DNA of 64,000 bases, taken from Natronococcus sp. CG52 (lineage in GTDB: Archaea; Halobacteriota; Halobacteria; Halobacteriales; Natrialbaceae). Positions 1 to 64,000 of the stretch are shown here, in pieces (within the stretch, counting starts at the first letter, position 1; each line of letters begins with the position of its first letter). The position numbers were made by a program, and so were the translations under genes. The stretch is from assembly GCF_023913515.1 (NCBI RefSeq), contig NZ_CP099391.1:3906001-3970000 (forward strand), written 5' to 3'. The notes below the pieces were generated by a model. It saw only the letters and a list, made by a program, of their open reading frames with translations. It was not told the DNA's origin and made no database searches.

Positions 1-125
1 CGAATGCGAACGCGCCGGGAATTTTACGGTGTCGGTCCGTCTCGAGCACCGGACACCGCGTGATGGTGCCCTATCTCGCGTGTGATCGGGTGACGTAACA
101 GTGTCGTTCCCACGCAGCGACGAAG

Positions 126-131
126 TTTATA
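126..131 (+). promoter_or_regulatory. TATA-like box of the first gene
   Basis: TTTATA lies 32-37 nt before the ATG at 163, so transcription would start roughly 10 nt before the gene. The rest of bases 1-162 shows nothing I can support as a gene. Confidence 0.45.
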
Positions 132-162
132 CTCGTCCATCTCATAGGGATCGCCCAACCGA

Positions 163-879
163 ATGGAAGAGAGCATTTCGGGGTTCAAGATACGCGGTGA
201 CTGGGGTGACGTCGTCGAACACGGCGAACGCATCACGCGCGCGCTGCGGAACGTGGGTGTGCACGACCCCGATCACGACTACGGCGCCCGCTTCGCCCGC
301 GCCTTCGAGGAGTGGGACGAGTGGCGACCCAAGGCCCACGAGACACTCGAAACGGACGTCAGCGAGAAGACGGCCGATCAGGCGAGCGTCGAGGAGGGAA
401 AGGGCGAACGGGCCGGCAAGGAGCCCGACGAGGACCTGAAGACCGCCGGCGAGAAGCTCTCAGAGTCGTACGAGCGCCTCGAGCGGGACGACGCCGACGC
501 CGCGGTCGACAACTGGAAGGAATCGATCGACTACGTCGCGCGAGCGGCCGACTCGGCGAGTCGCAAGGCGCTGCGTCGCGTCGAGGACACGGTCTACCAG
601 AACGTGATGACCCAGCTCGCGCCGTACTACTTCGACAACGAACTCATCAGCGCGAACATCCAGCAGTCGACGCGCGGCGAGGGCGAACAGTTCATTTTCG
701 AGGTCAACGTCAACGACGACGTGCTAAAGGAGAACGTCTCCGACCGCCTCACCGAGTTCGAGGACGAGATCGATCGCTGGCACGTCGAGGTCGAGAAGGA
801 CACCGAGGCCGCCGAAGCGATCGAGGGCGTCGAACCGCCGCCGGAGCCCGAGGACAACTCGAAGTCGACGACGAACTGA
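163..879 (+). CDS. Haloarchaeal conserved protein, DUF5828-like
   Basis: Acidic soluble protein of 238 residues, starting at the ATG behind a TATA-like box. No signal peptide or membrane segment is visible. Residues about 60-125 are highly charged and rich in Glu and Lys, probably helical or coiled; the second half (about 130-220) looks globular with alternating strands and helices; the tail is disordered (PPPEPEDN). I recall similar proteins in haloarchaea under DUF5828, but no function is known to me. It stands alone and converges on the aminotransferase that follows. Confidence 0.75.
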   Translation: MEESISGFKIRGDWGDVVEHGERITRALRNVGVHDPDHDYGARFARAFEEWDEWRPKAHETLETDVSEKTADQASVEEGKGERAGKEPDEDLKTAGEKLSESYERLERDDADAAVDNWKESIDYVARAADSASRKALRRVEDTVYQNVMTQLAPYYFDNELISANIQQSTRGEGEQFIFEVNVNDDVLKENVSDRLTEFEDEIDRWHVEVEKDTEAAEAIEGVEPPPEPEDNSKSTTN

Positions 880-920
880 AGACGGCCGGTCGAACCACTC
901 CTCGGTTCAGAAAGGACTTC

Positions 921-2087
921 TCACCACCAGCGGTTCTCTATCAGCCGGTCGATAGCCTCCTCGAGGGTCGCCTCGTTTCGCGAGAACGTAAACCGGATCC
1001 AGTCGGCCTCGACGTCGGGATCCGTGTAGAAGCTGCTGCCGGGAACGGCGGCGACGCCGGCCTCCCGGATCAGCCGGTAGCAGAACTCGATATCGCTCTC
1101 GTCCGTCGGGTACCGCGTCATGATGTAGTAGGCACCGTCCGGTTTGACGGGGTCCAGTCCCGCCTCGAGTAATCCGTCGTAGAGGAGGTCCCGGCGCTTC
1201 TCGTAGGAGTCGGACAGCTCGTCGTAGTACGAGTCGGGAAGCGACAGCGCTTCGACCCCCGCCCGCTGGAACGGCGTCGGCGCGCAGATGCTCGTGTAGT
1301 CGTGGATCTTCCGGAGTTCCTTCGAGAGGTACTCGGGGGCGAGACAGAAGCCGACCCGCCACCCGGTAACGCTGAACGTCTTGGACATCCCCGTACAGAC
1401 GACGGTCCGTTCGGCGAGATTGCCGACCTCGACCGGACTGCAGTACTCCTCGTAGACGATGTGCTCGTAGATTTCGTCGGTCAGCACGATCAGGTCGTGT
1501 TCGACCGCGATCTCCTCGATCGTCTCGAGTTCCTCGCGGGAGAAGATTTTCCCGGTCGGATTCATCGGCGTATTGAGAACGAGAATCCGGGCGCGCTCGG
1601 CCGCCTCGGCGAGACGCTCGGCGTCGATCGTGAGGTCGTCGGTGATGTCGAGGGGGATCGGCGTGGCGCCGGCGAACTGGCTCGCCGGGATGTAGCTCTC
1701 GTAGACCGGCTCGAAGTAAATCACCTCGTCGCCCGCTCCCGCGAGGGAGAGCATCGTCGACATGATCGCCTCGCTGGTGCCGCTGGTGATCGTGACCTCC
1801 GTCTCGGGGTCGTAGGTGACCCCCTTCCACTCGGCGTAGCGTTCCGAGACGGCCTCCCTGAGTTCCGGCAGCCCCCAGGTGATCGTGTACTGGCTGTCGG
1901 TGTCGATCGCCTCCTTCGCGGCGGCTTTGATCTCGGGCGGCGTCTCGTCCTCGTCGGGGATCCCCTGGGACAGGTTGATCGCGTCCTTTCGAATCGCCTC
2001 CCGGGTCATCTCGCGGATCACCGATTCGACGACGGTGTTCGTTCGCTCGGTTCCGATCGGGGGTGCTGTCTTCGGCTTGTTTACCAT
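921..2087 (-). CDS. Fold-type I PLP aminotransferase (class I/II)
   Basis: Transfers an amino group between an amine or amino acid and a 2-oxo acid using pyridoxal phosphate. The 388 residues are full length for aspartate/aromatic-type class I enzymes. Visible are the NTPMNPTGK segment, the D-E-I-Y motif (LTDEIYEH) and the PLP lysine in SKTFSVTGWR. It lies 31 nt downstream of the ureohydrolase on the same strand and probably forms an operon with it and the 49-residue ORF. That context suggests it transaminates the amine or amino acid released from the guanidino compound, but the sequence alone cannot distinguish this from an aspartate or kynurenine aminotransferase. Confidence 0.88.
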   Translation of the reverse strand: MVNKPKTAPPIGTERTNTVVESVIREMTREAIRKDAINLSQGIPDEDETPPEIKAAAKEAIDTDSQYTITWGLPELREAVSERYAEWKGVTYDPETEVTITSGTSEAIMSTMLSLAGAGDEVIYFEPVYESYIPASQFAGATPIPLDITDDLTIDAERLAEAAERARILVLNTPMNPTGKIFSREELETIEEIAVEHDLIVLTDEIYEHIVYEEYCSPVEVGNLAERTVVCTGMSKTFSVTGWRVGFCLAPEYLSKELRKIHDYTSICAPTPFQRAGVEALSLPDSYYDELSDSYEKRRDLLYDGLLEAGLDPVKPDGAYYIMTRYPTDESDIEFCYRLIREAGVAAVPGSSFYTDPDVEADWIRFTFSRNEATLEEAIDRLIENRWW

Positions 2088-2118
2088 GAATGGGTAGGTG
2101 GGGTTTCGGTCGATCGGC

Positions 2119-3123
2119 TCACTCCGCGAACTGCCGTTCGAGCAGCGTGACGAGAAGATACGCCGCGAGTCGTTCGGTACCCTCCGTGGCGTCGTACCGC
2201 GGCGCGACCTCCATCAGGTCGGCCGCGCCGACGGCGTCGGCCGCTCCGAGTACCTCCATCGTTCTGAGGGCCTGCTGGGCGGTCAAGCCGCCCGGAACGG
2301 GTGTTCCAGTTCCCGGCGCGACGCCCGGATCGACGGCGTCGATGTCGAACGAGACGTACACCGCGTCGGTGTCCGCGGCGGCCGCCGCGATCGCATCTTC
2401 GACCACGGAGACGATCCCGTCCTCCTCGACGTCGCGCATCGTGTAGAGGTTCAGTCCCGTCTCGTCGGCGAACTCGAAGAACTCGGGCGATTCGTAGCCG
2501 CGAATGCCCACCTGACTCACGTCGCTGTACTCGGTGTGCGGCGAGTCGGCGATCAGCGCCGTACTCGAGCCGTGGAAATCGGTTCCGAAGACGGGGCTTT
2601 CGGAGACGGTGTCGGTGTGCGCGTCGATCTGGACGAACCCGACCCGGTCGTGGCCGGCGCCCTCGGCGAATCCGCGGACGGCGGGGAACGTACAGTAGTG
2701 GTCCCCGCCGAGCACGACCGGAAACGTCCGGGCCGCGACCGTCGCCACGTGAGCCGTAATGCTCTCGGCCGTCGTCTCGCTGTCCATCGGGAAGATCGGC
2801 ACGTCGCCGCAGTCAGCGACGGTGAGATCGTCGAAGTTTACCTGCCGGCCGGTCTGCATGTTCGTCAGTCCGCCCTTGTAATCGGATAGGTAGGCCCACC
2901 AGCCGCTCGCGCGCCGAATCGCCTCGGGGCCGTACCGGGTACCCGGTCGGTTCGACACCGCTCCGTCGTACGGAACGCCGAGCGCGGCCGCGTCGACGTC
3001 CGAGACGTCGTCGATCTCCCGCGGGTCACCCTTCAGAAACGTCTTGAGACCGGCGTAGGCGAGTTCGACGGACGAACCGGAAACCGACTCTCGGAACGCC
3101 GCCGCTGGCGTTTTCTCAGTCAT
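2119..3123 (-). CDS. Ureohydrolase of the arginase/agmatinase family
   Basis: Hydrolyses a guanidino group to urea plus an amine at a binuclear metal centre. All metal-ligand motifs are present: GGDH, DAHTD and SFDIDAVDP, plus the N-terminal RPGTRYGP segment typical of agmatinase-type members. The 334-residue form starts at the ATG at 3123, which overlaps the stop of the upstream 49-residue ORF (ATGACTGA), suggesting translational coupling; an in-frame ATG at 3132 would add three residues. The substrate is not readable: agmatine, guanidinobutyrate, guanidinopropionate or another guanidine are possible. The nearby polyamine-type ABC transporter and NrpR-like regulator support a nitrogen-scavenging role. 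Confidence 0.88.
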   Translation of the reverse strand: MTEKTPAAAFRESVSGSSVELAYAGLKTFLKGDPREIDDVSDVDAAALGVPYDGAVSNRPGTRYGPEAIRRASGWWAYLSDYKGGLTNMQTGRQVNFDDLTVADCGDVPIFPMDSETTAESITAHVATVAARTFPVVLGGDHYCTFPAVRGFAEGAGHDRVGFVQIDAHTDTVSESPVFGTDFHGSSTALIADSPHTEYSDVSQVGIRGYESPEFFEFADETGLNLYTMRDVEEDGIVSVVEDAIAAAAADTDAVYVSFDIDAVDPGVAPGTGTPVPGGLTAQQALRTMEVLGAADAVGAADLMEVAPRYDATEGTERLAAYLLVTLLERQFAE

Positions 3124-3265
3124 CGATCTCACCCGCCTCCTCCTCGAGCGTGCGATCGTCGGCTCGCTCGACGGGAACGTCGGGATCCGTCCAGATCGGA
3201 GTTCCGGACTCGTCGTAGCGTGACTCTACCGCCCCGTTGCTCGTGTACGGCGTTTCGGATGTCAT
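3116..3265 (-). CDS. 49-residue acidic ORF coupled to the ureohydrolase
   Basis: The ATG at 3265 opens a 49-codon frame ending in TGA that overlaps the ureohydrolase start by 8 nt. The peptide is hydrophilic and acidic, has no Cys, and includes the short run GTPIWTDPDVPVERADD. It is the first gene after the shared operator and a TTTTAG TATA-like element near 3312-3317. It could be a small accessory protein or a leader that sets translation of the ureohydrolase. I do not recognise a family. Longer readings starting at 3409 would run through the promoter and are unlikely. Confidence 0.55.
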   Translation of the reverse strand: MTSETPYTSNGAVESRYDESGTPIWTDPDVPVERADDRTLEEEAGEIDD

Positions 3266-3269
3266 GTGT

Positions 3270-3289
3270 GGTGGCACACCATTGCCACC
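3270..3289. promoter_or_regulatory. Inverted repeat GGTGGCA-N6-TGCCACC, candidate NrpR-type operator
   Basis: Perfect 7-bp arms separated by 6 bp, immediately before the ATG of the 49-residue ORF and about 20 nt after a TTTTAG box. The 13-mer ATTGCCACCGTAT (3281-3293) recurs exactly before potD at 9368-9380. Methanogen NrpR operators have the same arm-N6-arm layout (GGAA-N6-TTCC, GGTA-N6-TACC), and an NrpR-domain gene starts 120 bp away. Confidence 0.65.
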
Positions 3290-3408
3290 GTATTCTTTTT
3301 TTACGGAGGCTAAAAGGTTCCCCCGAGACGGATCGCAGTCGGGTGAGTACGGGAGGGTCCGTCGAAACCAAAGCTTGGTGTCGGTTCCGCCCCACTGTGG
3401 ACGTATCA

Positions 3409-4443
3409 ATGGCCCCGGATCTGGACAGACGAACGTACGATCTCCTCCGTCTCGTCGATCGGCACGGACCGATCGGCAGCATCCAACTCTTCGAACTGCT
3501 GCAGTTACACGGATACGACATCAAGGACCGAACGATCAGGCTGCTGCTCTCGGAACTCGACGATCTCGGATTGACCGAGAAGGTTCCCGGTCGGGGTCGC
3601 CGGCTGACGGCGAAAGGGCAGTCGGAGCTGGAGAAGGGCGACGTCAACAGTCGCCTCGAACAGCTTCGGGCCCGAATCGCCACGCTCACCAGTCACGTCA
3701 GTTACGACCCGATCGACGACAGCGGCGTCCTCGTCGCGTCGGGCGCCTTCCTCTCCGAGGCGAACGTCGACGCGGCGCTCGAGCTCGTCGACCGACTCGA
3801 GGAGCTCCCGCTCGGTCCGATCCCGGTATCGCTCGAGGAGAGCGCCGATAGCGAACCGGGGGAGTTCCGCCTGGTCACCTCCTCGAGTATCACCCTCGAC
3901 GGCGTGTTGCTCGCCCACGGCGTCAACGCCAGTATCTCGAACTCCGGCGTGCTCGAGTACGAGCCGACCGAACCCGACTCCGAGGAGACCTTCGCGGCGG
4001 GATGCGGCGGCCAAATCCGACGCTACGTCGACGTAATAAACGGCGAAGGGTCGTCGATCGACGTCATCTCCCTTCTCATCGAAGCCGGTCGAACCGATAT
4101 CGCGGCCGTCATCGAATCGGAAGGGTGTGGCCTCCTCGTCGGGGATAGCCGCGAGTTTCCGATCAACCGGTACGAGGAGGCGCGCGACCTTTCGGTGGCG
4201 ACCCAGCGATCGCTCGGCGGCGTGATCGACTTCCGGCGACCGCGCGAACAGGAACACCTTCCCAGCGGCACCTCGGCCTGGGCCTTCGGCTCGATCACGT
4301 ACGTCGGCGCCGGCGAACTCCTGCTGACCGCGCTCAGCGAGTACGGACTGGCGGAGTCGTGGGAAACGCTGTACGGAACGATCGAACGAGTCGAGCTCGA
4401 GCCGGTTCGAGCCGTCCTGAGCGAGCCTCCACTCGACGACTAA
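3409..4443 (+). CDS. NrpR-type transcriptional regulator (winged helix + NrpR/DUF128 domain)
   Basis: Residues about 5-70 form a winged helix (YDLLRLVDRHGPIGS ... DRTIRLLLSELDDLGL) of the kind at the N-terminus of NrpR. Residues about 110-340 resemble a single NrpR regulatory domain, with the paired motifs SSIDVISLLIEAGRTDI and ITYVGAGELLLTALSEYG. In methanogens NrpR represses nitrogen genes and is released by 2-oxoglutarate. Length is 344 residues from the ATG at 3409. It is divergent from the ureohydrolase operon, converges with the amidase gene (4-nt stop overlap), and sits between two operons carrying the same palindromic element, so it is the obvious candidate regulator of both. The binding itself is inferred. 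Confidence 0.8.
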   Translation: MAPDLDRRTYDLLRLVDRHGPIGSIQLFELLQLHGYDIKDRTIRLLLSELDDLGLTEKVPGRGRRLTAKGQSELEKGDVNSRLEQLRARIATLTSHVSYDPIDDSGVLVASGAFLSEANVDAALELVDRLEELPLGPIPVSLEESADSEPGEFRLVTSSSITLDGVLLAHGVNASISNSGVLEYEPTEPDSEETFAAGCGGQIRRYVDVINGEGSSIDVISLLIEAGRTDIAAVIESEGCGLLVGDSREFPINRYEEARDLSVATQRSLGGVIDFRRPREQEHLPSGTSAWAFGSITYVGAGELLLTALSEYGLAESWETLYGTIERVELEPVRAVLSEPPLDD

Positions 4444-5270
4444 TCGAGGTCGTAGACGTCCGGCCGACGGTCGGCGAGCGCGTCGTCGTAGGCAGTCAGC
4501 GACTTCGTTCGTGCACGCTCGAGATCGCAGTCGGCCGTGATCGCGTGCGAGCCCGTCGTCGGGGCCGGTCCTGCGAGCGGTATCCCGTTCGGATCGACGA
4601 CGACGCTCTGTCCTTCGAAGGAAACGCCGCGTTCGGTTCCGGCACGATCCGCACACGCGACGAAGACCCGGTTCGCGTTCGCGTGTGCGACCGCCTGGTG
4701 AACGCCCATCGTCCAGCCGGCGGGACGGGCTCCCTCGCTCGATCCCGGGACCCAGTTCGTCGGAACGGCGACGAGATCCACCCCCGAGCGGGCCTGCGCG
4801 GTCGTCAACTCGGGAAACCACAGGTCGTTACAGATCTGGACGCCGATCCGACCGAACGGCGTCTCGAACGTCGGTACCGCTCCGCCGGGCTCGAACCACC
4901 GTTTCTCCTCGTTCCACAGGTGGAGCTTTCGGTAGCAGCCCTCGAGACCGTCCGGCGAGACGACGAGCGCACTGTTGTAGAACGAGCCGTCCTCGACCTC
5001 GACGAATCCGCCGACGATCCACGTCTCCGTCTCCGCCGCGACCGCCGCCCACTCCCGGGCCGTCGCGCCGTCGCTCGGCTCGGCCATCGTTTCCAGTTCG
5101 GCGCTCGACTCGAAAACGTATCCCGTCGTCGCCAGTTCCGGCAGGACGACGAGGTCGGCGAGCGCGTGCTCGCGGACGGCCTCGACCGTCCGCGTTCGGT
5201 TCCGCTCGACGGCCCCGAACTCGGGCACCGTCTGAACGGCGACGACAGTCGCCTCCGCTGCGCCGATCAC
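4440..5270 (-). CDS. Carbon-nitrogen hydrolase (nitrilase superfamily amidase)
   Basis: Cleaves a C-N bond (amide or carbamoyl). The Glu-Lys-Cys triad is visible: Glu in VLPELATTG, Lys in CYRKLHLW, Cys in VQICNDLWFPE. I start it at the GTG at 5270, overlapping the permease stop as GTGA; this gives 276 residues, normal for the family, and no ATG lies nearby. As last gene of potD-potA-potBC it may act on the imported compound or its product, as N-carbamoylputrescine amidase and omega-amidase do in other polyamine pathways. Exact specificity is unknown. Confidence 0.82.
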   Translation of the reverse strand: MIGAAEATVVAVQTVPEFGAVERNRTRTVEAVREHALADLVVLPELATTGYVFESSAELETMAEPSDGATAREWAAVAAETETWIVGGFVEVEDGSFYNSALVVSPDGLEGCYRKLHLWNEEKRWFEPGGAVPTFETPFGRIGVQICNDLWFPELTTAQARSGVDLVAVPTNWVPGSSEGARPAGWTMGVHQAVAHANANRVFVACADRAGTERGVSFEGQSVVVDPNGIPLAGPAPTTGSHAITADCDLERARTKSLTAYDDALADRRPDVYDLD

Positions 5271-7168
5271 TCCCAGATCCCCCCGGACATCCGATCGATC
5301 GCGACCATGACGACGACCGTGAGACCGATGAAGACGACGCTCGCGGCTGCGATGGTCGGCGAGTAGCCGTACCGGAGCGAGTTGAAGATCTGTATCGGGA
5401 TGGTGTCGACGAGGAACAGCGACAGCAGCCAGGCGATGATGTACTCGTTCAGCGAGAGGATGAACGCGAACAGCGCGCCCGAGACCACGTTCGCCCGCAA
5501 CAGCGGGTAGGTGATCGTCCGGATCGTCCGGATCGGTCCCGCTCCGAGATTCATCGCGGCTTCCTCGTACGTGCGGTCGAGTTCGTCGAGTCCCTGCGAG
5601 ATCAGAATGAACGGGAACGGGGCGTAGAAGATCCCGTGAGCGATGACGATACTCGATCGGGTTCCCGCGAATCCGAGTTCGAGGAAGAAGACGAGAAACG
5701 CCACGCCGACGATCACCGGCGGCACCAGGATCGGGAGCACGCCGAAGGTCCCGAAGACGGTGTTCCACCGGTATCCGTATCGATCCAGTGCGAACGCCAG
5801 CGTCCCGCCGATCGTCGTGCTGAGGAGCGCAGCGGCGGCGGCGATACCCAAGCTGTTGATCAGGGCGATGAGCCACGACGGACTGGTGAAGAACTCGACG
5901 TACCACTGCACCGAGAACCCGCCCGGCGGGAACGTGAGGAACTGTTCGGGCGTAACCGATACCGCGATGATGATCGCGAGCGGCGCGGCGATGAAGGTCA
6001 TCACGGCCGCGACGTACAGCCGACTCGTCGTCCACAGCACGCGCTCGCGGGTCCGGGCGTCGACCGTCGAAACGACGGCGTCGAGGCGCGCCCCGATGCC
6101 GCCGACCACGCGCGCGAGTCCCACGGCGTCGGCGATCGAACCGAGGCCGCTTCGCACTCGAGCGCCGACGCCCGACGACCGAGCGTAGGTGCTCGAGTCA
6201 GGTCGACCGCTGTCGGGTTCCGCAACGTCGTTCCCGCCGAGACTCGCGGCGGTCATGTTCGTGACCTTGACCATCACCCAGAGGAAGGCGAGAACGACGG
6301 CGATCAGCCCGATGCTCATCGCCGCGCCGAACGGGTAGTTCTGCTCGCCCATGATCTGGGCCTCGATCAACACCGGCAGCGTCCGCTCCGCGGAGCTACC
6401 GAGCAGTCGGGGCATGACGTACGCTCCCAGCGCGAGGATGAACACCAGCGCCGTTCCGCTGACGATTCCGTTTCGCGACAGCGGGAGCGTCACTCGGCGG
6501 AACGTCTTCGTCGGCCCCGCTCCGAGGTTCTTCGACGCCTCGAGTAGCTCGCCGTCGATATTCCGGATGCTGCTGTACAGCGTCAGTATCATGAACGGGA
6601 GGAACACGTACACCATCCCGACGATGAGCCCCCAGTATCCCGGATAGAACGAGCGCGGCTCCGAGAGGAGACCGAGGGCGACACCGGTCGAGCTCAGAAC
6701 GCCGCCGGACGCCAGAATCACCTGCCAGGCGTACGCTCTGATCACGTACGTCACCCACAGCGACGAGATGATCGTGAGCAACAGCAGGCTCCGGAGCCAC
6801 GGGCGATCCATCCGGGCAAGGTAGTACGCGATCGGGTAGCCGAGCAGCAGCGAGGCGATCGCGGTGACGAGCGAAATCTCGATCGTCAGCCACAGCTGCC
6901 TGAGATAGAGATTCGTCTCGAGCGGCGGCCACCCGAGCGAGAAACTCATTTCGATGAACCGCGCGTAGTTGTCGAAGGTGAACCCGGGACGGTACGAGCC
7001 GCCGGGGATGTTCGCGTAGAAACTGAACACGACCAGCATGCCGAGCGGCACGAGGAAGACGGCGACGAGCCAGAACAGCGGATACGCCAGCGCGTACCAC
7101 TTGGCCCCGGCTTTCAGCCCCGCACGGCCCGATTCGCCGGCCTTCGCAGACGACGATTTCGTTCCCAT
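5267..7168 (-). CDS. Fused PotB-PotC type ABC transporter permease
   Basis: One 633-residue protein holds two complete MetI-type permease halves: residues about 20-310 (PotB-like) and 390-630 (PotC-like), joined by a hydrophilic linker of about 80 residues. Each half has its own EAA loop (EASKNLGAGPTKTFRR and EAAMNLGAGPIRTIRT), which contact the two ATPases. Each has about six membrane segments. Spermidine/putrescine systems normally encode two separate permeases. The start abuts the potA stop (TAA followed directly by ATG). The substrate is probably a polyamine or similar cation, from family resemblance only. Confidence 0.88.
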   Translation of the reverse strand: MGTKSSSAKAGESGRAGLKAGAKWYALAYPLFWLVAVFLVPLGMLVVFSFYANIPGGSYRPGFTFDNYARFIEMSFSLGWPPLETNLYLRQLWLTIEISLVTAIASLLLGYPIAYYLARMDRPWLRSLLLLTIISSLWVTYVIRAYAWQVILASGGVLSSTGVALGLLSEPRSFYPGYWGLIVGMVYVFLPFMILTLYSSIRNIDGELLEASKNLGAGPTKTFRRVTLPLSRNGIVSGTALVFILALGAYVMPRLLGSSAERTLPVLIEAQIMGEQNYPFGAAMSIGLIAVVLAFLWVMVKVTNMTAASLGGNDVAEPDSGRPDSSTYARSSGVGARVRSGLGSIADAVGLARVVGGIGARLDAVVSTVDARTRERVLWTTSRLYVAAVMTFIAAPLAIIIAVSVTPEQFLTFPPGGFSVQWYVEFFTSPSWLIALINSLGIAAAAALLSTTIGGTLAFALDRYGYRWNTVFGTFGVLPILVPPVIVGVAFLVFFLELGFAGTRSSIVIAHGIFYAPFPFILISQGLDELDRTYEEAAMNLGAGPIRTIRTITYPLLRANVVSGALFAFILSLNEYIIAWLLSLFLVDTIPIQIFNSLRYGYSPTIAAASVVFIGLTVVVMVAIDRMSGGIWE

Positions 7169-8257
7169 TTACGCCTCCACGATCCGACAGTTGTCGGCCT
7201 CGGTGTGGATCGACACCCGATCGCCGGCCGACCGTTCGTCCGTACCGCTCCGTCGAACGACGACGAGTTCGCGGCCGTCCTGGGTTTCGATCTGATACTC
7301 GATGCTGCTGCCGAGATGTCGTTTGAACGTGATCGTCCCCTCGAAGGCGTTTTCGGTCGCGGTCCGACCCGCGCCGTTTGCAGTCGCGTCGTCGATTTCG
7401 AACCGCTCCGGGCGGACGACGACCGACACTGACTCGCCGGGTTCGATGCCGTTTCGACTCCGGGCTCGGATCGTCGTCCCCTCGCAGTCGACGGTCGCGT
7501 ACCCCTCGTCGACGCTCGTCACCGATCCGTCGAAGAGGTTCGCCGTTCCGAGGAAGTCGGCGACGAATCGCGTCTCGGGGTCGTTGTACACCTCTTCCGG
7601 CGGGCCGACCTGTTCGAATCGTCCGTCGTTCATCACGGCGAGTCGGTCGGACATGGTTAGCGCTTCCTCCTGATTGTGCGTGACGAAGACGGTGGTGATC
7701 CCGACTTCCTGTTGAATTCGGCGCAGTTCGACTTGCATCTGTTCGCGGAGCTTCTTGTCGAGGCTCGCGAGCGGTTCGTCGAGCAACAGCGCGTCCGGTC
7801 GGGGTGCGAGTGCGCGAGCGAGCGCGATCCGCTGCTGTTGGCCGCCGGAGAGCTGGTCGGGCGTTCGGTCGGCGACGCCCGGTAGTTCGACCAGTTCGAG
7901 CATTTCGTCGATCCTGGCGTCGATCTCCTCGTCCGTGTAGTCGCCCGACACCTCCATCCCGTACGCAACGTTCTCGTAGACGGTCATGTGAGGGAAGAGC
8001 GCGAAATCCTGGAACACCATCCCGGTGTTTCGCTCGTACGGCGGCGCGTCGGTCACGTCCGCGCCGGCGATCGAAACCGTCCCCTCCGTCGGTCGTTCGA
8101 AACCGGCAATCGTCCGCAGGGTGGTCGTCTTCCCGCAACCCGACGGACCGACGAGGGTGACGAACTCGCCGCTTTCGATGTCGATGTCGACGCCTTTGAC
8201 CGCGAGGACGCCGCCCGGATACTCCTTCGTGACGCCCGAAAGTGAAATTCCACTCAT
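7169..8257 (-). CDS. potA: ABC transporter ATPase, PotA-like
   Basis: Energises uptake by the fused permease. Walker A GPSGCGKT is at residues 37-44, the Q-loop is VFQDFALFP, the signature is LSGGQQQR, Walker B is LLLDEPLASLD and the H-loop is VTHNQEE. Residues about 245-360 form the C-terminal TOBE regulatory region typical of PotA/MalK-type ATPases. The 362-residue length is normal. It starts 6 nt after the potD stop and ends directly against the permease start. Confidence 0.9.
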   Translation of the reverse strand: MSGISLSGVTKEYPGGVLAVKGVDIDIESGEFVTLVGPSGCGKTTTLRTIAGFERPTEGTVSIAGADVTDAPPYERNTGMVFQDFALFPHMTVYENVAYGMEVSGDYTDEEIDARIDEMLELVELPGVADRTPDQLSGGQQQRIALARALAPRPDALLLDEPLASLDKKLREQMQVELRRIQQEVGITTVFVTHNQEEALTMSDRLAVMNDGRFEQVGPPEEVYNDPETRFVADFLGTANLFDGSVTSVDEGYATVDCEGTTIRARSRNGIEPGESVSVVVRPERFEIDDATANGAGRTATENAFEGTITFKRHLGSSIEYQIETQDGRELVVVRRSGTDERSAGDRVSIHTEADNCRIVEA

Positions 8258-8263
8258 CGATCG

Positions 8264-9364
8264 TCAGCCGATAATGAACTCTTCCCACCGCTCGTTGACC
8301 CACTCTTCTTCCTCGAGGTAGAGATCGTAGTAGGGAACGATCGCCTCCTCCGGCCCCGGACCGGCGACCTCCTCGTACGTCTCGTCGTCGAGTTCCGAGT
8401 GCTCCCGGTCGATCACCGGTGCGGTGAACAGGTTCTCGGACAGCGTGTCCTGCACCTCGGGCTGACTCGCGTAGTCGATGAACTGTCTGGCCTCCTCCGC
8501 CAGGTCGGTCGTCTCGAGGGTAACCCACGATCCGGAGTCGAGCACCGATCCCTCTTCGACGAAGTTCGACTGGACCGGCGCACCGTCCTCCTGCATAACC
8601 TTCGTGATGTCACTGTAGAGCATCCCCGCGGGCACTTCGGCGTCTCTGAGTCGCTGCTGGAATTCCGGTTCGTTCTCGTACCAGAAGTTCGCCTGGTCGG
8701 TGACGCCCTCGAGTTCCTCGAACACCTCTTCGACGCCGTCTCGATCTTCGAGGGTTGCCTGACCGTCGAAGTACAGTTCGGCGGTAATATCGAGCAGGAA
8801 GGAGTTCGACGCGAGACCGAGCAACCCCATCTGGTCCTCGTACTCGTCGTCCCAGAGCGCCTCCCAGCTGTCGATCGGCTCCTCGAATACCTCGGTGTTC
8901 TGGACGAGGTTGATGTACCACGAGAGCGCGCCGACGCTGGCGATACCGCCGTCTCGCTCCTCGATAAGGTCGTCGCTTATGTACTGGAGGTTCTCGAACT
9001 CGCTGTCGTCCTCCCAGATGTGCCACAGGTCGGAGTTCAGTCCGCGAAGGACCCCGACCGTCGACATAATCGCGACGTCGACTGGGGCTTCGCCGGCACC
9101 GACGGCGCTCTCGTACTGGGCCAGCGCTTCCTCGGCCGTCGGTTGTTCCTGGGACTCGGCCTCGAAGTCGACCTCCTCGTTGAACGGTCCGAAGAGTTCC
9201 TCGTCCATCACCCTCCGAAAAAGGCCTCCGTACACCGCGACGGTCAGTGTCTCTTCCTCCAGAAATCCTGTACACCCCGCGATCCCCCCGAGGGCCACAG
9301 CGCTCCCCGTCGCTGCCGTCGTTCGAAGGAATTCCCGCCGCCCGTGTGTTTCTAGTCCCGGCAT
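8264..9364 (-). CDS. potD: Polyamine-type ABC substrate-binding lipoprotein, PotD-like
   Basis: Captures the substrate outside the membrane. The N-terminus carries a twin-arginine signal (GRREFLRTTAATGS) and an LGGIAGC lipobox, so it is exported folded and lipid-anchored. The rest (366 residues in all) resembles family 1/6 solute-binding proteins of the PotD/F group (VAVYGGLFRR near the N-terminus, MLYSDITKVMQEDGAP late). I start it at the ATG at 9364; a longer open frame would run through the promoter and operator. First gene of the four-gene operon. Confidence 0.85.
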   Translation of the reverse strand: MPGLETHGRREFLRTTAATGSAVALGGIAGCTGFLEEETLTVAVYGGLFRRVMDEELFGPFNEEVDFEAESQEQPTAEEALAQYESAVGAGEAPVDVAIMSTVGVLRGLNSDLWHIWEDDSEFENLQYISDDLIEERDGGIASVGALSWYINLVQNTEVFEEPIDSWEALWDDEYEDQMGLLGLASNSFLLDITAELYFDGQATLEDRDGVEEVFEELEGVTDQANFWYENEPEFQQRLRDAEVPAGMLYSDITKVMQEDGAPVQSNFVEEGSVLDSGSWVTLETTDLAEEARQFIDYASQPEVQDTLSENLFTAPVIDREHSELDDETYEEVAGPGPEEAIVPYYDLYLEEEEWVNERWEEFIIG

Positions 9365-9380
9365 TATATTGCCACCGTAT
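9360..9380. promoter_or_regulatory. Second GGCA-N6-TGCC element at the potD start
   Basis: GGCA-ttatat-TGCC (9360-9373) continues into CACCGTAT, giving the exact 13-mer seen at 3281-3293. It overlaps the potD start codon and follows a TTTATG TATA-like box on the minus strand at 9404-9411. The left arm is weaker (4 bp) than in the ureohydrolase copy. On the coding strand it also contains GGTGG, which could act in ribosome binding. Confidence 0.6.
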
Positions 9381-9669
9381 CGGAACTGTTGCCGACAGCC
9401 GCACATAAAGCTTCCCACGTTAAAACACACCATACGTCGAGTAGACGGCCGAACGGTGCTCGTTTCTTTCATTCGCAGACGCCGCAACGGTCGAGTCGTC
9501 TCGAGCGAGCAATACCGACCCGAAACTCGAAACCAGTAGAAAGGACGCACATCGTTCGATGCGATCGATACGGCCCAAAAGTCTACTCGGTCGTTCCGAC
9601 CGCGGAGAGAGCGGCACGTGAATCGCAGGCCGGCACACACTTGTACGGGCTTCGATTAATACCCGGTAG
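9365..9669. other. Intergenic region between divergent potD and permease gene
   Basis: 305 bp. It holds the potD promoter (TTTATG on the minus strand, 9404-9411) and, near 9655, an AT-rich TTAAT element for the rightward gene. No small gene with convincing coding character is visible. Confidence 0.5.
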
Positions 9670-10866
9670 ATGGTCGAGATCGTGACGATCGCGACGTTTC
9701 TGGTCGCCGCAGTCGCCAGTCTCTTTATGGCCTGGGCGATCGGTGCCGGCTCGAGCGGCTCGACGCCGTTCGCACCGGCGGTCGGGGCCAACGCGGTCTC
9801 GGTGATGCGAGCCGGCTTCTTCGTCGGCATCCTCGGCTTCGCCGGCGCGGTGTTACAGGGAGCGAACGTCTCCGAAGCGGTCGGTACGGAACTGATCGGC
9901 GGCGGTGTAACGCTGTCGCCGTTGGCGGCGACGATCGCGCTGGTAATCGCGGCCGGACTCGTCGCGATCGGCGTCTTCGCCGGCTATCCGATAGCGACGG
10001 CGTTTACCGTCACCGGCGCCGTCATCGGCGTCGGCCTCGCCATGGGCGGCGATCCGGCCTGGCCCAAGTACGTCGAGATCGCCACGCTGTGGATCCTGAC
10101 GCCGTTCGTCGGCGGCGGTCTCGCCTACGGAATCGCCCGAACGCTGCGGGCCGAACCGATCGGCGAGGAGTACCTGATCGTCGCGCTGGCGGCGCTCGTC
10201 GGTCTGATCGTCGCCAACATCGAATTCGCCGTACTCGGCTCGTCCGGCGCTGGCGGTGCCTCGATCGCACAGGCCTCGAGTCGCGGGATCCCCGGTTCGG
10301 AGCTGGCCGGGGTCATCGCCGTGTCGTCGCTCATCGCGGCCGCCTGGGCGCTCGTCGTCGGATTCGATCTTCGGAACGGAATCGAACGCGGCGAACGGCA
10401 CTTCCTGCTCCTGCTCGGCGGTCTCGTCGCCTTCTCCGCCGGCGGGAGTCAAGTCGGGCTGGCGATCGGGCCGCTGATTCCGCTGTCGGGCGACGTCGGG
10501 TTGCCGCTGATCGCGCTGCTCGTCGGCGGCGGATTCGGACTCCTGATCGGCTCCTGGACCGGGGCTCCGCGGATGATCAAGGCGATCGCGCAGGACTACT
10601 CCTCGCTCGGCCCGCGCCGGTCGATCGCCGCTCTCATCCCGTCGTTCATCATCGCCCAGACGGCGGTGCTGTTCGGCATTCCCGTCTCGTTCAACGAGAT
10701 CATCGTCAGTTCGATCATCGGCAGCGGGTACGCCGCGGCCGGCGCCGGCGGCGGCGTTAGCGCGCGCAAGATGGGGTACACCGTGTTCGCGTGGGTGCTC
10801 TCGCTCGCCGGTTCGATCGTCATCTCGTTCGTCGGCTTCGTCGCCATCGACGCCGTTCTCTTCTAA
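9670..10866 (+). CDS. Inorganic phosphate/anion permease, PHO4 (Pit) family
   Basis: Integral membrane protein of 398 residues with about 10-11 hydrophobic segments. The two repeated family signatures are visible: FAPAVGANAVSVMRA near residue 40 and FNEIIVSSIIGSGYAAAGAGG near residue 340, followed by a basic WVLSLAGS segment. Pit-type carriers move phosphate with a cation; some relatives move sulfate. The first motif reads GANAVS rather than the usual GANDVA/S, so substrate preference may differ. It starts about 10 nt after an AT-rich promoter element. The next gene lies 51 nt downstream. Confidence 0.85.
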   Translation: MVEIVTIATFLVAAVASLFMAWAIGAGSSGSTPFAPAVGANAVSVMRAGFFVGILGFAGAVLQGANVSEAVGTELIGGGVTLSPLAATIALVIAAGLVAIGVFAGYPIATAFTVTGAVIGVGLAMGGDPAWPKYVEIATLWILTPFVGGGLAYGIARTLRAEPIGEEYLIVALAALVGLIVANIEFAVLGSSGAGGASIAQASSRGIPGSELAGVIAVSSLIAAAWALVVGFDLRNGIERGERHFLLLLGGLVAFSAGGSQVGLAIGPLIPLSGDVGLPLIALLVGGGFGLLIGSWTGAPRMIKAIAQDYSSLGPRRSIAALIPSFIIAQTAVLFGIPVSFNEIIVSSIIGSGYAAAGAGGGVSARKMGYTVFAWVLSLAGSIVISFVGFVAIDAVLF

Positions 10867-10917
10867 CCCGCGGAAAACATCGAACGGTCTTTACACGATC
10901 GGTGGCGAGAGTCGGGT

Positions 10918-11613
10918 ATGGACGAGACCGAACCGATCCAGTGGCGACGGGACGCCGACACCTCCCGAACCGTGCGCATCCTGTGGTCACTCGGCGTCGG
11001 GACCTTCTTCGCCGCGATCTCCATTATCGTCTTCTGGCGACTGTTCGATCTGGCCGGCCAGACCGGCGGCCGGTCGTTCTTGGTCGCCGCCCTGGCCGCC
11101 CTCGTCGTCACGACCGTGGCGGTCGCCGTCTCCGACAGCGCCGAGCGCCAGCTCGAGCGACTCGCCGAGCGGCTGTCGATCTCCGCGCCGGCCGGCGTCG
11201 ACCGCCTGGCGGATGCGGCGCTGGGCGCGGTCACGATGGGGTGTCTCATCACTGCGTTAATGATAATCGGACGATTCGTCTCCCAGAACGACCTGCTGGG
11301 CGGCGTCGGTGCCGGCCCCTTCACCGGCCTGGCCGCACTGACGATTCCGCTCGCGCTGGTCGCGCTCGTTCTCGCGTCGTTTCTCCGCTCCGTCGGTGCG
11401 TTCGACCCGGATGAGCAGGTTATCTACCTCTACGATCCGAACCAGGCGATCGATCTCGGCGTGATCGAGGAAACGTCCGTCCGGCAGTTCGGCGATGCGG
11501 CGATCGTGAAATTGGGCTACGCACAGCCGGACGGCCAGTACGTTCAGGGACCGCGTAGAATCGTTGTTCCGCCTCACGTCGCTCGCGAAATCACGGCGGC
11601 CGTCGGGGCCTGA
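10918..11613 (+). CDS. Haloarchaeal membrane protein of unknown function
   Basis: 231 residues with four hydrophobic segments (about 20-45, 60-75, 100-120, 135-160) and a soluble C-terminal part (about 165-231) predicted outside the membrane core, ending in a positively charged VQGPRRIVVPP stretch. No catalytic motif is recognisable. A TTTACA box 25-30 nt before the ATG points to a leaderless message of its own. It converges with the CorC-like gene, with 6 nt between the stops. Confidence 0.7.
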   Translation: MDETEPIQWRRDADTSRTVRILWSLGVGTFFAAISIIVFWRLFDLAGQTGGRSFLVAALAALVVTTVAVAVSDSAERQLERLAERLSISAPAGVDRLADAALGAVTMGCLITALMIIGRFVSQNDLLGGVGAGPFTGLAALTIPLALVALVLASFLRSVGAFDPDEQVIYLYDPNQAIDLGVIEETSVRQFGDAAIVKLGYAQPDGQYVQGPRRIVVPPHVAREITAAVGA

Positions 11614-11619
11614 CTCGGA

Positions 11620-13002
11620 TCAGGCGTCGGTCTCCTCGAGTTCGTCTACCGTTTCCTCCTCGTCGGGTTGCTCGAGTTTCCGCAGCCGTGCCATCATGAT
11701 CCGGGTGTTCTCGACGTCCTCGACCGTGATGCGGACGCCGTCGTACGTGATCTCCTCTCCCTCCTCGACGAGGCGGCCGGCTCGGTTGAAGATGAAGCCG
11801 GCGATAGTCTCGAACTCCTCGCCCTCCGGGAGTTCGATATCGAGGGCCTCGTTGACGTCCTCGATGTTGACCTCGCCGCGGACGAGGACGGTGTTCTCGT
11901 CGATCTCCTCGATCGGCTGTTCCTCGCCTCCCTCGAGGATCTCACCGATGATCTCCTCGACCATGTCCTCCATCGTCACCAGCCCCTCGGTGGTGCCGAA
12001 CTCGTCGATGACGAGCGCCATGTGCATCCGGTTTTCGCGCATCTCGGTGAGCAGTTCGTCGACGTTTTTCGACTCCGGTACGTGCAGCGTCGGCTGGATC
12101 AGATCCGCGAGTTCCAGGTCTTCCGTCTCGGCCTCGCCGTAGTTGAGGTCCCGGACGAGGTCACGGATGTGGACGACTCCCTGCACGTTGTCGAGGCTCC
12201 CCTCGTAGACCGGCACTCTGGCGTGTCCGCTCTGGATACAGGTCTCGATCGCCTCGTCGATGCCGGCGTCTTTCGGCACCGCCGTCATGTCCAGTCGCGG
12301 CGTCATCACCTCCTTGACGATCGTCTTATTGAACCGGAAGATCCGGGTTAGCATCTCGTGTTCTTCCTCCTCTAAGACCCCCTCGCGCTCGCCGGACTCG
12401 ATCATCTCCTGGATCTCGTCGCGGGTGACGTAGGGCGACTCGATCGCGCCCGTCGAGCCGGTGAGCCTGTTCACCTGTCGCGTGAGGTAATCGAAGAGGA
12501 CGATCAGCGGGTACAGCAGGTACTCGGTTCCCTTCAGCGGTTTCGAGATCCGGATCGCCCACGCCTCCGTGTTCTCGACCGCGTAGGACTTCGGTACGCT
12601 CTCGCCGAACAGGAGGACGATCGCGGTGATCCCGAACGTCGCGAGGATGACGCCGAGCAGGCCGCCGAAGTGAAGCGAGAGCACGGCCGTCGCGATCGAT
12701 GACATCGCGATGTTGACGATATTGTTGCCGACCAGAATCGTCACGAGCAGTCGGTGCGGATCGTCCTTGAGGGATTTTACTAACTCGGCGCCCTCGATAC
12801 CGTTCTCGACCATCGTCTCGAGGCGGTGTTTCGGAAGGTTGAACATCGCGATCTCGGAGGAGGAAAAGAATCCCGAGAGTGCGATGAGTACGGCGACAGC
12901 GAGAACGCCCAGAATTGATACGGTCGACTCGTCGAGCTCGAGTCCCAGAAACGGGACCTCGTAGGCGGCGAGCACGACCTCGAGCAGCGGAGACAGCGCC
13001 AT
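11620..13002 (-). CDS. CNNM/CorC-type membrane protein with CBS pair
   Basis: 460 residues in the order: CNNM/DUF21 membrane domain (about 20-205, four hydrophobic segments; SGFFSSSEIAMFNL is characteristic), two CBS domains (about 225-345), and a CorC_HlyC domain (about 365-435, GEVNIEDVNEALDIELP). Family members are linked to magnesium/cobalt export or resistance; the hemolysin name is historical. The acidic tail is typical of haloarchaea. Monocistronic, on the strand opposite to both neighbours. Confidence 0.9.
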   Translation of the reverse strand: MALSPLLEVVLAAYEVPFLGLELDESTVSILGVLAVAVLIALSGFFSSSEIAMFNLPKHRLETMVENGIEGAELVKSLKDDPHRLLVTILVGNNIVNIAMSSIATAVLSLHFGGLLGVILATFGITAIVLLFGESVPKSYAVENTEAWAIRISKPLKGTEYLLYPLIVLFDYLTRQVNRLTGSTGAIESPYVTRDEIQEMIESGEREGVLEEEEHEMLTRIFRFNKTIVKEVMTPRLDMTAVPKDAGIDEAIETCIQSGHARVPVYEGSLDNVQGVVHIRDLVRDLNYGEAETEDLELADLIQPTLHVPESKNVDELLTEMRENRMHMALVIDEFGTTEGLVTMEDMVEEIIGEILEGGEEQPIEEIDENTVLVRGEVNIEDVNEALDIELPEGEEFETIAGFIFNRAGRLVEEGEEITYDGVRITVEDVENTRIMMARLRKLEQPDEEETVDELEETDA

Positions 13003-13090
13003 TGATGTACTGACTTAACACCGGATCGGTTAACCGTTTACCATTTTTGCATACGACACGTTTACCCGCTCGTTTCCCGAACGAGCGTCC

Positions 13091-13408
13091 ATGTCCGAGG
13101 CCACCACCCACGACGGTGAGCCGGCGATCACGTTCTACCGGCTCCAGGCGTGTCCGTACTGCGAGCGCGTCGCCCGCGTCCTCGAGGAACAGAACCTCGA
13201 CTATCGCTCGCGGTTCGTCGAACCGCTGCACTCCCGGCGCGACGTCGTCAAGCGCGTCGCCGGCGTCCGGACCGTCCCGGCTATCGTCGACGAGCGGACC
13301 GGCGTGACGATGGCCGAGAGCGCGAACATCGTCGACTACCTCGAGGCGACCTACGGCGACGGTTCGACGGCCGCCTCAACCGGCGCAACCGCCGGAGGTG
13401 ACGACTGA
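13091..13408 (+). CDS. Glutaredoxin / GST N-terminal-like thioredoxin-fold protein
   Basis: A 105-residue thioredoxin-fold protein with an intact CPYC redox site (Cys21, Cys24), the cis-proline TVPAI loop and the GST-like ESANIVDYLE segment. It should carry out thiol-disulfide exchange with a low-molecular-weight thiol or protein. The Ala/Thr/Gly tail is disordered. Its TGA overlaps the ATG of the next gene (TGATG), so the two are co-translated. Confidence 0.85.
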   Translation: MSEATTHDGEPAITFYRLQACPYCERVARVLEEQNLDYRSRFVEPLHSRRDVVKRVAGVRTVPAIVDERTGVTMAESANIVDYLEATYGDGSTAASTGATAGGDD

Positions 13409-13914
13409 TGCCCGAGTTCGACGTCGTCGAACTCGAGCCGACGGCCCACGTCCAGCCGGGCGAGGGAGCACCCGACTTTACGCGACCGCTGGTCTCCGAC
13501 GAGTACTGGGAGGACCGCACGTTCGCCGATCTCGTAGACGGGCGAACGATCCTCGTCTTCACGCCGATGATCGGCTCGTTCGTCGCCAAGTACGTCTGGG
13601 ACGAACTGGTCGAGCGCGGCTGGGACGACCGCGAGGAACGCATCGTCGGCGTCACGGCCTCGACGCCCTACGGCGTCTCGCGCTTCCTCGACGAAAACGA
13701 CTTTTCGTTCGAGATCTTCGCCGACCCCGCTAACGACGTGGCCGACGCCTACGGTCTCGCCCACGACCTCGACGGGATGGCGGGTATCAGCGAGCCGCGC
13801 CCCGCGTTCGTCGCCGTCGACGCCGACCGAACCGTCGACGCCGTCTGGGTCGCGAGCGAGTGGCCCGAGTTCCCCGACTACGACGAGCTCGAGGAACAGC
13901 TCGGGCTCGCGTAA
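13408..13914 (+). CDS. Peroxiredoxin-like protein without any cysteine
   Basis: 168 residues with the AhpC/TSA (redoxin) fold: GEGAPDFTRPLVSD, ILVFTPMIGSFVAKYVWDEL, then FEIFADPANDVADAYG and RPAFVAVDAD. The peroxidatic Cys that normally follows the FTP motif is absent; the protein has no Cys at all, so it cannot be a classical peroxidase. It overlaps the glutaredoxin gene by one base. It may be a structural partner, chaperone or regulator; the role is unknown. Confidence 0.8.
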   Translation: MPEFDVVELEPTAHVQPGEGAPDFTRPLVSDEYWEDRTFADLVDGRTILVFTPMIGSFVAKYVWDELVERGWDDREERIVGVTASTPYGVSRFLDENDFSFEIFADPANDVADAYGLAHDLDGMAGISEPRPAFVAVDADRTVDAVWVASEWPEFPDYDELEEQLGLA

Positions 13915-13953
13915 CGCGGTGCGTTTTTGCCGATTCCGAGCCGAAAGTCGGAC

Positions 13954-14538
13954 ATGAGCGAACTCGAGCGTGCCGCTACCGCGATTCGGAGCGGCGAGCT
14001 GGTCGTCTATCCCACGGAAACCGTCTACGGGCTCGGCGCGGATGCGCTCGACCCCGCCGCCGTCGAGCGCGTCTTCGAGGCGAAGGGGCGCGATCGATCC
14101 AAGCCCGTCTCGCTGGCGATCCCGTCGGTGCCGGCGGCACTCGAGTACGTTCACGCGAGCACGCGTGAGCGCGAGTTTATGGCAACGTTCCTTCCCGGCC
14201 CGGTGACGGTGCTCTGTCGCCGCCGCGACGTCGTCCCCGACACGCTCACGGCAGGGCGCGACCGCGTCGGCGTCAGGATCCCGGATCACGCCCTCGCACT
14301 CCGGCTCTGTGAGCGAGCGGGGACCCCGATCACCGCGACGAGCGCGAACGTCAGCGGCCGCGGGAGCGTCCGACGGCTCGCGGAACTCGAGCCGGCGATT
14401 CGGGAGACGGCCGCGGTGACCCTCGACGACGGCGAAGCGCCCGGCACCGAGAGCACGGTCGTCGACGTCTCGAGCGGGACGATCCACCGCCGCGGCGCGC
14501 GAGCGGACGAGATCGAGCGCTGGCTCGAGACGCACTAG
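13954..14538 (+). CDS. Sua5/YrdC-type threonylcarbamoyl-AMP synthase
   Basis: Makes threonylcarbamoyl-AMP from threonine, bicarbonate and ATP for the t6A modification at tRNA position 37. The 194-residue YrdC domain shows the nucleotide-site sequences VVYPTETVYGLGADA and KGRDRSKPVS, plus TSANVSGRGS and GTESTVVDVSSG. There is no C-terminal Sua5 domain, so it is the short form. I start it at the ATG at 13954; the few upstream in-frame residues look non-coding. It overlaps the convergent Cas4-like gene by 4 nt. Confidence 0.9.
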   Translation: MSELERAATAIRSGELVVYPTETVYGLGADALDPAAVERVFEAKGRDRSKPVSLAIPSVPAALEYVHASTREREFMATFLPGPVTVLCRRRDVVPDTLTAGRDRVGVRIPDHALALRLCERAGTPITATSANVSGRGSVRRLAELEPAIRETAAVTLDDGEAPGTESTVVDVSSGTIHRRGARADEIERWLETH

Positions 14539-15215
14539 AAGCCGAGCAGCGACCGCAGCGTCCGCGTCCGGACGCCGCACTCCGCGGCGAACTCGCAGGC
14601 CTCGCACTTCGCCCGATCGTCGATTCTGGCCGGCGGCCCGTCGAGTTCCCGAACCGTCCGAAGCGCCCGACGGTAGCGCGCCTTGCGACGCGTCGTGAGC
14701 CGAACGCGGCGGATCACGCCGTAGGCGGGGTACTCGAGCCACGCGCGTTCGACCGGACGCTCGTGCTCCCACGCGAGTGCCTTCGCGGCCGCGACGGCGT
14801 GGGTCGACTGGGGTTCCCAGACGCCGTTCTCCGGCGGCTGTCCCGTCGAGACGAGCGCTGGCTCGAGCGGATCCTCGAGCACTTTGTGGACGATCCCGCG
14901 ACAGTGTCGTCCGGTCGCCAGGACGTTCCGATTAGCGGGCTCACAGAGTCGCTCCCAACGATCGTCCGCGGCGAACCGTTCCTTCGTGGCGGCGAGGCGC
15001 TCCCGGTACGCCGACGGGGAGACGGCGATCGGTTCAGCCTCGAGGTCGCTGTCGGGCTCGAGAAGCGTCTCGTATCGGGTGGCGAGCGTCCGAATCGACT
15101 CGACCTCGGGTGGCGGCTCGCGGTCGTCCGGATCGCGCTGGCGCTGGTAGTAGCACTTCCGCGGACAGTAGGCGGCCGTCCGCAGGTCGCTGAAGGGGAC
15201 GTGGGCTCGAGACAC
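14535..15215 (-). CDS. Stand-alone Cas4/Dna2-like (DUF83) protein with degenerate nuclease site
   Basis: 226 residues from a GTG start that sits 23 nt after a TTTTTATA box, implying a leaderless message. The Cas4 iron-sulfur cysteines are all present: one in AYCPRK near the N-terminus and three in CEACEFAAEC near the C-terminus. The nuclease core is eroded: where active Cas4 has a metal-binding Asp, this has RGIVHKVL, and the E-x-K segment reads PALVSTG with no Lys. There are no other cas genes or repeats nearby. It may bind DNA or Fe-S without cutting. An upstream ATG at 15296 would read through the promoter. Confidence 0.75.
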   Translation of the reverse strand: MSRAHVPFSDLRTAAYCPRKCYYQRQRDPDDREPPPEVESIRTLATRYETLLEPDSDLEAEPIAVSPSAYRERLAATKERFAADDRWERLCEPANRNVLATGRHCRGIVHKVLEDPLEPALVSTGQPPENGVWEPQSTHAVAAAKALAWEHERPVERAWLEYPAYGVIRRVRLTTRRKARYRRALRTVRELDGPPARIDDRAKCEACEFAAECGVRTRTLRSLLGF

Positions 15216-15237
15216 GGCTCGTCTGGCCGCCCCTTCG

Positions 15238-15245
15238 TATAAAAA
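15238..15245 (-). promoter_or_regulatory. TATA box of the Cas4-like gene
   Basis: TTTTTATA on the minus strand, 23-30 nt before the GTG at 15215. This spacing decides the start choice. Confidence 0.6.
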
Positions 15246-15438
15246 GTCTCGTCCGTTTCCGGACTGACGAGAGCCGTTGTGGTCGTGCAGAGGCAAGCGG
15301 TCGTGGTTGTACGGTGGTGACAGGCGATTGTACCGATCGCGAGCGAAGCGAGCGTTCGGCTTTTTTCATCGAACTTTTTTCCGGGGCATCGCGACCAGCC
15401 TTTGGCGGGTCGCTCAACCCCCGTAAAAACTTCGTCGT

Positions 15439-16029
15439 TTAGAACTCCACGTCGGTCTCCATTCCCTCGGTCGCGTCCTCGAGGCCGTCCTCGCGGACGT
15501 CCGTCGCCATCCGCTCGGAGAGCGCCGCGTCGGCGAGGATGCTGTCGAACTCGTCGCGGTAGCGGTCGTTCGCCGCTCGAGACTCGTCCTGGGCCGCCGC
15601 GATTCGTCGGTAGCGGCTGATCTGGGCCTCGGAAACGTCGTACTCCTCGGCGAGCGTCGCGTCGTCTTCCTCGCGGTCGCGAATCGCGACGAGATCGACT
15701 TCGTCGGCGTCGCCGTCGTCGACGAGGTGGAGCGACATCCGCGCCTCGAAGATATCGCTCTCGTCGACGCCGAGGTCGTCGGCGAGTTCCTCGTCGGGCA
15801 AGCCGTCGTAGAACCCTCTCGCAACAGCGACGTAGTCGTCGGTCGAGAGCGGGCCCTCGAACTCGTATCGTTCTCGCATCCGGGTGACGACGCTCTCGAG
15901 GCGTTCCCGGTCGGTTCGCTCGTCCTTCTCGAGCGATCCGCGGGTGTCTTCCTGTGCTTCGGTAACGGTTTCCTCGCCGTCGGTGACGTCCGTGAAGATG
16001 TCTCGGAGTTCTTCGGTTTTGTCGTTCAT
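15439..16029 (-). CDS. Conditioned medium-induced protein 4-like (Cmi4)
   Basis: 196-residue acidic soluble protein, nearly all charged helices. Residues about 65-95 (YVAVARGFYDGLPDEELADDLGV) and 120-145 (LAEEYDVSEAQISRYRRI) look like helix-turn-helix units, so DNA binding is possible. I recall this family in haloarchaea as conditioned medium-induced protein 4, found with high-density growth signals; the mechanism is not known to me. A CTTAAATA box lies 25-32 nt before the ATG, so the message is probably leaderless. Confidence 0.6.
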   Translation of the reverse strand: MNDKTEELRDIFTDVTDGEETVTEAQEDTRGSLEKDERTDRERLESVVTRMRERYEFEGPLSTDDYVAVARGFYDGLPDEELADDLGVDESDIFEARMSLHLVDDGDADEVDLVAIRDREEDDATLAEEYDVSEAQISRYRRIAAAQDESRAANDRYRDEFDSILADAALSERMATDVREDGLEDATEGMETDVEF

Positions 16030-16053
16030 GGGTAGACACTCCCGGCAGGTGGC

Positions 16054-16061
16054 TATTTAAG
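16054..16061 (-). promoter_or_regulatory. TATA box of the Cmi4-like gene
   Basis: CTTAAATA on the minus strand, 25-32 nt before the ATG at 16029, fitting a leaderless transcript. Confidence 0.6.
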
Positions 16062-16174
16062 CCTGTTGCCAGATAACCTTGGGCAAATCGCGTATTGACG
16101 ATTATGATGAACTCAAAATAGTTTGTCAATTTACGCAAGAAGGCGTTACGATACGTCACCCAGTAACGTGACAA

Positions 16175-16182
16175 GAATTAAG
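16175..16182 (+). promoter_or_regulatory. TATA-like box of the Fe-S oxidoreductase gene
   Basis: GAATTAAG 25-32 nt before the ATG at 16207, the spacing of a leaderless haloarchaeal promoter. Confidence 0.45.
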
Positions 16183-16206
16183 TTACAGCCCCGCTCCTGA
16201 TTGTAC

Positions 16207-18405
16207 ATGAACGTTGTAGCGCAGACGGAGGTGACGAGAGAGACGTACTGGGGACTCAGCAGCACGGAGTACGCGCTGTTCTATCTCCTCGCGACCGTTG
16301 TGGTCCTCGTATTCCTCTACGGTGTATACCAGCGGTTCGCCCGCTACACGGCGGGCGACGACGACCCGTTCGAACGACTCGACAACCTCCCGAGTCGAAT
16401 CGTCGGCGGGGCCAAGATCGTCCTCTCGAACGAGAAGCAGTTCAACAGGGACCTCTACGGCGGGCTGATGCACGCCTTCATCATGTGGGGCTTTCTGACC
16501 CTGCTGATCGCGACGACGATCCTCTTCATCGACGGCTACTTCTGGGAACCGTTCCAGGGCTCGTTCTGGGTCGGCGACTTCTACCTCGCCTACCAGTTCA
16601 TGGTCGACGCGATGGGGCTGCTGTTCGTCGTCGGCATCGGAATGGCGATGTACCGGCGCTACTGGGTCCGCAACGAGCGTCTCTGGGACCGCCACACGAG
16701 CGGCGAGGACGACGTCTTCATCTGGACGCTGTTCGCGCTGGGCGTCGGCGGCTTCCTGCTCGAGGGACTGCGAATCTACGCGACCGGGATGCCGGACCAC
16801 GAGATCGTCAGCTTCGTCGGCTGGGGACTCGCGCTCGTCTTTCAGGCGATCGGACTGCCGACGGTCGCCGGCACCGCGACCGATCCGAACCACGTCACGC
16901 TCGGCATTCTCGGCTTCAACGCCGAGACGTTTCACTGGCTGACGTGGTGGTCGCACTCGCTGATCGCCTTCTTCTTCATCGCGTGGATCCCCTACGCCAA
17001 GCCGTTCCACATGCTCTCCTCGTTCGCGAACGTCGTCACCCGCGACGAGAAGGCCGGCAAACGGCTGCCGAACGTTCCGTCGGATCTGGACGCGACCAAC
17101 GCGGAGGACATCGACGACTTCTCCTGGAAGGAACTGCTCGACCAGGACGCCTGTACCAAGTGCGGTCGCTGTTCCTCGGTCTGTCCCGCGAAGGCCTCCG
17201 ACCGACCGCTCGACCCGCGCAACGTCATCCTCGACCTGAAGAAGTACCGCGAGGAACGCGCCGAGGGCGGCGAGGAGCAGCCGATCATCGCCGACGGCGG
17301 CACGAGCGTCATCAACACGGAGACGATGGAGTCCTGCATGGCCTGTATGGCCTGTATGGACGCCTGTCCGGTCGAGATCGAGCACCTCCAATCGTTCACC
17401 CGGCTCAACCGCCAGATGACCGACCAGGGCGACGTCTCCTCGGGCATGCAGGACGTCTTCCAGAACGTCATGCAGAACGGCAACACGTTCGGCGACAGTC
17501 CCCGCAACCGGGCCGACTGGGCCGACGACCTCGAGTTCGACGTCACCGACGCCCGCGAGGAGGAGGTCGACTACCTCTGGTACGTCGGCGACTACCCGAG
17601 CTACGACGATCGCAACAAGCAGGTCGCTCGCTCGCTGGCGGCCATTCTCCAGGAAGCGGACGTCAGCTTCGGGATCCTCTTCGACGACGAGAAGTACGAC
17701 GGCAACGACATCCGTCGCGTCGGCGAGGAGTTCCTCTACATCGAACTCGCCGGCCACCACGTCGAAACGTGGGAGGACTGCGAGTTCGACAAGATCGTCT
17801 GCACCGACCCGCACTCCTACAACACGTTCAAAAACGAGTATCCGGAGCTCGACTTCGAGGAGTTCGCGGACGATCCGATGATGCCGTTCGAGTACGAGGA
17901 CGAGTGGAACGCCGACGGCGAGATCGACGTCCTTCACTGGACCCAGGCCGTCGAAGAACTCGTGACCGAGGGGAGCCTCGAGCTCACCGGCACCGAACTC
18001 GACTACACCGTCACCTACCACGATCCGTGTCACCTGGGTCGGTACAACGACGAGTACGAGGCCCCGCGCGAACTCATCGAGGCGACGGGCTGTACGCTCG
18101 ACGAGATGCCGCGCAACCGCGCCAACTCCTTTTGCTGCGGCGGCGGCGGCGGCGGCCTCTGGATGGAGTTCGACGAAGAGCCCAAGCCGAGCGAGGAGCG
18201 GATCCGGGAAGCGCTCGAGGACACCGACGCCGGTTCGGGCGTCGAGAAGTTCGTCGTCGCCTGTCCGATGTGCATGACGATGTACGAGGACGGCCGCAAG
18301 ACCGGCGGCTACGAGGACGATATCGAGGTCGTCGACGTCGCGGAGCTGATCGTCGAGGCGATCGGCGCCGAGAACGAGGCGAACCTCGAGGTCGCGGCCG
18401 ACTGA
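16207..18405 (+). CDS. Membrane Fe-S oxidoreductase of the EtfD/FadF (ETF:menaquinone) family
   Basis: 732 residues in three parts. Residues about 20-275 form a NarI/HdrE-like cytochrome b membrane domain with several His. Two ferredoxin-type [4Fe-4S] motifs follow (Cys316/319/322/326 and Cys377/380/383/387), then two HdrB-like CCG domains (HDPCHLGRY, FCCGGGGGG and VACPMCMTMY). This architecture is that of FadF and mycobacterial EtfD, which pass electrons from electron-transfer flavoprotein, and so from acyl-CoA dehydrogenases, to menaquinone. No etf or acyl-CoA dehydrogenase gene is adjacent here. I use the ATG at 16207 rather than a TTG two codons earlier. Confidence 0.85.
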   Translation: MNVVAQTEVTRETYWGLSSTEYALFYLLATVVVLVFLYGVYQRFARYTAGDDDPFERLDNLPSRIVGGAKIVLSNEKQFNRDLYGGLMHAFIMWGFLTLLIATTILFIDGYFWEPFQGSFWVGDFYLAYQFMVDAMGLLFVVGIGMAMYRRYWVRNERLWDRHTSGEDDVFIWTLFALGVGGFLLEGLRIYATGMPDHEIVSFVGWGLALVFQAIGLPTVAGTATDPNHVTLGILGFNAETFHWLTWWSHSLIAFFFIAWIPYAKPFHMLSSFANVVTRDEKAGKRLPNVPSDLDATNAEDIDDFSWKELLDQDACTKCGRCSSVCPAKASDRPLDPRNVILDLKKYREERAEGGEEQPIIADGGTSVINTETMESCMACMACMDACPVEIEHLQSFTRLNRQMTDQGDVSSGMQDVFQNVMQNGNTFGDSPRNRADWADDLEFDVTDAREEEVDYLWYVGDYPSYDDRNKQVARSLAAILQEADVSFGILFDDEKYDGNDIRRVGEEFLYIELAGHHVETWEDCEFDKIVCTDPHSYNTFKNEYPELDFEEFADDPMMPFEYEDEWNADGEIDVLHWTQAVEELVTEGSLELTGTELDYTVTYHDPCHLGRYNDEYEAPRELIEATGCTLDEMPRNRANSFCCGGGGGGLWMEFDEEPKPSEERIREALEDTDAGSGVEKFVVACPMCMTMYEDGRKTGGYEDDIEVVDVAELIVEAIGAENEANLEVAAD

Positions 18406-18446
18406 GTCGACTTCGGGGTTTCGATCGAGTACGCTTTTATTTCTCC

Positions 18447-18536
18447 GTTCCCGCCGACACCTCCGTTCCACTCGAGGACACTGTCTTCGTCGCGGGATGG
18501 GACGCCACCGTCTACGCGCTGCGGAGCGCGGACTGA
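18447..18536 (+). pseudogene. Possible remnant of a PQQ-type beta-propeller repeat
   Basis: The plus-strand frame ending in TGA at 18536 reads EDTVFVAGWDATVYAL, which matches one blade of PQQ/quinoprotein-like propellers (typically VYVGGWDGTVYAL). There is no start codon or further repeat, so it looks like the last blade of a lost gene. The stretch is short and could be chance. Confidence 0.35.
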
Positions 18537-18585
18537 GGCGCGGCTCTCGTCGAGAGCGACCGCGGACGGAGGACGAAAATCGAGA

Positions 18586-19314
18586 TTACGACGAGGAGGG
18601 TTCGGGCTGCGAACTCGAGTCCGCCGTCGCCTCGGCGGACTGAAGCTCGAGGACGTACTCGAGGAAGTTCTCGAACACCAGTTTCGCCTCGCAGGCGCGC
18701 TGGTAGTTCTCCTCGGTGATCTCCGCGAGCACGGACTCGCGGCGCTCGTCCGAGAGCTCCTTCTTGTGGACGAGGTCGCGGGCGGTCCTGGTATCGTACT
18801 CGGGGTGAAACTGGACGCCGAAGACCCGACCCTTGCGGAAGCCGTGGTTGGAGTAGCGGTTCTGTGCGAGCGGTTCGGCGCCGTCCGGGAGTGCGGAGAC
18901 CTCGTCGGCGTGACTCGTGAAGGCGGTGAAATCCCGGGAGATGCCGTCGAACAGTCGCGAGTCGCCGACCTGCTCGATCTCGCTGTAGCCGACCTCGTAC
19001 GCGCCCATGTCCTCGACGGTTCCGCCGAGGGCGTCCGCGAGCAGTTGGTGACCCCAACAGATGCCGAGGAACGGAATGTCGCGATCGATCGCCTCGCCGA
19101 CCCACTCCTTGGTCGGTTGAATCCACTCGTCGTCCCAGTAGACCGAGGACCGGGAACCGGTGACGACGGCCCCGTCGAAATCGAACGTCTCCGGCAGCGA
19201 CCCCTCGGTGACGTCGAATTCGGCGAGGGAAGCGTCGAGTTCGCGTCGGAAGTTTCGCGTCGTGTTCTCGTCCTGGTGCGACGCGTTCAGGACGGCAATA
19301 CGTAGCTGGCTCAT
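18586..19314 (-). CDS. Class I glutamine amidotransferase (GMP synthase GATase-like)
   Basis: 242 residues. The GATase triad is present: Cys in FLGICWGHQLLADALGG, and His/Glu in GVQFHPEYD. It lacks a synthetase domain, so it is either a glutaminase subunit or a peptidase-like relative (gamma-Glu hydrolase type). Residues after about 220 are a disordered SSSQPEPSSS tail. I take the ATG at 19314. No partner gene lies nearby. Confidence 0.85.
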   Translation of the reverse strand: MSQLRIAVLNASHQDENTTRNFRRELDASLAEFDVTEGSLPETFDFDGAVVTGSRSSVYWDDEWIQPTKEWVGEAIDRDIPFLGICWGHQLLADALGGTVEDMGAYEVGYSEIEQVGDSRLFDGISRDFTAFTSHADEVSALPDGAEPLAQNRYSNHGFRKGRVFGVQFHPEYDTRTARDLVHKKELSDERRESVLAEITEENYQRACEAKLVFENFLEYVLELQSAEATADSSSQPEPSSS

Positions 19315-19451
19315 CACCAATACGTGATTACTCCGTGGAAAAAGGTCTTCTGCCCCGCGCCGGCGTTGCCGCAACCGTGGAGCCGAAACGGAATCCGGAC
19401 TATCAACGGATCTGATAGAAGTCGAACGGAGCGAAAGCGACCAATCGGCAG

Positions 19452-20741
19452 TTACTCCCGGTAGTAGACGCCGTCCCCGTCCCGTCGAAATCGGCCGCCG
19501 GTGTCGAACCATCCGTCCGTGAACCGCCCGGTATCGTCGCCCCCGTCGGCCGATCCCGCAGAGCCGTGCTCGTCGCCCTCGTCGGTTCCCCGCTCCGTGC
19601 TCTCCCCTTCGTTCGAGTCGTCCTCCCGTTTCGCCTCCCTCGAGCCGGTCGCGTCGCCGGTATCGGCGGGGTTCACGTAGCCGTCGGCGACGACAGCCCC
19701 CGAAAGCTGGAGGGCTCCTTCGGCGGCGCCCTCGAGGACGGTACCCTCGTCGTCGACCAATCGGGCTCGACAGTCGAGTACCGGCCGTCCGATCTCGCCG
19801 TCCGCGCTCGGCTCGGAGACCGTTCGGCTCATCGCCGTGGGACACTCGAGCAGACCGTACGCGCGCGAGACGGAAACGTCGTACCCGAGAAGCGTCTCGA
19901 CCGCCTCTTCCTCGACCGTCCGGTCACAGATAGCGCGGTCGAGTCCCGCGAGCGCGGCAGCTCCCTCGGCGGCCGTAAGGTCGCGAACCGCCGCCGTCCG
20001 CCCGCTGAACACCGTCACGTCGTGTCGGTCGATCGCCGTCAGCGTGTCGCCGGGATCGAAGGCGCGATCGAGCAGGAGTCGGCCGCCGACGTACAACAGC
20101 GGCAACGCGGCGCGAAACAGCCCGTCGGAAGTCGACAGCGGATCGAGGACGATCCCCGAATCGCTCTTCGAGAGCCCCCACGTGATGATAGCGTTAATGC
20201 AGTTCCACTCGACCGTACTCGCGGAGAACGCGGCGACGGGGCGACCGGATGCGCCGTGGAGTGCGAGCAGCGGCGCGTCCGCGTCTGATGGTCGCTTGCG
20301 GGCGCCGACGGTCGACGTGTCCGCGTCGGCGAGTTGCTCGAGCGTGACGGTCCGGTCGGACGGAATCGATCGAACGAGGTCGCGCTGGGCCGCCTCGGCG
20401 ACGATGAGGGACGGATCGAGGGATTCGAACGGGCGTTTCACCGTCGTCGGCGTCAGTCGGTGCGAGATCGGTGCGAGCGTCGCTCCCAGTCGACGGCACG
20501 CGAACAGGAGTGCGACCGACGCGACGCGATTTCGCGTCACGAGACAGACGGTATCGCCGGGTCCGACGCCGTGTCCGGCGAGCGCACCGACAGTTCGATC
20601 GACGATCCGCGATAGTTCGGCGTAGGAAACCCGATCCTCGTGGACGGTTTCCGCGGGCGCGTAGAGGCGCTCTTCGGAGATGTCGATGACGGCCGTACGG
20701 TCCGGGGATCGTTCGGCGCGACGAGCCAGCGAAAGAGTCAC
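19452..20741 (-). CDS. Truncated, degenerate AMP-binding (ANL) enzyme homolog
   Basis: 429 residues from a GTG start, against 500-560 for acyl-CoA synthetases. The N-terminal ANL core is recognisable (VSYAELSRIVDRTVGALAGHGVGPGD, then FACRRLGATLAPIS) and an A5-like YGLLECP segment is present. The ATP-gripping motif, normally SGTTGxPK, reads HGASGRPVA, losing the Thr and Lys. The mobile C-terminal domain with its catalytic Lys is missing, and an acidic Ser/Gly-rich insert precedes the last DTGGRFRRDGDG stretch. Adenylation activity seems unlikely. Confidence 0.7.
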   Translation of the reverse strand: MTLSLARRAERSPDRTAVIDISEERLYAPAETVHEDRVSYAELSRIVDRTVGALAGHGVGPGDTVCLVTRNRVASVALLFACRRLGATLAPISHRLTPTTVKRPFESLDPSLIVAEAAQRDLVRSIPSDRTVTLEQLADADTSTVGARKRPSDADAPLLALHGASGRPVAAFSASTVEWNCINAIITWGLSKSDSGIVLDPLSTSDGLFRAALPLLYVGGRLLLDRAFDPGDTLTAIDRHDVTVFSGRTAAVRDLTAAEGAAALAGLDRAICDRTVEEEAVETLLGYDVSVSRAYGLLECPTAMSRTVSEPSADGEIGRPVLDCRARLVDDEGTVLEGAAEGALQLSGAVVADGYVNPADTGDATGSREAKREDDSNEGESTERGTDEGDEHGSAGSADGGDDTGRFTDGWFDTGGRFRRDGDGVYYRE

Positions 20742-20828
20742 GGATCAGATTTCGACGTCCGAACACGTAGTTCGGTGGGGCACAATCGCAAGCAGCGTGC
20801 CGGCCGAGCCTCGATGGAGTGGGAGTCG

Positions 20829-21629
20829 TTACTCGTCGGTCGCTTTCGTCTCGAGAAATCCGAGCAGTCGGTCGTTGACCGTTCGCGAGCGCTCGATAGT
20901 CGCGAGATGGGCCGCGCCCTCGAGCGGGACGAATTCCCCGCGCGGAAGCCCGTTCGCCAGCTCCCGGCCGGCGGACGGCTGAACGAGGGCGTCGTCCGTT
21001 CCGTGAAAGACTCGCGTCGGTTGGGTCACGGAGACGAGCGAGTCAGTCGCGTCGAACCCCTCGAGCGCGGCGGTCTGTGAAGCCCATCCCTCGCGGGTCG
21101 CGTCCCCTTCGGCACGCCAGTCGACGATGCCGTCGACGACCTCCGGCTGCTCGTCGAGAAAGTCGGCGGAGAGCCCCGCCTCGAGCGACGTTCGCAGTCC
21201 CGAACGATCGTCCGGCGACGCGAAGAGCGGTTCGAGGTCGAACGCGTCGCCGCGGGCGGCGGTGCCGAACAGCGACAGCGACTCGACGCGAGTCGAGGTT
21301 CGGGCTGCGGTGAGCGCGACCGCACCCCCGAGCCCCGCGCCGACGAGGTGGGCGTTTCGCGCGCCGATCGCCTCGAGGATCGTCTCGAGGTCGTCGACGA
21401 GCGTCTCCATGGCGTACGGTCCCTTCGGCGCGTCCGACCGGCCCGTCCCGCGGAGATCCCAGACGACCGTCTCGTACGGCCCGGTGAGCGCGGCGTGTTG
21501 CCACCCCCACGACCAGCCGCCGAGTCCGGCCTCGGGGACGAAGACGACGGGGACGTTCCCTCCATCTCCCCCGCTCTCGCCCTCGCGGCGGTAGTACAGC
21601 GAGACGCTTCCGTTCGATGCGGTGGGCAT
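20829..21629 (-). CDS. Alpha/beta-hydrolase fold protein with Gly at the nucleophile position
   Basis: 266 residues in the order typical of the fold: oxyanion region VPEAGLGGWSWGW, strand plus WDLRGTGRSD, nucleophile elbow, cap, acid in VFHGTDDALV, His in LEGAAHLATIE. The elbow reads VGAGLGG (residues 96-102), so the expected Ser of G-x-S-x-G is Gly99. Classical esterase activity would be lost, though some relatives use other chemistry or none. I start it at the ATG at 21629. Confidence 0.8.
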   Translation of the reverse strand: MPTASNGSVSLYYRREGESGGDGGNVPVVFVPEAGLGGWSWGWQHAALTGPYETVVWDLRGTGRSDAPKGPYAMETLVDDLETILEAIGARNAHLVGAGLGGAVALTAARTSTRVESLSLFGTAARGDAFDLEPLFASPDDRSGLRTSLEAGLSADFLDEQPEVVDGIVDWRAEGDATREGWASQTAALEGFDATDSLVSVTQPTRVFHGTDDALVQPSAGRELANGLPRGEFVPLEGAAHLATIERSRTVNDRLLGFLETKATDE

Positions 21630-21767
21630 ATCGAAACGAACGGGCGGATCGGGGAAAGAAGACGCGGTTCGACCCGAAACCATCGCGAGGGCGGCTCGAC
21701 CGCACGCGTCCCGCCCGATGGAACACATACGGGAAGAGTGATATGTTCTAGTTCGAACGAATGAGTT

Positions 21768-22385
21768 ATGGTTCCCGACGATCGATCGGATCGACCGCCG
21801 ATTCGAACCGCCTCCCGTCGACGGCTGCTCGCCTCCGGCGGCGTCGGACTTGCCGCGGCCCTCGCCGGCTGTGGCGACCTCCGAACGCGGACCCTCGCTC
21901 ACTCGGAGACGATCGAAGAGGACGGCGAAACCCACCTCGTTTTCGGCGGCGACGAGCGGATCGCCGAGGTCTCGTTTCTCGACCGGTGGAACACGGACGG
22001 GGGCCGTCCCCCGTACGGAATGAGACTCCACGCGTGGCACGCGGAGGACACGCACCTCGAGCGACTCCGCTACGAACTTCGACCGATCGACGTCGAACGC
22101 CCGCCGGAGTTCTCGCTCACCCGACCCGGCGGCGGTCCCTGGGAGCCGATCGAGTTTGCCAGCGGCGACGATCACGAGACGACGATCCTCAACGCACCCG
22201 AACTCGGCACCATCGGTCGCGGGTCGGTTGGGTTCGACCTCCTCGTCGAACCCTGGAACGACGACGCGTTCGACCTCCGCGTCGACGTCGAGGCGACGAT
22301 CGAATCGGGGGGCGTCCTCGGCCGAACGTACGAGATCGAGGGCCATTTGGTCCGAGCGCTCCCAGGATACGAACAGTTCGAGTGA
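21768..22385 (+). CDS. Tat-exported lipoprotein of unknown function
   Basis: 205 residues. The N-terminus has a twin-arginine signal (SRRRLLASGG) and a lipobox ALAGC at about residues 35-39, so the mature protein is lipid-anchored on the outer face. The mature part appears all-beta and has no recognised catalytic motif. Similar small Tat lipoproteins are common in haloarchaea. It is transcribed divergently from the alpha/beta-hydrolase gene. Confidence 0.75.
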   Translation: MVPDDRSDRPPIRTASRRRLLASGGVGLAAALAGCGDLRTRTLAHSETIEEDGETHLVFGGDERIAEVSFLDRWNTDGGRPPYGMRLHAWHAEDTHLERLRYELRPIDVERPPEFSLTRPGGGPWEPIEFASGDDHETTILNAPELGTIGRGSVGFDLLVEPWNDDAFDLRVDVEATIESGGVLGRTYEIEGHLVRALPGYEQFE

Positions 22386-22506
22386 CGGAACCGAGGATGC
22401 GATCGATCGCCGATCGCCGATCGGCGCCGAGTGAGAATCCGGCGGGTTCTCGCCCCGATCGCGGTCCAATCCCGCCGATCACCCTCGATCGACCGCGAAA
22501 ACCGAC

Positions 22507-23757
22507 TTAGGCCGCGAGGTACGACTCGGCCGCCGCGGCGAGCGCCTCGCCGGCTACGAGGACCTCGTCCCACTCGATGCTCTCCTCGGGGAAGTGCGCC
22601 TGTTCGACGCTCCCCGGTCCGAACAGGACGGTCGGAATCCCCGCTCGCACGTAGTGACGGCTGTCGGCGCCGTAGGTCGCACCATGACAGTCGGTCGCCT
22701 CGAGACCGGTGTCCTCCATCGCCGACTGTACCGCCCGAACCACCGGTTCGTCCGTCTCGACCTCGGCGGGTTCGAACTGGATCGAGAACCGCTCGAACTC
22801 GGGCGGCCGGGACTCGAGGAACGGATCCTCGGCGACGACTGCGGCCAGTCGTCGTTCGAACTCCCGTTCGACCTCGTCGACCGTTTCGCCCGGCGCCACG
22901 CCGATGCGAACCTCCGCCGTGAGTTCGTCCGCCACCGACGACGCCCAGCGACCCGCCTCGACCCGACCGAAACAGACCGGCCACGGGATCGGGAACTCCC
23001 CGTACAGCGGGTGCGTGACTCGCTCGCCGCGCTCTTCCTCGAGGGCCTCGAACGCCTGCCGAATCCGCTCGAACCGGGGAAGGACGGACTCGCCGTTCCA
23101 GCGCGTCGCCGCGTGGGCCGACCGCCCCTCGAGACGGAGCCGCTTCATCAGGCTCCCTTCGGTCGCCGTCACCGGCCGACAGTCAGTCGGTTCGGCGACG
23201 ATCGCCGCGTCGCGCGAGAACGGATACGGGTTCTCCAGGGCCGCGGCGGCCGCGCCGATGCCACCTTCCTCCTCGCCGGCGACGCTCTCGACGACGATCC
23301 GCCCGTCGAGCGAGGGATCGGACGACGCGAGGTGGCGCGCCGCGAACACGCAGGTCGCCAGTCCGCACTTCATGTCCGCCGCGCCGCGAGCGGTGAGCCG
23401 TCCGTCCGTCCACCGCGGCTCGAACGGATCCCCGTTCCAGCCGGTTCCCGGCGGAACGACGTCGACGTGGCCGTTCAACACCAGCGTCCGTCCCGACCCC
23501 GGATCGCCGAACTCGAGGACGCCCGCGACGCTCGGTCGGTCGGCCGTCTCGATCTCGTCGGGGTCGTCCGGAAACGACGGGTGCTCCGCGAGCGTCTCGG
23601 CGTCGGCCTCCCAGCGGTAGGTCTCGAAGCCGGCGGACTCGAGGAAGTCGTAGAGCCACTCCTGGGCGGCCGCCTCGTTCCCCGCGGTCGTCTCGAATCG
23701 ACACAGTTCGCCGGCGAACGACCGTAACTCCTCGTCCCACGTCGTCGCGAACTCCAT
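22507..23757 (-). CDS. M20-family metallopeptidase/deacylase (ArgE/DapE type)
   Basis: 416 residues. Zinc-site motifs of the M20 family are intact: NGHVDVVPPG, GAADMKCG (metal Asp) and AGEEEGGIG (catalytic and metal Glu), with the late His in EQAHFPEE. Members deacylate or hydrolyse small N-acyl amino acids or dipeptides; the substrate cannot be read here. I choose the ATG at 23757 over a GTG eight codons earlier because the family match begins there. Confidence 0.87.
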   Translation of the reverse strand: MEFATTWDEELRSFAGELCRFETTAGNEAAAQEWLYDFLESAGFETYRWEADAETLAEHPSFPDDPDEIETADRPSVAGVLEFGDPGSGRTLVLNGHVDVVPPGTGWNGDPFEPRWTDGRLTARGAADMKCGLATCVFAARHLASSDPSLDGRIVVESVAGEEEGGIGAAAAALENPYPFSRDAAIVAEPTDCRPVTATEGSLMKRLRLEGRSAHAATRWNGESVLPRFERIRQAFEALEEERGERVTHPLYGEFPIPWPVCFGRVEAGRWASSVADELTAEVRIGVAPGETVDEVEREFERRLAAVVAEDPFLESRPPEFERFSIQFEPAEVETDEPVVRAVQSAMEDTGLEATDCHGATYGADSRHYVRAGIPTVLFGPGSVEQAHFPEESIEWDEVLVAGEALAAAAESYLAA

Positions 23758-24151
23758 ACTCGAGTCAGGAAGTGACTTCACAAAATACCAGGGTATCCGA
23801 CGCGAAAGCGAGAACGAGAGTACCGGTGTTGCGTCGAGAGTCGACCGAAGCGGAGGGTTACGACGCTGTTCTGTCCGCCTCTCGCGCGACGCCGAGATCG
23901 CCGAGATCGGCAGGCGAAACGCCGAGTCGATAATCGGCGAGGGGGGAGCTTCGTCAGCGGAAACGCCGTACTCGACGAACGGTTCTATCAGCGCTACTAC
24001 CGCGTTCCCGTCGTCACGACGGGCCCGGCGGCCGAATCTTCACGGCGTCGACGGTAGCTGCCAGCCGGTTCGGTCGGTCGGTGCGGTCACGACATTTCGA
24101 TTACAAGAAGCGTCCGAACTTATTTTCGAGAGCAGCGTACCGTGGCACGGT
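23758..24151. other. Intergenic region with possible coding remnant
   Basis: About 394 bp between the peptidase and acetamidase starts. A plus-strand frame near 23945-24057 reads GGSFVSGNAVLDERFYQRYY without a start codon, and a different frame just upstream reads DAEIAEIGRRNAESIIGEGG. This could be a frameshifted relic of a lost gene; I do not recognise the family. The acetamidase promoter (TTATTTT, 24120-24126) lies at its right end. Confidence 0.35.
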
Positions 24152-24152
24152 A
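24138..24152. promoter_or_regulatory. 15-bp palindrome overlapping the acetamidase start
   Basis: TACCGTG-G-CACGGTA is a perfect palindrome with 7-bp arms and a one-base centre, lying where transcription should start (18-25 nt after TTATTTT) and ending on the A of the ATG. Its minus strand contains TGCCACGGTA, 9 of 10 bases of the TGCCACCGTA shared by the two NrpR-like sites. Confidence 0.5.
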
Positions 24153-25138
24153 TGGCAAAACAGCATCACGGCTATCGGGTCGACTACTATCTCGGCGACG
24201 GCGACCACAACATCCACAACGCGTGGGACAACAGCCTCGAGCCCGTACTCACGGTAGAGCCCGGCGACGTCGTCCGGTTCGAGTGCCGCGACGCCGTCGA
24301 CGGCCAGGTGACGATCGAGTGCGGTCCGGAGGAGTTCTCGAACGTCAGCTTCGACCCCGTCCACCCGCTGACGGGCCCCGTCGGCGTCGAGGGAGCCGAA
24401 CCGGGCGACGCCCTCGTCGTCGAACTGCTCAGCCTCCAGCACAAGGGGTGGGGATACACCGGCTTCCTTCCGGGCGAGATGGGACTCGGACTCCTGCCGG
24501 AAGAGTTCCCGGAGGCCGGCGTTCACATCTGGGACCTCGAGGACGACGTCGGTCACTTCGTCGACGGGATCGAGGTGCCCCTCGACCCGTTCCCGGGCAC
24601 CATCGGCGTGGCACCCGCCGAGGAGGGCGAACACGAAACGCTCCCGCCGCGGGACGTCGGCGGCAATATGGACGTCAAACACATGACGGCGGGTTCGACC
24701 GTCTCCCTTCCCGTCGAGGTCGACGGCGCCCTGTTCTCGATCGGCGACTGTCACGCCGCTCAGGGCGACGGCGAGGTTTCCGTGACGGGCATCGAGGCGC
24801 CGATGTTCGTCACCGCCCGATTCGGACTGAAGAAAGACGCCGGAATCGAACAACCCCAGTTCGAGACCGACGGCCCGTTCACGCCGACCGGGCGGGACGA
24901 GCGGATGTACGGAACGACCGGCATCGCCGACGACCTGATGGAGGCGGCGCGACTCGCGGTGCGACACATGATCGATCACCTCCACGAGGAGCGCGGCCTC
25001 TCGAGGGGCGAGGCCTACATCCTCTGTTCGGCCGCCGTCGACCTGAAGATCAACGAAATCGTCGACGCGCCGAACTGGGTCGTCTCGGCGTACCTTCCCG
25101 AGAGTATCTTCCCGGAGCAGGAGAACGGCGACTCCTGA
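24152..25138 (+). CDS. Acetamidase/formamidase family amidase
   Basis: Hydrolyses short-chain amides such as formamide or acetamide, releasing ammonia. The 328 residues match the FmdA_AmdA family: the GDxHN start region (YLGDGDHNIHNAWDNS), the GNMDVKHMTAGST block and SIGDCHAAQGDGEV are characteristic. It is soluble and monocistronic, behind a TTATTTT box, with a palindrome over the start, so expression is probably controlled, plausibly by nitrogen supply. Confidence 0.9.
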   Translation: MAKQHHGYRVDYYLGDGDHNIHNAWDNSLEPVLTVEPGDVVRFECRDAVDGQVTIECGPEEFSNVSFDPVHPLTGPVGVEGAEPGDALVVELLSLQHKGWGYTGFLPGEMGLGLLPEEFPEAGVHIWDLEDDVGHFVDGIEVPLDPFPGTIGVAPAEEGEHETLPPRDVGGNMDVKHMTAGSTVSLPVEVDGALFSIGDCHAAQGDGEVSVTGIEAPMFVTARFGLKKDAGIEQPQFETDGPFTPTGRDERMYGTTGIADDLMEAARLAVRHMIDHLHEERGLSRGEAYILCSAAVDLKINEIVDAPNWVVSAYLPESIFPEQENGDS

Positions 25139-25169
25139 GCCGACGATTCGGTCCGCAGGTTGCAATCGC

Positions 25170-25265
25170 TCAGCCGTCGAGGAACCGCTGAAGGCGTCCG
25201 GGGATCTTCGAGGGGGTTACCCGACCGACGGCGGTTGGACCGCCACCCGATGTGAAGTCCGCCGG
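25170..25265 (-). pseudogene. Diverged copy of the alaS 3' end
   Basis: Read on the minus strand this gives PADFTSGGGP ... RLQRFLDG and a TGA stop, matching the AlaS C-terminus [10 protein letters not shown] ... VVRQVLDA at 26417 onward. From stop to the shared block the two differ by exactly one codon (91 versus 94 nt), and about 36 nt around GAAGTCCGCCGGA are roughly 85% identical by eye. It has no gene of its own and joins directly to the vWA fragment. Confidence 0.55.
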
Positions 25266-25280
25266 ATCGTCACCGCCGCT

Positions 25281-26396
25281 GATTGCGATCACGAACTCCG
25301 CGACATCGCCGGCATCACCGGCGGCGACTTCCACCACGTGCAGCGGGAGGAAGATCTCCCAGACACGTTCGAACGGGTCGCCGAGAATCAAACCGGCGTC
25401 GACCTGACCGACACCAACGGCGACGGCATCCCCGACCTCGTGGCGGAGATGGATCTCGCCATGCCGACCGGCGAGCCCGGCGTCGTCGGCGAACCGCTGG
25501 ACCTCGATCCGTACGCGTTGGACACGAGCGGCGACGGGATCCAGGATAACGAAACGGTCGATATCAACTACCAGGTGTTCGAAGAGGACAACGAGACGAA
25601 ACTCCACGCGTCGGTCACGTACGCCGAACACCACCCGGCGCGGGTAGATACGACCGGTGATGGGCTGACCGACGCCGAGCAGCTCGAGGGGTGGGAGATC
25701 GCTCACACGACCTCGCGCGAGGATTCGCTGGAACTGCTCTCGGAACTCGAAGATGCCGACGATATCGACGACATGGAGGGACTGGAAGGAGACGTTCTCG
25801 AAATCGGGACCGTCAATGCCGATCCGCTGGTGAGCGATACCGACGGCGACGGAGTGACCGACGTCGAGGAAATCCAGCTCGGAACGGATCCCGAATCGCG
25901 CGACACGACCGGCGACGGAATTTCCGACGGCGAGGCGCTCGACCGCGGGGACGATCCGACCCTGTTCGACATCGAACCGCCCGAAATCACCGTTACGTAC
26001 GCGACGTTCAACGATCCGGACGCGGACCTTTCGGGTTACGATCCCCGGGACTGGGAAGTTCGGATCGCCGGCAGCTACGAAGTCGAGTTCCTCGTACACG
26101 ATCCGGCCGGCCTCGACGAGGCGCGGGTCGTTCGCGACGGCGATATCGAAGAGACGGTTCCGCTGTCCGGGACGAGTGACGAGGCCGACGTCGAGTTCGA
26201 GATCGGAACCGTCGATACGTTTACCGACGCCTTCGCGGGCTCGCGAGTGACCGTCCGGGCCGAGGACCGTCACGGGACCGTCGACGGGTTCTGCACTGCC
26301 GAGGTCGCCGCCGTCGAAGGAGCGGCGTCTCGAGCGAAATTCGATCGCAGGGAATCACGTACGCGCAACTCGAACACGGCGTCAAAAAGTCGGAAG
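25281..26396 (+). pseudogene. Truncated vWA / thrombospondin type 3 repeat protein
   Basis: The frame opens without a start inside the end of a von Willebrand A domain (ELRDIAGITGGDFHHV, then LPDTFERV; a GTG at 25338 is the first possible start). It continues through calcium-binding TSP3 repeats (DTNGDGIPD, DTSGDGIQD, DTTGDGLTD, DTDGDGVTD, DTTGDGISD) and an immunoglobulin-like tail (about 26080-26300). It has no stop of its own and runs some 190 nt into antisense alaS, so both ends are missing. The intact ancestor would have been a large secreted surface protein. Confidence 0.65.
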
Positions 26397-26416
26397 CGAC
26401 TATGTCTCGAGGCCGA

Positions 26417-29197
26417 TCAGGCGTCGAGAACCTGCCGAACGACGTCCGGCGCGTCCTCGAGCGCGTCGTCCAGATCGTCGACGTTGGGGCCGCCACCCTG
26501 CGCGAAGTCCGCCGGACCGCCGCCGCCGCCGCCGACCTTCGCGGCGAGTTCGCCGACGACCTCGCCGGCGTTGACGTTGATGCCGTCGGGGATTGCGACG
26601 ACGAACTGAGCGCCGCTCTCTCCGCTGCCGAGGACAGCGATCTTGTCGTCCTCGGCGAGCGCGTTCGCGGTCGCGCGCAGTTCGTCCATGTCGGCGTCGA
26701 TCCGCTGGACGACCGCCGTGGTGTCGCCGACCTCGACCTCCTCGCCGCCGCCACCGCCGCCCGCCCGGGCCGCGGCGAGCTGTTCTTTCAGAGTCTCGAT
26801 CTCCTTGCCCCGCCCCTTCCACTCCTCGAAGAAGCGTTCGGCCGTGTCGGGGACGTCCTCGGGGGAGACGTCGAGCACCTCGGCGGCCTCGTAGAGGGCG
26901 TCCTCTTTCGTCTGGGTCGCCTCGATGGCGGCCTCGCCGGCGGCGAACGTGATCCGCTCGACGCCGTCCTGGACGCGCTCGGTCGAGAGCACTTTAATCG
27001 TCCCGATCTCGCCGGTTCGAGCGACGTGCGTGCCGCCGCAGGCCTGGACGTCCTCGTCGACGTGGATCAGCCGGATCTGCTCGCCCGGCGGGATGCCGCC
27101 CTGGTAGAGGTCGAAGCCGTGTTCGGTCTCCGCGTCGTGGCGGTCGGGCCACTCCTGGGTGACAGGCGTGTTGTCCATCACGATCTCGTTCGCCCGGTTT
27201 TCGATCCGCTTGACGTCGTCGCGCGAGATGCGGTCGTAGTGGCGCACGTCGATCCGCGAGGAGTCGACGCCTTTCTGAGCACCCGCCTGGCGGATGTGCT
27301 CGCCGAGAATCTGTCGTGCGGCGTGGATGACGATGTGAGTCGCCGTGTGGTGGCGCATCAGCTGTCGGCGGCGGCCGACGTCGATCTGGCCCCGGACGAA
27401 CTCGCCTTTGCCCGGATCCGCGTCGGTCCGGTGAAGGATCACGCCGTCCTCGATCTGGGCGTCCGTGACCTCGACGGTCGCGTCGCCGGTCGAGAGCGTC
27501 CCCGTGTCGGCCGGCTGGCCGCCGCCCTCGGGGTAGAACATCGTCTGGTCGAGAACGACGTCGTAGCCGTCCTCGCGCTCGAAGACGTCGAGCACGACCG
27601 CCTCGAACTCGATGCGCTGCTGGTCGTCGTAGTAGAGCTTCTCCGTCTCCGGCAGGTCCTCGAAGCGCTCGTCCGTTTCGGACGCCGCCTCCTCGAGCGC
27701 CTCGACGGTGTCGTGGCGCTCGGCGACCAGGCTGTAGAAGTCGTCGGGGACGTCGGCGTCGGCGCCGGCCTCGGCGGCGATCTCCTCGACCATATCCGGC
27801 TGGATGCCGTGGGAGTCGTAGAGTTCGATCAGCTCCTCGGTCGGAATCGGAGCCTCCTTCTTCGCGTACTCGGCGGCGAGCGCCTCCACCCGCCGCCCGC
27901 CGCGCTCGAGCGTCTCGCGGTACTTCTCGACCTCGGTTCGGACGATGTCGCGGATCGTGTCGCGGTTCTCGTACTCGAGGCGCTCGGCCTGCATGTCGAC
28001 GAGTTCGTCGAGCGGCGCGTCGACGCCGACGTTGTCACAGAGTCGCTTCGTCCGCCGGAGGACCATCCGGGCGAGGTAGCCGGTCCCGACGTTCGAGGGA
28101 ACGATACCGTCGCCGAGCATGTACGCGAGCGTGCGACAGTGGTCGGCGATCGCGTAGATGTCCTCAAGCGGTTCCATCAGCGCCTCGAGTTCGTCGGCGT
28201 CGACGTCGAGTTCGCTCGCGATCTCCGCGCGAGCGGTTTCCATGTCCTCGGCCTCGTCGATGTCCATGTGGCCCGCGAGTTTGGCGGCGCGGTGGACGAG
28301 GTTTGACTCCTCGTCGCTGTGGTCGATCTCGGCGTTCCCCTTCAGGAACTCGATCATGTCGGGGTAGATCGCCTCGTAGACGGTCGGCGTCCCCTGGGAC
28401 ACCCAGGCCCACCGCTCGAGCCCGTAGCCGGTGTCGACGATGTAGGTGTCCATGTAGGAGTAGGAGTTCCCGTCTTTCATCTCGAACTCGCCGTCGGGAT
28501 CCTGCTCCATGCACATGAAGACGAGCGTGGCGAGTTCGACGCCCTTGAAGATGACCTCGATCGCGGGCCCGGCGTTGCCGCCGCCGACCCACGGATCCTC
28601 GATGTAGATGACTTCCTCGAGATCGACGCCCATCGAGGCGAAGAACTCGTCGCAGAGCTCGACGGTTCGATCCTTCCAGTAGACCTCGCCCTCGTAGGCG
28701 TACTGTCCGGGATCGTCCAGGTCCTCGCGCGCGTTGAACGCGTGGTGGGCCATCATCTCGAAGGCCATCGTGTGTCGACCCGTCTTCCCGACGTTGTCGA
28801 TGTCCTGCATCCGGATGCAGGGCTGGCTGATGGTCAGCGGGTTGGCCGGCGGCGGCGCCTCGCCGCTCGTCACCAGCGGCTGGAAGTCGTAGATCGACGC
28901 CTGGGTCAGCAGGACGTCGTCCCGCCAGCGGTTCGCCGCTACGGGGTACGGCTCGATCCGCTCGTGGTCGTGTTCCTCGAAGAACGAGAGGAACGTCTCC
29001 CGCATCTCCTCGAGGCTGTACTCCTCGTCGAATCCGGGGTTCCCGATGAAGTCGTACTCCTCGCAGGGCGGTTCGCCGCAGGTCTCTCGCTCGTGGTCGC
29101 GCGTCCAGAAGTGCGCGCCACAGGAGGGACACTCCTTGCGCTCGAACCCTTCCTCCTCGAAGTACTCGAGGCGGTACTCTTCCTCCAGTTCGCTCAT
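26417..29197 (-). CDS. alaS: Alanyl-tRNA synthetase, archaeal type
   Basis: Charges tRNA-Ala with alanine and edits mischarged products. 926 residues from the ATG at 29197. Domains in order: archaeal N-terminal extension with Cys pairs ([14 protein letters not shown]), class II aminoacylation core with [17 protein letters not shown], tRNA recognition domain, editing domain with [12 protein letters not shown] and [13 protein letters not shown], and DHHA1 C-terminal domain ending in a Gly-rich segment. Transcribed alone. Confidence 0.95.
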
Positions 29198-29473
29198 TAC
29201 CCATGTGTTGGCCGTGCAGCGGGTAAAATAGTTCCGCAACCGTTATTCGGGATAGACGGCCCCGTGGCACCCGAATTGCGGCGCGTCCACCGCCTCGAGT
29301 CGTCGCCCGCGGTGGGATCGTTCCTCGTTCTCGAACGTCGGCGCCACGAACAGCGCCTTTCGGATACGAGGCTTCGCCTCGTGAGCGGGCGCCACGACTC
29401 GCGTACTGCCCGAACCAGTAACTATTTGCGAACGTTGACTCGCAGTACGTGACGACTGACTCGTCTCCGACCC

Positions 29474-30610
29474 ATGACCGTCATCGTTCTGTACGTCGCA
29501 GCCACCGAATCGGACGCCCTCGAGGGAGCCGCCGCCCTCGAGCGGGCCGCGTCCGATATCTCGGTCGCGCCGGCCGTCTCGCTCGACGCGATCCGCGGGC
29601 GGGCGCCCGCAGCCGACTGCGTCGTCTTCGCCGAGACGCCGACGACCGCCGAGGGCTCGCACCTGCTCGAGGTCGGCGACGCCTGCGACGAAACCCCGCT
29701 GGTGCTCTACGCCGACGCGACCTACGCGCCGACGACCGCCCGCGCAACGGACGGCATCGAGGGGTACATTCGTCGCGACGGCGATCGGTCGACGGTTCAC
29801 CTCGCCGACGAGATTCGCTGGGTCAGTCACGAACCGGCCTCCGGCGAACGGCCGTCACCCGGCGGCGGGGACGGAACGGCTACCGAGTCCGCCGATGAAT
29901 CCGACCGAGGGCACCGCGAACGGATGCTCGCCGCTCAGCGCGACCGCCTCGAGGAGATCGATCGAATCGTCGACGGCGACCTTCGCAGCCCACTCAACCT
30001 CGCCCAGGGCTACCTCGAGATCGCGCGGGAGACGAACGACCCCGACCACGTCGCGGAGGTCGAGGCCGCTCACGAACGGCTCGGGGAGTCGCTCGACGCG
30101 GTGTCGTCCCTCTCGCAGCGACGAGACGTGATCGCCGCGCTCGAACCCGTCGCCCTGCACGATATCGCCCGCCGTTCCTGGGCGCGACTGGACGAACCGG
30201 ACGATCGAACCCTCCACCTCGAGGAGGATCGAGTGCTCGAAGCCGACAAGGAACGGCTCACGGACCTGCTCGAACGACTGTTCCGGCGGAGCGACTCCAG
30301 GGGCAGGGGTGCCGAACCGATGACGATCCACGTCGGCTCGAGTTCGAACGGGTTCTTCGTCGCCGACGACGGCGACGCGATTCCCGAATCGAAGCGCGAG
30401 GATCTCCACGAGACCGACGCCGAGGCACTGGATCGTCGCGGCGACGGCTTCGCGCTCGTCGGACGGATCGCCGAAGCCCACGGCTGGTCGGTGTCGATCG
30501 GCGAGAGCGACGAGGGTGGGACTCGCGTCGACGTCACTGGGACGGCGGTCGACTGGAAGAACGCGTTCGACGGCACCTCGCTCAATTCGGAACTCGAACT
30601 CGAGCGGTGA
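29474..30610 (+). CDS. Histidine-kinase-like sensor lacking the phospho-acceptor His
   Basis: 378 residues: an N-terminal receiver-like domain (about 1-115) without an obvious phosphorylatable Asp pocket, a HisKA-like dimerisation helix (about 150-215) and an HATPase-like domain (about 225-365). The H-box, usually S-H-D-L-R-N-P-L, reads DGDLRSPLN with Gly168 at the His position. The N-box (LTDLLERLFRRSD) lacks its Asn, while G-box sequences (VADDGDAIP, RGDGFALVGRIAEAHGW) remain. It is soluble. Probably a pseudokinase or decoy signalling protein. Confidence 0.75.
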   Translation: MTVIVLYVAATESDALEGAAALERAASDISVAPAVSLDAIRGRAPAADCVVFAETPTTAEGSHLLEVGDACDETPLVLYADATYAPTTARATDGIEGYIRRDGDRSTVHLADEIRWVSHEPASGERPSPGGGDGTATESADESDRGHRERMLAAQRDRLEEIDRIVDGDLRSPLNLAQGYLEIARETNDPDHVAEVEAAHERLGESLDAVSSLSQRRDVIAALEPVALHDIARRSWARLDEPDDRTLHLEEDRVLEADKERLTDLLERLFRRSDSRGRGAEPMTIHVGSSSNGFFVADDGDAIPESKREDLHETDAEALDRRGDGFALVGRIAEAHGWSVSIGESDEGGTRVDVTGTAVDWKNAFDGTSLNSELELER

Positions 30611-30640
30611 TCGATAACCGCGGCCGGATCGCGGTCGCGG

Positions 30641-31630
30641 TTATTCGTCCTCGAGCGCCAGCGACGCCAGCATCGCCTCGAGTTGCAGCCGTTCGTTCGC
30701 CCCCTCGGTGATCCGGTAGTCCACTTCGCCGAGGCGCTCGAGCAGCCGAACGGTGGCCTGTTCGGGGAGGTCGAACTGCCACGCCGAACGGTGAAGCTGG
30801 TCGATGACGTCGCCGCCGGCGAGGCCGCGGTCCATCAGGAGGTCCTCGAGCGCCGCTCGGGCGGCGGTGAAGTCGCCGTCGATGGCGTGCTGAACCATCT
30901 CCTCGACCTCCTCGGGGCGGGCGGTGGCGGTGATCGCGAACACCGTCTCCTCGTCGACGGTCTCGCCCATCACGGCCGCGGCCTGCAGGGCGTTGATCGC
31001 CTTTCGCATGTCGCCGTCGGCGGCGTAGACCAGCGCGTCGACCCCGTCGTCGGTGACCGCGATCCCTTCAGTTTCGGCGATCTCGCGGACCTGCGCCTCG
31101 ACGGCTTCCTCGGTGAGTTCGGTGAACCGAAAGACCGCACACCGCGACTGGATTGGGTCGATGATCTGACTCGAGTAGTTGCACGAGAGGATGAAGCGCG
31201 TGTTGTTCGAGAACTGCTCCATCGTCCGACGCAGCGCGGACTGGGCGTCGCTCGTCAGCGCGTCGGCCTCGTCCAGGAAGATGATGCGGTGGTCGTAGCC
31301 GCCGAAGGACGAACGCGCGAAGTCCTTGATCCGGTCGCGGACGACGTCGATCCCGCGCTGATCGGAGGCGTTCAGCTCGAGGAAGTTCTCGCGCCAGTCG
31401 TCGTCGTAGATTTCGCGGGCTATAGCCTGTGATGCGGTCGTCTTCCCGGTTCCGGCTGGCCCCGCGAACATGAGGTGCGGGAGGTCCCCCTGCTCGACGT
31501 AGCGTCGCAGCCGCGGGACGATGTTCTCGTGGCCCTTGATCTCGTCGAGCCGCTCCGGGCGATACTTCTCGATCCAGACTTCGGTCTTGCCGGGAGTCGG
31601 CTCCGCCGCCTCGGCGTCGGCCTCGCTCAT
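30641..31630 (-). CDS. rfcS: Replication factor C small subunit
   Basis: Clamp-loader ATPase that opens PCNA onto primed DNA. 329 residues with Walker A GPAGTGKT (57-64), Walker [11 protein letters not shown], sensor 1 [10 protein letters not shown], the SRC arginine-finger motif (QSRCAVFRF) and sensor 2 [11 protein letters not shown]. It has no intein, unlike some haloarchaeal homologs. The acidic N-terminal tail is haloarchaeal. Confidence 0.95.
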
Positions 31631-31802
31631 ACCGGTCGCAAGGGGCGGCCGGCAGATAAATCGCCCGAAGGGCGTCCTCGAGACGGCCCACGGAACGGCT
31701 ACCGATCCAGCCGCTCCGTCCGGAACCGGAAACGCGATCGAACTGTTCTAACTGGCGACGGGTGAGACACATGTTTTTCATCTCACACGATGTGCGGTGT
31801 GT

Positions 31803-32885
31803 ATGGGGTTTCGAACGGCCATCGGAGCGCGAGTCGCGATCGTCCTGCTCGTCGTCGTCCTTCTGGGGACGATGCCGGCGTCGGTCGCCGCCCAGTCGGA
31901 CGAACGGGCCGGCGGGACGATCGTCGTCGAGGAGGGGGAGACGGTCGACGAGATCGAAGCCTTCGCGGGCACCGTGATCATCAGCGGTACCGTCACCAAC
32001 GACGTCAGCGCGTTCGCGGGCAACGTCCACATCGACGGCGAGGTCGGCGGCGACGTCGAAGCCGTGTCCGGCAACGTCGAGATCACCGGCACCGTCGACG
32101 GCGACGTCAGCGGCGCCGGCGGAAACTTCGCCGTCGCCGAGGGCGCGACGATCGGCGGCTCGCTCGAGGCCGGCGCCGGAGCGGTCGAGATCGACGGCAC
32201 GATCGCAGGCGACGCGGCGGTCGGGGCGGAGACGATCCGGCTCGGCGAAAACGCGGCCATCGGCGGCGATCTCCGGTACAGCGGCACGCTCGAGGGCAAC
32301 ACCGACGCGGTCGCCGGCGAGATCACGGAGGACTCGCGGATCGGCATCGAGCCGACGCTCCAGCCGTTCGCCGGGTGGCTCTTCGCGGCCTACGCGTTCG
32401 TGCTGAACCTGTTGCTCGGTGCGATACTGCTCGGCTTGTTCCCCCGGTTCTCCGACGGCGTCGCCCGCCGCGTCGCGACCGATCCCGTCAGGAGCGGCCT
32501 CGCGGGGCTGGGCGTCCTCGTCGGCGTGCCGATCCTGCTGGTCGCCGTCGCGATAACGATCGTCGGGATCCCCGTCACCGTCGTCGGCGCGCTCCTGTTC
32601 GTACTCCTGGTCTGGATCGGCGTCGTCTACGGCCGGTTCGCCGTCGCCGCCTGGCTCCTCTCGTACGCCGACGTCGAGAACCGGTGGCTCGCGCTCGTCG
32701 TCGGCCTGCTCGGCGGCGCGGTGCTCGCACAGATTCCCTTCGTCGGCGGGTTGCTCAACTTCCTCATCCTCCTGCTCGGACTCGGTGCGCTGGCCCGGGG
32801 ACTGTACGGCCATCGGCGGACGGCGAGGGCTCGAGAGCCCGAGCGACGGGATCGGATCGGTCCAGACGAGTCGGCGAGCGATTAA
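31803..32885 (+). CDS. Bactofilin-like polymer-forming repeat protein with membrane tail
   Basis: 360 residues: signal peptide (about 1-30), then a right-handed beta-helix-type repeat region (about 38-175) of alternating short hydrophobic/Gly steps (GTVTNDVSAFAGNVHIDGEV and similar), as in polymer-forming cytoskeletal proteins, then four membrane segments (about 190-330) and an Arg-rich cytoplasmic tail. The repeats would lie outside the cell, perhaps in cell-surface assembly. I use the ATG at 31803 over a GTG two codons earlier. Confidence 0.75.
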   Translation: MGFRTAIGARVAIVLLVVVLLGTMPASVAAQSDERAGGTIVVEEGETVDEIEAFAGTVIISGTVTNDVSAFAGNVHIDGEVGGDVEAVSGNVEITGTVDGDVSGAGGNFAVAEGATIGGSLEAGAGAVEIDGTIAGDAAVGAETIRLGENAAIGGDLRYSGTLEGNTDAVAGEITEDSRIGIEPTLQPFAGWLFAAYAFVLNLLLGAILLGLFPRFSDGVARRVATDPVRSGLAGLGVLVGVPILLVAVAITIVGIPVTVVGALLFVLLVWIGVVYGRFAVAAWLLSYADVENRWLALVVGLLGGAVLAQIPFVGGLLNFLILLLGLGALARGLYGHRRTARAREPERRDRIGPDESASD

Positions 32886-33293
32886 CGTCGACCGATCCCC
32901 TCTGCCAGCGCCCGTTACGCAGGCCCACGTGTGACTGCTGTGCGGCGAACCATCACCTCTCTCGAGCCGAGCGAACACCTCGCGGTGGCGTACGCTGGGC
33001 TATTGCGAGCGGAGCGAGGCGCGAGCACCGTGAGCGCCTCGGAAGGCGAGCGGTGACCACGGGGAACCGCGAGCGAACAGCGAGCGATAGGCCGACGCCG
33101 TGCGAGGGATGAGTGAGCGAACGGGGAGAAACAACCCGTCAGCGAACGAATCGGTTGGGGAGGACGTAGACATTCCTTGGTCCAGTAGGAGTATCTAGCT
33201 GAAGGGTATCGTTATATCCAGGTGAGACAATGAGCAGCCGCAATGTATCGTACAATTGTTATAATTTATAAGCCATGACAGCTATTTTCAGAT
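32886..33293. other. Intergenic region, GAGCG-rich then AT-rich
   Basis: 408 bp. The left half (to about 33130) is low-complexity GCGAGCG repeats on the plus strand; the right half drops sharply in GC and contains the TATA box of the next gene. I see no gene in it. Confidence 0.5.
33265..33270 (+). promoter_or_regulatory. TATA box of the 65-residue membrane gene
   Basis: TTTATA 24-29 nt before the ATG at 33294, inside a very AT-rich run; a leaderless message is expected. Confidence 0.6.
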
Positions 33294-33491
33294 ATGAGTG
33301 ATATTTTTCAATCTCCGTTTCGGAGAGCCATTCTAGGACTGTTCCTTGGTTTAGGTCTGGGGTTTGTAATCGGGATCGGCGGGTTTGGGGAGTCTTGGCA
33401 GGAGGCGACTTTCTCCGCTATTGGGACTGGAATCGGTCTTGCATTCATTTTCTATGTTGTTTTCCCCCTAACTGTACCCGCTGATGGGTGA
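33294..33491 (+). CDS. Small two-helix membrane protein in a low-GC patch
   Basis: 65 residues with two hydrophobic helices (about 10-30 and 40-60) joined by a short GESWQEAT loop; the Gly zipper LGLFLGLGLGFVIGIGGFG is notable. Codon use is much more AT-rich than its neighbours, suggesting recent acquisition. It resembles other small haloarchaeal two-helix membrane proteins but carries no motif that gives a function. Confidence 0.65.
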   Translation: MSDIFQSPFRRAILGLFLGLGLGFVIGIGGFGESWQEATFSAIGTGIGLAFIFYVVFPLTVPADG

Positions 33492-33602
33492 TTCGGCAGG
33501 TGATGATACGTTCGCATCTCTACGTAACGGAACCGTGGTCGTACGATCTCGAACCCCTCGCCCAGTCGACGCGCTCAAGTCCACACTCGAGCAAGGACGA
33601 CC

Positions 33603-33827
33603 ATGCACGTCACCGTCGACGTCAAGGGTGAGGGGAGCCACGAACTCGCGCTCGAGGACGTGGCGACCGACGCGCCGGAGCCGACCTACGCGGACCTGCT
33701 CCGCGAGGTCGACCTCAGCCCCCACGAGGTGAGCGTCCTGGTCGACGGACGGCCCGTCCCCGAGGATCAGCCGGTCGAGAGCGAGCGCGTGACGGTGTTG
33801 CGGCTGATCAAGGGCGGCTCCCGCTAG
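33603..33827 (+). CDS. samp2: Ubiquitin-like modifier SAMP2, with a C-terminal extension
   Basis: 74-residue beta-grasp protein closely resembling Haloferax SAMP2 (LSPHEVSVLVDGRPVPEDQ). SAMP2 is joined to protein lysines and supplies sulfur for tRNA thiolation after UbaA (E1-like) activation of its terminal Gly-Gly. Here the di-glycine (Gly71-Gly72) is followed by Ser-Arg, so the tail would need trimming, for instance by a JAMM protease, before activation. Its stop overlaps the convergent modE-like gene by 4 nt. Confidence 0.88.
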   Translation: MHVTVDVKGEGSHELALEDVATDAPEPTYADLLREVDLSPHEVSVLVDGRPVPEDQPVESERVTVLRLIKGGSR

Positions 33828-34525
33828 TCCCGTCTGGACTCGAGTCGCGTCCCCCTCGCCGCGGTCGCCTTGAACGAGGCGACGACCTCCCGGCCGGGTT
33901 CGAGCGCCAGTCGCTCGCGGCTCGAGCGCGTCACGAGCGCCTCGAGATCGACCCCCTCTGCCAGCGAGAGCGTTACGCTGGCGATCTCCTCGCCCGCTTC
34001 GACGTTCGTTACCGTTCCGTCGAAGCGGTTTCGGAGGCTCGTCCCGTCGGGTTCGGGCGTTTCGTCCGGGTCGGTCAGGACGACCGCGTCCGAGCGAACG
34101 CCGATCTGGACCTCGCGCGCGGTCCGCGGCACTAGCGCTACGACCGAACCGGCGGCCGTCTCGACGGTCGCGAGTTCGCCGGTTCGCTCGTCGACGGTTC
34201 CCGTGAACACCGACTCCGTCACCGTCGCCACGCCGTCGAGTTCGGTCTCGTAGCGGTCGAACCGTCGGCGTAGCTCGTGGGCGGTATCGGTTAGCCTGGT
34301 CCCGCCGCCGCCGCGGCCGCCGCGCTGACGTTCCGTAAGCTGGCCGACCTCCGCCTCGAGTTCGACGATCCGGTTCTGGAGCCGAGCGTAGGATCGTCCC
34401 AGTTCCTCGGCCGCCCCGTGCATCGATCCCTCTCGGTCGACGGCCGCGAGCATCTCGATGTCGCGGCGATCGATCGTGACGTCGCCGGCCGAGAGTTTCG
34501 TGCTGAAGTCCTTCTCGATGCCCAT
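33824..34525 (-). CDS. ModE-type regulator with C-terminal TOBE/Mop domain
   Basis: 233 residues: an N-terminal ModE winged helix (IEMLAAVDREGSMHGAAEELG), then a Gly/Arg linker and an oxyanion-binding Mop/TOBE region (about 100-230, SLRNRFDGTVTNVEAGEEIASVT). ModE proteins bind molybdate or tungstate and control the cognate ABC operon. It is the last gene of tupA-tupB-tupC, 22 nt after tupC, so it probably autoregulates tungstate uptake. Confidence 0.85.
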   Translation of the reverse strand: MGIEKDFSTKLSAGDVTIDRRDIEMLAAVDREGSMHGAAEELGRSYARLQNRIVELEAEVGQLTERQRGGRGGGGTRLTDTAHELRRRFDRYETELDGVATVTESVFTGTVDERTGELATVETAAGSVVALVPRTAREVQIGVRSDAVVLTDPDETPEPDGTSLRNRFDGTVTNVEAGEEIASVTLSLAEGVDLEALVTRSSRERLALEPGREVVASFKATAARGTRLESRRD

Positions 34526-34547
34526 CGCTGTCTCCGTGCGGTCTTGC

Positions 34548-35315
34548 TCAATAGAGCAGTTCGCCGTCGATAAACTTCCGGGTGCGTTCGTCCCGCGGGT
34601 CGTCGAAGACCGTCGCCGTCTCGCCGACCTCGATGATGCCGTCGCCGAGCAGGACCGCGACCCGATCGGCGACGCGCTCGGCCTGGTTCATGTCGTGGGT
34701 CGCGACGACGACGCCGATGTCCCGGTCGCGCGCCTCGAGCACCGCGTCCTCGATGACGGCCGTGTTCCGCGGATCCAGGTCCGACGTCGGCTCGTCGAGC
34801 AACAGGACGTCGGGATCGTACGCGAGCGCGCGGGCGAACGCGACGCGCTGAGCCTCGCCGCCCGAGAGCGACCCGGCGCTCTGCTCGGCGTCGTCGGCGA
34901 GGCCGACGATATCCAGCGCCTCGAGGGTGGTCCCCGCGCCGGGCGCGTCCCCGGTGAGGGACTCGAGCGTCCACTTCGCCCGCTCGAGCCAGGACCGACG
35001 GACGCGGATCCCGTACTCGACGTTCCGGCGGACGCTCGCGTCGAACAGGTTCGCCTCCTGGAACACCATTCCGATCCGTCGGCGACAGGCGAGGCGCCGC
35101 CGCTCCGAGGCGGCCCAGACGTCGGTACCGTCGTACTCGATCCGTCCGCGCTCCGGCCGCTCGAACAGCGCGAGCAGGCGCAACAGGGTCGACTTACCGA
35201 CCCCGGACGGACCGATTATCGCGACGACTTCTCCGGGCGATACCGACAGCGAGACGTTCTCGAAGACCGGGTCGCCGTCGTAGCCGTGGTGAACGTCGGC
35301 GACGTCGAGCGTCAC
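34548..35315 (-). CDS. tupC: Tungstate-type ABC transporter ATPase
   Basis: 255 residues with Walker [11 protein letters not shown]-loop VFQEANLF, signature LSGGEAQR and Walker [12 protein letters not shown]. The GTG start overlaps the tupB stop as GTGA, showing coupling. It pairs with the tupB permease; tungstate serves aldehyde:ferredoxin and related oxidoreductases in haloarchaea. The specificity is inherited from the neighbouring TupA. Confidence 0.87.
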
Positions 35316-36028
35316 CGGTACCCCCCGGAGTCGCTCCCCAGCCGAACGACGATAGCGTTGACGAGCAGTACCAGGGCGACGAGCAGCGCCCCGAGGATCA
35401 GCGCGGTCTCGAACCGGCCCTGTCGCGCCTCGAGTTGAATCGCGGTCGTGAGCGTTCGGGTGTAGGATTCGCCGTCGGGTCCGGCGATGTTCCCGCCGAC
35501 GATGAGGACGGAGCCGACCTCGCTGATCGCCCGGCCGAAGCCGGCGAGGACGGCCGTCGCGATGCCGTATCTCGCTTCCTTGATCGTGACGAGGGCGACG
35601 TCGAACCGCGTTCCGCCGATCGCGAACGCCGCGTCGCGGACGCCCTGATCGACGCTCGAGACGGCCGCGAGACTGACGCCGGTGATGACCGGCGCGGCGA
35701 GGACGAACTGCGACACGATCATCGCCTCGCGGGTGAAGACGAGTTCGAACGACCCGAGCGGCCCCTGGTTCGAGACCGCAAACAGAACGAGGAGGCCGAC
35801 GACGACGCTCGGAAACCCCATCCCGGTGTTGATGAGCGACGCGAGTAGCCGCTTGCCCCGGAACTCCGCGAATCCGATCAGGAGCGCGACCGGGAGGCTA
35901 CACAGCGTGCTCAGCGCGACCGCGATAAGACTCACGTACAGCGAGACGTAGACGATGCTCCGGATGTACGTCCACTCGAAGGGGAACTCGATCAACAGCG
36001 GCACCAGCGATCCGGTTCCAGGTATCAT
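35312..36028 (-). CDS. tupB: Tungstate-type ABC transporter permease
   Basis: 238 residues with five to six membrane helices and a MetI-like EAA loop ([21 protein letters not shown]). The N-terminal stretch [20 protein letters not shown] fits TupB. It follows tupA by 12 nt and overlaps tupC by 4 nt. Confidence 0.87.
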
Positions 36029-36040
36029 CCCTATCGCGTG

Positions 36041-36979
36041 TCAGTCGTCGTCGGTCGCTCCCTCCCAGTCCTCCGGAACGTACTGCTGGAAGTTCGGCTC
36101 TTCGGCCAGCGCCTCGGGGAAGAACAGCTGTTCGCCGTCGACGGCGTACTCCTCGATGAGCCGCTGGCCCTCGGCGCTCGTGAGGTAACCGATGTACGCC
36201 ATCGAGAGGTCATACTCGACGTTCTCGTGGACCGCGGGGTTAACCGCGGCGATTCCGTACGGATTCGCGAGCAGTTCCGGGCCGCCCTCGATCGGTCCCT
36301 CGACGAGAATCTCGAGGTCGATGTCCGACTGCATCGAGAGGTACGTTCCGCGGTCGGCGAGCGTGTAGCCGCCGCTCTGATCGGCTTGCGTGAGCACTTC
36401 CCCCATCCCCTGGCCGGCTTCCCGGTACCACTCGCCGAGATCGTCGTCGGTCGTTTCGGCCGCGTCCCAGATCGCGAGTTCCTTCGTGTGCGTCCCGGAT
36501 TCGTCGCCGCGCGAGACGAACGTCGCTTCCGCCGCGGCGATCGCGTCGAACGCCTCGGTGGCGCTTTCCGTCCCCCCGATCGCCGCCGGATCGTCCGACG
36601 GCCCGACGGTGACGAAGTCGTTGAACATGAGATCGCGACGGTTGACGCCGTACCCCTCCCTGAGGAACTCGTCTTCGAGCGAGCGTGCGTGAACCAGGAC
36701 CACGTCCGAGTCGCCGTTGCGGGCGGTTTCGAGCGCGGCACCCGTTCCCTGCGGGACCGTTTCGACGCTCACCCCGTACCGGTCCTCGAACGACGCGTTC
36801 ACCTCGTCGAGCAGACCCGTGTCGTAGGTGCTCGTGGTCGTCGTGAGCGTGATGCTCTCGCCGTTGATCGCGGGTCCGTCGTCGTCTTCGCCGCCGTCAT
36901 TCATGGCCGTACAGCCGGCGAGTCCGGCAGCGACACCGCTCCCGGCTAACGCGAGGAACTCGCGTCGTTGTATCGTCAT
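36041..36979 (-). CDS. tupA: Tungstate-binding lipoprotein
   Basis: 312 residues. Tat signal ([13 protein letters not shown]) and lipobox AGLAGC give an exported lipid-anchored receptor. The [13 protein letters not shown] motif that begins the mature domain is the recognised TupA oxyanion-site sequence. Later [12 protein letters not shown] and [10 protein letters not shown] are also family features. The ATG at 36979 is preferred over a start nine codons upstream. An AACTATTTG box lies about 25-33 nt before it. First gene of the operon. Confidence 0.9.
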
Positions 36980-37306
36980 AGATACCACGATCCACCGAAC
37001 CGGCAAATAGTTTTGGGACGACGAGTAACCGAATGCAGTTTCGCCTCGAGCGTTCTCCGCATCCGTCGGTTCTCGAGCGGCGTTTCCAGAAGAGTTTCTA
37101 CAGGCGATAACCGGATCACGTTACGGATCGGGAGAGACGATCCGGGATCCCTGCGGAGATCGGCGACGTCGCGGTACCGACCGTTCGCGCCCGGACGCGC
37201 TCGGTGCCGCCCGGTCCGCGAAGCCAAACATACGTAGCGATCCGCGTCTAACGTAGCGAGCGTCGGGAGCCTCGGTTCTCGACGCGCCGCGATCCGCACG
37301 ATACGC
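36980..37306. other. Intergenic region between tupA and the metF-like gene
   Basis: 327 bp, divergent. It contains the minus-strand TATA-like element of tupA near 37004-37012. I see no gene and no clear operator. Confidence 0.45.
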
Positions 37307-38164
37307 ATGACACCAGACACGGAACCGGCGCCGGGAGTGCGCGCGTTGCTCGGCGAGCCCCGATTCGAACTGCTCCCCCTCGAGGGGTTCGAGGAGCAAC
37401 TGCGACGGCTGCCCGACGGCGCGACGGTCGCGATCACCACGTCGCCGTCGCTGGGACTCGAGGCGACGATCGACCGCGCCGAGACCGCGGCCGCGCGCGG
37501 CTACGCGGTCGTTCCTCACGTCGCGGCCCGCTACGTCCGCGACGAGGCCCACCTCGAGGGGATCGCCGCTCGCCTCACCGACACCGGAGTTACCGATATT
37601 TTCGTGCCGGGCGGCGACCGCGACGAGCCGATCGGCGCGTTCGACTCGTCGCACGCGCTGCTCTCGGCGCTCGCGGACCTCGAGTACGGGTTCGAGGAGG
37701 TGGGTATCACCGGCTATCCCGAGGGCCACCCCGTCATCGACGACGAGACCCTCGCCGACTCGCTGGCGCGAAAGGCGCCGTACGCGACCTACGTCGTAAC
37801 GCAGCTCTGTTACGACCACGAGACCGTCCTCGAGTGGATCGCCGACCTTCGAGCGCGCGGGATCGAGCTTCCCGTCGAGATCGGGATTCCAGGCGTATTG
37901 GACTCGCGTCGCCTGCTGGACGTCTCCCGGCGAATCGGCGTCGGCGAGTCGATCAGCTTCCTCCGGAAAACCGAGGGGATCGTGGGGCTCCTCCGCCGCC
38001 TCGTCGGTGCGCGCGGAACCTACGCCCCCGACGAACTGATCGACGGCCTCGCGCCGGCCGCGACCGATCCCGCGTACGGCGTTCGCGGCGTCCACATCTA
38101 CACGTTCAACCAGGTCGCAGCCCTCGAGTCGTGGCGACGCGACAGGCTAGCCCGAGACCGATGA
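37307..38164 (+). CDS. Methylenetetrahydrofolate reductase-like protein
   Basis: 285-residue TIM-barrel protein of the MTHFR family: VAITTSPSLGLEATID, GVTDIFVPGGDRDEP, TGYPEGHPVID, YVVTQLCYDHETV and PGVLDSRRLL are in the expected order. MTHFR reduces methylene-THF to methyl-THF with FAD. It is the short catalytic-domain form. The following GNAT gene may start on its stop (ATGA) or 36 nt later. Confidence 0.85.
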   Translation: MTPDTEPAPGVRALLGEPRFELLPLEGFEEQLRRLPDGATVAITTSPSLGLEATIDRAETAAARGYAVVPHVAARYVRDEAHLEGIAARLTDTGVTDIFVPGGDRDEPIGAFDSSHALLSALADLEYGFEEVGITGYPEGHPVIDDETLADSLARKAPYATYVVTQLCYDHETVLEWIADLRARGIELPVEIGIPGVLDSRRLLDVSRRIGVGESISFLRKTEGIVGLLRRLVGARGTYAPDELIDGLAPAATDPAYGVRGVHIYTFNQVAALESWRRDRLARDR

Positions 38165-38196
38165 GTTGTTTGCGCTCACCGCCCTCCGTTCGACCG

Positions 38197-38613
38197 ATGC
38201 ACGTCCGGACGGCGACGCCCGACGACGCGCTCGAGGTCCGACGGATCCTCGACGGCGCGATGCTCGACCCCGGCGACGTCGAGACGCGGATCGGCGACGG
38301 CGACGTCTTCGTCGCCGGGGACCGCCGCGGCAGAAGCGGGGGTGCCGAGGGAACGGCGGAGCGGATTCTCGGCGCGCTCGTCCTCAAGCCCCGCGAGCGC
38401 GGCGCGCACGTCTCGGCGGTCGGCGTCCGGCGTCGCCACCGGGGGCGCGGTATCGGGCGAGCGCTGGTCGAACGCGCGCTCGAGCGAGAGCGGCGGCTCA
38501 CGGCGCGGTTCGACGACGGCGTCCGCCCGTTCTACGAGACGCTCGGGTTCGCGATCGAACCGATCGACGACCGGCGACACCGCGGCGTCGCCGTGGCGAG
38601 CGAGGAGCCGTGA
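38197..38613 (+). CDS. GNAT-family N-acetyltransferase
   Basis: 138 residues. The GNAT core is clear: MHVRTATPDDALEVRRIL at the start, then the acetyl-CoA loop VGVRRRHRGRGIGRALVE and the last segment FYETLGF. I choose the ATG at 38197 because the family normally starts there; the ATG at 38161, overlapping the previous stop as ATGA, would add 12 residues and would indicate coupling. The substrate is unknown. Confidence 0.75.
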   Translation: MHVRTATPDDALEVRRILDGAMLDPGDVETRIGDGDVFVAGDRRGRSGGAEGTAERILGALVLKPRERGAHVSAVGVRRRHRGRGIGRALVERALERERRLTARFDDGVRPFYETLGFAIEPIDDRRHRGVAVASEEP

Positions 38614-38671
38614 CGGAAGCCGTCGGTTGCCGGCGGAACTTTAACACCCAGCGCGTGGTACGAGCCTTCGC

Positions 38672-39034
38672 ATGGCGATACAACGGATGCTCAGCGGAGA
38701 CCCGTCGAAGAGTTCGAAGCTGTACCTCGCGATCGGTATTATCTCGCTCCTGAAGGCAATCGCGGTACGGAAGGACCGGGAACGGTTCCGGACGGAACTA
38801 ATCGACGCCGGCCTCTTCATCGGCGTCGGCGTAGCGCTCCGGAAGTACAGTCAGCTCAAGGCGGAAAAACGGGAAGAGATCGAATCGCAGGTGCCGGACT
38901 GGCTGGCCAGCGCCGCGGAGTCCGAAGCGGCACGAGAGGGCGTTCGTACCCTCGCGAAGCGAAAGTTTGGTAGCCAATCCGAACCGGAACCGACGTTCCG
39001 CGGCCGCGCGAAGGACGCGATCTCGGGCCGATAG
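38672..39034 (+). CDS. Haloarchaeal conserved small protein
   Basis: 120 residues with one amphipathic or weakly membrane-active region (LYLAIGIISLLKAIAVRK) and a second hydrophobic stretch (AGLFIGVGVALRKY), followed by a charged helical tail. No known motif. A poly-T tract follows the stop by about 25 nt. Confidence 0.65.
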   Translation: MAIQRMLSGDPSKSSKLYLAIGIISLLKAIAVRKDRERFRTELIDAGLFIGVGVALRKYSQLKAEKREEIESQVPDWLASAAESEAAREGVRTLAKRKFGSQSEPEPTFRGRAKDAISGR

Positions 39035-39057
39035 CTCATCCGCCGGCCCGCGAGCGA

Positions 39058-39064
39058 TTTTTTT
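39058..39064 (+). terminator. Poly-T terminator
   Basis: Seven consecutive T residues 24 nt after the stop of the preceding gene, the usual intrinsic archaeal termination signal. Confidence 0.45.
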
Positions 39065-39122
39065 ACGCCAGCCAGAATCGAGGAAGGACGCCGCCGCGCG
39101 ACAAAAATAGGAGAGCGCCCCG

Positions 39123-39740
39123 TTACAACTCGAGGTCGCGGAGGTGGCGTAAGTCGAACGGCTCGATCTGGCCGGCGAGCTCGCCCCCCGGATACTCCTC
39201 GGTGTGGACGTTGACGTACGCCTCACCCGCCTCGATCTTCGCGACCAGTTGCTGGACGGTCTGGGACTCGGCCTCCGGAGCGCGTCCAGCCTGGATGACG
39301 TCGTCGGTGATCGTTCCCGCGTCCAGCAGGCCGGTGAACGTGCCCTCGACGAGTTCCTCGTCCTGCGTCTCGAAGTCGTGTAGCCAGACCGCGATGGGTC
39401 CGAGGGGCTCGTCCTCGTGGATGTGCGCCATGAACGTATTCTCGATGTTCGCGAGCGTGAGCGCGAACGTCAGTTCGCCGTCGCGGTGCTGGAAGACGGC
39501 GAGCCCGCTCGCGTCCGTTTCGACGCCCTCCTGGGGCATCAGTCGCGCGACGTAGAGGCCCTGGACGTCGGCCTCGTCGGGGCGGTCATCCGCGTTCTCG
39601 TTTTTCTTCTCGGCGTCATCGTGATCCGGTTTCTCGTCGTCGTGGTGATCGGCCGCGACGAGGCCGGAACCCGCGGTCGCGGCGGCTCCGACGCCGAGGA
39701 GTTTGAGCGCTGTTCGTCTGGTTGAATCGTGGTCAGTCAT
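39123..39740 (-). CDS. Secreted CHRD-domain protein with Tat signal
   Basis: 205 residues. Twin-arginine signal STRRTALKLLGVGAAATAG without a lipobox Cys, then an acidic His/Asp-rich spacer, then a CHRD domain (LYVARLMPQEGVETDASG, TFALTLANIENTFMAHIH, AYVNVHTEEYPGGELAGQI). CHRD domains occur in extracellular proteins of unclear function, and the His residues may bind metal. ATG at 39740. Confidence 0.82.
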   Translation of the reverse strand: MTDHDSTRRTALKLLGVGAAATAGSGLVAADHHDDEKPDHDDAEKKNENADDRPDEADVQGLYVARLMPQEGVETDASGLAVFQHRDGELTFALTLANIENTFMAHIHEDEPLGPIAVWLHDFETQDEELVEGTFTGLLDAGTITDDVIQAGRAPEAESQTVQQLVAKIEAGEAYVNVHTEEYPGGELAGQIEPFDLRHLRDLEL

Positions 39741-39871
39741 CGATCGACACCCGAAACGGGCATCGGACGATGCCACCATAGTTTTCGTTCACGTACAGTG
39801 AGCGAGCCGTCGTAAGGCCGCCGTACAGCCGCGTACGATCCACCTACAGCAGCCGCTTCGCATCGGCGGCG

Positions 39872-41218
39872 TCAGGGCGTGATCGGCTCGAGCGTCGCCG
39901 TGAAGTGTCGGATTTCCTTCATCTCCGGCTCGTCAACGATCTCGAGGCCGGAGACCTCCTCGCGGCGCTCGAGAACCCCGGCCGCGGTCTCGGCGACGTG
40001 TTCCAGGTGCTCCCGGTGGTACATTCGTCGCGGGACGGCGAGTCGGACGAGTTCCGGTCGATCCGTTCCCGGGAACGCGAAGCTTCCGAGTTCGACCCCG
40101 CGAACGCCGCCCTCGCGGTAGAGTTCACAGACCAGCACCTGTCCGGGGAACTCCTCGGCTTCGAGGTGCGAGAAGAGTGCGCCGGCGTCGAGGTAGACCG
40201 CGTGTCCGCCCGCGGGCGTGTACAGCGGGACGCCGACCGACTCGAGCATCGAGGCGAGTTCCTGGATCTGTTCGACGCGGTCGGCGACGTAGGCCTCGTC
40301 GACCGCCTCGCGAAGACCGACTGCCATCGCCGCGACGTCCCGGCCGGCCATCCCGCCGTAGGTCGGAAAGCCCTCGTAGAGAATCGCTCGCTGCTTGCAC
40401 TGCTCGTACAGCCGTTCGTCGTCGGTCGCGACGAAGCCGCCGGCGTTCGACAGGGCGTCCTTCTTGCCGCTCATCACGAGCGCGTCGGCGAGTGAAAGCT
40501 GTTCGCGGGCGACCTCGGCGACCGAGACGTCGGCGAACTCGGACTCCCGCTGGGTGACGAAGTAGGCGTTCTCGGCGAACCGGCAGGCATCGATGACGAA
40601 CGTCGCGCCGATCTGATCGGCGAAGTCCCGGACGCGGCGCGTGTTCTCGACGCTGACCGGCTGTCCCGCCGCGGAGTTGTTCGTGATCGTCTGAACGACG
40701 ACCGGAACCCGCTCTGGACCGTACTCGTCGACGACCGCGCGGGCCCGCTCGAGCGAGAAGTTCCCCTTGAAATCACCCTCCACGTCCGGATCTGTGGCGT
40801 CGTCGACCGGACAGTCGACCGGCTCCGCCCCCTGGTTGGCGATGTGAGCGCGCGTCGTGTCGAAGTGCGTGTTGTTGGGGACGATATCGCCCTCAGAGAT
40901 CAGCGTCCCGTAGAGGACGTTCTCCGCGCCTCGCCCCTGATGGGCCGGCACCACGCGTTCGAACCCCATCACTTCCTCGACGGCGGACTCGAGTTCGTCG
41001 AAGCTCCGCGACCCCGCGTACGATTCGTCGCCACGGATCAGCGCCGCCCACTGTTCGTCGCTCATCGCGCCCGTCCCGCTGTCGGTGAGCAGATCGACGA
41101 ACACGTCGTCCGAGGAGAGATTGAAGACGTTGTACCCTGCCGCTTCGAGGGCTCGCTCTCGCTGCGCTCGCGAGGGGAGCCGGATCTGTTCGACCAGCTT
41201 CGACTTGTAACCGACCAT
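39872..41218 (-). CDS. tnaA: Tryptophanase
   Basis: Beta-eliminating lyase converting tryptophan to indole, pyruvate and ammonia. 448 residues with the PLP Lys in SGKKDALSNAGG, the VVQTITNNSAAGQPVS block and DACRFAENAYF. Its close relative tyrosine phenol-lyase is possible but less common in haloarchaea. Monocistronic. Confidence 0.87.
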   Translation of the reverse strand: MVGYKSKLVEQIRLPSRAQRERALEAAGYNVFNLSSDDVFVDLLTDSGTGAMSDEQWAALIRGDESYAGSRSFDELESAVEEVMGFERVVPAHQGRGAENVLYGTLISEGDIVPNNTHFDTTRAHIANQGAEPVDCPVDDATDPDVEGDFKGNFSLERARAVVDEYGPERVPVVVQTITNNSAAGQPVSVENTRRVRDFADQIGATFVIDACRFAENAYFVTQRESEFADVSVAEVAREQLSLADALVMSGKKDALSNAGGFVATDDERLYEQCKQRAILYEGFPTYGGMAGRDVAAMAVGLREAVDEAYVADRVEQIQELASMLESVGVPLYTPAGGHAVYLDAGALFSHLEAEEFPGQVLVCELYREGGVRGVELGSFAFPGTDRPELVRLAVPRRMYHREHLEHVAETAAGVLERREEVSGLEIVDEPEMKEIRHFTATLEPITP

Positions 41219-41465
41219 ACAACCGGTTCGCGCGCCATACAGTTCAATTCGAGTGAGAGGTCCTGGGCACGAACGTCACGACCCTCCCATCGGCGAATCG
41301 ATGTGGAACTCGCTGTCCGAATGCTGCCAGTAGTGAGCAAAACGTCACGCTACGGGTCAGCGATCGGCGTAAAAACCGCGCGGCATCCGCGGTATGTTCA
41401 GCGGGTGGTTCGTGTCCGTGCTCGAGACGGCGGTCCGGGATCGGACTACAGGCCGTCGCCTGCTA

Positions 41466-41612
41466 TCAGAGCAGGAACGACAGCACGGCGAGCACCAGGA
41501 ACACCAGTACGAGCCACTTGGCGATGGTCATCGAGATTCCTGCGACGCCGGTCGCACCGACGGCGGCGGCGATCAGTGCGATGACGAAGAACAGGATTGC
41601 GAGTTCTAACAT
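41466..41612 (-). CDS. DUF1328-type small membrane protein
   Basis: 48 residues, ATG at 41612 to TGA. Two hydrophobic helices with the DUF1328 pattern: [21 protein letters not shown], then [19 protein letters not shown]. Such proteins are widespread and often stress-associated; the function is unknown. It is too short for usual ORF cut-offs but has a clean start and stop. Confidence 0.8.
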
Positions 41613-41806
41613 ACTTCGAGTTTCGGGCGGACGCTAAAAGTGCGTTGAGCCTGAATCTGCCATCTAGTAACTTCTCAGGAAACGTAACGGTGAGTGAAAG
41701 CGCCGGTTTCGGTGCCCTCGGCGGCCTCAGTTCCGCGTTCTCGTCGTGAAAGCCACCGTCCCGCACGAGGAGGAGTAAAACGGCCGCGATCGGACGGTGG
41801 TCGAGC

Positions 41807-42985
41807 CTAGAACAGGTCCTGGGTCAACTCGAGCGTCCGCTCTCGATCCTCCCAGTTGACGAAGATGGCGACGCTCGTCGCGCTCGTGATGATGTCGTGA
41901 ACGTTGATACGCGCCTCGGAGAGCGGGTTGACGATGTCGCTGATGATGCCCGGCTGGTTGGGCAGTTCGCCCCCCGTGACCCGAACGACCGCCAGCGGCT
42001 TGTCGACGGTGACGCTCGAGAGTTCGTCGCGCGCGATGACCTCGCGGTGGAGGATGTTCTCGGCGCGTTCGGCCTCCTTCTCGTCGACGTAGAACGTGAC
42101 GCTGTCGAGTCCGCTCGCGACGGCGTCGACGTTGATATCGCTCTCGCTGAGCGGTTTCGAGAGGTGGTTGAAGACGCCGGGCTGGTTACGGATCGCGCGG
42201 CCTGCGACCGTCAGACAGGCCAGCGGCCGCTCGCGAAGGTCGACCAGGTTGTGAAACTCGCCCTCGATGCTCGTCCCGCCGGAGAGGAGGTCGCCGTGCT
42301 GGTAGTGGACGACGCGGACGTCGAGCTTTCCGCCCTTGTAGGAGAGCGCGGAGGGGGCGACGACCTCGGCACCGCGGAACGAGAGGTTCCGGAGTTCGTC
42401 GACGGAAATCTCGCCGACGTTTCGGGCACCCTCGACGACGTTGGGATCGCCCGTCATGACGCCCTCGACGTCGGTGACGATGACGACCTCGTCGGCGTCC
42501 ATGTACTTGCCCATCATGACCGCCGTCGTGTCGCTGCCCCCACGACCGAGCGTCGTGATCGAGCCGTCCGGCCCCTCGGCGAGGAACCCGGTGATCACCG
42601 GCACCGTCTCGTCGAGATCCTCGGCAACCTCGAACGCGCGGTTCTGGGTCTCCTCGACGTCGACCTCGCCGTACTCGTCGGTGACGATGGGCCAGTTCTC
42701 GCTACCGGGCTCGAGGAAGGTCGCGTCGACGTCGCGGGCCGTCAGTGCGGCCTTGAGCATCCGAACTGAGGTTCGTTCCCCCATGCTGACGATCTGGGCG
42801 CGGTCCGCCTCGTCGGTCTCGAAGGTGATCTCGTCGAGCAGGTCGTCGGTGGTCGACCCCATCGCACTCGCGACCACGGCGATCTCGTGACCGTCCTCGA
42901 CGGCGGCCGCGATCGAGTCCGCGGCCCGGTTGATCCGGTCGCCGCTGCCGAGACTCGTTCCGCCGAACTTCACTACGACGCGCAT
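41807..42985 (-). CDS. Aspartate kinase
   Basis: Phosphorylates aspartate at the entry to lysine, threonine and methionine synthesis. 392 residues with KFGGTSLGSG at the N-terminus, the GRGGSDTTAV substrate loop and two C-terminal ACT domains (about 265-325 and 335-392, with PGVFNHLSKPLSESDINVD and PGIISDIVNPLSEARINVH) for feedback control. A strong GAGGTG site lies 5 nt before the ATG. Confidence 0.92.
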   Translation of the reverse strand: MRVVVKFGGTSLGSGDRINRAADSIAAAVEDGHEIAVVASAMGSTTDDLLDEITFETDEADRAQIVSMGERTSVRMLKAALTARDVDATFLEPGSENWPIVTDEYGEVDVEETQNRAFEVAEDLDETVPVITGFLAEGPDGSITTLGRGGSDTTAVMMGKYMDADEVVIVTDVEGVMTGDPNVVEGARNVGEISVDELRNLSFRGAEVVAPSALSYKGGKLDVRVVHYQHGDLLSGGTSIEGEFHNLVDLRERPLACLTVAGRAIRNQPGVFNHLSKPLSESDINVDAVASGLDSVTFYVDEKEAERAENILHREVIARDELSSVTVDKPLAVVRVTGGELPNQPGIISDIVNPLSEARINVHDIITSATSVAIFVNWEDRERTLELTQDLF

Positions 42986-43289
42986 GCTACCACCTCACCG
43001 AGAGGAAGCGCACTGGTGGATTGACTCATGGCAGGTGGTTGCAAGAGCGAGCAGATAACTGTGTCTCATCGTCCTCATTTTTACCCGAAGCCGGGTATAC
43101 TGTCGGCTGGAAGTCAGTGTGGTTAATTCGCCGGACGACCGCGGCAAATCCCACAAACGGTTACAGTCGACAGTACGACGATCGCGTCGTCACGCGACGA
43201 CTCGCGAACGCCGACGGTCGTGATGGGACCCTCTTCTATCGTCGGATGCCGACTGGATTTATGTTCGTGCGCATCATTACCACATTCGA
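42986..43289. other. Intergenic region between aspartate kinase and a GNAT-like gene
   Basis: 304 bp, divergent. It holds the aspartate kinase ribosome-binding site and, at 43258-43263, a TTTATG box 27-32 nt before the rightward ATG. No gene is seen in between. Confidence 0.5.
42991..42996 (-). promoter_or_regulatory. Strong Shine-Dalgarno before aspartate kinase
   Basis: GAGGTG on the minus strand, 5 nt before the ATG at 42985. This is unusual here, where most genes look leaderless, and implies a transcript with a leader. Confidence 0.6.
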
Positions 43290-43733
43290 ATGAACGTACG
43301 GGACGCACTCGAGGCCGACGCCGACGCGCTGGCGGCGATCGCCGACTCACCCACCGACGTGATGCGAAATCTGGTCCACGACCGAACGGTGCGTGTCGCG
43401 GAGGACGGAACCCACGATCCGAACGCGGACGTCTCGGAATCGCAGTACAGCGGCTCGGATCCCGAGGATCTGCTCGGATTCGTCAGTTTCGACGCCCGCG
43501 AGGACACCGTTCACGTCACCCAACTCGACGGCACCCCCGAAGCGTGCAAACGGCTGCTCGCCGAACCGGTTCGGTTCGCCCGACGCGAGTCGATGGCCGT
43601 CGAGGTTCTGGTCGCGTCCGGCGCTAACCCGATCGAGGACGCCGCCGAGGAGTTGGGATTCGAGAAACGAGGACGGGGGCCGCAGTTCGAAGGCGCCTCG
43701 ACGGTTCGGTTCCGGCTGGACCCCGCTAGCTGA
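43290..43733 (+). CDS. GNAT-like acetyltransferase family protein
   Basis: 147 residues, leaderless from TTTATG. MNVRDALEADADALAAIAD is the usual start of haloarchaeal GNAT proteins, but the acetyl-CoA loop is not obvious in LLAEPVRFARRESMAVEVLV, so activity is uncertain. It converges with the DP1 gene, overlapping by 8 nt. Confidence 0.65.
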   Translation: MNVRDALEADADALAAIADSPTDVMRNLVHDRTVRVAEDGTHDPNADVSESQYSGSDPEDLLGFVSFDAREDTVHVTQLDGTPEACKRLLAEPVRFARRESMAVEVLVASGANPIEDAAEELGFEKRGRGPQFEGASTVRFRLDPAS

Positions 43734-45321
43734 ACTTCTGGACCGTGACGTCGAGCGTGTCGAGATCGACGATAGGCGCGTAGCCGGCGTCGGGATCGAT
43801 GTTGACGCTCTTCTGGAAGTCCGTCTGGGCCTGCCAGCAGCCGGAGTTGATCGCGAGCACGTCGTGGTACTTGCCGAAACCGAGCTTGTGAACGTGGCCC
43901 GTGTGGAAGATGTCCGGGACCTCCTCCATGATGAGGTAGTCCCGTTCTTCGGGGGCGAGTCGAGTGTGACCGCCGAACTGCGGCGCGACGTGACGTTTCT
44001 TCAGGAGCTGGTACATCGCCCTGTGGGGATCGTCGTAGCTCGCCTTCTCCTCCGGAAGTTCCGCGATCACCTCGTCGAGCGAGACGCCGTGGTACATCAG
44101 GACGGAGACGCCCTCGAGCGTCACCGTCGACGGGTTGCTCACGATCTGGGCGTCGTGCGCGGACATGATCCCCCGGAGCTCCTCGTCGAATCCGGGCTGA
44201 GGTTCGGCGAGGCGGACCGCGTCGTGGTTCCCCGGAATCATGACGATCTCGATGTCGCCCGGAACCCGTTTGAGATGTTCGTTGAACAGTTCGTACTGCT
44301 CGTAGATGTCGACGACGTCGAGTTCCTCGTCCTGGTTCGGATAGATGCCGACGCCCTCGACCATGTCGCCCGCGATCAGCAGGTACTCGACGTGCTGGGC
44401 CTGCTCCGTGTGGAGCCAGTCGGCAAAGCGGTTCCAGGCGTCGCCCATGAACTCCTGGCTGCCGACGTGGACGTCGCTGATGAGCGCCGCCTGCACGTGA
44501 CGATCGGCGGTCGAGGGCTCGTGCGTCCGCGGAACGTCCGGGAAGTACATCGAGTCGACGAACGCGATCCCCGAGTCGTCGGCGAGCGTCCCCTCCATCG
44601 CCAGCACCTCGTCACGGAGCAGTTCGTCGACGAGGTCGACGTACTCCCGATCCTTCATCACCAGCCACGGGAAGGTTCCGGTGGCGTCCTCGAGTTCTAT
44701 CAGCCAGTGACCGCTCGCCGTCGACCGGATGTCGTTGACCAGACCGACCATCGCGGCGTCGCTACCGCCGGGCATCGACTGGATGGCCGTCGCCGGCCGG
44801 TGGTTGACGCGGCCGCGAAGCTTCGACCCCAGTCGCTCGAGTCGGTCCCGGAAGACGGAGACGAAGTCGCCGTACTCTCCCGTCCCCGTACTCTCGCCGG
44901 TCATGTCGCCGACGATCTCGAGCGAGCGTTCGTCGGGATCCGACGACCTGCCGGCGCCCTGAGACACCCCCTTCGTTTCAACTGGACTACCTCCTGCAGT
45001 GGGCTGAGTATTCGTCTGCGGAGCTCCAGTTGAAGCGGAGGAGTCGGTCGGCGAGGACGGGGCATCCGGTCCGGCGGTTCGGGCGTCGTCGGTGGCGTTC
45101 GATCCGCGATTCCGTCGGTCCGACCCGCTCAGTTCGTTCGGGACCGATTCGACGTGTTCGAGACGAACGACCAGCGCGTCCGACGGAAGCTCCTCGATGA
45201 CGCGCTCGAGCACCGTTACCGGGTCGTCCGCGGACGCAATTCGGGTTACTGCCTCGCGTTCGGCGTTGTAGCCGCGGCTCGTGAGTTCGCTGACGATCCG
45301 GGCGGGCCCCTCGAGTGGCAC
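43726..45321 (-). CDS. polB: DNA polymerase D small subunit (DP1)
   Basis: 531 residues from a GTG at 45321. The C-terminal half is the phosphoesterase-type exonuclease domain: LISDVHVGS, IAGDMVEGVGIYP, MIPGNHDAV, LMYHGVSL and HTGHVHKLGFG, all metal-binding motifs intact. An OB-fold precedes it (about 180-260). Residues about 60-135 are a Ser/Thr/Pro-rich linker typical of haloarchaeal DP1; two ORB-like DNA elements lie within its codons. PolD is an essential archaeal replicative polymerase; the large subunit is not in the window. Confidence 0.92.
   Translation of the reverse strand: MPLEGPARIVSELTSRGYNAEREAVTRIASADDPVTVLERVIEELPSDALVVRLEHVESVPNELSGSDRRNRGSNATDDARTAGPDAPSSPTDSSASTGAPQTNTQPTAGGSPVETKGVSQGAGRSSDPDERSLEIVGDMTGESTGTGEYGDFVSVFRDRLERLGSKLRGRVNHRPATAIQSMPGGSDAAMVGLVNDIRSTASGHWLIELEDATGTFPWLVMKDREYVDLVDELLRDEVLAMEGTLADDSGIAFVDSMYFPDVPRTHEPSTADRHVQAALISDVHVGSQEFMGDAWNRFADWLHTEQAQHVEYLLIAGDMVEGVGIYPNQDEELDVVDIYEQYELFNEHLKRVPGDIEIVMIPGNHDAVRLAEPQPGFDEELRGIMSAHDAQIVSNPSTVTLEGVSVLMYHGVSLDEVIAELPEEKASYDDPHRAMYQLLKKRHVAPQFGGHTRLAPEERDYLIMEEVPDIFHTGHVHKLGFGKYHDVLAINSGCWQAQTDFQKSVNIDPDAGYAPIVDLDTLDVTVQKFS
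44967..44986 (-). repeat. ORB-like element inside the DP1 linker codons
   Basis: CCCCCTTCGTTTCAACTGGA on the plus strand; its reverse strand matches the oriC1 element at 49449 in 19 of 20 bases of the core. It is translated as SPVETKG. A weaker inverted partner (CTCCAGTTGAAGCGGAGGAG) begins at 45024. Confidence 0.6.
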
Positions 45322-45417
45322 ACGCCTCGCATTCGCGACCGGGGGCAAAAGGATAGCGGATGCAGATCGGTACGGCGAACAGAACCTTGATTGTCGGTCC
45401 CGGAATAAGACGGGACG

Positions 45418-46467
45418 ATGAGCGGTCCCGACCCCGGAGACGTCGACGACAGCAGCGATAACACCGGTGAGTCCAGCCGCCACGATCCGCACGACGACCG
45501 ATCGGACGGGACCGGCGATCCGGACCACGGTAGAGCGCCGCCTCCCGACCAGGACGAGATGACCGCCGGTGGGACTCGTCAGGGCGTCCCTGACGGCGCT
45601 CGAGACGGGAACGCGGCCGCACGCAACGGGCGCGCAGATAACGGCGACGGCGCCGGCGTCTCGATCGAGGACGACGGGGTCCTCCGCTGGTTCCTCAAGA
45701 CGAACGACGACTCCGCCGTCCTGGTGCGCGACGTCCTGAGCAGCGTCGCCATCGTCGTGGTCATCGGACTCCTCCTCTTTGCGGTCAGTGGCATCTGGCC
45801 GCCGCTGGTCGCCGTCGAGAGCGGCAGTATGGAACCGAACATGGAGAAGGGTGATCTCATCTTCGTCGTCGCGGACGACCGCTTCGTCGGCGACGATCCC
45901 GCCGGCGAGACCGGCGTCGTCACCCTCGAGAGCGGCCAGGGGAACGGCCACGAGAAGTTCGGACAGCCGGGTGACGTCATCATCTTCGAGCCGAACGGCG
46001 ACGAGTTCCGGACACCCGTGATACACCGCGCTCACTTCTGGGTCCAAGAGGATGAAAACTGGGTCGACACCAAGGCGAACGAGGAGTACGTCAACGGTGC
46101 GACCTGCGAACAGCTTCAGACCTGTCCCGCCAATCACGACGGCTTCGTCACGAAGGGTGACGCCAACAGCTACTACGACCAGTACCAGCAGGGCCCCGGC
46201 GCACAGACTGACGTCGTCCAGCCCGGGTGGGTCACCGGAAAGGCGACCTTCCGGATCCCGTGGCTCGGCTACGTCCGGCTGACGTTCGACTCGATCCTGG
46301 GTGAACTCGTCGCGCCTCAGCCGACGATCGAAACGGTCAGCAGTCCGCTCGAGAACGAGGCGGGACTGTCCGACGAAAGCGCCGTCGTCGGCGGAATCGG
46401 TGCGACGGGCGCCGCCGCAACCGGAACCGGCGTCGCGATGGCCGCCGGCCGTTTCCGCCGCGAGTAA
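45418..46467 (+). CDS. Signal peptidase I, archaeal (Sec11-like)
   Basis: Removes Sec signal peptides. 349 residues: a long acidic N-terminal tail (1-95), one membrane segment (about 105-128), catalytic Ser in AVESGSMEPNMEKGD, the His of TPVIHRAHFW (archaeal and eukaryotic forms use Ser-His in place of Ser-Lys), Asp in VTKGDANSYYD, and a C-terminal hydrophobic segment. It sits between DP1 and orc1, its usual place in several haloarchaea. Confidence 0.9.
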   Translation: MSGPDPGDVDDSSDNTGESSRHDPHDDRSDGTGDPDHGRAPPPDQDEMTAGGTRQGVPDGARDGNAAARNGRADNGDGAGVSIEDDGVLRWFLKTNDDSAVLVRDVLSSVAIVVVIGLLLFAVSGIWPPLVAVESGSMEPNMEKGDLIFVVADDRFVGDDPAGETGVVTLESGQGNGHEKFGQPGDVIIFEPNGDEFRTPVIHRAHFWVQEDENWVDTKANEEYVNGATCEQLQTCPANHDGFVTKGDANSYYDQYQQGPGAQTDVVQPGWVTGKATFRIPWLGYVRLTFDSILGELVAPQPTIETVSSPLENEAGLSDESAVVGGIGATGAAATGTGVAMAAGRFRRE

Positions 46468-46636
46468 TCCCGCCGCGCGTAACCCCGTCTGGCGTAACAC
46501 GCCATCGATCCCCCGTCTCGCTCGGTTTTTCGGCCGTCCGTATCGATCGAACGCTCGCCCAGCCTCTCGTGTCGCTCGTGGTCTCGAGCAGAATGCTGGC
46601 GGTCTCGAGTCGCCGAAACGGTCGATCCGAACCGGT

Positions 46637-46658
46637 CTCGAGTCGAAATGAGGGGGTT
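46637..46658 (+). repeat. ORB-like element downstream of orc1
   Basis: CTCGAGTCGAAATGAGGGGG, with the GTCGAAA core and G-run of haloarchaeal ORBs, in the gap between the signal peptidase and orc1 stops. It is weaker than the oriC1 copies. Confidence 0.4.
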
Positions 46659-46679
46659 CCGGGACGCCGTTCCCGATCG

Positions 46680-48410
46680 TCAGTTCTCGAAGCGGGCCTG
46701 TACGAACGGCTGAACGTCGTCGATGTTGCTCAGGCGCGAGTCGCTCAGGAGGACGGCCTCGGTCTCGTCGATCGGAACCGAGAGACTGATCTCCTTCGTT
46801 CGGCCGTACCGTCCCTTCGAGACGACCACGGCGTTGACGATGCCGAGCATGTCGAGTTCGCTGATGAGGTCGGTGACGCGGCGCTGGGTCAGGACGTCGG
46901 CGTCGATCTCCTCGCAGAGGCGCTTGTAGATGTTGAACACCTCGCCGGTGTTGATGCTGTGAACGCCGTTTTTCTCGAGCAAGATGGTCGAGAAGAGGAC
47001 GAGTTTGCTCTGAGTCGGGAGCGTGCGGACGACTTCGACGACGCGGTCGAGTTCGATCTTGTCCTGGGCCTGCCGGACGTGCTCCTCGACGATCGTCTCG
47101 GCCTGAGATCGCTCCGCGAGTTCGCCCGCTGTCCGGAGGAGGTCGAGCGCCCGACGGGCGTCCCCGTGTTCCTGTGCAGCGAAGGCCGCACACAGCGGGA
47201 TCACGTCGCCCGAGAGCGCGTTCCCCTTGAACGCGACCTCCGATCGGTGCTGGAGGATATCTCGCAACTGGTTCGCGTCGTACGGCGGGAAGACGATCTC
47301 CTCCTCGCCGAGACTCGACTTCACGCGCGGATCCAGAAAGTCGGTGAACTTGAGGTCGTTCGAGATGCCGATGATCGAGACTCGCGAGTTCTCGAGTTCG
47401 GAGTTCATCCGCGAGAGGTTGTAGAGCGTGTCGTCGCCGCTCTTCTCGACCAGTTTGTCGATCTCGTCGAGCATGATAACGACGACGCGCTCGTCGTAGT
47501 CGACGGCGTCGAAGAAGACGCTGTAGACCCGATCCGTCGGCCACCCCGTCATCGGGACCTCCTCGAAGGACTCCTTGTCCGCCTCGAGGGAAGCGATTCG
47601 ATCCTCGACTTCGGCGACGGCGGTAAACGGCGTCGACTCGAGCGGATGCGTCGGCGATGGTTCGTCCTCGACTGAGTCGGATGTAGACCCCCCTGTTTCT
47701 AGTGGAGAATCACGGGACACAGCGTCGGTTTCGGTTGCAAACGAAACGCCACTGCCGTCCGTTTTTTCCTCGCCGGTGAGCGGGTCGCCTTCGGCGGATC
47801 GGCCCTGCTGGACGGCGGACTCGAACGGGTCGTCGCTCGTCCCGCCGTCGGTCGGTGATCCATCCTCGGATCGAGAGGGGGCCTCGTTCTCGTACTGTTC
47901 GACGGTCTCGAGGAGTTCCTCGAGGGAGGCGACCTTTTCGTCGATTCGCGCCTTGTTCTTCTCGATGAACTTGTTCGCGAGCTGTGCCAGGACGCGATAC
48001 TGGGTGTCGGTAACCTCGCAGTTGATGTACTCGACGTCACAGGGGACGCTGTACTTCTGGGAGGTGCTCTCGAGTTCCTTGCTGACGAACTTCGCACTCG
48101 CGGTCTTCCCCGTTCCCGTCTTGCCGTAAATCAGGATGTTCGACGGCGTCTCGCCGCGGAGTGCGGCGACGAGGATCGTCGCCATCTTGTTGATCTGATC
48201 ACTTCGATGCGGGAGCTCGTGTGGCGTATAGGAGGGTCTGAGAACCTCCTTGTTCTCGAAGATCGGCTCCCCGCTGAGCAGGTCGTCGAACAATCCCTGA
48301 TTCGGCTCGTCGTCGCCGATTGCCGTTTCCTCGAGCGGCGTCGAAAATCCGTGTGTTCCGTCGGGTTCGACCTCGTCCGCCCCTGGTATCTCCGAGTTGT
48401 CATCTGACAT
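46680..48410 (-). CDS. orc1: Orc1/Cdc6 replication initiator
   Basis: 576 residues. AAA+ core with Walker A YGKTGTGKTA, Walker B VIMLDEIDKL, sensor 1 IGISNDL and sensor 2 GDARRALDLLR, and a C-terminal winged helix (QRRVTDLISELDMLGIV). A haloarchaeal insertion of about 110 acidic, low-complexity residues (about 175-285) splits the AAA+ domain. It binds ORB elements and loads MCM at the adjacent oriC1. ATG at 48410, directly behind an ORB, suggesting autoregulation. Confidence 0.93.
   Translation of the reverse strand: MSDDNSEIPGADEVEPDGTHGFSTPLEETAIGDDEPNQGLFDDLLSGEPIFENKEVLRPSYTPHELPHRSDQINKMATILVAALRGETPSNILIYGKTGTGKTASAKFVSKELESTSQKYSVPCDVEYINCEVTDTQYRVLAQLANKFIEKNKARIDEKVASLEELLETVEQYENEAPSRSEDGSPTDGGTSDDPFESAVQQGRSAEGDPLTGEEKTDGSGVSFATETDAVSRDSPLETGGSTSDSVEDEPSPTHPLESTPFTAVAEVEDRIASLEADKESFEEVPMTGWPTDRVYSVFFDAVDYDERVVVIMLDEIDKLVEKSGDDTLYNLSRMNSELENSRVSIIGISNDLKFTDFLDPRVKSSLGEEEIVFPPYDANQLRDILQHRSEVAFKGNALSGDVIPLCAAFAAQEHGDARRALDLLRTAGELAERSQAETIVEEHVRQAQDKIELDRVVEVVRTLPTQSKLVLFSTILLEKNGVHSINTGEVFNIYKRLCEEIDADVLTQRRVTDLISELDMLGIVNAVVVSKGRYGRTKEISLSVPIDETEAVLLSDSRLSNIDDVQPFVQARFEN
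47688..47709 (-). repeat. ORB-like element inside orc1 insertion codons
   Basis: CCCCCCTGTTTCTAGTGGAG on the plus strand; its reverse strand has the TCCACTAGAAACAGGGGGG form of an ORB with G-string. It is translated as SPLETGG, parallel to SPVETKG in DP1. Confidence 0.5.
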
Positions 48411-48424
48411 CAGTCGTTCGAGTA

Positions 48425-48450
48425 CCCCCTTGTTTCGTGTGGAACACTGG
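48425..48450 (-). repeat. ORB element next to orc1 start
   Basis: CCCCCTTGTTTCGTGTGGAAC followed by ACTGG, 15 nt upstream of the orc1 ATG. It has the full ORB form with G-string and probably serves both origin function and orc1 autoregulation. Confidence 0.7.
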
Positions 48451-49139
48451 TCCAGAAAGCAGGAATATCGGCGCCAGGATGGCCATTGAAGCCGATCCAG
48501 TATGACGGTTACCCGATCCGGATCCAGTTGATGCAAACGAAACAGAGGAAGACCGAGATATTAAATTCTTCCCTTTCACTCACGCACAGTGTAACGTGTT
48601 TTTCACGCGGGCGGGCACATCGGTTAGTAGTGGAGGCCGAGTACCCCCTCTACAGGAACTGGAACCGGCTATTGCGGCGATCAATCTATCTCCGAACGAC
48701 TCGTGTTCGTTTCGCCCCGAAGCGTTTAGCCGACGTCGGATCGGTTCGGGTACCTCTCCTTCACGTCGAACGCGACGATCACCGCTGCACCGAGTCGAAC
48801 GCTAACACATCGTACCGAACGCTGCGTCGATCAGCGCTCGAAAACTGACGGTGGCGGCTCCTCCGTTTGCTCGGTACTCGGTCACTCCGAGAGAGCGTCG
48901 AACCAGCCGGCCGTGAGTAGCGTGTTCCAAGGTCAAAAAGAGCGGAACGCCGGAAAAGGATGGAGCGAGCGCTGGAACGTACCGGGCAATTCGTGTGATA
49001 GCGAATCCTCACGTCGTGTGTCTCCGAAGGTGTCATCACAGATAGTGTAGTGGTCGATCGATAGGTGAGCGGGATTCTGCCGGAAGGAGAGGAAGATGAC
49101 CACGGGGAGTGATAACGCTGGTCACGATGGACGGGGTAA

Positions 49140-49166
49140 CCCCCACCCCTTCGTTTCAGGTGGAAC
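49140..49166 (-). repeat. ORB element, orc1 side of the unwinding region
   Basis: The C-rich run CCCCCACCCC is followed by TTCGTTTCAGGTGGAAC. It is inverted relative to the copy at 49449 and flanks the AT-rich region. Confidence 0.8.
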
Positions 49167-49176
49167 CGTCCGAAGG

Positions 49177-49447
49177 AGGGGGTGGGAACGAGAGTTTTTG
49201 GGATGGAAGGTTTTATAATAGTAGGGCAGAAACAATATCCGCAGCACTAGCAAAAGAGCGCTGTTACTAGGAGAGGGCGTTTATATTACTAGTTACTACT
49301 AGAATTCTCTTTCTAACCCGCTCGAGTTACTAGTCCCTTCGTTCTCCCCGAATTTCCGGTCGAGACGGCTCGAGCGCCCGTCTCGAGAGGAAACCAGGGT
49401 CTCTCTCGAACCGTTCTCCACCGATCCTCCCCCCATACCATCGTCAC
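49177..49447. other. AT-rich putative duplex unwinding element with TTACTAG repeats
   Basis: The most AT-rich part of the window at this scale, including GGTTTTATAATAG. TTACTAG occurs at 49264-49270, 49286-49292 and 49327-49333, with a variant TTACTACTAG at 49293-49302. Confidence 0.7.
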
Positions 49448-49448
49448 T

Positions 49449-49478
49449 CTCCAGTTGAAACGAAGGGGTGGGGGTGGG
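49449..49478 (+). repeat. ORB element with long G-string, oapA side
   Basis: CTCCAGTTGAAACGAAGGGG continues into TGGGGGTGGG. This is the strongest copy and forms an inverted pair with 49140-49166. Confidence 0.82.
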
Positions 49479-49790
49479 TCCGCCGGGATAACACCCATCG
49501 AAATAGCGATCGACCACTACCGATAACGTGAACTCGACACTCTTACTGTAGAACGGTACCATCCTACTATCGATTCATGTTACCGCCCCTCTTAGATGGT
49601 GACTGACTACATCTTTTCGCAGGTTACTGCAAATCGACGATTCGGCCGTCGCTCGCACGTATTCGATCAGTTCACCGCGGATACTGATAATTCAAATCCG
49701 TTGGATAGTAAACACGTCTGACGTAGGCTTAAGTGGGTTCAGTTTGTAGTACGCGCAGATGCACCCCGCGGTGCTGGAGGGCCCCAAAGG

Positions 49791-50429
49791 ATGGGATTGT
49801 TAACAGAACTCAAGGATAGTGTCTCCCGGGTTACGGATCGGTTGTTTACCGACGCGGAACCCAAACGAATCGGTATCTACGGACCGCCCAACGCTGGAAA
49901 GACGACCCTCGCGAATCGGATCGCTCGTGACTGGACGGGCGACGCGATCGGTACGGAGAGTCACGTTCCACACGAAACACGCCGTGCACGCAGGAAAGAA
50001 GACGTCGAGATCGAGCGCAACGGCAAGTCGGTGTCGATCGATATCGTCGACACGCCCGGTGTAACGACGAAAGTCGACTACGAGGAGTTCACCGACGAGA
50101 TGGAAGAGGAGGACGCGATTCGTCGGTCTCGCGAGGCGACCGAGGGGGTCGCCGAGGCGATGCACTGGCTCCGCGAGGACGTCGACGGCGTCATCTACGT
50201 ACTGGACAGCGCAAAAGATCCGATCACGCAGGTCAACACGATGCTGATCGGCATCGTCGAGTCACGCGATCTACCGGTACTCATCTTCGCGAACAAGATC
50301 GACCTCGACGAGTCGAGTGTCAAACGAATCGAGGACGCGTTCCCGCAGCACAAGACGGTGCCGCTGTCTGCAAAGGAGGGAGAAAACATGGACGAGGTCT
50401 ACGACAACATCGCAGAGTACTTCGGGTGA
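49791..50429 (+). CDS. oapA: Era-like GTPase, origin-associated protein A
   Basis: 212 residues with G1 GPPNAGKTT, G3 DTPGV, G4 NKID and G5 LSAKEG, a complete GTP site. In haloarchaea this gene beside oriC1 is called oapA. The ATG at 49791 is used. It overlaps or abuts oapB (a GTGA overlap at 50426 is possible), so the three oap genes form an operon. The exact role at the origin is unknown to me. Confidence 0.85.
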   Translation: MGLLTELKDSVSRVTDRLFTDAEPKRIGIYGPPNAGKTTLANRIARDWTGDAIGTESHVPHETRRARRKEDVEIERNGKSVSIDIVDTPGVTTKVDYEEFTDEMEEEDAIRRSREATEGVAEAMHWLREDVDGVIYVLDSAKDPITQVNTMLIGIVESRDLPVLIFANKIDLDESSVKRIEDAFPQHKTVPLSAKEGENMDEVYDNIAEYFG

Positions 50430-50434
50430 TTACG

Positions 50435-50836
50435 ATGCCGAAAGCAACTAACGCAGACGACCTGGACGGCCCGGACGGTGTGCAAATCGACCTCATCAGC
50501 GGCGAGCGGATGGATCGGATGGCGACGACGGAAAAGATCCGGATGATCCTCGATGGGGTCCACGACGGAAATATCGTCATTCTCGAGGAGGGGCTGACCC
50601 CGGACGAGGAGAGCAAACTCATCGAGATGACGATGGCCGAGATCAGCCCCGACGGCTTCAACGGGATCGAGATCGAGACGTATCCGAAATCGGAGACGCG
50701 TGATTCGTCGCTGCTCGGCCGCATCATGGGGTCGAACGAGTCGACTGCGAAGCTGACGGTGATCGGGCCGGCGAACCAGATCGAAACGCTCCACAAGGAC
50801 GAAACGCTCATCAGCGCGCTGGTGTCCCGTAACTAA
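50435..50836 (+). CDS. oapB: DUF2073 protein, origin-associated protein B
   Basis: 133 residues, soluble, with the conserved VQIDLISGERM ... MATTEKIRMILD start and IVILEEGLTPDEESKLIE. The ATG at 50435 gives the usual start; a GTG at 50426 overlapping the oapA stop would add three residues. Its TAA overlaps the oapC ATG by one base (TAATG). Confidence 0.82.
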   Translation: MPKATNADDLDGPDGVQIDLISGERMDRMATTEKIRMILDGVHDGNIVILEEGLTPDEESKLIEMTMAEISPDGFNGIEIETYPKSETRDSSLLGRIMGSNESTAKLTVIGPANQIETLHKDETLISALVSRN

Positions 50837-51948
50837 TGCCACACCAATGCACGAACTGCGGCCGCACGTTCCCCGACGGCTCCAAGGAGATGCTCTCGGG
50901 CTGTCCCGACTGTGGCGGGAACAAGTTCCAGTTCGCGCCGAGTTCGGGCACGACGGCCGCTGGTACCGCTTCTGAACCGAATGCTGGAGCCGGTGGAGAA
51001 CAAACGGGCGCGGCCGAGACGCCGTCCGGGGATGAGTCCGAACCGAACCCGGACGGCGTCGCGTCCCGCGCTGCGGAGACAGTTCGTGGATGGGTCTCTT
51101 CGGGGTCGAGCGGCGGGTCGACGGCAGACCCAAGGGTCTCTTCGGGGTCGAGCGGCGGGTCGACGGCAGACCCAACGACGACAGATCCGGCGGACACGAC
51201 GACAGCGGACGCAGCGACGACGAACGCAACGGCGACAGAGACGACGGACGCCGAGTCACCGTCGACGACCCCCGAGAACGCCGAGCAGCGGCGTCCGTCG
51301 GAGCCGGCATCGTCCTCGAGCGAAACCCAGTCCGGGACGACGTCGGCTGCCGAGAGCGACGGGTTCTCCGAGTGGCCGGACTCGGCTCGCCGCCCGGAAG
51401 ACCGGTCGTCCGGAACCGAGTCCGGAGACGATCGGTCCGTGACTACACAGTCGTCGACCGAGCAGACTACGGCTCCACGGTCTGTGACGAACGATCAATC
51501 CGCTGGAGTAGCGAACGATCAGCCCGCTGGGATAACGGAGGTCGAGACGACCGTACATCCGGTCGAATCAGAGGACTCTGCACAGGCGAGCGCTCGTAGC
51601 GAAGTCGTTCCGGCGGACGATCTCCCGACGGACGCCGGACAGGACGGCGGCTCCGGAGTGGTCACCGATGTCGGCGGAAGCGCGGAAACCGGCGCAGGCA
51701 GCGAGGACGACCAGCCGCCGAACGACGGCCGGGTCGTTAGCGAGCCGTCAGGTGAACAGCCGTCGATCGAGGATCTCCGGGCGGAACTCAACGAGCAGTT
51801 CGAGAGTATCAAGATCGTTCGTCCCGGACAGTACGAGCTCAACCTCATGGAGCTCTACAACCGCGACGAGTACATCATCTCTCTCCAGGAGGACGGGCGG
51901 TACGTTATCGACGTCCCGGATTCGTGGCACGACGGCGCGGACGAGTAA
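50836..51948 (+). CDS. oapC: Zinc-ribbon protein with long disordered linker, origin-associated protein C
   Basis: 370 residues. The N-terminal zinc ribbon CTNCGRTF ... CPDCGG (residues about 5-27) is followed by about 250 Ser/Thr/Asp/Glu-rich disordered residues and a folded C-terminal domain (about 310-370, EDLRAELNEQFESIKIVRPGQYELNLMEL). A perfect 42-bp tandem duplication adds one extra 14-residue unit to the linker. Third gene of the oap operon. Confidence 0.8.
   Translation: MPHQCTNCGRTFPDGSKEMLSGCPDCGGNKFQFAPSSGTTAAGTASEPNAGAGGEQTGAAETPSGDESEPNPDGVASRAAETVRGWVSSGSSGGSTADPRVSSGSSGGSTADPTTTDPADTTTADAATTNATATETTDAESPSTTPENAEQRRPSEPASSSSETQSGTTSAAESDGFSEWPDSARRPEDRSSGTESGDDRSVTTQSSTEQTTAPRSVTNDQSAGVANDQPAGITEVETTVHPVESEDSAQASARSEVVPADDLPTDAGQDGGSGVVTDVGGSAETGAGSEDDQPPNDGRVVSEPSGEQPSIEDLRAELNEQFESIKIVRPGQYELNLMELYNRDEYIISLQEDGRYVIDVPDSWHDGADE
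51092..51175 (+). repeat. Perfect 42-bp tandem duplication in oapC
   Basis: 51092-51133 and 51134-51175 are identical, in frame, encoding two copies of SSGSSGGSTADP flanked by V and R/T. Perfect identity suggests a recent duplication. Confidence 0.85.
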
Positions 51949-52355
51949 CTTCGATCGCACCGATTTCGTTCGACCGATGGTGCCGACCCTCATACCGCAG
52001 CCGCTCTCCCTTTAGAGCACTCCGATACGACCGTACTTATAGCACCAACTGAAACGATTTACACACCGATCGCACTGTCCGCGGTTCTCGCTTGCGTCGC
52101 TCGCTCCGAACCGCGCTCCTGTCGTGCGATCGGGTGTGCACTGATTTTCAGCGACTACTATCGTTTCCTTCCCGGCTCGAGCCCGGTTTCGAAAATCACC
52201 GCCGTGTGGCCTCGTTCCGGGGGAAACGATGCCCTCGGGTCCAGTCCGGGAAGGACGATCCCCGGGAGACAGCGACGGCCCGTTAAAACGCCGATCCGGG
52301 CGTGATTTCGGCCGAGACAGATGGATTTAAGCGACGCGACCGATAGCCTCAGCAT
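51949..52355. other. Intergenic region with a large nested inverted repeat
   Basis: 407 bp. No gene is visible except the inverted-repeat element at 52049-52151. The right end contains an AT-rich element before the 29-residue ORF. Confidence 0.55.
52049..52151. repeat. Nested inverted-repeat (MITE-like or structured RNA) element
   Basis: Outer arms at 52049-52075 and 52124-52151 are imperfect complements of 27-28 nt (both hold the CGATCGCAC core). Inside, GCGGTTC (52081-52087) pairs perfectly with GAACCGC (52108-52114). The whole could form a two-tier hairpin. No transposase is nearby. Confidence 0.55.
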
Positions 52356-52445
52356 ATGAGTACTGCAACCAAGGTCGTCCTCGCGACGGTCGCTGCATCG
52401 GCGCTGCTGTCGGCCCTGACAATCTTCCAGACAGTCTTCGTCTGA
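52356..52445 (+). CDS. 29-residue single-helix membrane micropeptide
   Basis: ATG at 52356, TGA overlapping the next ATG (TGATG). After a Lys at position 6 nearly the whole peptide is one hydrophobic helix (VVLATVAASALLSALTIFQ). The overlap means it is co-translated with the following gene. It may be a real membrane micropeptide or a coupling leader. Confidence 0.6.
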   Translation: MSTATKVVLATVAASALLSALTIFQTVFV

Positions 52446-53227
52446 TGTTCGAGCTTCGAGAGCTCTCGAGCCCGGTCGAGGCGATCCGGGCGGAGCACGC
52501 GCCCGACGCCGTCGTCGTCGACTGCGAGCGGGACTTCGAGACGCTCCCGCCAGCCCAGGCCGAGGACGTGGGACTGTTCGTCGACGCGCTCGAGCCGACG
52601 AGCTACCCTACCGAGTGGCTCCCGACGGACGCGCCGAAACTGCTCGCTCGCTACGCGGGTTCCGATTTCACGATCGGAATGCCGGGCGACGGCAGCATCG
52701 CCTGGACGCGCCAGACCGAACCGCCGACGATCATCGTCAAACCCCGCGTGGGGGGATCGCCGGAGCCGTTCCTGAACTTTCTGCTCGCGGAAGCGCTCGT
52801 CGAGGTCGGACTCGACGTTCCAGAACACTTCATCGGTTTCTTCGAGGAGGAGTACCGCGCGCTCGATAGGGCGACGGCCCTCGACGCCGGCGGTACCTAT
52901 CAGGTCGCCGCCGCGCTCTACGACGGTTGGAAGGGACTTCACACGCGCGAGGTGTTTGCCGGATGGCGCACCGACCATCCCGAACTCGCCGACGCGTGGC
53001 AGGACGCCGGAACACGACTCGAGGACCGCGTCTCGGGGCTCCCGCGCGCCGTCGCCCGCGGCGAGACCGACTTCGCGGACGCGACGGAGCTAGCCTGTGC
53101 GGCGCTCAAGCACGCGATCGAACTCCCGGCGCCGTTCGCCGCCCTCGACACCGAGGCCTACCGGGAGCACGGCCCCGACTACGCGATCACGTGGGCCGAG
53201 AAGACGTTCGACGCGCTCGAGGAGTAG
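52445..53227 (+). CDS. Haloarchaeal conserved protein of unknown function
   Basis: 260 residues, soluble and acidic, with no obvious motif. The first half has alternating strands and helices (APDAVVVDCERDFETLP, TIIVKPRVGGSPEPFLNFLL); the second half is helical. It overlaps the 29-residue micropeptide by one base. I believe haloarchaeal homologs are annotated only as DUF proteins. Confidence 0.7.
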   Translation: MFELRELSSPVEAIRAEHAPDAVVVDCERDFETLPPAQAEDVGLFVDALEPTSYPTEWLPTDAPKLLARYAGSDFTIGMPGDGSIAWTRQTEPPTIIVKPRVGGSPEPFLNFLLAEALVEVGLDVPEHFIGFFEEEYRALDRATALDAGGTYQVAAALYDGWKGLHTREVFAGWRTDHPELADAWQDAGTRLEDRVSGLPRAVARGETDFADATELACAALKHAIELPAPFAALDTEAYREHGPDYAITWAEKTFDALEE

Positions 53228-53260
53228 CGAGCGTATTTTCGCGACGGAGACGGCGCCGAC

Positions 53261-53578
53261 TCAGTCGTCCTCGACGCGCTCGAGGACGATCCGCTCCTCG
53301 AACCTCCCGCGTTCAGCTCGCTTTTCGCGACGCGTGCGTTCGATGGATTCGCGGGATCGATTCTGCGCCTCGAGAATCGCGTCGACGACCTCCAGCACGT
53401 CGGCCAGTTCCTCGGGGTCTCTCGACTCCTCGAACTCCCTCGCCTCCTCGAGAAGCTTCGCCGCGAGTCTGTCGGCGTACTCCTCGTCGTCGGCGACGTG
53501 CGTTACCGGGCGCTCGTCCTGTTCTTCGATGATCTCGGGAATGCGATCGCGGACGAGTTTGTTGTACCCAGTGGGCAT
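53261..53578 (-). CDS. MazG/PRA-PH-like nucleotide pyrophosphohydrolase
   Basis: 105 residues starting YNKLVRDRIPEII, the usual first motif of this house-cleaning group, followed by the metal-binding E-x-x-E helices KLLEEAREFEE and ELADVLEVVDAIL. It probably hydrolyses non-canonical NTPs. Monocistronic; the Arg-rich tail is unusual. Confidence 0.82.
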   Translation of the reverse strand: MPTGYNKLVRDRIPEIIEEQDERPVTHVADDEEYADRLAAKLLEEAREFEESRDPEELADVLEVVDAILEAQNRSRESIERTRREKRAERGRFEERIVLERVEDD

Positions 53579-53615
53579 GAGTGTGGTGAACGGTGAAATA
53601 CCGCGGCTCGTGCGT

Positions 53616-54194
53616 TCAGAAGCTCGCGTCGACGCTGCCGTCCTCGTCGAGGTCGATGGTACCGTCGAACAGCGCGCGGAACTCGTCGACGAACGCCTCG
53701 TCGTGTGGATCCTCCGAGAGGTGGAACAGTCCGACAGCGTCGTGTTCCTCGAGCAGCGAGAGGATCCGCTCGGCGGCGGAAAGGGCCTGTTCCTCGCCGG
53801 CGTAGTAGGCGAGTTCGGTGACCGAGTCGAAGCTGATCCGGAGTTTGCCGTCGTGATCGTCGAGGAAGCCGTCGATGTGGTCGACGATGCCGTCGACGTC
53901 GTCCGGTGCGGCGACGTAGTGAACGGCGTCGCTGGAGCGTCGCGAGTAGCCGCGTTCGATGCTCAGCGTGTCGAGAATCTCGGCGCGGTTCTCGTCGACG
54001 TCGTAGTACTCGAGTTTCTGTCTGACTTCGCGGGCGGTCGTCCGCGTGGAGACGACGAGAAAGTTGTCGGTGTCGGTCTTGAGGAAATCCGTGTCGATTC
54101 GGTCCGTCTCACCGGTGCTCGGGTGAAGCAAGAGAATCCCGGTCCCCCCTGGAACCGTCTCGGGCGTCCCGTCGATCGCCAGTTCGTACTCCAT
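53616..54194 (-). CDS. RecA/KaiC-like protein with degenerate Walker A
   Basis: 192 residues. The order of elements resembles a haloarchaeal KaiC-type ATPase: a P-loop position reading LLLHPSTGETD where Gly-Lys-Thr would be expected, then NFLVVSTRTTAREV and a Walker B-like LRISFDSVTELAYYAG. The Lys of Walker A is Glu, so ATP hydrolysis is unlikely. It ends with an acidic tail. Confidence 0.6.
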   Translation of the reverse strand: MEYELAIDGTPETVPGGTGILLLHPSTGETDRIDTDFLKTDTDNFLVVSTRTTAREVRQKLEYYDVDENRAEILDTLSIERGYSRRSSDAVHYVAAPDDVDGIVDHIDGFLDDHDGKLRISFDSVTELAYYAGEEQALSAAERILSLLEEHDAVGLFHLSEDPHDEAFVDEFRALFDGTIDLDEDGSVDASF

Positions 54195-54291
54195 ATTGCG
54201 TGATCAATTTCCGGAACGGACTTAATACTGCGGATGTGTCTCGCGGGGGCACGGGCGGTCGGTTCGTGCGATACAACCCGATTCCGGACCG

Positions 54292-55872
54292 TCAGACGTC
54301 CTCCTGGCGCAAAAGCACGAGCATCGACAGTCCGGAGATAACGACGAGGATGAGCGCGGGAAGCGCGGCGTACCGGTAGTGGGCGGTTCCGTGGGCGCTC
54401 CAGATGAGGGTCACGAGCGTTTCCATTCCGATCGGTTGCAGCATCAGCGTTGCCGGAAGTTCCTTCATCGTGGTCAGGAAGACGAGGACGCCCCCGGCGA
54501 CGACCCCCGGCGCGATTAGCGGCAGCGTTACTCGGCGGAAGGTTTCCAGTCGACCGGCGTTCAGCGTTCGCGCCGCTTCGGGGAGTCGATCGTCGACCTG
54601 GAGTACGGACGTCCGCGTGCTCCCGACGGCTTGCGGGAGGAACCGAACGACGTACGCGAACACGAGAAGGACGACGCCCTCCCGATAGATGAACGGAACG
54701 TAGTTCGCACCGAAAAAGACGAGCGCGAGACCGATGACGATTCCGGGGACTGCGAAACCGACGTACGTAACGCGTTCGAACAGTCGGGCGAGTATCGATT
54801 CTGACTGCGACGACAGATAGCCGACGGGAATGGCAAACGTACAGGCGATGACCGCGGCGAGGCCGGCGAGATAGACCGAGTTGAGGGCGTACTCCCACTC
54901 GAACGCGTACGTCGAGGCTTCGGCGCCGATCCCTCGAACGATCCAGACGCCGAAGATCGCGATCGGCACCGCGAGCGTCAAGATACCGATCCCGGCGACG
55001 GTGCCCATCGCCGGCCACTTCCACCGGCCCAACCGAATTTGGGATCCACTCGGAGTTCCGCCGCTCGCATCCTCATCGCGTCCAACGTTCGCCTCGATCA
55101 GGAGGACGATGCCAGTTACCGCGAGCAACTGCAGCGACAACAGGGCCGCGTACTCCACGTTGAGCGCGCCGAACTCCCAGTAGATTGCACTCGTGAACAC
55201 CTCGACGTGCATGAACGCCGGCGTTCCGAAGTCCGAAATCGCATAGAGCGCGGTCAGCAACGCGCCGGCGGCGATCGCCGGCCGAATCTGCGGGAAGGTC
55301 ACGCGACGGAACGCTTCGAACCGGTCCGCATTCAGCGTCCGTGCGGCGTCGACGAGCGAGGCGTCCATCGACAGAAGCGCGGCGCGTGCGGTGAGAAAGA
55401 CGTACGGATACGTATACAGGGTGATGACCAGGACGGCGCCCCAGAACCCGCGAACGTGGGGCATCGGAACACCGAGGAGCGAACTCACTTCTCCGTACGG
55501 ACCGAACGCGGAGACGAACGCGAACGCGCCGATATAGCTCGGAATTACCAGCGGCAGCGCGGCGACGATGGTCCAGAACCGGCGAAATGGAAGATTCGTT
55601 CGGGTCGTCAGAATCGCCAACGGGAGTCCGATGGCGACCGAGAGGACGGTCACCGAGACCATGAGCCCCAGACTGGTAAGGAGAATACCGGCGGTCCGGG
55701 CTGAAAATACCAACTCGCCCGCTCGAGTCGGATTCACCTGCAGTGCCCGCAGGACGATCCACAGTAACGGCGACGCGACGAGCAGCGCGATCAACCCGCT
55801 AATAATCGTCAAACCGGGGTATGAGACTTTCTCGCCCGCGTTCGACAGTTTCTCGAATCGGTTCGATGCCAC
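54292..55872 (-). CDS. Iron(III)-type ABC transporter permease (two-domain)
   Basis: 526 residues from a GTG start, with two MetI-type halves of about six helices each and two EAA loops (DAARTLNADRFEAFRR and EAARTLNAGRLETFRR). The fused form is normal for FbpB/HitB-type iron permeases. It lies 161 nt after the substrate-binding gene and has its own TTTAGG-N4-CCTAAA site upstream. No ATPase gene follows within the window's operon, so the partner must lie elsewhere. Confidence 0.88.
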   Translation of the reverse strand: MASNRFEKLSNAGEKVSYPGLTIISGLIALLVASPLLWIVLRALQVNPTRAGELVFSARTAGILLTSLGLMVSVTVLSVAIGLPLAILTTRTNLPFRRFWTIVAALPLVIPSYIGAFAFVSAFGPYGEVSSLLGVPMPHVRGFWGAVLVITLYTYPYVFLTARAALLSMDASLVDAARTLNADRFEAFRRVTFPQIRPAIAAGALLTALYAISDFGTPAFMHVEVFTSAIYWEFGALNVEYAALLSLQLLAVTGIVLLIEANVGRDEDASGGTPSGSQIRLGRWKWPAMGTVAGIGILTLAVPIAIFGVWIVRGIGAEASTYAFEWEYALNSVYLAGLAAVIACTFAIPVGYLSSQSESILARLFERVTYVGFAVPGIVIGLALVFFGANYVPFIYREGVVLLVFAYVVRFLPQAVGSTRTSVLQVDDRLPEAARTLNAGRLETFRRVTLPLIAPGVVAGGVLVFLTTMKELPATLMLQPIGMETLVTLIWSAHGTAHYRYAALPALILVVISGLSMLVLLRQEDV

Positions 55873-55908
55873 GATAGTAGTTCGACCGGTGTGTTTCGGC
55901 GGAACGGA

Positions 55909-55924
55909 TTTAGGGCTTCCTAAA
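55909..55924. promoter_or_regulatory. DtxR/Idr-type iron operator before the permease
   Basis: TTTAGG-GCTT-CCTAAA, a 6-4-6 palindrome 37 nt before the permease start. Haloarchaeal DtxR/SirR/Idr repressors bind this form. Confidence 0.65.
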
Positions 55925-56033
55925 ATTACCGGTCAGCCGGATCGTTCGAGTCCCGGTCTGGACGGCGGCGATTCGCGCCGCTGAACGGAGTGCGGACCGC
56001 ATCGGAGACGGAGAACCGGCGCGAGATGTCCGA

Positions 56034-57176
56034 TTAGACCGTCATTCCTTCTTCGCGGAGCAGGTCGATGGCGGGCTCGACGTCGCCGAGTTTGTTCAGG
56101 TCGAACTCGAGCGGATCGATCTCGTCGAGGGTCGGGAGTTCGCCGACGTACTCGACGCCGTCGACGACGGGATACTCTCCGTTGACGTCGACGAAGAAGT
56201 CCTGTCCCTGTTCGGCGATGATGTGGCGGGTAAACTCCGCCGCGAGGTTCGGCTTGTCCGCTCCCTCGAGAATGGCGACGCCGGAGACGTTGAACAGGCA
56301 GCCGGGATCGTTACTGGTGAACGTCACGTCGAGGGGAGCGTCCGGATCGTCGTCGACGATGCGGCCGGCGTAGTACTGGTTGCCGAGCGCGATCTCCTGT
56401 TCGCCGCTCGCAACGGCCTCGGCCTGGTCCGAGCCGCTACTGTACAGCGTCGCGTTCTGATCCTCGACCATCGCGCGGACCCATTCGCGGGTCGCGTCTT
56501 CGCCCTCTTCCTCCATCATCGCGACGATGAACGAGTGGAAGGTCCCCGAATTCGGGCGCGTCGAGATAACGTCCCGGAATCGCTCGTCTTCGGCGTACGC
56601 GAAGATGTCGTCCGGAAGATCGTCGCCGTCGAAGTGGTCGGTGTTGTACTGCACGGCACGAACCCGGCCGGACGCACCGGTCCACTGTCCGTCCGAGTCT
56701 CGGTAGTTGTCGTCCACCGCGTCGATAACGTCTTCCGGCAGCTCGCGCGCGAGCCCTTCGTCCTTGAGTCGCGCGAGTTCGCCCGAGGATTGCGTGTAGA
56801 AGACGTCCGCCGGGCTGTTTTCGCCCTCCTCCAGGATACTCGCCAGCTGATCGCCCTCGTCGTCGTAGTCACGCTTGATCGTGAAATCGTCGTACTCGTC
56901 CTCGAGTTTCTCGAACAGGGGATCGATCTGATCCTGGGTCCGAGCGGAGTAGATCGTCAGTTCGCCCTCGAGGTCGCCGAGGTCGTCCCAGGAAACGGCG
57001 CTCGATTCCGCGGCCGCTTCCTGGGGCTCGTAACTATCGAACGGGTCCTCGTCTCCACCGCCGAGACCGTCGAGACAGCCGGCGACGGCGAGCGTGCCGA
57101 CCGCAGCCGAACCCGCGCCGAGGAATCGCCGGCGGTTGATCGTCGTTCCCCGCCCGCTGAGATCGTGTCGTTGCAT
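56034..57176 (-). CDS. Iron(III) ABC substrate-binding lipoprotein (FbpA/FutA-like)
   Basis: 380 residues. A Tat motif (NRRRFLGAGSAAV) and lipobox VAGC give an exported lipid-anchored receptor. The mature part matches class F iron-binding proteins: LTIYSARTQDQIDPLFEKLE near the N-terminus, DVFYTQSSGELARL, and GNQYYAGRIV with the Tyr pair that often coordinates Fe(III). First gene of the iron operon, with an iron operator 7 nt upstream. Confidence 0.88.
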   Translation of the reverse strand: MQRHDLSGRGTTINRRRFLGAGSAAVGTLAVAGCLDGLGGGDEDPFDSYEPQEAAAESSAVSWDDLGDLEGELTIYSARTQDQIDPLFEKLEDEYDDFTIKRDYDDEGDQLASILEEGENSPADVFYTQSSGELARLKDEGLARELPEDVIDAVDDNYRDSDGQWTGASGRVRAVQYNTDHFDGDDLPDDIFAYAEDERFRDVISTRPNSGTFHSFIVAMMEEEGEDATREWVRAMVEDQNATLYSSGSDQAEAVASGEQEIALGNQYYAGRIVDDDPDAPLDVTFTSNDPGCLFNVSGVAILEGADKPNLAAEFTRHIIAEQGQDFFVDVNGEYPVVDGVEYVGELPTLDEIDPLEFDLNKLGDVEPAIDLLREEGMTV

Positions 57177-57182
57177 ATATAG

Positions 57183-57198
57183 TTTAGGCCAGCCTAAA
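57183..57198. promoter_or_regulatory. DtxR/Idr-type iron operator before the substrate-binding gene
   Basis: TTTAGG-CCAG-CCTAAA, 7 nt before the ATG at 57176. Confidence 0.75.
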
Positions 57199-57323
57199 AC
57201 ACTAATACCTTCCGGTTACCCGCAGCAGAGCGGTCGAGAGGGTGAGACAGCGAACGCTGTCCGATCGCCGGCCGTCCGATGCCCACGGTTTTCGGCCGAC
57301 CTAAACCTCTCCGGTCACACCTT

Positions 57324-57339
57324 TTTAGGCCAACCTAAA
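57324..57339. promoter_or_regulatory. Third iron operator in the divergent region
   Basis: TTTAGG-CCAA-CCTAAA, with a half-site (CGACCTAAA) near 57297-57305. It lies 130 nt upstream of the methyltransferase ATG and could control it or an upstream start of the iron operon. Confidence 0.6.
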
Positions 57340-57471
57340 GAATCTGTCGGTCACTACTTCGAGCGGAGCCACCCGGCCGCGTGTACGCCTCCGATGCGAC
57401 GGAGCAGACCGCTCTCTACGGCCTGTGCTCGAGTCGAACTCGTTTTGATGCTCTGGGCTGATGAGTCTCGT

Positions 57472-58152
57472 ATGAGCGTTCGCGAGGAGTTCGACGACTG
57501 GGCCACGAGCGGAAAGGACAGGGGGATGGAGGAGCGCCACTGGCACACCGCCAAGCACGCGCTCGCGCGGATGCCCGTCGAACCGGGCGATACCGTCCTC
57601 GATCTGGGCTGTGGCAGCGGCTACGCCGGTCGGGCGCTGCGAGACACCAAGGGTGCGGGCCGAGTCTACGGACTCGACGGCTCGCCGGAGATGGCCCACA
57701 ACGCCGCGGGTTACACGGACGACGGCCAGGTCGGCTACGTCGTCGGCGACTTCGGTTCGCTCCCGTTCGCCGACGACTCGATCGATCACATCTGGTCCAT
57801 GGAGGCGTTCTACTACGCCGCCGATCCCCACGAGACGCTCGAGGAGGTCGCCCGCGTGCTTCGTCCCGGCGGAACGTTCTACTGCGCGGTCAACTACTAC
57901 GAGGAAAACGTCCACTCCCGCGAGTGGCAGGAGTTCATCTCGATCGAGATGACCCGCTGGGACCGCGACCAGTACCGCGAGGCGTTCCGCGACGCGGGAC
58001 TCCTCGTCGCCGAACAGGACAACGTTCCGGACCGCGAGATCACGATCCCCGGCGAGGCCGAGTTCCCGCTCGAGGACTGGGACACCCGCGAGGCGATGGT
58101 CGAGCGCTACCGCGAGTACGGCACCCTCCTGACGGTCGGCGTAGCCCCTTGA
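57472..58152 (+). CDS. Class I SAM-dependent methyltransferase
   Basis: 226 residues. The SAM-binding motif VLDLGCGSGYAGRAL (motif I), the acidic GLDGSPEMAHNA (motif II) and LEEVARVLRPGGTFYCAVNYY (motif IV-V) are all present. The substrate is unknown; a small molecule is likely. ATG at 57472. The upstream iron operator hints at iron control. Confidence 0.85.
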   Translation: MSVREEFDDWATSGKDRGMEERHWHTAKHALARMPVEPGDTVLDLGCGSGYAGRALRDTKGAGRVYGLDGSPEMAHNAAGYTDDGQVGYVVGDFGSLPFADDSIDHIWSMEAFYYAADPHETLEEVARVLRPGGTFYCAVNYYEENVHSREWQEFISIEMTRWDRDQYREAFRDAGLLVAEQDNVPDREITIPGEAEFPLEDWDTREAMVERYREYGTLLTVGVAP

Positions 58153-58165
58153 TTTCGGGTCGAAC
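58145..58165 (+). repeat. ORB-like C-run element 1
   Basis: CCCCTTGATTTCGGGTCGAAC begins in the last codons of the methyltransferase gene (Pro-stop). It matches the CCCCTT-n-GTTTC-...-GAAC pattern and recurs 32 bp later. Confidence 0.4.
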
Positions 58166-58176
58166 GGCGCGGCGCA

Positions 58177-58198
58177 CCCCTTGGTTTCCACTCGAACC
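58177..58198 (+). repeat. ORB-like C-run element 2
   Basis: CCCCTTGGTTTCCACTCGAA, then CC. It has the same orientation as the copy at 58145, in the convergent intergenic region. The reverse strand reads as a GAGTGGAAACCAAGGGG ORB-like core. Confidence 0.45.
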
Positions 58199-58329
58199 GG
58201 GCTCGACGCTCCGCTCTATTCGGCTCACGTCAGTCGATTCACACCCTTCGTGCAGCTTCGAGCCGATACTGCTCACTCGGGCTCGCTCGAGTCGAAACGA
58301 TCCCCCGTGTCTCACTCGCACTGACTGCG

Positions 58330-58911
58330 TCAGTTCGATTCGAACCCCTCGCCCGCCGGAATCGCGATCTCGAGCCAGTTCTCCTCGGGGGGCAGCGGAC
58401 AGTCGAAGGTCTCACTGTAGGCGCAAAACGGCGTGTACGCGAGGTTGAAGTCGACGACGAGTTCGTCGCCGGTCTCGAGGTCCCGATCCGGCGCGAGTTC
58501 CATGTATCGCCCGCCCCGGTAGCTCTGCTGACCGGTCGTCTTGTCCCGGAACGGGATGAAGATCGGCTCCTCGTCGGGGCTCTCGAGTTGATAGCCGGCC
58601 AGTTCGAACGTCCCGTCCTCGAGGTCCTCGTCGTCGCGTTCGAGTTCGAACTCGAGCGTGACGGTCCGAAGATACCGCATCTCTCGATCCGCGGTCGTAT
58701 CCATCAACACGACCTCCGGATCGTCGTGGACCGTAGCGGTCGCGGCGACGCGGTAGTCCGAGTCCGGGCTGAAGTACTCGAGCCCGTCGAAGCCGTCGCG
58801 ATCCTCGGGCGGAATCGGCGACTGGGGATGCTCGGCGAAGAACTCGTCCTTCTCGGCGCGCTTTGACTCGAGTTCGTCGCGCCACTCGTCGACGTCGATA
58901 GAATCGCTCAT
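58330..58911 (-). CDS. DUF1684 family protein
   Basis: 193 residues, acidic and soluble. DUF1684 features are clear: the helical start WRDELESKRAEKDEFF, FIPFRDKTTGQQSYRGGRYM, and the conserved AYTPFCAYSETFDCPLPPEENWLEI block with its Cys and Pro residues. The function is unknown. It converges with the methyltransferase gene. Confidence 0.87.
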   Translation of the reverse strand: MSDSIDVDEWRDELESKRAEKDEFFAEHPQSPIPPEDRDGFDGLEYFSPDSDYRVAATATVHDDPEVVLMDTTADREMRYLRTVTLEFELERDDEDLEDGTFELAGYQLESPDEEPIFIPFRDKTTGQQSYRGGRYMELAPDRDLETGDELVVDFNLAYTPFCAYSETFDCPLPPEENWLEIAIPAGEGFESN

Positions 58912-59048
58912 ACGGTCCGTTGGAGGGGAAGATTGGAAGGCGTTGCGTTTGCCGTCTTCTCGTCCCTCGCGACCGGGACGTCTGTCCCCAACGATCGTTA
59001 CTAACTCGGGAAGAACGATTATTATACTGGCCGCCCGAGGGTCAGATC

Positions 59049-59675
59049 ATGTGGCCGTGGGAACACGCAATCGTGGGGTATCTCGCCTACTCGCTGTTCT
59101 GTCACACCTACTACCGGGACTCTCCCGGCGGCCTCGAGGCGTTCGCGGTCGTCTTCGCGTCGGTGCTTCCCGACCTGATCGACAAACCGTTGACGTGGGA
59201 GTACGAGATTTTCGAGGTCGGATACGCGCTCGGCCACTCGATCTTCTTCGCGATTCCGCTGTCGGTCGCCGTCGGTGCACTCGCCAGGTCCTACGACCGA
59301 CCCCGAACTGGCGTTGCGTTCGCCGTCGGCTACCTCCTGCACCTGCCCGCTGACATCGTCGACGGCTACGTCCGGAACGACCACCTCATCTTCTGGATCG
59401 TCCTGTGGCCGGTCGAGAGGGGCGACGCTCACCTCCACGCCCACGAACACGGTCCCGGCTTCATCGACCAGTTCTTCGTGTTTTTCACGCATTACCGACA
59501 CGAACTGTTCTCGAGCGATCCCTCGACGTACATCCTGCTCCAGTTCGCCATGGCCGCCTTCGCCGCGCTGATCTGGCTCTACGACGGCGCACCCGTCCTC
59601 CGCGAGTGTCTGCTCGGCGGAAAGCGACTCGTCGAAGCGACGATCGAACGAGCAACCGAGTCCCGGAACCGGTAA
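59049..59675 (+). CDS. YdjM/DUF457-like membrane protein
   Basis: 208 residues with five or six hydrophobic segments. The DUF457 metal-binding pattern is present: WEHAIVGYLAY, ASVLPDLIDKPL, GHSIFFAI, LLHLPADIVDG and HLHAHEHG supply His and Asp residues. The family is called metal-dependent hydrolase, but its substrate is unknown. ATG at 59049. Confidence 0.8.
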   Translation: MWPWEHAIVGYLAYSLFCHTYYRDSPGGLEAFAVVFASVLPDLIDKPLTWEYEIFEVGYALGHSIFFAIPLSVAVGALARSYDRPRTGVAFAVGYLLHLPADIVDGYVRNDHLIFWIVLWPVERGDAHLHAHEHGPGFIDQFFVFFTHYRHELFSSDPSTYILLQFAMAAFAALIWLYDGAPVLRECLLGGKRLVEATIERATESRNR

Positions 59676-59782
59676 CCCGCTGCTGCTGTCGCCCGCCAGC
59701 GGGCGATTGCGCCGAGCCGGTCCGCACGTTTATATTCGAAGCCGCCGCAATCGCAGTTCGTCAACGCTATGGACGACCGACG

Positions 59783-62170
59783 ATGAGTACGGCAAGAATG
59801 ACGGACTGGCGCTCGATCTTCGGCCACGAGCAACCCTACGACGAGCAGGTCGACGGTATCGAGACCGCAATCGAGACCGCTCGAGACGACGGCTACACCG
59901 TCGTCGAGGGGGCCTGTGGCACCGGAAAGACGATGATTGCGCTCAGCGCGGGGATCGACCTCGTGCGCGATCCCGACACCGACTACGAGCGCGTGTTCGT
60001 GCTCACGAGCGTCAAGCAGCAACTGCGCCAGTTCGAGGCCGACCTCGAGACGATCAACGCGAACCTGCCCGACGACTGGAACCCGATCTCGGGACTGACC
60101 CTCGTCGGCAAGGCCGACGTCTGCCCGTACAACCGGGAGGGAGCGGGCGGGATCGACGACGGCAACGTCTACGACCGCTGTGAGACGCTGCGGGACCGAA
60201 CCCGCGACCTCACCGGTGAGGGCGGGGAGACGACGGCCGGCACGCTGACCGCGCGGGCGCGCCAGCAACAGACCGGACTCGCCGACAGCGGGACGGCCGG
60301 AACGACGGGCCGGTTCCTCGAGACCGCCGGGGAGACGGCCGCTTATCCGCCGGAAATGCCGACGTACGGCGACGGGGGAGCGGTCGGCGCCGAAACCGAG
60401 TACTGCCCGTTCTACGCGCAGTACCTCGAGGACCTGCCCGAAGAGGAGAGCGACGGAGACGCCTCGGAGGCCGTCCCGTTCGACTTTACGAGCGCCGGCC
60501 TACTCACTCCCGAGGATCTCGTCGCGCGATCCGTTCGACACGGCACCTGCCCCCACTCCGTGATGGGGGCGCTGCTCGGCCACGTCGAGGTCGTCCTGGG
60601 AAATTACTACCACGCGTTCGATCCGACGACGACGAACACCTTCACCGGCGCGCTGCTCGACGACTCGACGTTCGTCGTCTGCGACGAGGCCCACATGCTC
60701 GAGCCCCGGGTGCGGGACCTGGTCAGTGACGGCGTCGGCGACACGACCCTGCGCGACGCCGAAACCGAACTCTCGCGGGTCATCCAGCCGATCAGGTTCG
60801 AACGCGAGGGACGCCAGGCGGAGGGCGGATCGAAGACGGCCGACGCCGAACTCGTTCGCGGAGAACTGGCGGACAGCGACGTCTCGTTCGAGGAACTCGC
60901 ACGCACGCTCGAGTTCGTTCGAGACCTTCGGCAGGAACTCGACCGCCGGGTCACCGCCCATCTCGACCGGACTCACCGGGGGTGGAAGTCGAACCTGACC
61001 GAACTCGCGGACGACGAGATCCCGCTACGCGACCCGCAGGAACCCGCCGAGGACGAACTCTCCGAGTGGGCCGTCGACGCCGGCTACAGCGACGCCGTCT
61101 GGGTTCGCGCCGAGGCCGCCGGCGCCGTCGTCGAGCGCGTCCTGAACGAGGCCGAGGACGAGGAGCGCACCCGCGCCGCGCCAGCCGTCGGTCGCGTCCT
61201 CGGCGAGTGGTACCGCCGCGACCACACCGACTACTTCCGGGAGATCGAACTCGAGCGGACCTGGGACGACACCGAACCCGCCGACTCGTGGCGCCGGGCC
61301 TACACCGCCCGACTCGCCCTGCACAACTGCGTGCCGAGCGACGCCATCGGCGAGCGCCTCGGGAGCTTCGGCGGCGGGATCCTGATGAGTGCGACACTCG
61401 AGCCCATGGATGCCTTCACCGAGGTGACGGGCCTCGACTACCTCGCTCGCGAGGAGGACCGCCCGGTCGTCGAACGGCGGTACGGACTGCACTTCCCGGA
61501 GACGAACCGCGAGAGCTTCGCGGTCGCCGCGCCCAAGTACACCTACGAGAACCGGGGGCGACCCGGAGAGACCAATCCGACCAGAACGCACTACGCCGAC
61601 GCTATCGCGAAGGTCGCTCGTCTCCCCGGAAACGTCCTCGTCGGCATGCCGAGCTACGCGGAGGCCGAGTGGGCCGCGGGCGTCGTCGAGGAGCGGATCG
61701 AGAAACCCGTCCTGCTCGACGCCGCGAGCGACGACGAGACCACCCAGTCGCTCAAAAGCGAGTTCTTCGCGGGCGACGGGAAGGTGCTCGTCACGAGCCT
61801 CCGGGGGACGCTCACCGAGGGCGTCGACTACAGCGGTGACCGGCTCTCGGCGGCCGTCGTCTGTGGCGTCCCGATCGTCAACACCTCGAGTCCCCGGACG
61901 AAGGCCGTCCGCCGAGCCTACGACGACGCCTTCGAGGACGGGTTCACGTACGCGCTGACGATTCCCGCGGTGCGGAAGGCGCGCCAGGCGATCGGTCGCG
62001 TCATCCGCTCGCCAGAGGACGTCGGCGTTCGCGTGCTGTTGGACGAGCGCTACGCTCGCGATAGCTGGGATTCGGTTCGACCGTACCTGCCCGACGACGA
62101 CGAGTTCCAGCCCGTCAGTCCCGATATGCTCGAGCACGGCCTCGAGCGGTTCCGGTCACGGTTGTCGTAA
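59783..62170 (+). CDS. XPD/DinG-family Fe-S DNA helicase
   Basis: 795 residues. Walker A EGACGTGKTM (near residue 44), DEAH box (VVCDEAHML) and motifs V-VI (TSLRGTLTEGVDY; QAIGRVIRSPEDVG) give a superfamily 2 helicase. Four Cys between them (VCPYN, RCETL, YCPFY, TCPHS) fit the XPD-type [4Fe-4S] cluster. It acts in repair or recombination. TTTATA near 59728-59734 drives it. ATG at 59783 chosen. Confidence 0.9.
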   Translation: MSTARMTDWRSIFGHEQPYDEQVDGIETAIETARDDGYTVVEGACGTGKTMIALSAGIDLVRDPDTDYERVFVLTSVKQQLRQFEADLETINANLPDDWNPISGLTLVGKADVCPYNREGAGGIDDGNVYDRCETLRDRTRDLTGEGGETTAGTLTARARQQQTGLADSGTAGTTGRFLETAGETAAYPPEMPTYGDGGAVGAETEYCPFYAQYLEDLPEEESDGDASEAVPFDFTSAGLLTPEDLVARSVRHGTCPHSVMGALLGHVEVVLGNYYHAFDPTTTNTFTGALLDDSTFVVCDEAHMLEPRVRDLVSDGVGDTTLRDAETELSRVIQPIRFEREGRQAEGGSKTADAELVRGELADSDVSFEELARTLEFVRDLRQELDRRVTAHLDRTHRGWKSNLTELADDEIPLRDPQEPAEDELSEWAVDAGYSDAVWVRAEAAGAVVERVLNEAEDEERTRAAPAVGRVLGEWYRRDHTDYFREIELERTWDDTEPADSWRRAYTARLALHNCVPSDAIGERLGSFGGGILMSATLEPMDAFTEVTGLDYLAREEDRPVVERRYGLHFPETNRESFAVAAPKYTYENRGRPGETNPTRTHYADAIAKVARLPGNVLVGMPSYAEAEWAAGVVEERIEKPVLLDAASDDETTQSLKSEFFAGDGKVLVTSLRGTLTEGVDYSGDRLSAAVVCGVPIVNTSSPRTKAVRRAYDDAFEDGFTYALTIPAVRKARQAIGRVIRSPEDVGVRVLLDERYARDSWDSVRPYLPDDDEFQPVSPDMLEHGLERFRSRLS

Positions 62171-63333
62171 CGACGGCTGCTCTTCGATGGTGTCCACCGC
62201 GCCGCCCTCGACCGCGCTGCTCCAGTTACCGAGCCACTCCTCGAGGCTGCCTCGCAGTCGATCGTATTCGATAGTCACGGACTCCGCGGGAATCTCGGCG
62301 CGCTCCTCGAACCCCTCGTCGAGATCGACGAACGCGTTGCTGACCGCGGGAATCTGGGCCCGTCGTTCGGCGAGTTCGACCTGCACCTCGCTCGAGAGGG
62401 CGAAGTTGAGGAAGTCGTAGGCGAGATCGATCTTCTCGGCCTGATCGAAGATGGCCACCCCGAGGGTGTCTCGTACCCCTGTTCGTCCGGGAACGCGACC
62501 CGGTAGCGGTCCGGATCTCGATCCTCTCGATCGGCGATCACCGGATCGGTCGAGTAGGCGACTGACAGCGGTCGCTCCGCCGCCGCGTAGAGCTCGTCGG
62601 ACGCCGCCCAGCCGTCGGTGATCCGGGCGCCGTTCTCTCGGAGTCCGCTCCAGTAGTCGAGGTAGCCGTCGGTTCCGAAGGCGTCGATCGTCCAGAGGAG
62701 AAACGCCAGCCCCGAGTCGGCGCGCTCGGGATGGGGAATCAGCAGCGTCTCCTCGTACTCGGGCTCGGTCAGGTCAGCGAGCGTTTCGGGGGCCTCGAGT
62801 TCGTCGTCATCCGCGTGGAGGAGACAGCTGTATCGCACCCCGGAGGGGAGAACGCGACCGTTCGGATCGCCGAACTCGAGATCATCGCGGATGCGGTCGG
62901 TCGCTGTGATCCGATCCTGGTTGAGTTGGCGGAAGAGTTCGCGCCCCTCGAGTTCGCGGTCGACCGCTGCGAGCGCGGCCGGAGTGAGCCCGAAGTAGAC
63001 GTCCGCGTCGATTTCGGCCTCCTGGTGGACGCGCCGGACGTAGTGATCGAGGCCGGCTTCCGGGATCGTCCACTGGAGTTCCGCGTCGGGAAACTCCTCC
63101 TCGAAGAGTTCCCTGAGTCGCTCGTCGGCGGCTCGCTCGCCGCGGACCATCGACTCGGTTGTGGCGATCCGGAGCGTCCCGTCGAGGTCGGGCTCTTCGG
63201 GCTCGGGGTCGTCCCGGTCGTCGACGTCGGCCGGTTCCGCTTCCTCCTCGTCGTCCGCTTCGCGGGTGAAACAGCCGGCTAACCCGGCGAGCCCACCGCC
63301 ACCGACGGCCCGTACGACCGAACGCCGTTTCAT
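62156..63333 (-). pseudogene. Thiamine-type ABC substrate-binding protein, frameshifted
   Basis: From the ATG at 63333 a lipoprotein signal (GLAGLAGC) leads into a family 1 binding protein resembling TbpA/ThiB (DGTLRIATTESM, then DADVYFGLTPAAL and SVAYSTDPVI). After DEQGYE the frame is lost; the next frame gives GVAIFDQAEKIDLAYDFLNF, the expected continuation, to a stop at 62156. One missing base near 62471 (a C-run) explains it, from mutation or sequencing error. No thiP or thiQ follows. It overlaps the helicase end by 15 nt. Confidence 0.7.
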
Positions 63334-63468
63334 AGCGGTAGTGATACGCCGTATCGCCTTAAGCGCCGGGATCACCCCGTATCGACCGACGTCCGTCTTC
63401 TCGCGGCGATTTCCCCGGCATCGGGTCCGGGACAGAAAGGTTTTATCCGACGGCTGAGACTCACCGGT

Positions 63469-64000
63469 GTGACAGCGAACGCGAACGGAGCGCGACGACG
63501 CCGCCACGTGCTCGCTGGTGTGGTTGCTGCGCTCGGCGTCGTAACCGGGGCGATCCTGCTCGAGGTCCTCGGAACGATCCTCTTCGCGCTGACGGTCGCC
63601 TACGTTCTGCTTCCCGTACAGGGATGGCTGGTCAGGCGGGGCTCTCCGAGTGGACGTCCGCCGTCGCCGCGACGCTACTCGGTTTCGTGGGCGCGGTCGC
63701 CGTCTTCTCGCCGATCGTCCTCACGCTGTACTTCCGAATCGACGAGGTGATCGCCCTCGTCGAGGACGTTCCGCCGGAGATGCCGGTCACGGTGCTCGAC
63801 GTGACGTACACGATCGAGGCAGGGGAGGTCCAGACGCTCGCAGTGACCTTCCTGCGCGACCTCGCCGTCTCCCTCGCGTCGTCGCTTCCGGTGCTCGCGA
63901 TCAAGTTCGCCCTCTTCGTCATCCTGCTGTTCGCGCTACTGTACAAGGGCGACGCGGCCGGACGAGCGGCGATCGCCCCCGTTCCACACGAGTTCCGCGA
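63469..64000 (+). pseudogene. AI-2E family transporter, frameshifted and cut by the window end
   Basis: From a GTG 24-29 nt after TTTTAT (leaderless), membrane helix 1 reads VLAGVVAALGVVTGAILLEV and the next AYVLLPVQGWLVRRG, as in AI-2E/TqsA-type exporters. The frame then breaks in a GGGG run at 63638-63641; one more G restores LSEWTSAVAATLLGFVGAV and further helices to the window end. Either a sequencing error or a true lesion. Confidence 0.65.

Follow-up and report, generated by a model that had tools for sequence, protein, structure and literature searches.

In bacterial titration loci, DnaA boxes that lie away from the origin act as sinks, and ParB uses many short parS sites near bacterial origins. 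One initiator-titration locus, datA, is cited in a study of Haloarcula hispanica (PMC3936714) which, in those portions of it available to us, also describes an archaeal case. There the origin-associated region oriC2D, 11 ORBs in a single 722-bp region directly downstream of cdc6E, is proposed to titrate Cdc6E. The same study reports that mutating either extended G-string of H. hispanica oriC1 abolished origin function. The origin oriC1 is conserved across all 15 genomes treated in the available text of PMC3528665. Finally, ORB clusters of Natrinema J7 predicted by Ori-Finder, some of them without cdc6, have been cloned (PMC5350488). Titration by oriC2D and these cdc6-less clusters are, as far as the available portions of both papers go, the nearest published ideas to the arrangement described here.

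How does the corresponding locus of Natronococcus sp. CG52 compare? The stretch of DNA analysed (the window) is 64,000 nucleotides long. A sequence-only reading had placed three ORBs in it, the last two inverted about an AT-rich region, and all three were found at those positions (table 1). The two inverted arms, of 26 nt each, are 92% complementary and lie 285 nt apart. The AT content between them is 0.48, compared with 0.35 for the whole window, and reaches a maximum of 0.70 among 30-bp blocks at 49210, which bears out the AT-rich region that the pair was said to flank. The third ORB (48424–48445) is 82% identical to 49145–49166 across 22 nt. As a correction to that reading, the extended G-string is confined to the two inner ORBs and is missing from the third. 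The motif itself is no chance occurrence: with at most two mismatches allowed, it has 16 matches in this genome, counting the copies in an assembly overlap (see below), and the reversed motif has none. Of 80 named loci, 73 have an inverted pair upstream of oapA (two ORBs of at most three mismatches each, 120–450 bp apart), and in 71 of them it is no more than 1.2 kb away.

The locus shares with oriC1-cdc6A of Haloarcula hispanica and Haloferax mediterranei its orc1/cdc6 neighbour, G-string ORBs inverted about an AT-rich core and an inner G-rich repeat. The latter, recognized by eye and carrying no statistical score, resembles the enhancer of H. hispanica oriC1 (PMC3936714). Architecture, neighbours and initiator type all agree with the haloarchaeal oriC1 organization as set out in the available parts of PMC3528665 and PMC3936714, just as had been claimed. 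The comparison supports a canonical haloarchaeal oriC1 at this locus, at which replication probably starts, to judge from homology. Taken alone, this is already known. The origin itself differs in no essential from the published ones; ORBs that are far away or internal to DP1 go unmentioned in the portions of those papers available. A 17-nt inverted repeat outside the ORBs (49047/49504) was set aside as an origin element, being recognizable only in the nearest relative among the part of a 14-row alignment listed.

The setting between orc1 and oapABC, with DP1 close by, was likewise read correctly, as matches to Pfam and NCBIfam families show. The orc1 product scores 648.9 bits against NF001625 (cut-off 501), and an orthologue is present in 12 of the 12 genomes searched; the Cdc6_C match next nearest to oriC1 in this genome is about 496 kb away. 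Both OapB and OapC have Pfam matches and neither has an NCBIfam match, while oapA, which was detected in 31 of 31 genomes, does not always have the ORB pair beside it. Since residue 1 of the DP1 frame aligns to model position 16, the gene probably starts some 45 nt beyond 45276. A direct repeat of about 42 bp was noticed by eye within oapC (window ~51098–51178). There is also ORB-like sequence within the orc1 coding sequence, both in the window (~47688–47706, four mismatches) and in another genome (G016:C1:2409684, one mismatch).

Table 1. Features of the oriC1 region and its surroundings, in window coordinates.
Feature	Position	Strand	Remarks
DP1, small subunit of DNA polymerase D	43726–45276, to about 45320	−	NF003116, PF04042
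Perfect short ORB in DP1 coding sequence	44968–44986	+	variable linker
Convergent partner of DP1 ORB	45025–45043	−	57 bp away; 3 mismatches
orc1/cdc6, oriC1-type initiator	46680–48410	−	NF001625, PF09079
Third ORB, short type	48424–48445	+	without extended G-string; just upstream of orc1 start
ORB1 of oriC1	49139–49164	+	inverted-repeat arm; extended G-string (C-run on + strand)
G-rich repeat just inside ORBs, left arm	49175–49186	+	read by eye
AT-rich core	49205–49320		presumed unwinding element
Five CTAG sites within 87 bp	49247–49333		starts 49247–49330; 18 in whole window
G-rich repeat just inside ORBs, right arm	~49426–49439		imperfect; read by eye
ORB2 of oriC1, inverted	49450–49475	−	inverted-repeat arm; extended G-string
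oapA, small GTPase	49791–50429	+	named by position beside OapB and OapC
oapB	50426–50836	+	PF09846
oapC	50836–51948	+	PF09845
Two tandem weak ORB-like sites	58145–58163, 58177–58195	+	3 mismatches each; ~+9 kb from origin

Does GC skew mark the origin? A switch had been expected at the locus, and none was seen in the stretches sampled. In 50 stretches of 14–20 kb, covering roughly one quarter of the chromosome, the mean skew was +0.0004 in the 24 stretches compared to the left and −0.0007 in the 25 to the right (p = 0.88). Because the sampled chromosome has almost no skew, the missing switch is uninformative rather than a refutation; with no switch in the sample, skew was dropped as support for the origin. 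Nor is there a second oriC1 in the genome. Positions 1–35679 of contig C1 match the contig's own end (the region of window positions 30275–64000) at 99.89%, with 10 mismatches and 29 gap positions. Since head and tail are thus the same 35.7 kb, we conclude that a single oriC1 locus lies on an untrimmed circular contig. The overlap makes genes look duplicated, and the differences between the copies are probably sequencing errors.

The sequence-only reading had overlooked two things, the ORBs far outside its interval and the clustering of CTAG in the core. Where do the remote ORBs lie? With overlap copies removed and at most two mismatches allowed in the ORB core, this genome has nine sites outside oriC1 ± 2 kb, eight of them within 200 kb, at −104 to +189 kb. 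Across 24 haloarchaeal genomes (this one, 11 relatives and 12 named genomes), 126 of the 175 sites beyond oriC1 ± 2 kb fall at most 200 kb from it (expected 17.2), about five per genome; the other 49 are farther away or on other replicons. The 12 named genomes alone place 71 of 98 sites within 200 kb. By distance the counts are 40 (2–10 kb), 32 (10–50 kb), 21 (50–100 kb), 33 (100–200 kb), 12 (200–400 kb) and 31 (beyond 400 kb), with six on other replicons. Better matches cluster more: 34 of 41 sites with no mismatch, 42 of 46 with one and 50 of 88 with two are within 200 kb, and the first two classes together give 76 of 87 (expected 8.7). Sites with exactly three mismatches hardly cluster in this genome (5 of 25 distinct sites within 200 kb, about two expected), and since that class is near background the tandem weak pair of table 1 is not secure. 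When the DP1 pair and all sites closer than 10 kb are removed, 78 of 121 sites remain within 200 kb; the maximum across 2000 rotations, from which sites on other replicons were excluded, was 35. The reversed motif gave 0–3 matches per genome and none in the 80 named loci. The orientation of the sites at 10–200 kb is mixed, 40 pointing away from the origin and 46 toward it.

These counts are not independent, since the 24 genomes share ancestry and some of the sites are orthologous. Eleven of 30 relatives were used, 19 with more than five contigs being left out, together with 12 of the 80 named loci, these being complete or megabase-size contigs although not every such contig. The position of the origin was placed by eye at the inverted pair in each genome, and the length of one genome (G019) was rounded. 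Taken singly, four of the 24 genomes show no significant excess (G019, G026, G013 and G035; p 0.07–0.38), and in G011 the excess is marginal (p 0.04). The origin region of G011 is scrambled, with the inverted ORB pair at 1,777 kb, orc1 at 431 kb, DP1 at 238 kb and oapA at 2,002 kb (G011:C1; L122, L124, L111, L056). Since its DP1, with the ORB pair inside, is about 1.5 Mb from the inverted pair, closeness to oriC1 is not always kept. In six genomes (this one and L119, L121, L123, L129 and L270) two or three ORB-like sites are grouped some 84–141 kb from oriC1; the group of the present genome (G000:C1:126214–126355) sits upstream of htpX.

A search of 60 genomes of the phylum hints that the halo of sites may extend beyond the haloarchaea: in one non-haloarchaeal genome (G048), seven of seven sites, among the matches listed, are within 150 kb. 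At least five of the 60 have no motif match, and the others have few sites or are drafts. Four non-haloarchaeal genomes (G096, G058, G081 and G065) have, among the matches listed, convergent ORB-like sites about 8–13 kb apart.

Are the remote ORBs of the same kind as those of the origin? Five or more C among the seven bases past ACCCC were found in 145 of 148 sites of oriC1 pairs, as against 1 of 52 remote sites, 2 of 76 DP1-region ORBs and 1 of 58 third ORBs. The remote sites do share a longer consensus: A precedes the core in 45 of 52 and a purine follows it in 52 of 52, neither base having been used in the search. These 52 are the sites for which sequence was obtained, three of them from a genome (G014) outside the 24; the 10–200 kb band holds 86 sites in the 24 genomes. 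There seem to be two kinds of ORB, G-string ORBs that are able to fire and short ORBs that probably serve for binding only. According to rough gene calls, made by an ORF filter that missed htpX, 40 sites are intergenic, 12 of them between convergent genes, and 22 of 62 are inside genes, six of these in DP1. The neighbours of the sites in this genome (rhodanese, S9 peptidase, M48 protease, ERCC4-type helicase and lactamase-fold proteins) look unrelated, and a regulon of replication genes is unsupported by the genes beside the sites.

Among 87 stretches examined, 59 contained DP1, and an ORB of at most two mismatches lies in the DP1 linker in 48 of these; the remaining 11 have no such ORB within DP1. 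A convergent pair (at most three mismatches each) is present in 30 of the 59, spaced by 57 bp in 29 and by 56 bp in one. How far the forward ORB lies from the conserved portion of DP1 varies, from 277 to 508 bp, while the spacing of the pair is nearly constant. Is it the peptide or the DNA that is conserved? We located the sites by peptide, not by DNA, in 65 DP1 loci, finding the first motif in 42 and the second in 26. Within the first motif the codons CCA, GAA and GGG are each used in 42 of 42 (background 0.05, 0.23 and 0.20), and within the second ACT and GGA are used in 26 of 26 (background 0.05 each), the background being taken from elsewhere in the same DP1 genes. At degenerate ORB bases the DP1 residue varies. 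The fixation of rarer synonymous codons points to selection at the level of the DNA, qualified by the relatedness of the species; the codon choice rules out a peptide motif as sole cause of the sites. In two Haladaptatus genomes and one Halorarius genome, DP1 still contains the pair at distances from oriC1 of about 20 and 85 kb; the pair evidently travels with DP1.

What purpose might the short ORBs serve? From the computed anatomy, clustering, extended consensus, missing G-string and DP1 codon selection we infer that Orc1 binds the sites of the halo and that titration is their purpose. A normal oriC1 would be surrounded by short ORBs, candidates for binding only, that keep Orc1 close to the origin, and titration is our first choice, though we regard this account as evenly balanced between right and wrong. 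Orc1, encoded next door, would bind the two inner ORBs, whose extended G-strings, together with the AT-rich core, would permit melting and MCM loading, and replication would begin. The short ORBs by the orc1 start, in DP1 and, mostly intergenic, out to about 200 kb would hold Orc1. Because they are near oriC1 they would double soon after firing, and the doubled sites would lower free Orc1 and discourage a second round. Extra initiator boxes outside the origin core, as a titration locus should have, are present as motif matches at which binding is predicted. Against titration, some five sites per genome would make a small sink should Orc1 be abundant.

Like oriC2D, as far as the available description of that region goes, the halo places initiator boxes beyond the origin core, where they are proposed to reduce the amount of free initiator. 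Unlike that compact region, it spreads short ORBs over about 400 kb around oriC1, some of them inside genes. Boxes off the origin are also common to datA-type loci; here the initiator is archaeal, and many mostly single sites surround the origin in place of one compact locus.

Alternatively, the short ORBs may organize the origin region, Orc1 at many points marking or compacting a domain for segregation. We consider this main rival unlikely, and better placed than any of those that follow. The thinning out of the sites with distance from oriC1, their mixed orientation and the 12 of 40 intergenic sites that lie between convergent genes all suit it, but titration predicts an identical distribution of sites. 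The likeness to parS and ParB is in the many short origin-proximal sites, whereas the box here belongs to the replication initiator itself.

Could Orc1 at the short ORBs instead regulate transcription of nearby genes, orc1 and DP1 included? One ORB does lie at the orc1 start and one pair upstream of htpX in this genome, and an archaeal Orc1-2 is known, from the available text of PMC9738581, as a transcription regulator. Yet the sites between convergent genes, those inside genes, the unrelated neighbours and a clustering near oriC1 that regulation leaves unexplained make this improbable. We think it still less probable that the remote ORBs are auxiliary, dormant or decayed origins. In favour of such origins, a cdc6-less cluster of Natrinema J7, oriC10 (pFJ6; oriC12 in the text, oriC10 in the table), replicated well, and another, oriC3 (pFJ7), which lies about 35 kb away from the cdc6-linked oriC4, yielded fewer than 10 cfu per µg, according to the available portions of PMC5350488, in which oriC4 with its cdc6 (pFJ2) gave 0 cfu per µg. 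The extended G-string, essential in H. hispanica oriC1, is absent from 51 of 52 remote ORBs, many of which are single or tandem, and the DP1 pair is in coding DNA. Gene context and the missing G-string are what lower both transcription control and auxiliary origins. That the halo is an artefact of composition, of the shared ancestry of a few conserved genes or of search bias, for which the relatedness of the genomes, the orthology of some sites and the scattered three-mismatch sites might be cited, is very improbable in view of the reversed-motif control, the rotation test, a flanking consensus independent of the search and the tighter clustering of better matches.

For the haloarchaea at large, and perhaps the wider phylum, we lean slightly toward a conserved, distance-limited array of short ORBs, the 57-bp DP1 pair included, that would serve Orc1 as a sink or dock separate from the firing G-string ORBs, a counterpart of titration loci or origin domains, accompanied by CTAG methylation that would mark the unwinding core. 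No publication on remote oriC1-type ORBs or on ORBs inside DP1 was found in the literature searched, whose coverage mostly excluded subscription papers. The archaeal block on double firing and the ordering of origin regions are poorly known, and the halo gives a hint of an intrinsic means of limiting or organizing replication in many related species. Conserved non-origin initiator boxes that lack a firing element offer a direct test in Haloferax or Haloarcula, both of which are amenable to genetics. The sites in DP1 would be a further example of codon choice in a replication gene being constrained by a replication signal.

What of the CTAG sites in the core? In 800 kb sampled from other parts of the chromosome, the richest 100-bp segment contains three, fewer than the cluster of table 1. 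A pair is detectable in 74 of 81 loci, and between the ORBs of these pairs CTAG occurs 235 times in 16,978 bp, or 13.8 per kb, as against 1.8 per kb in the 200-bp flanks and 0.27 per kb in the remainder of those loci. Inside the pair the density is 2.0 per kb in 10 Halorubrum loci and 15.4 per kb in the other 64; a CTAG methylase is reported in only about 37.5% of Halorubrum genomes in the available text of PMC6471742. Clusters of CTAG at haloarchaeal orc1/cdc6 genes, with an orphan methyltransferase, have been described by Blow 2016 (PMC4752239; in the portions available, the legend of Fig 6D gives CTAG and the running text CATG). In H. volcanii, as far as the available part of PMC5867850 goes, enrichment is confined to one origin, oriC2, and the methylase can be lost without a growth defect. 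CTAG is enriched at the origin both here and in PMC4752239, to judge from the portions of that paper available. CTAG clusters at origins are accordingly already published, and what we add is their placement inside the inverted ORB pair. This genome has two PF01555 matches, one of them strong (C1:1829932) and a candidate for the orphan CTAG methyltransferase; the NCBIfam matches of the latter are far below their cut-offs.
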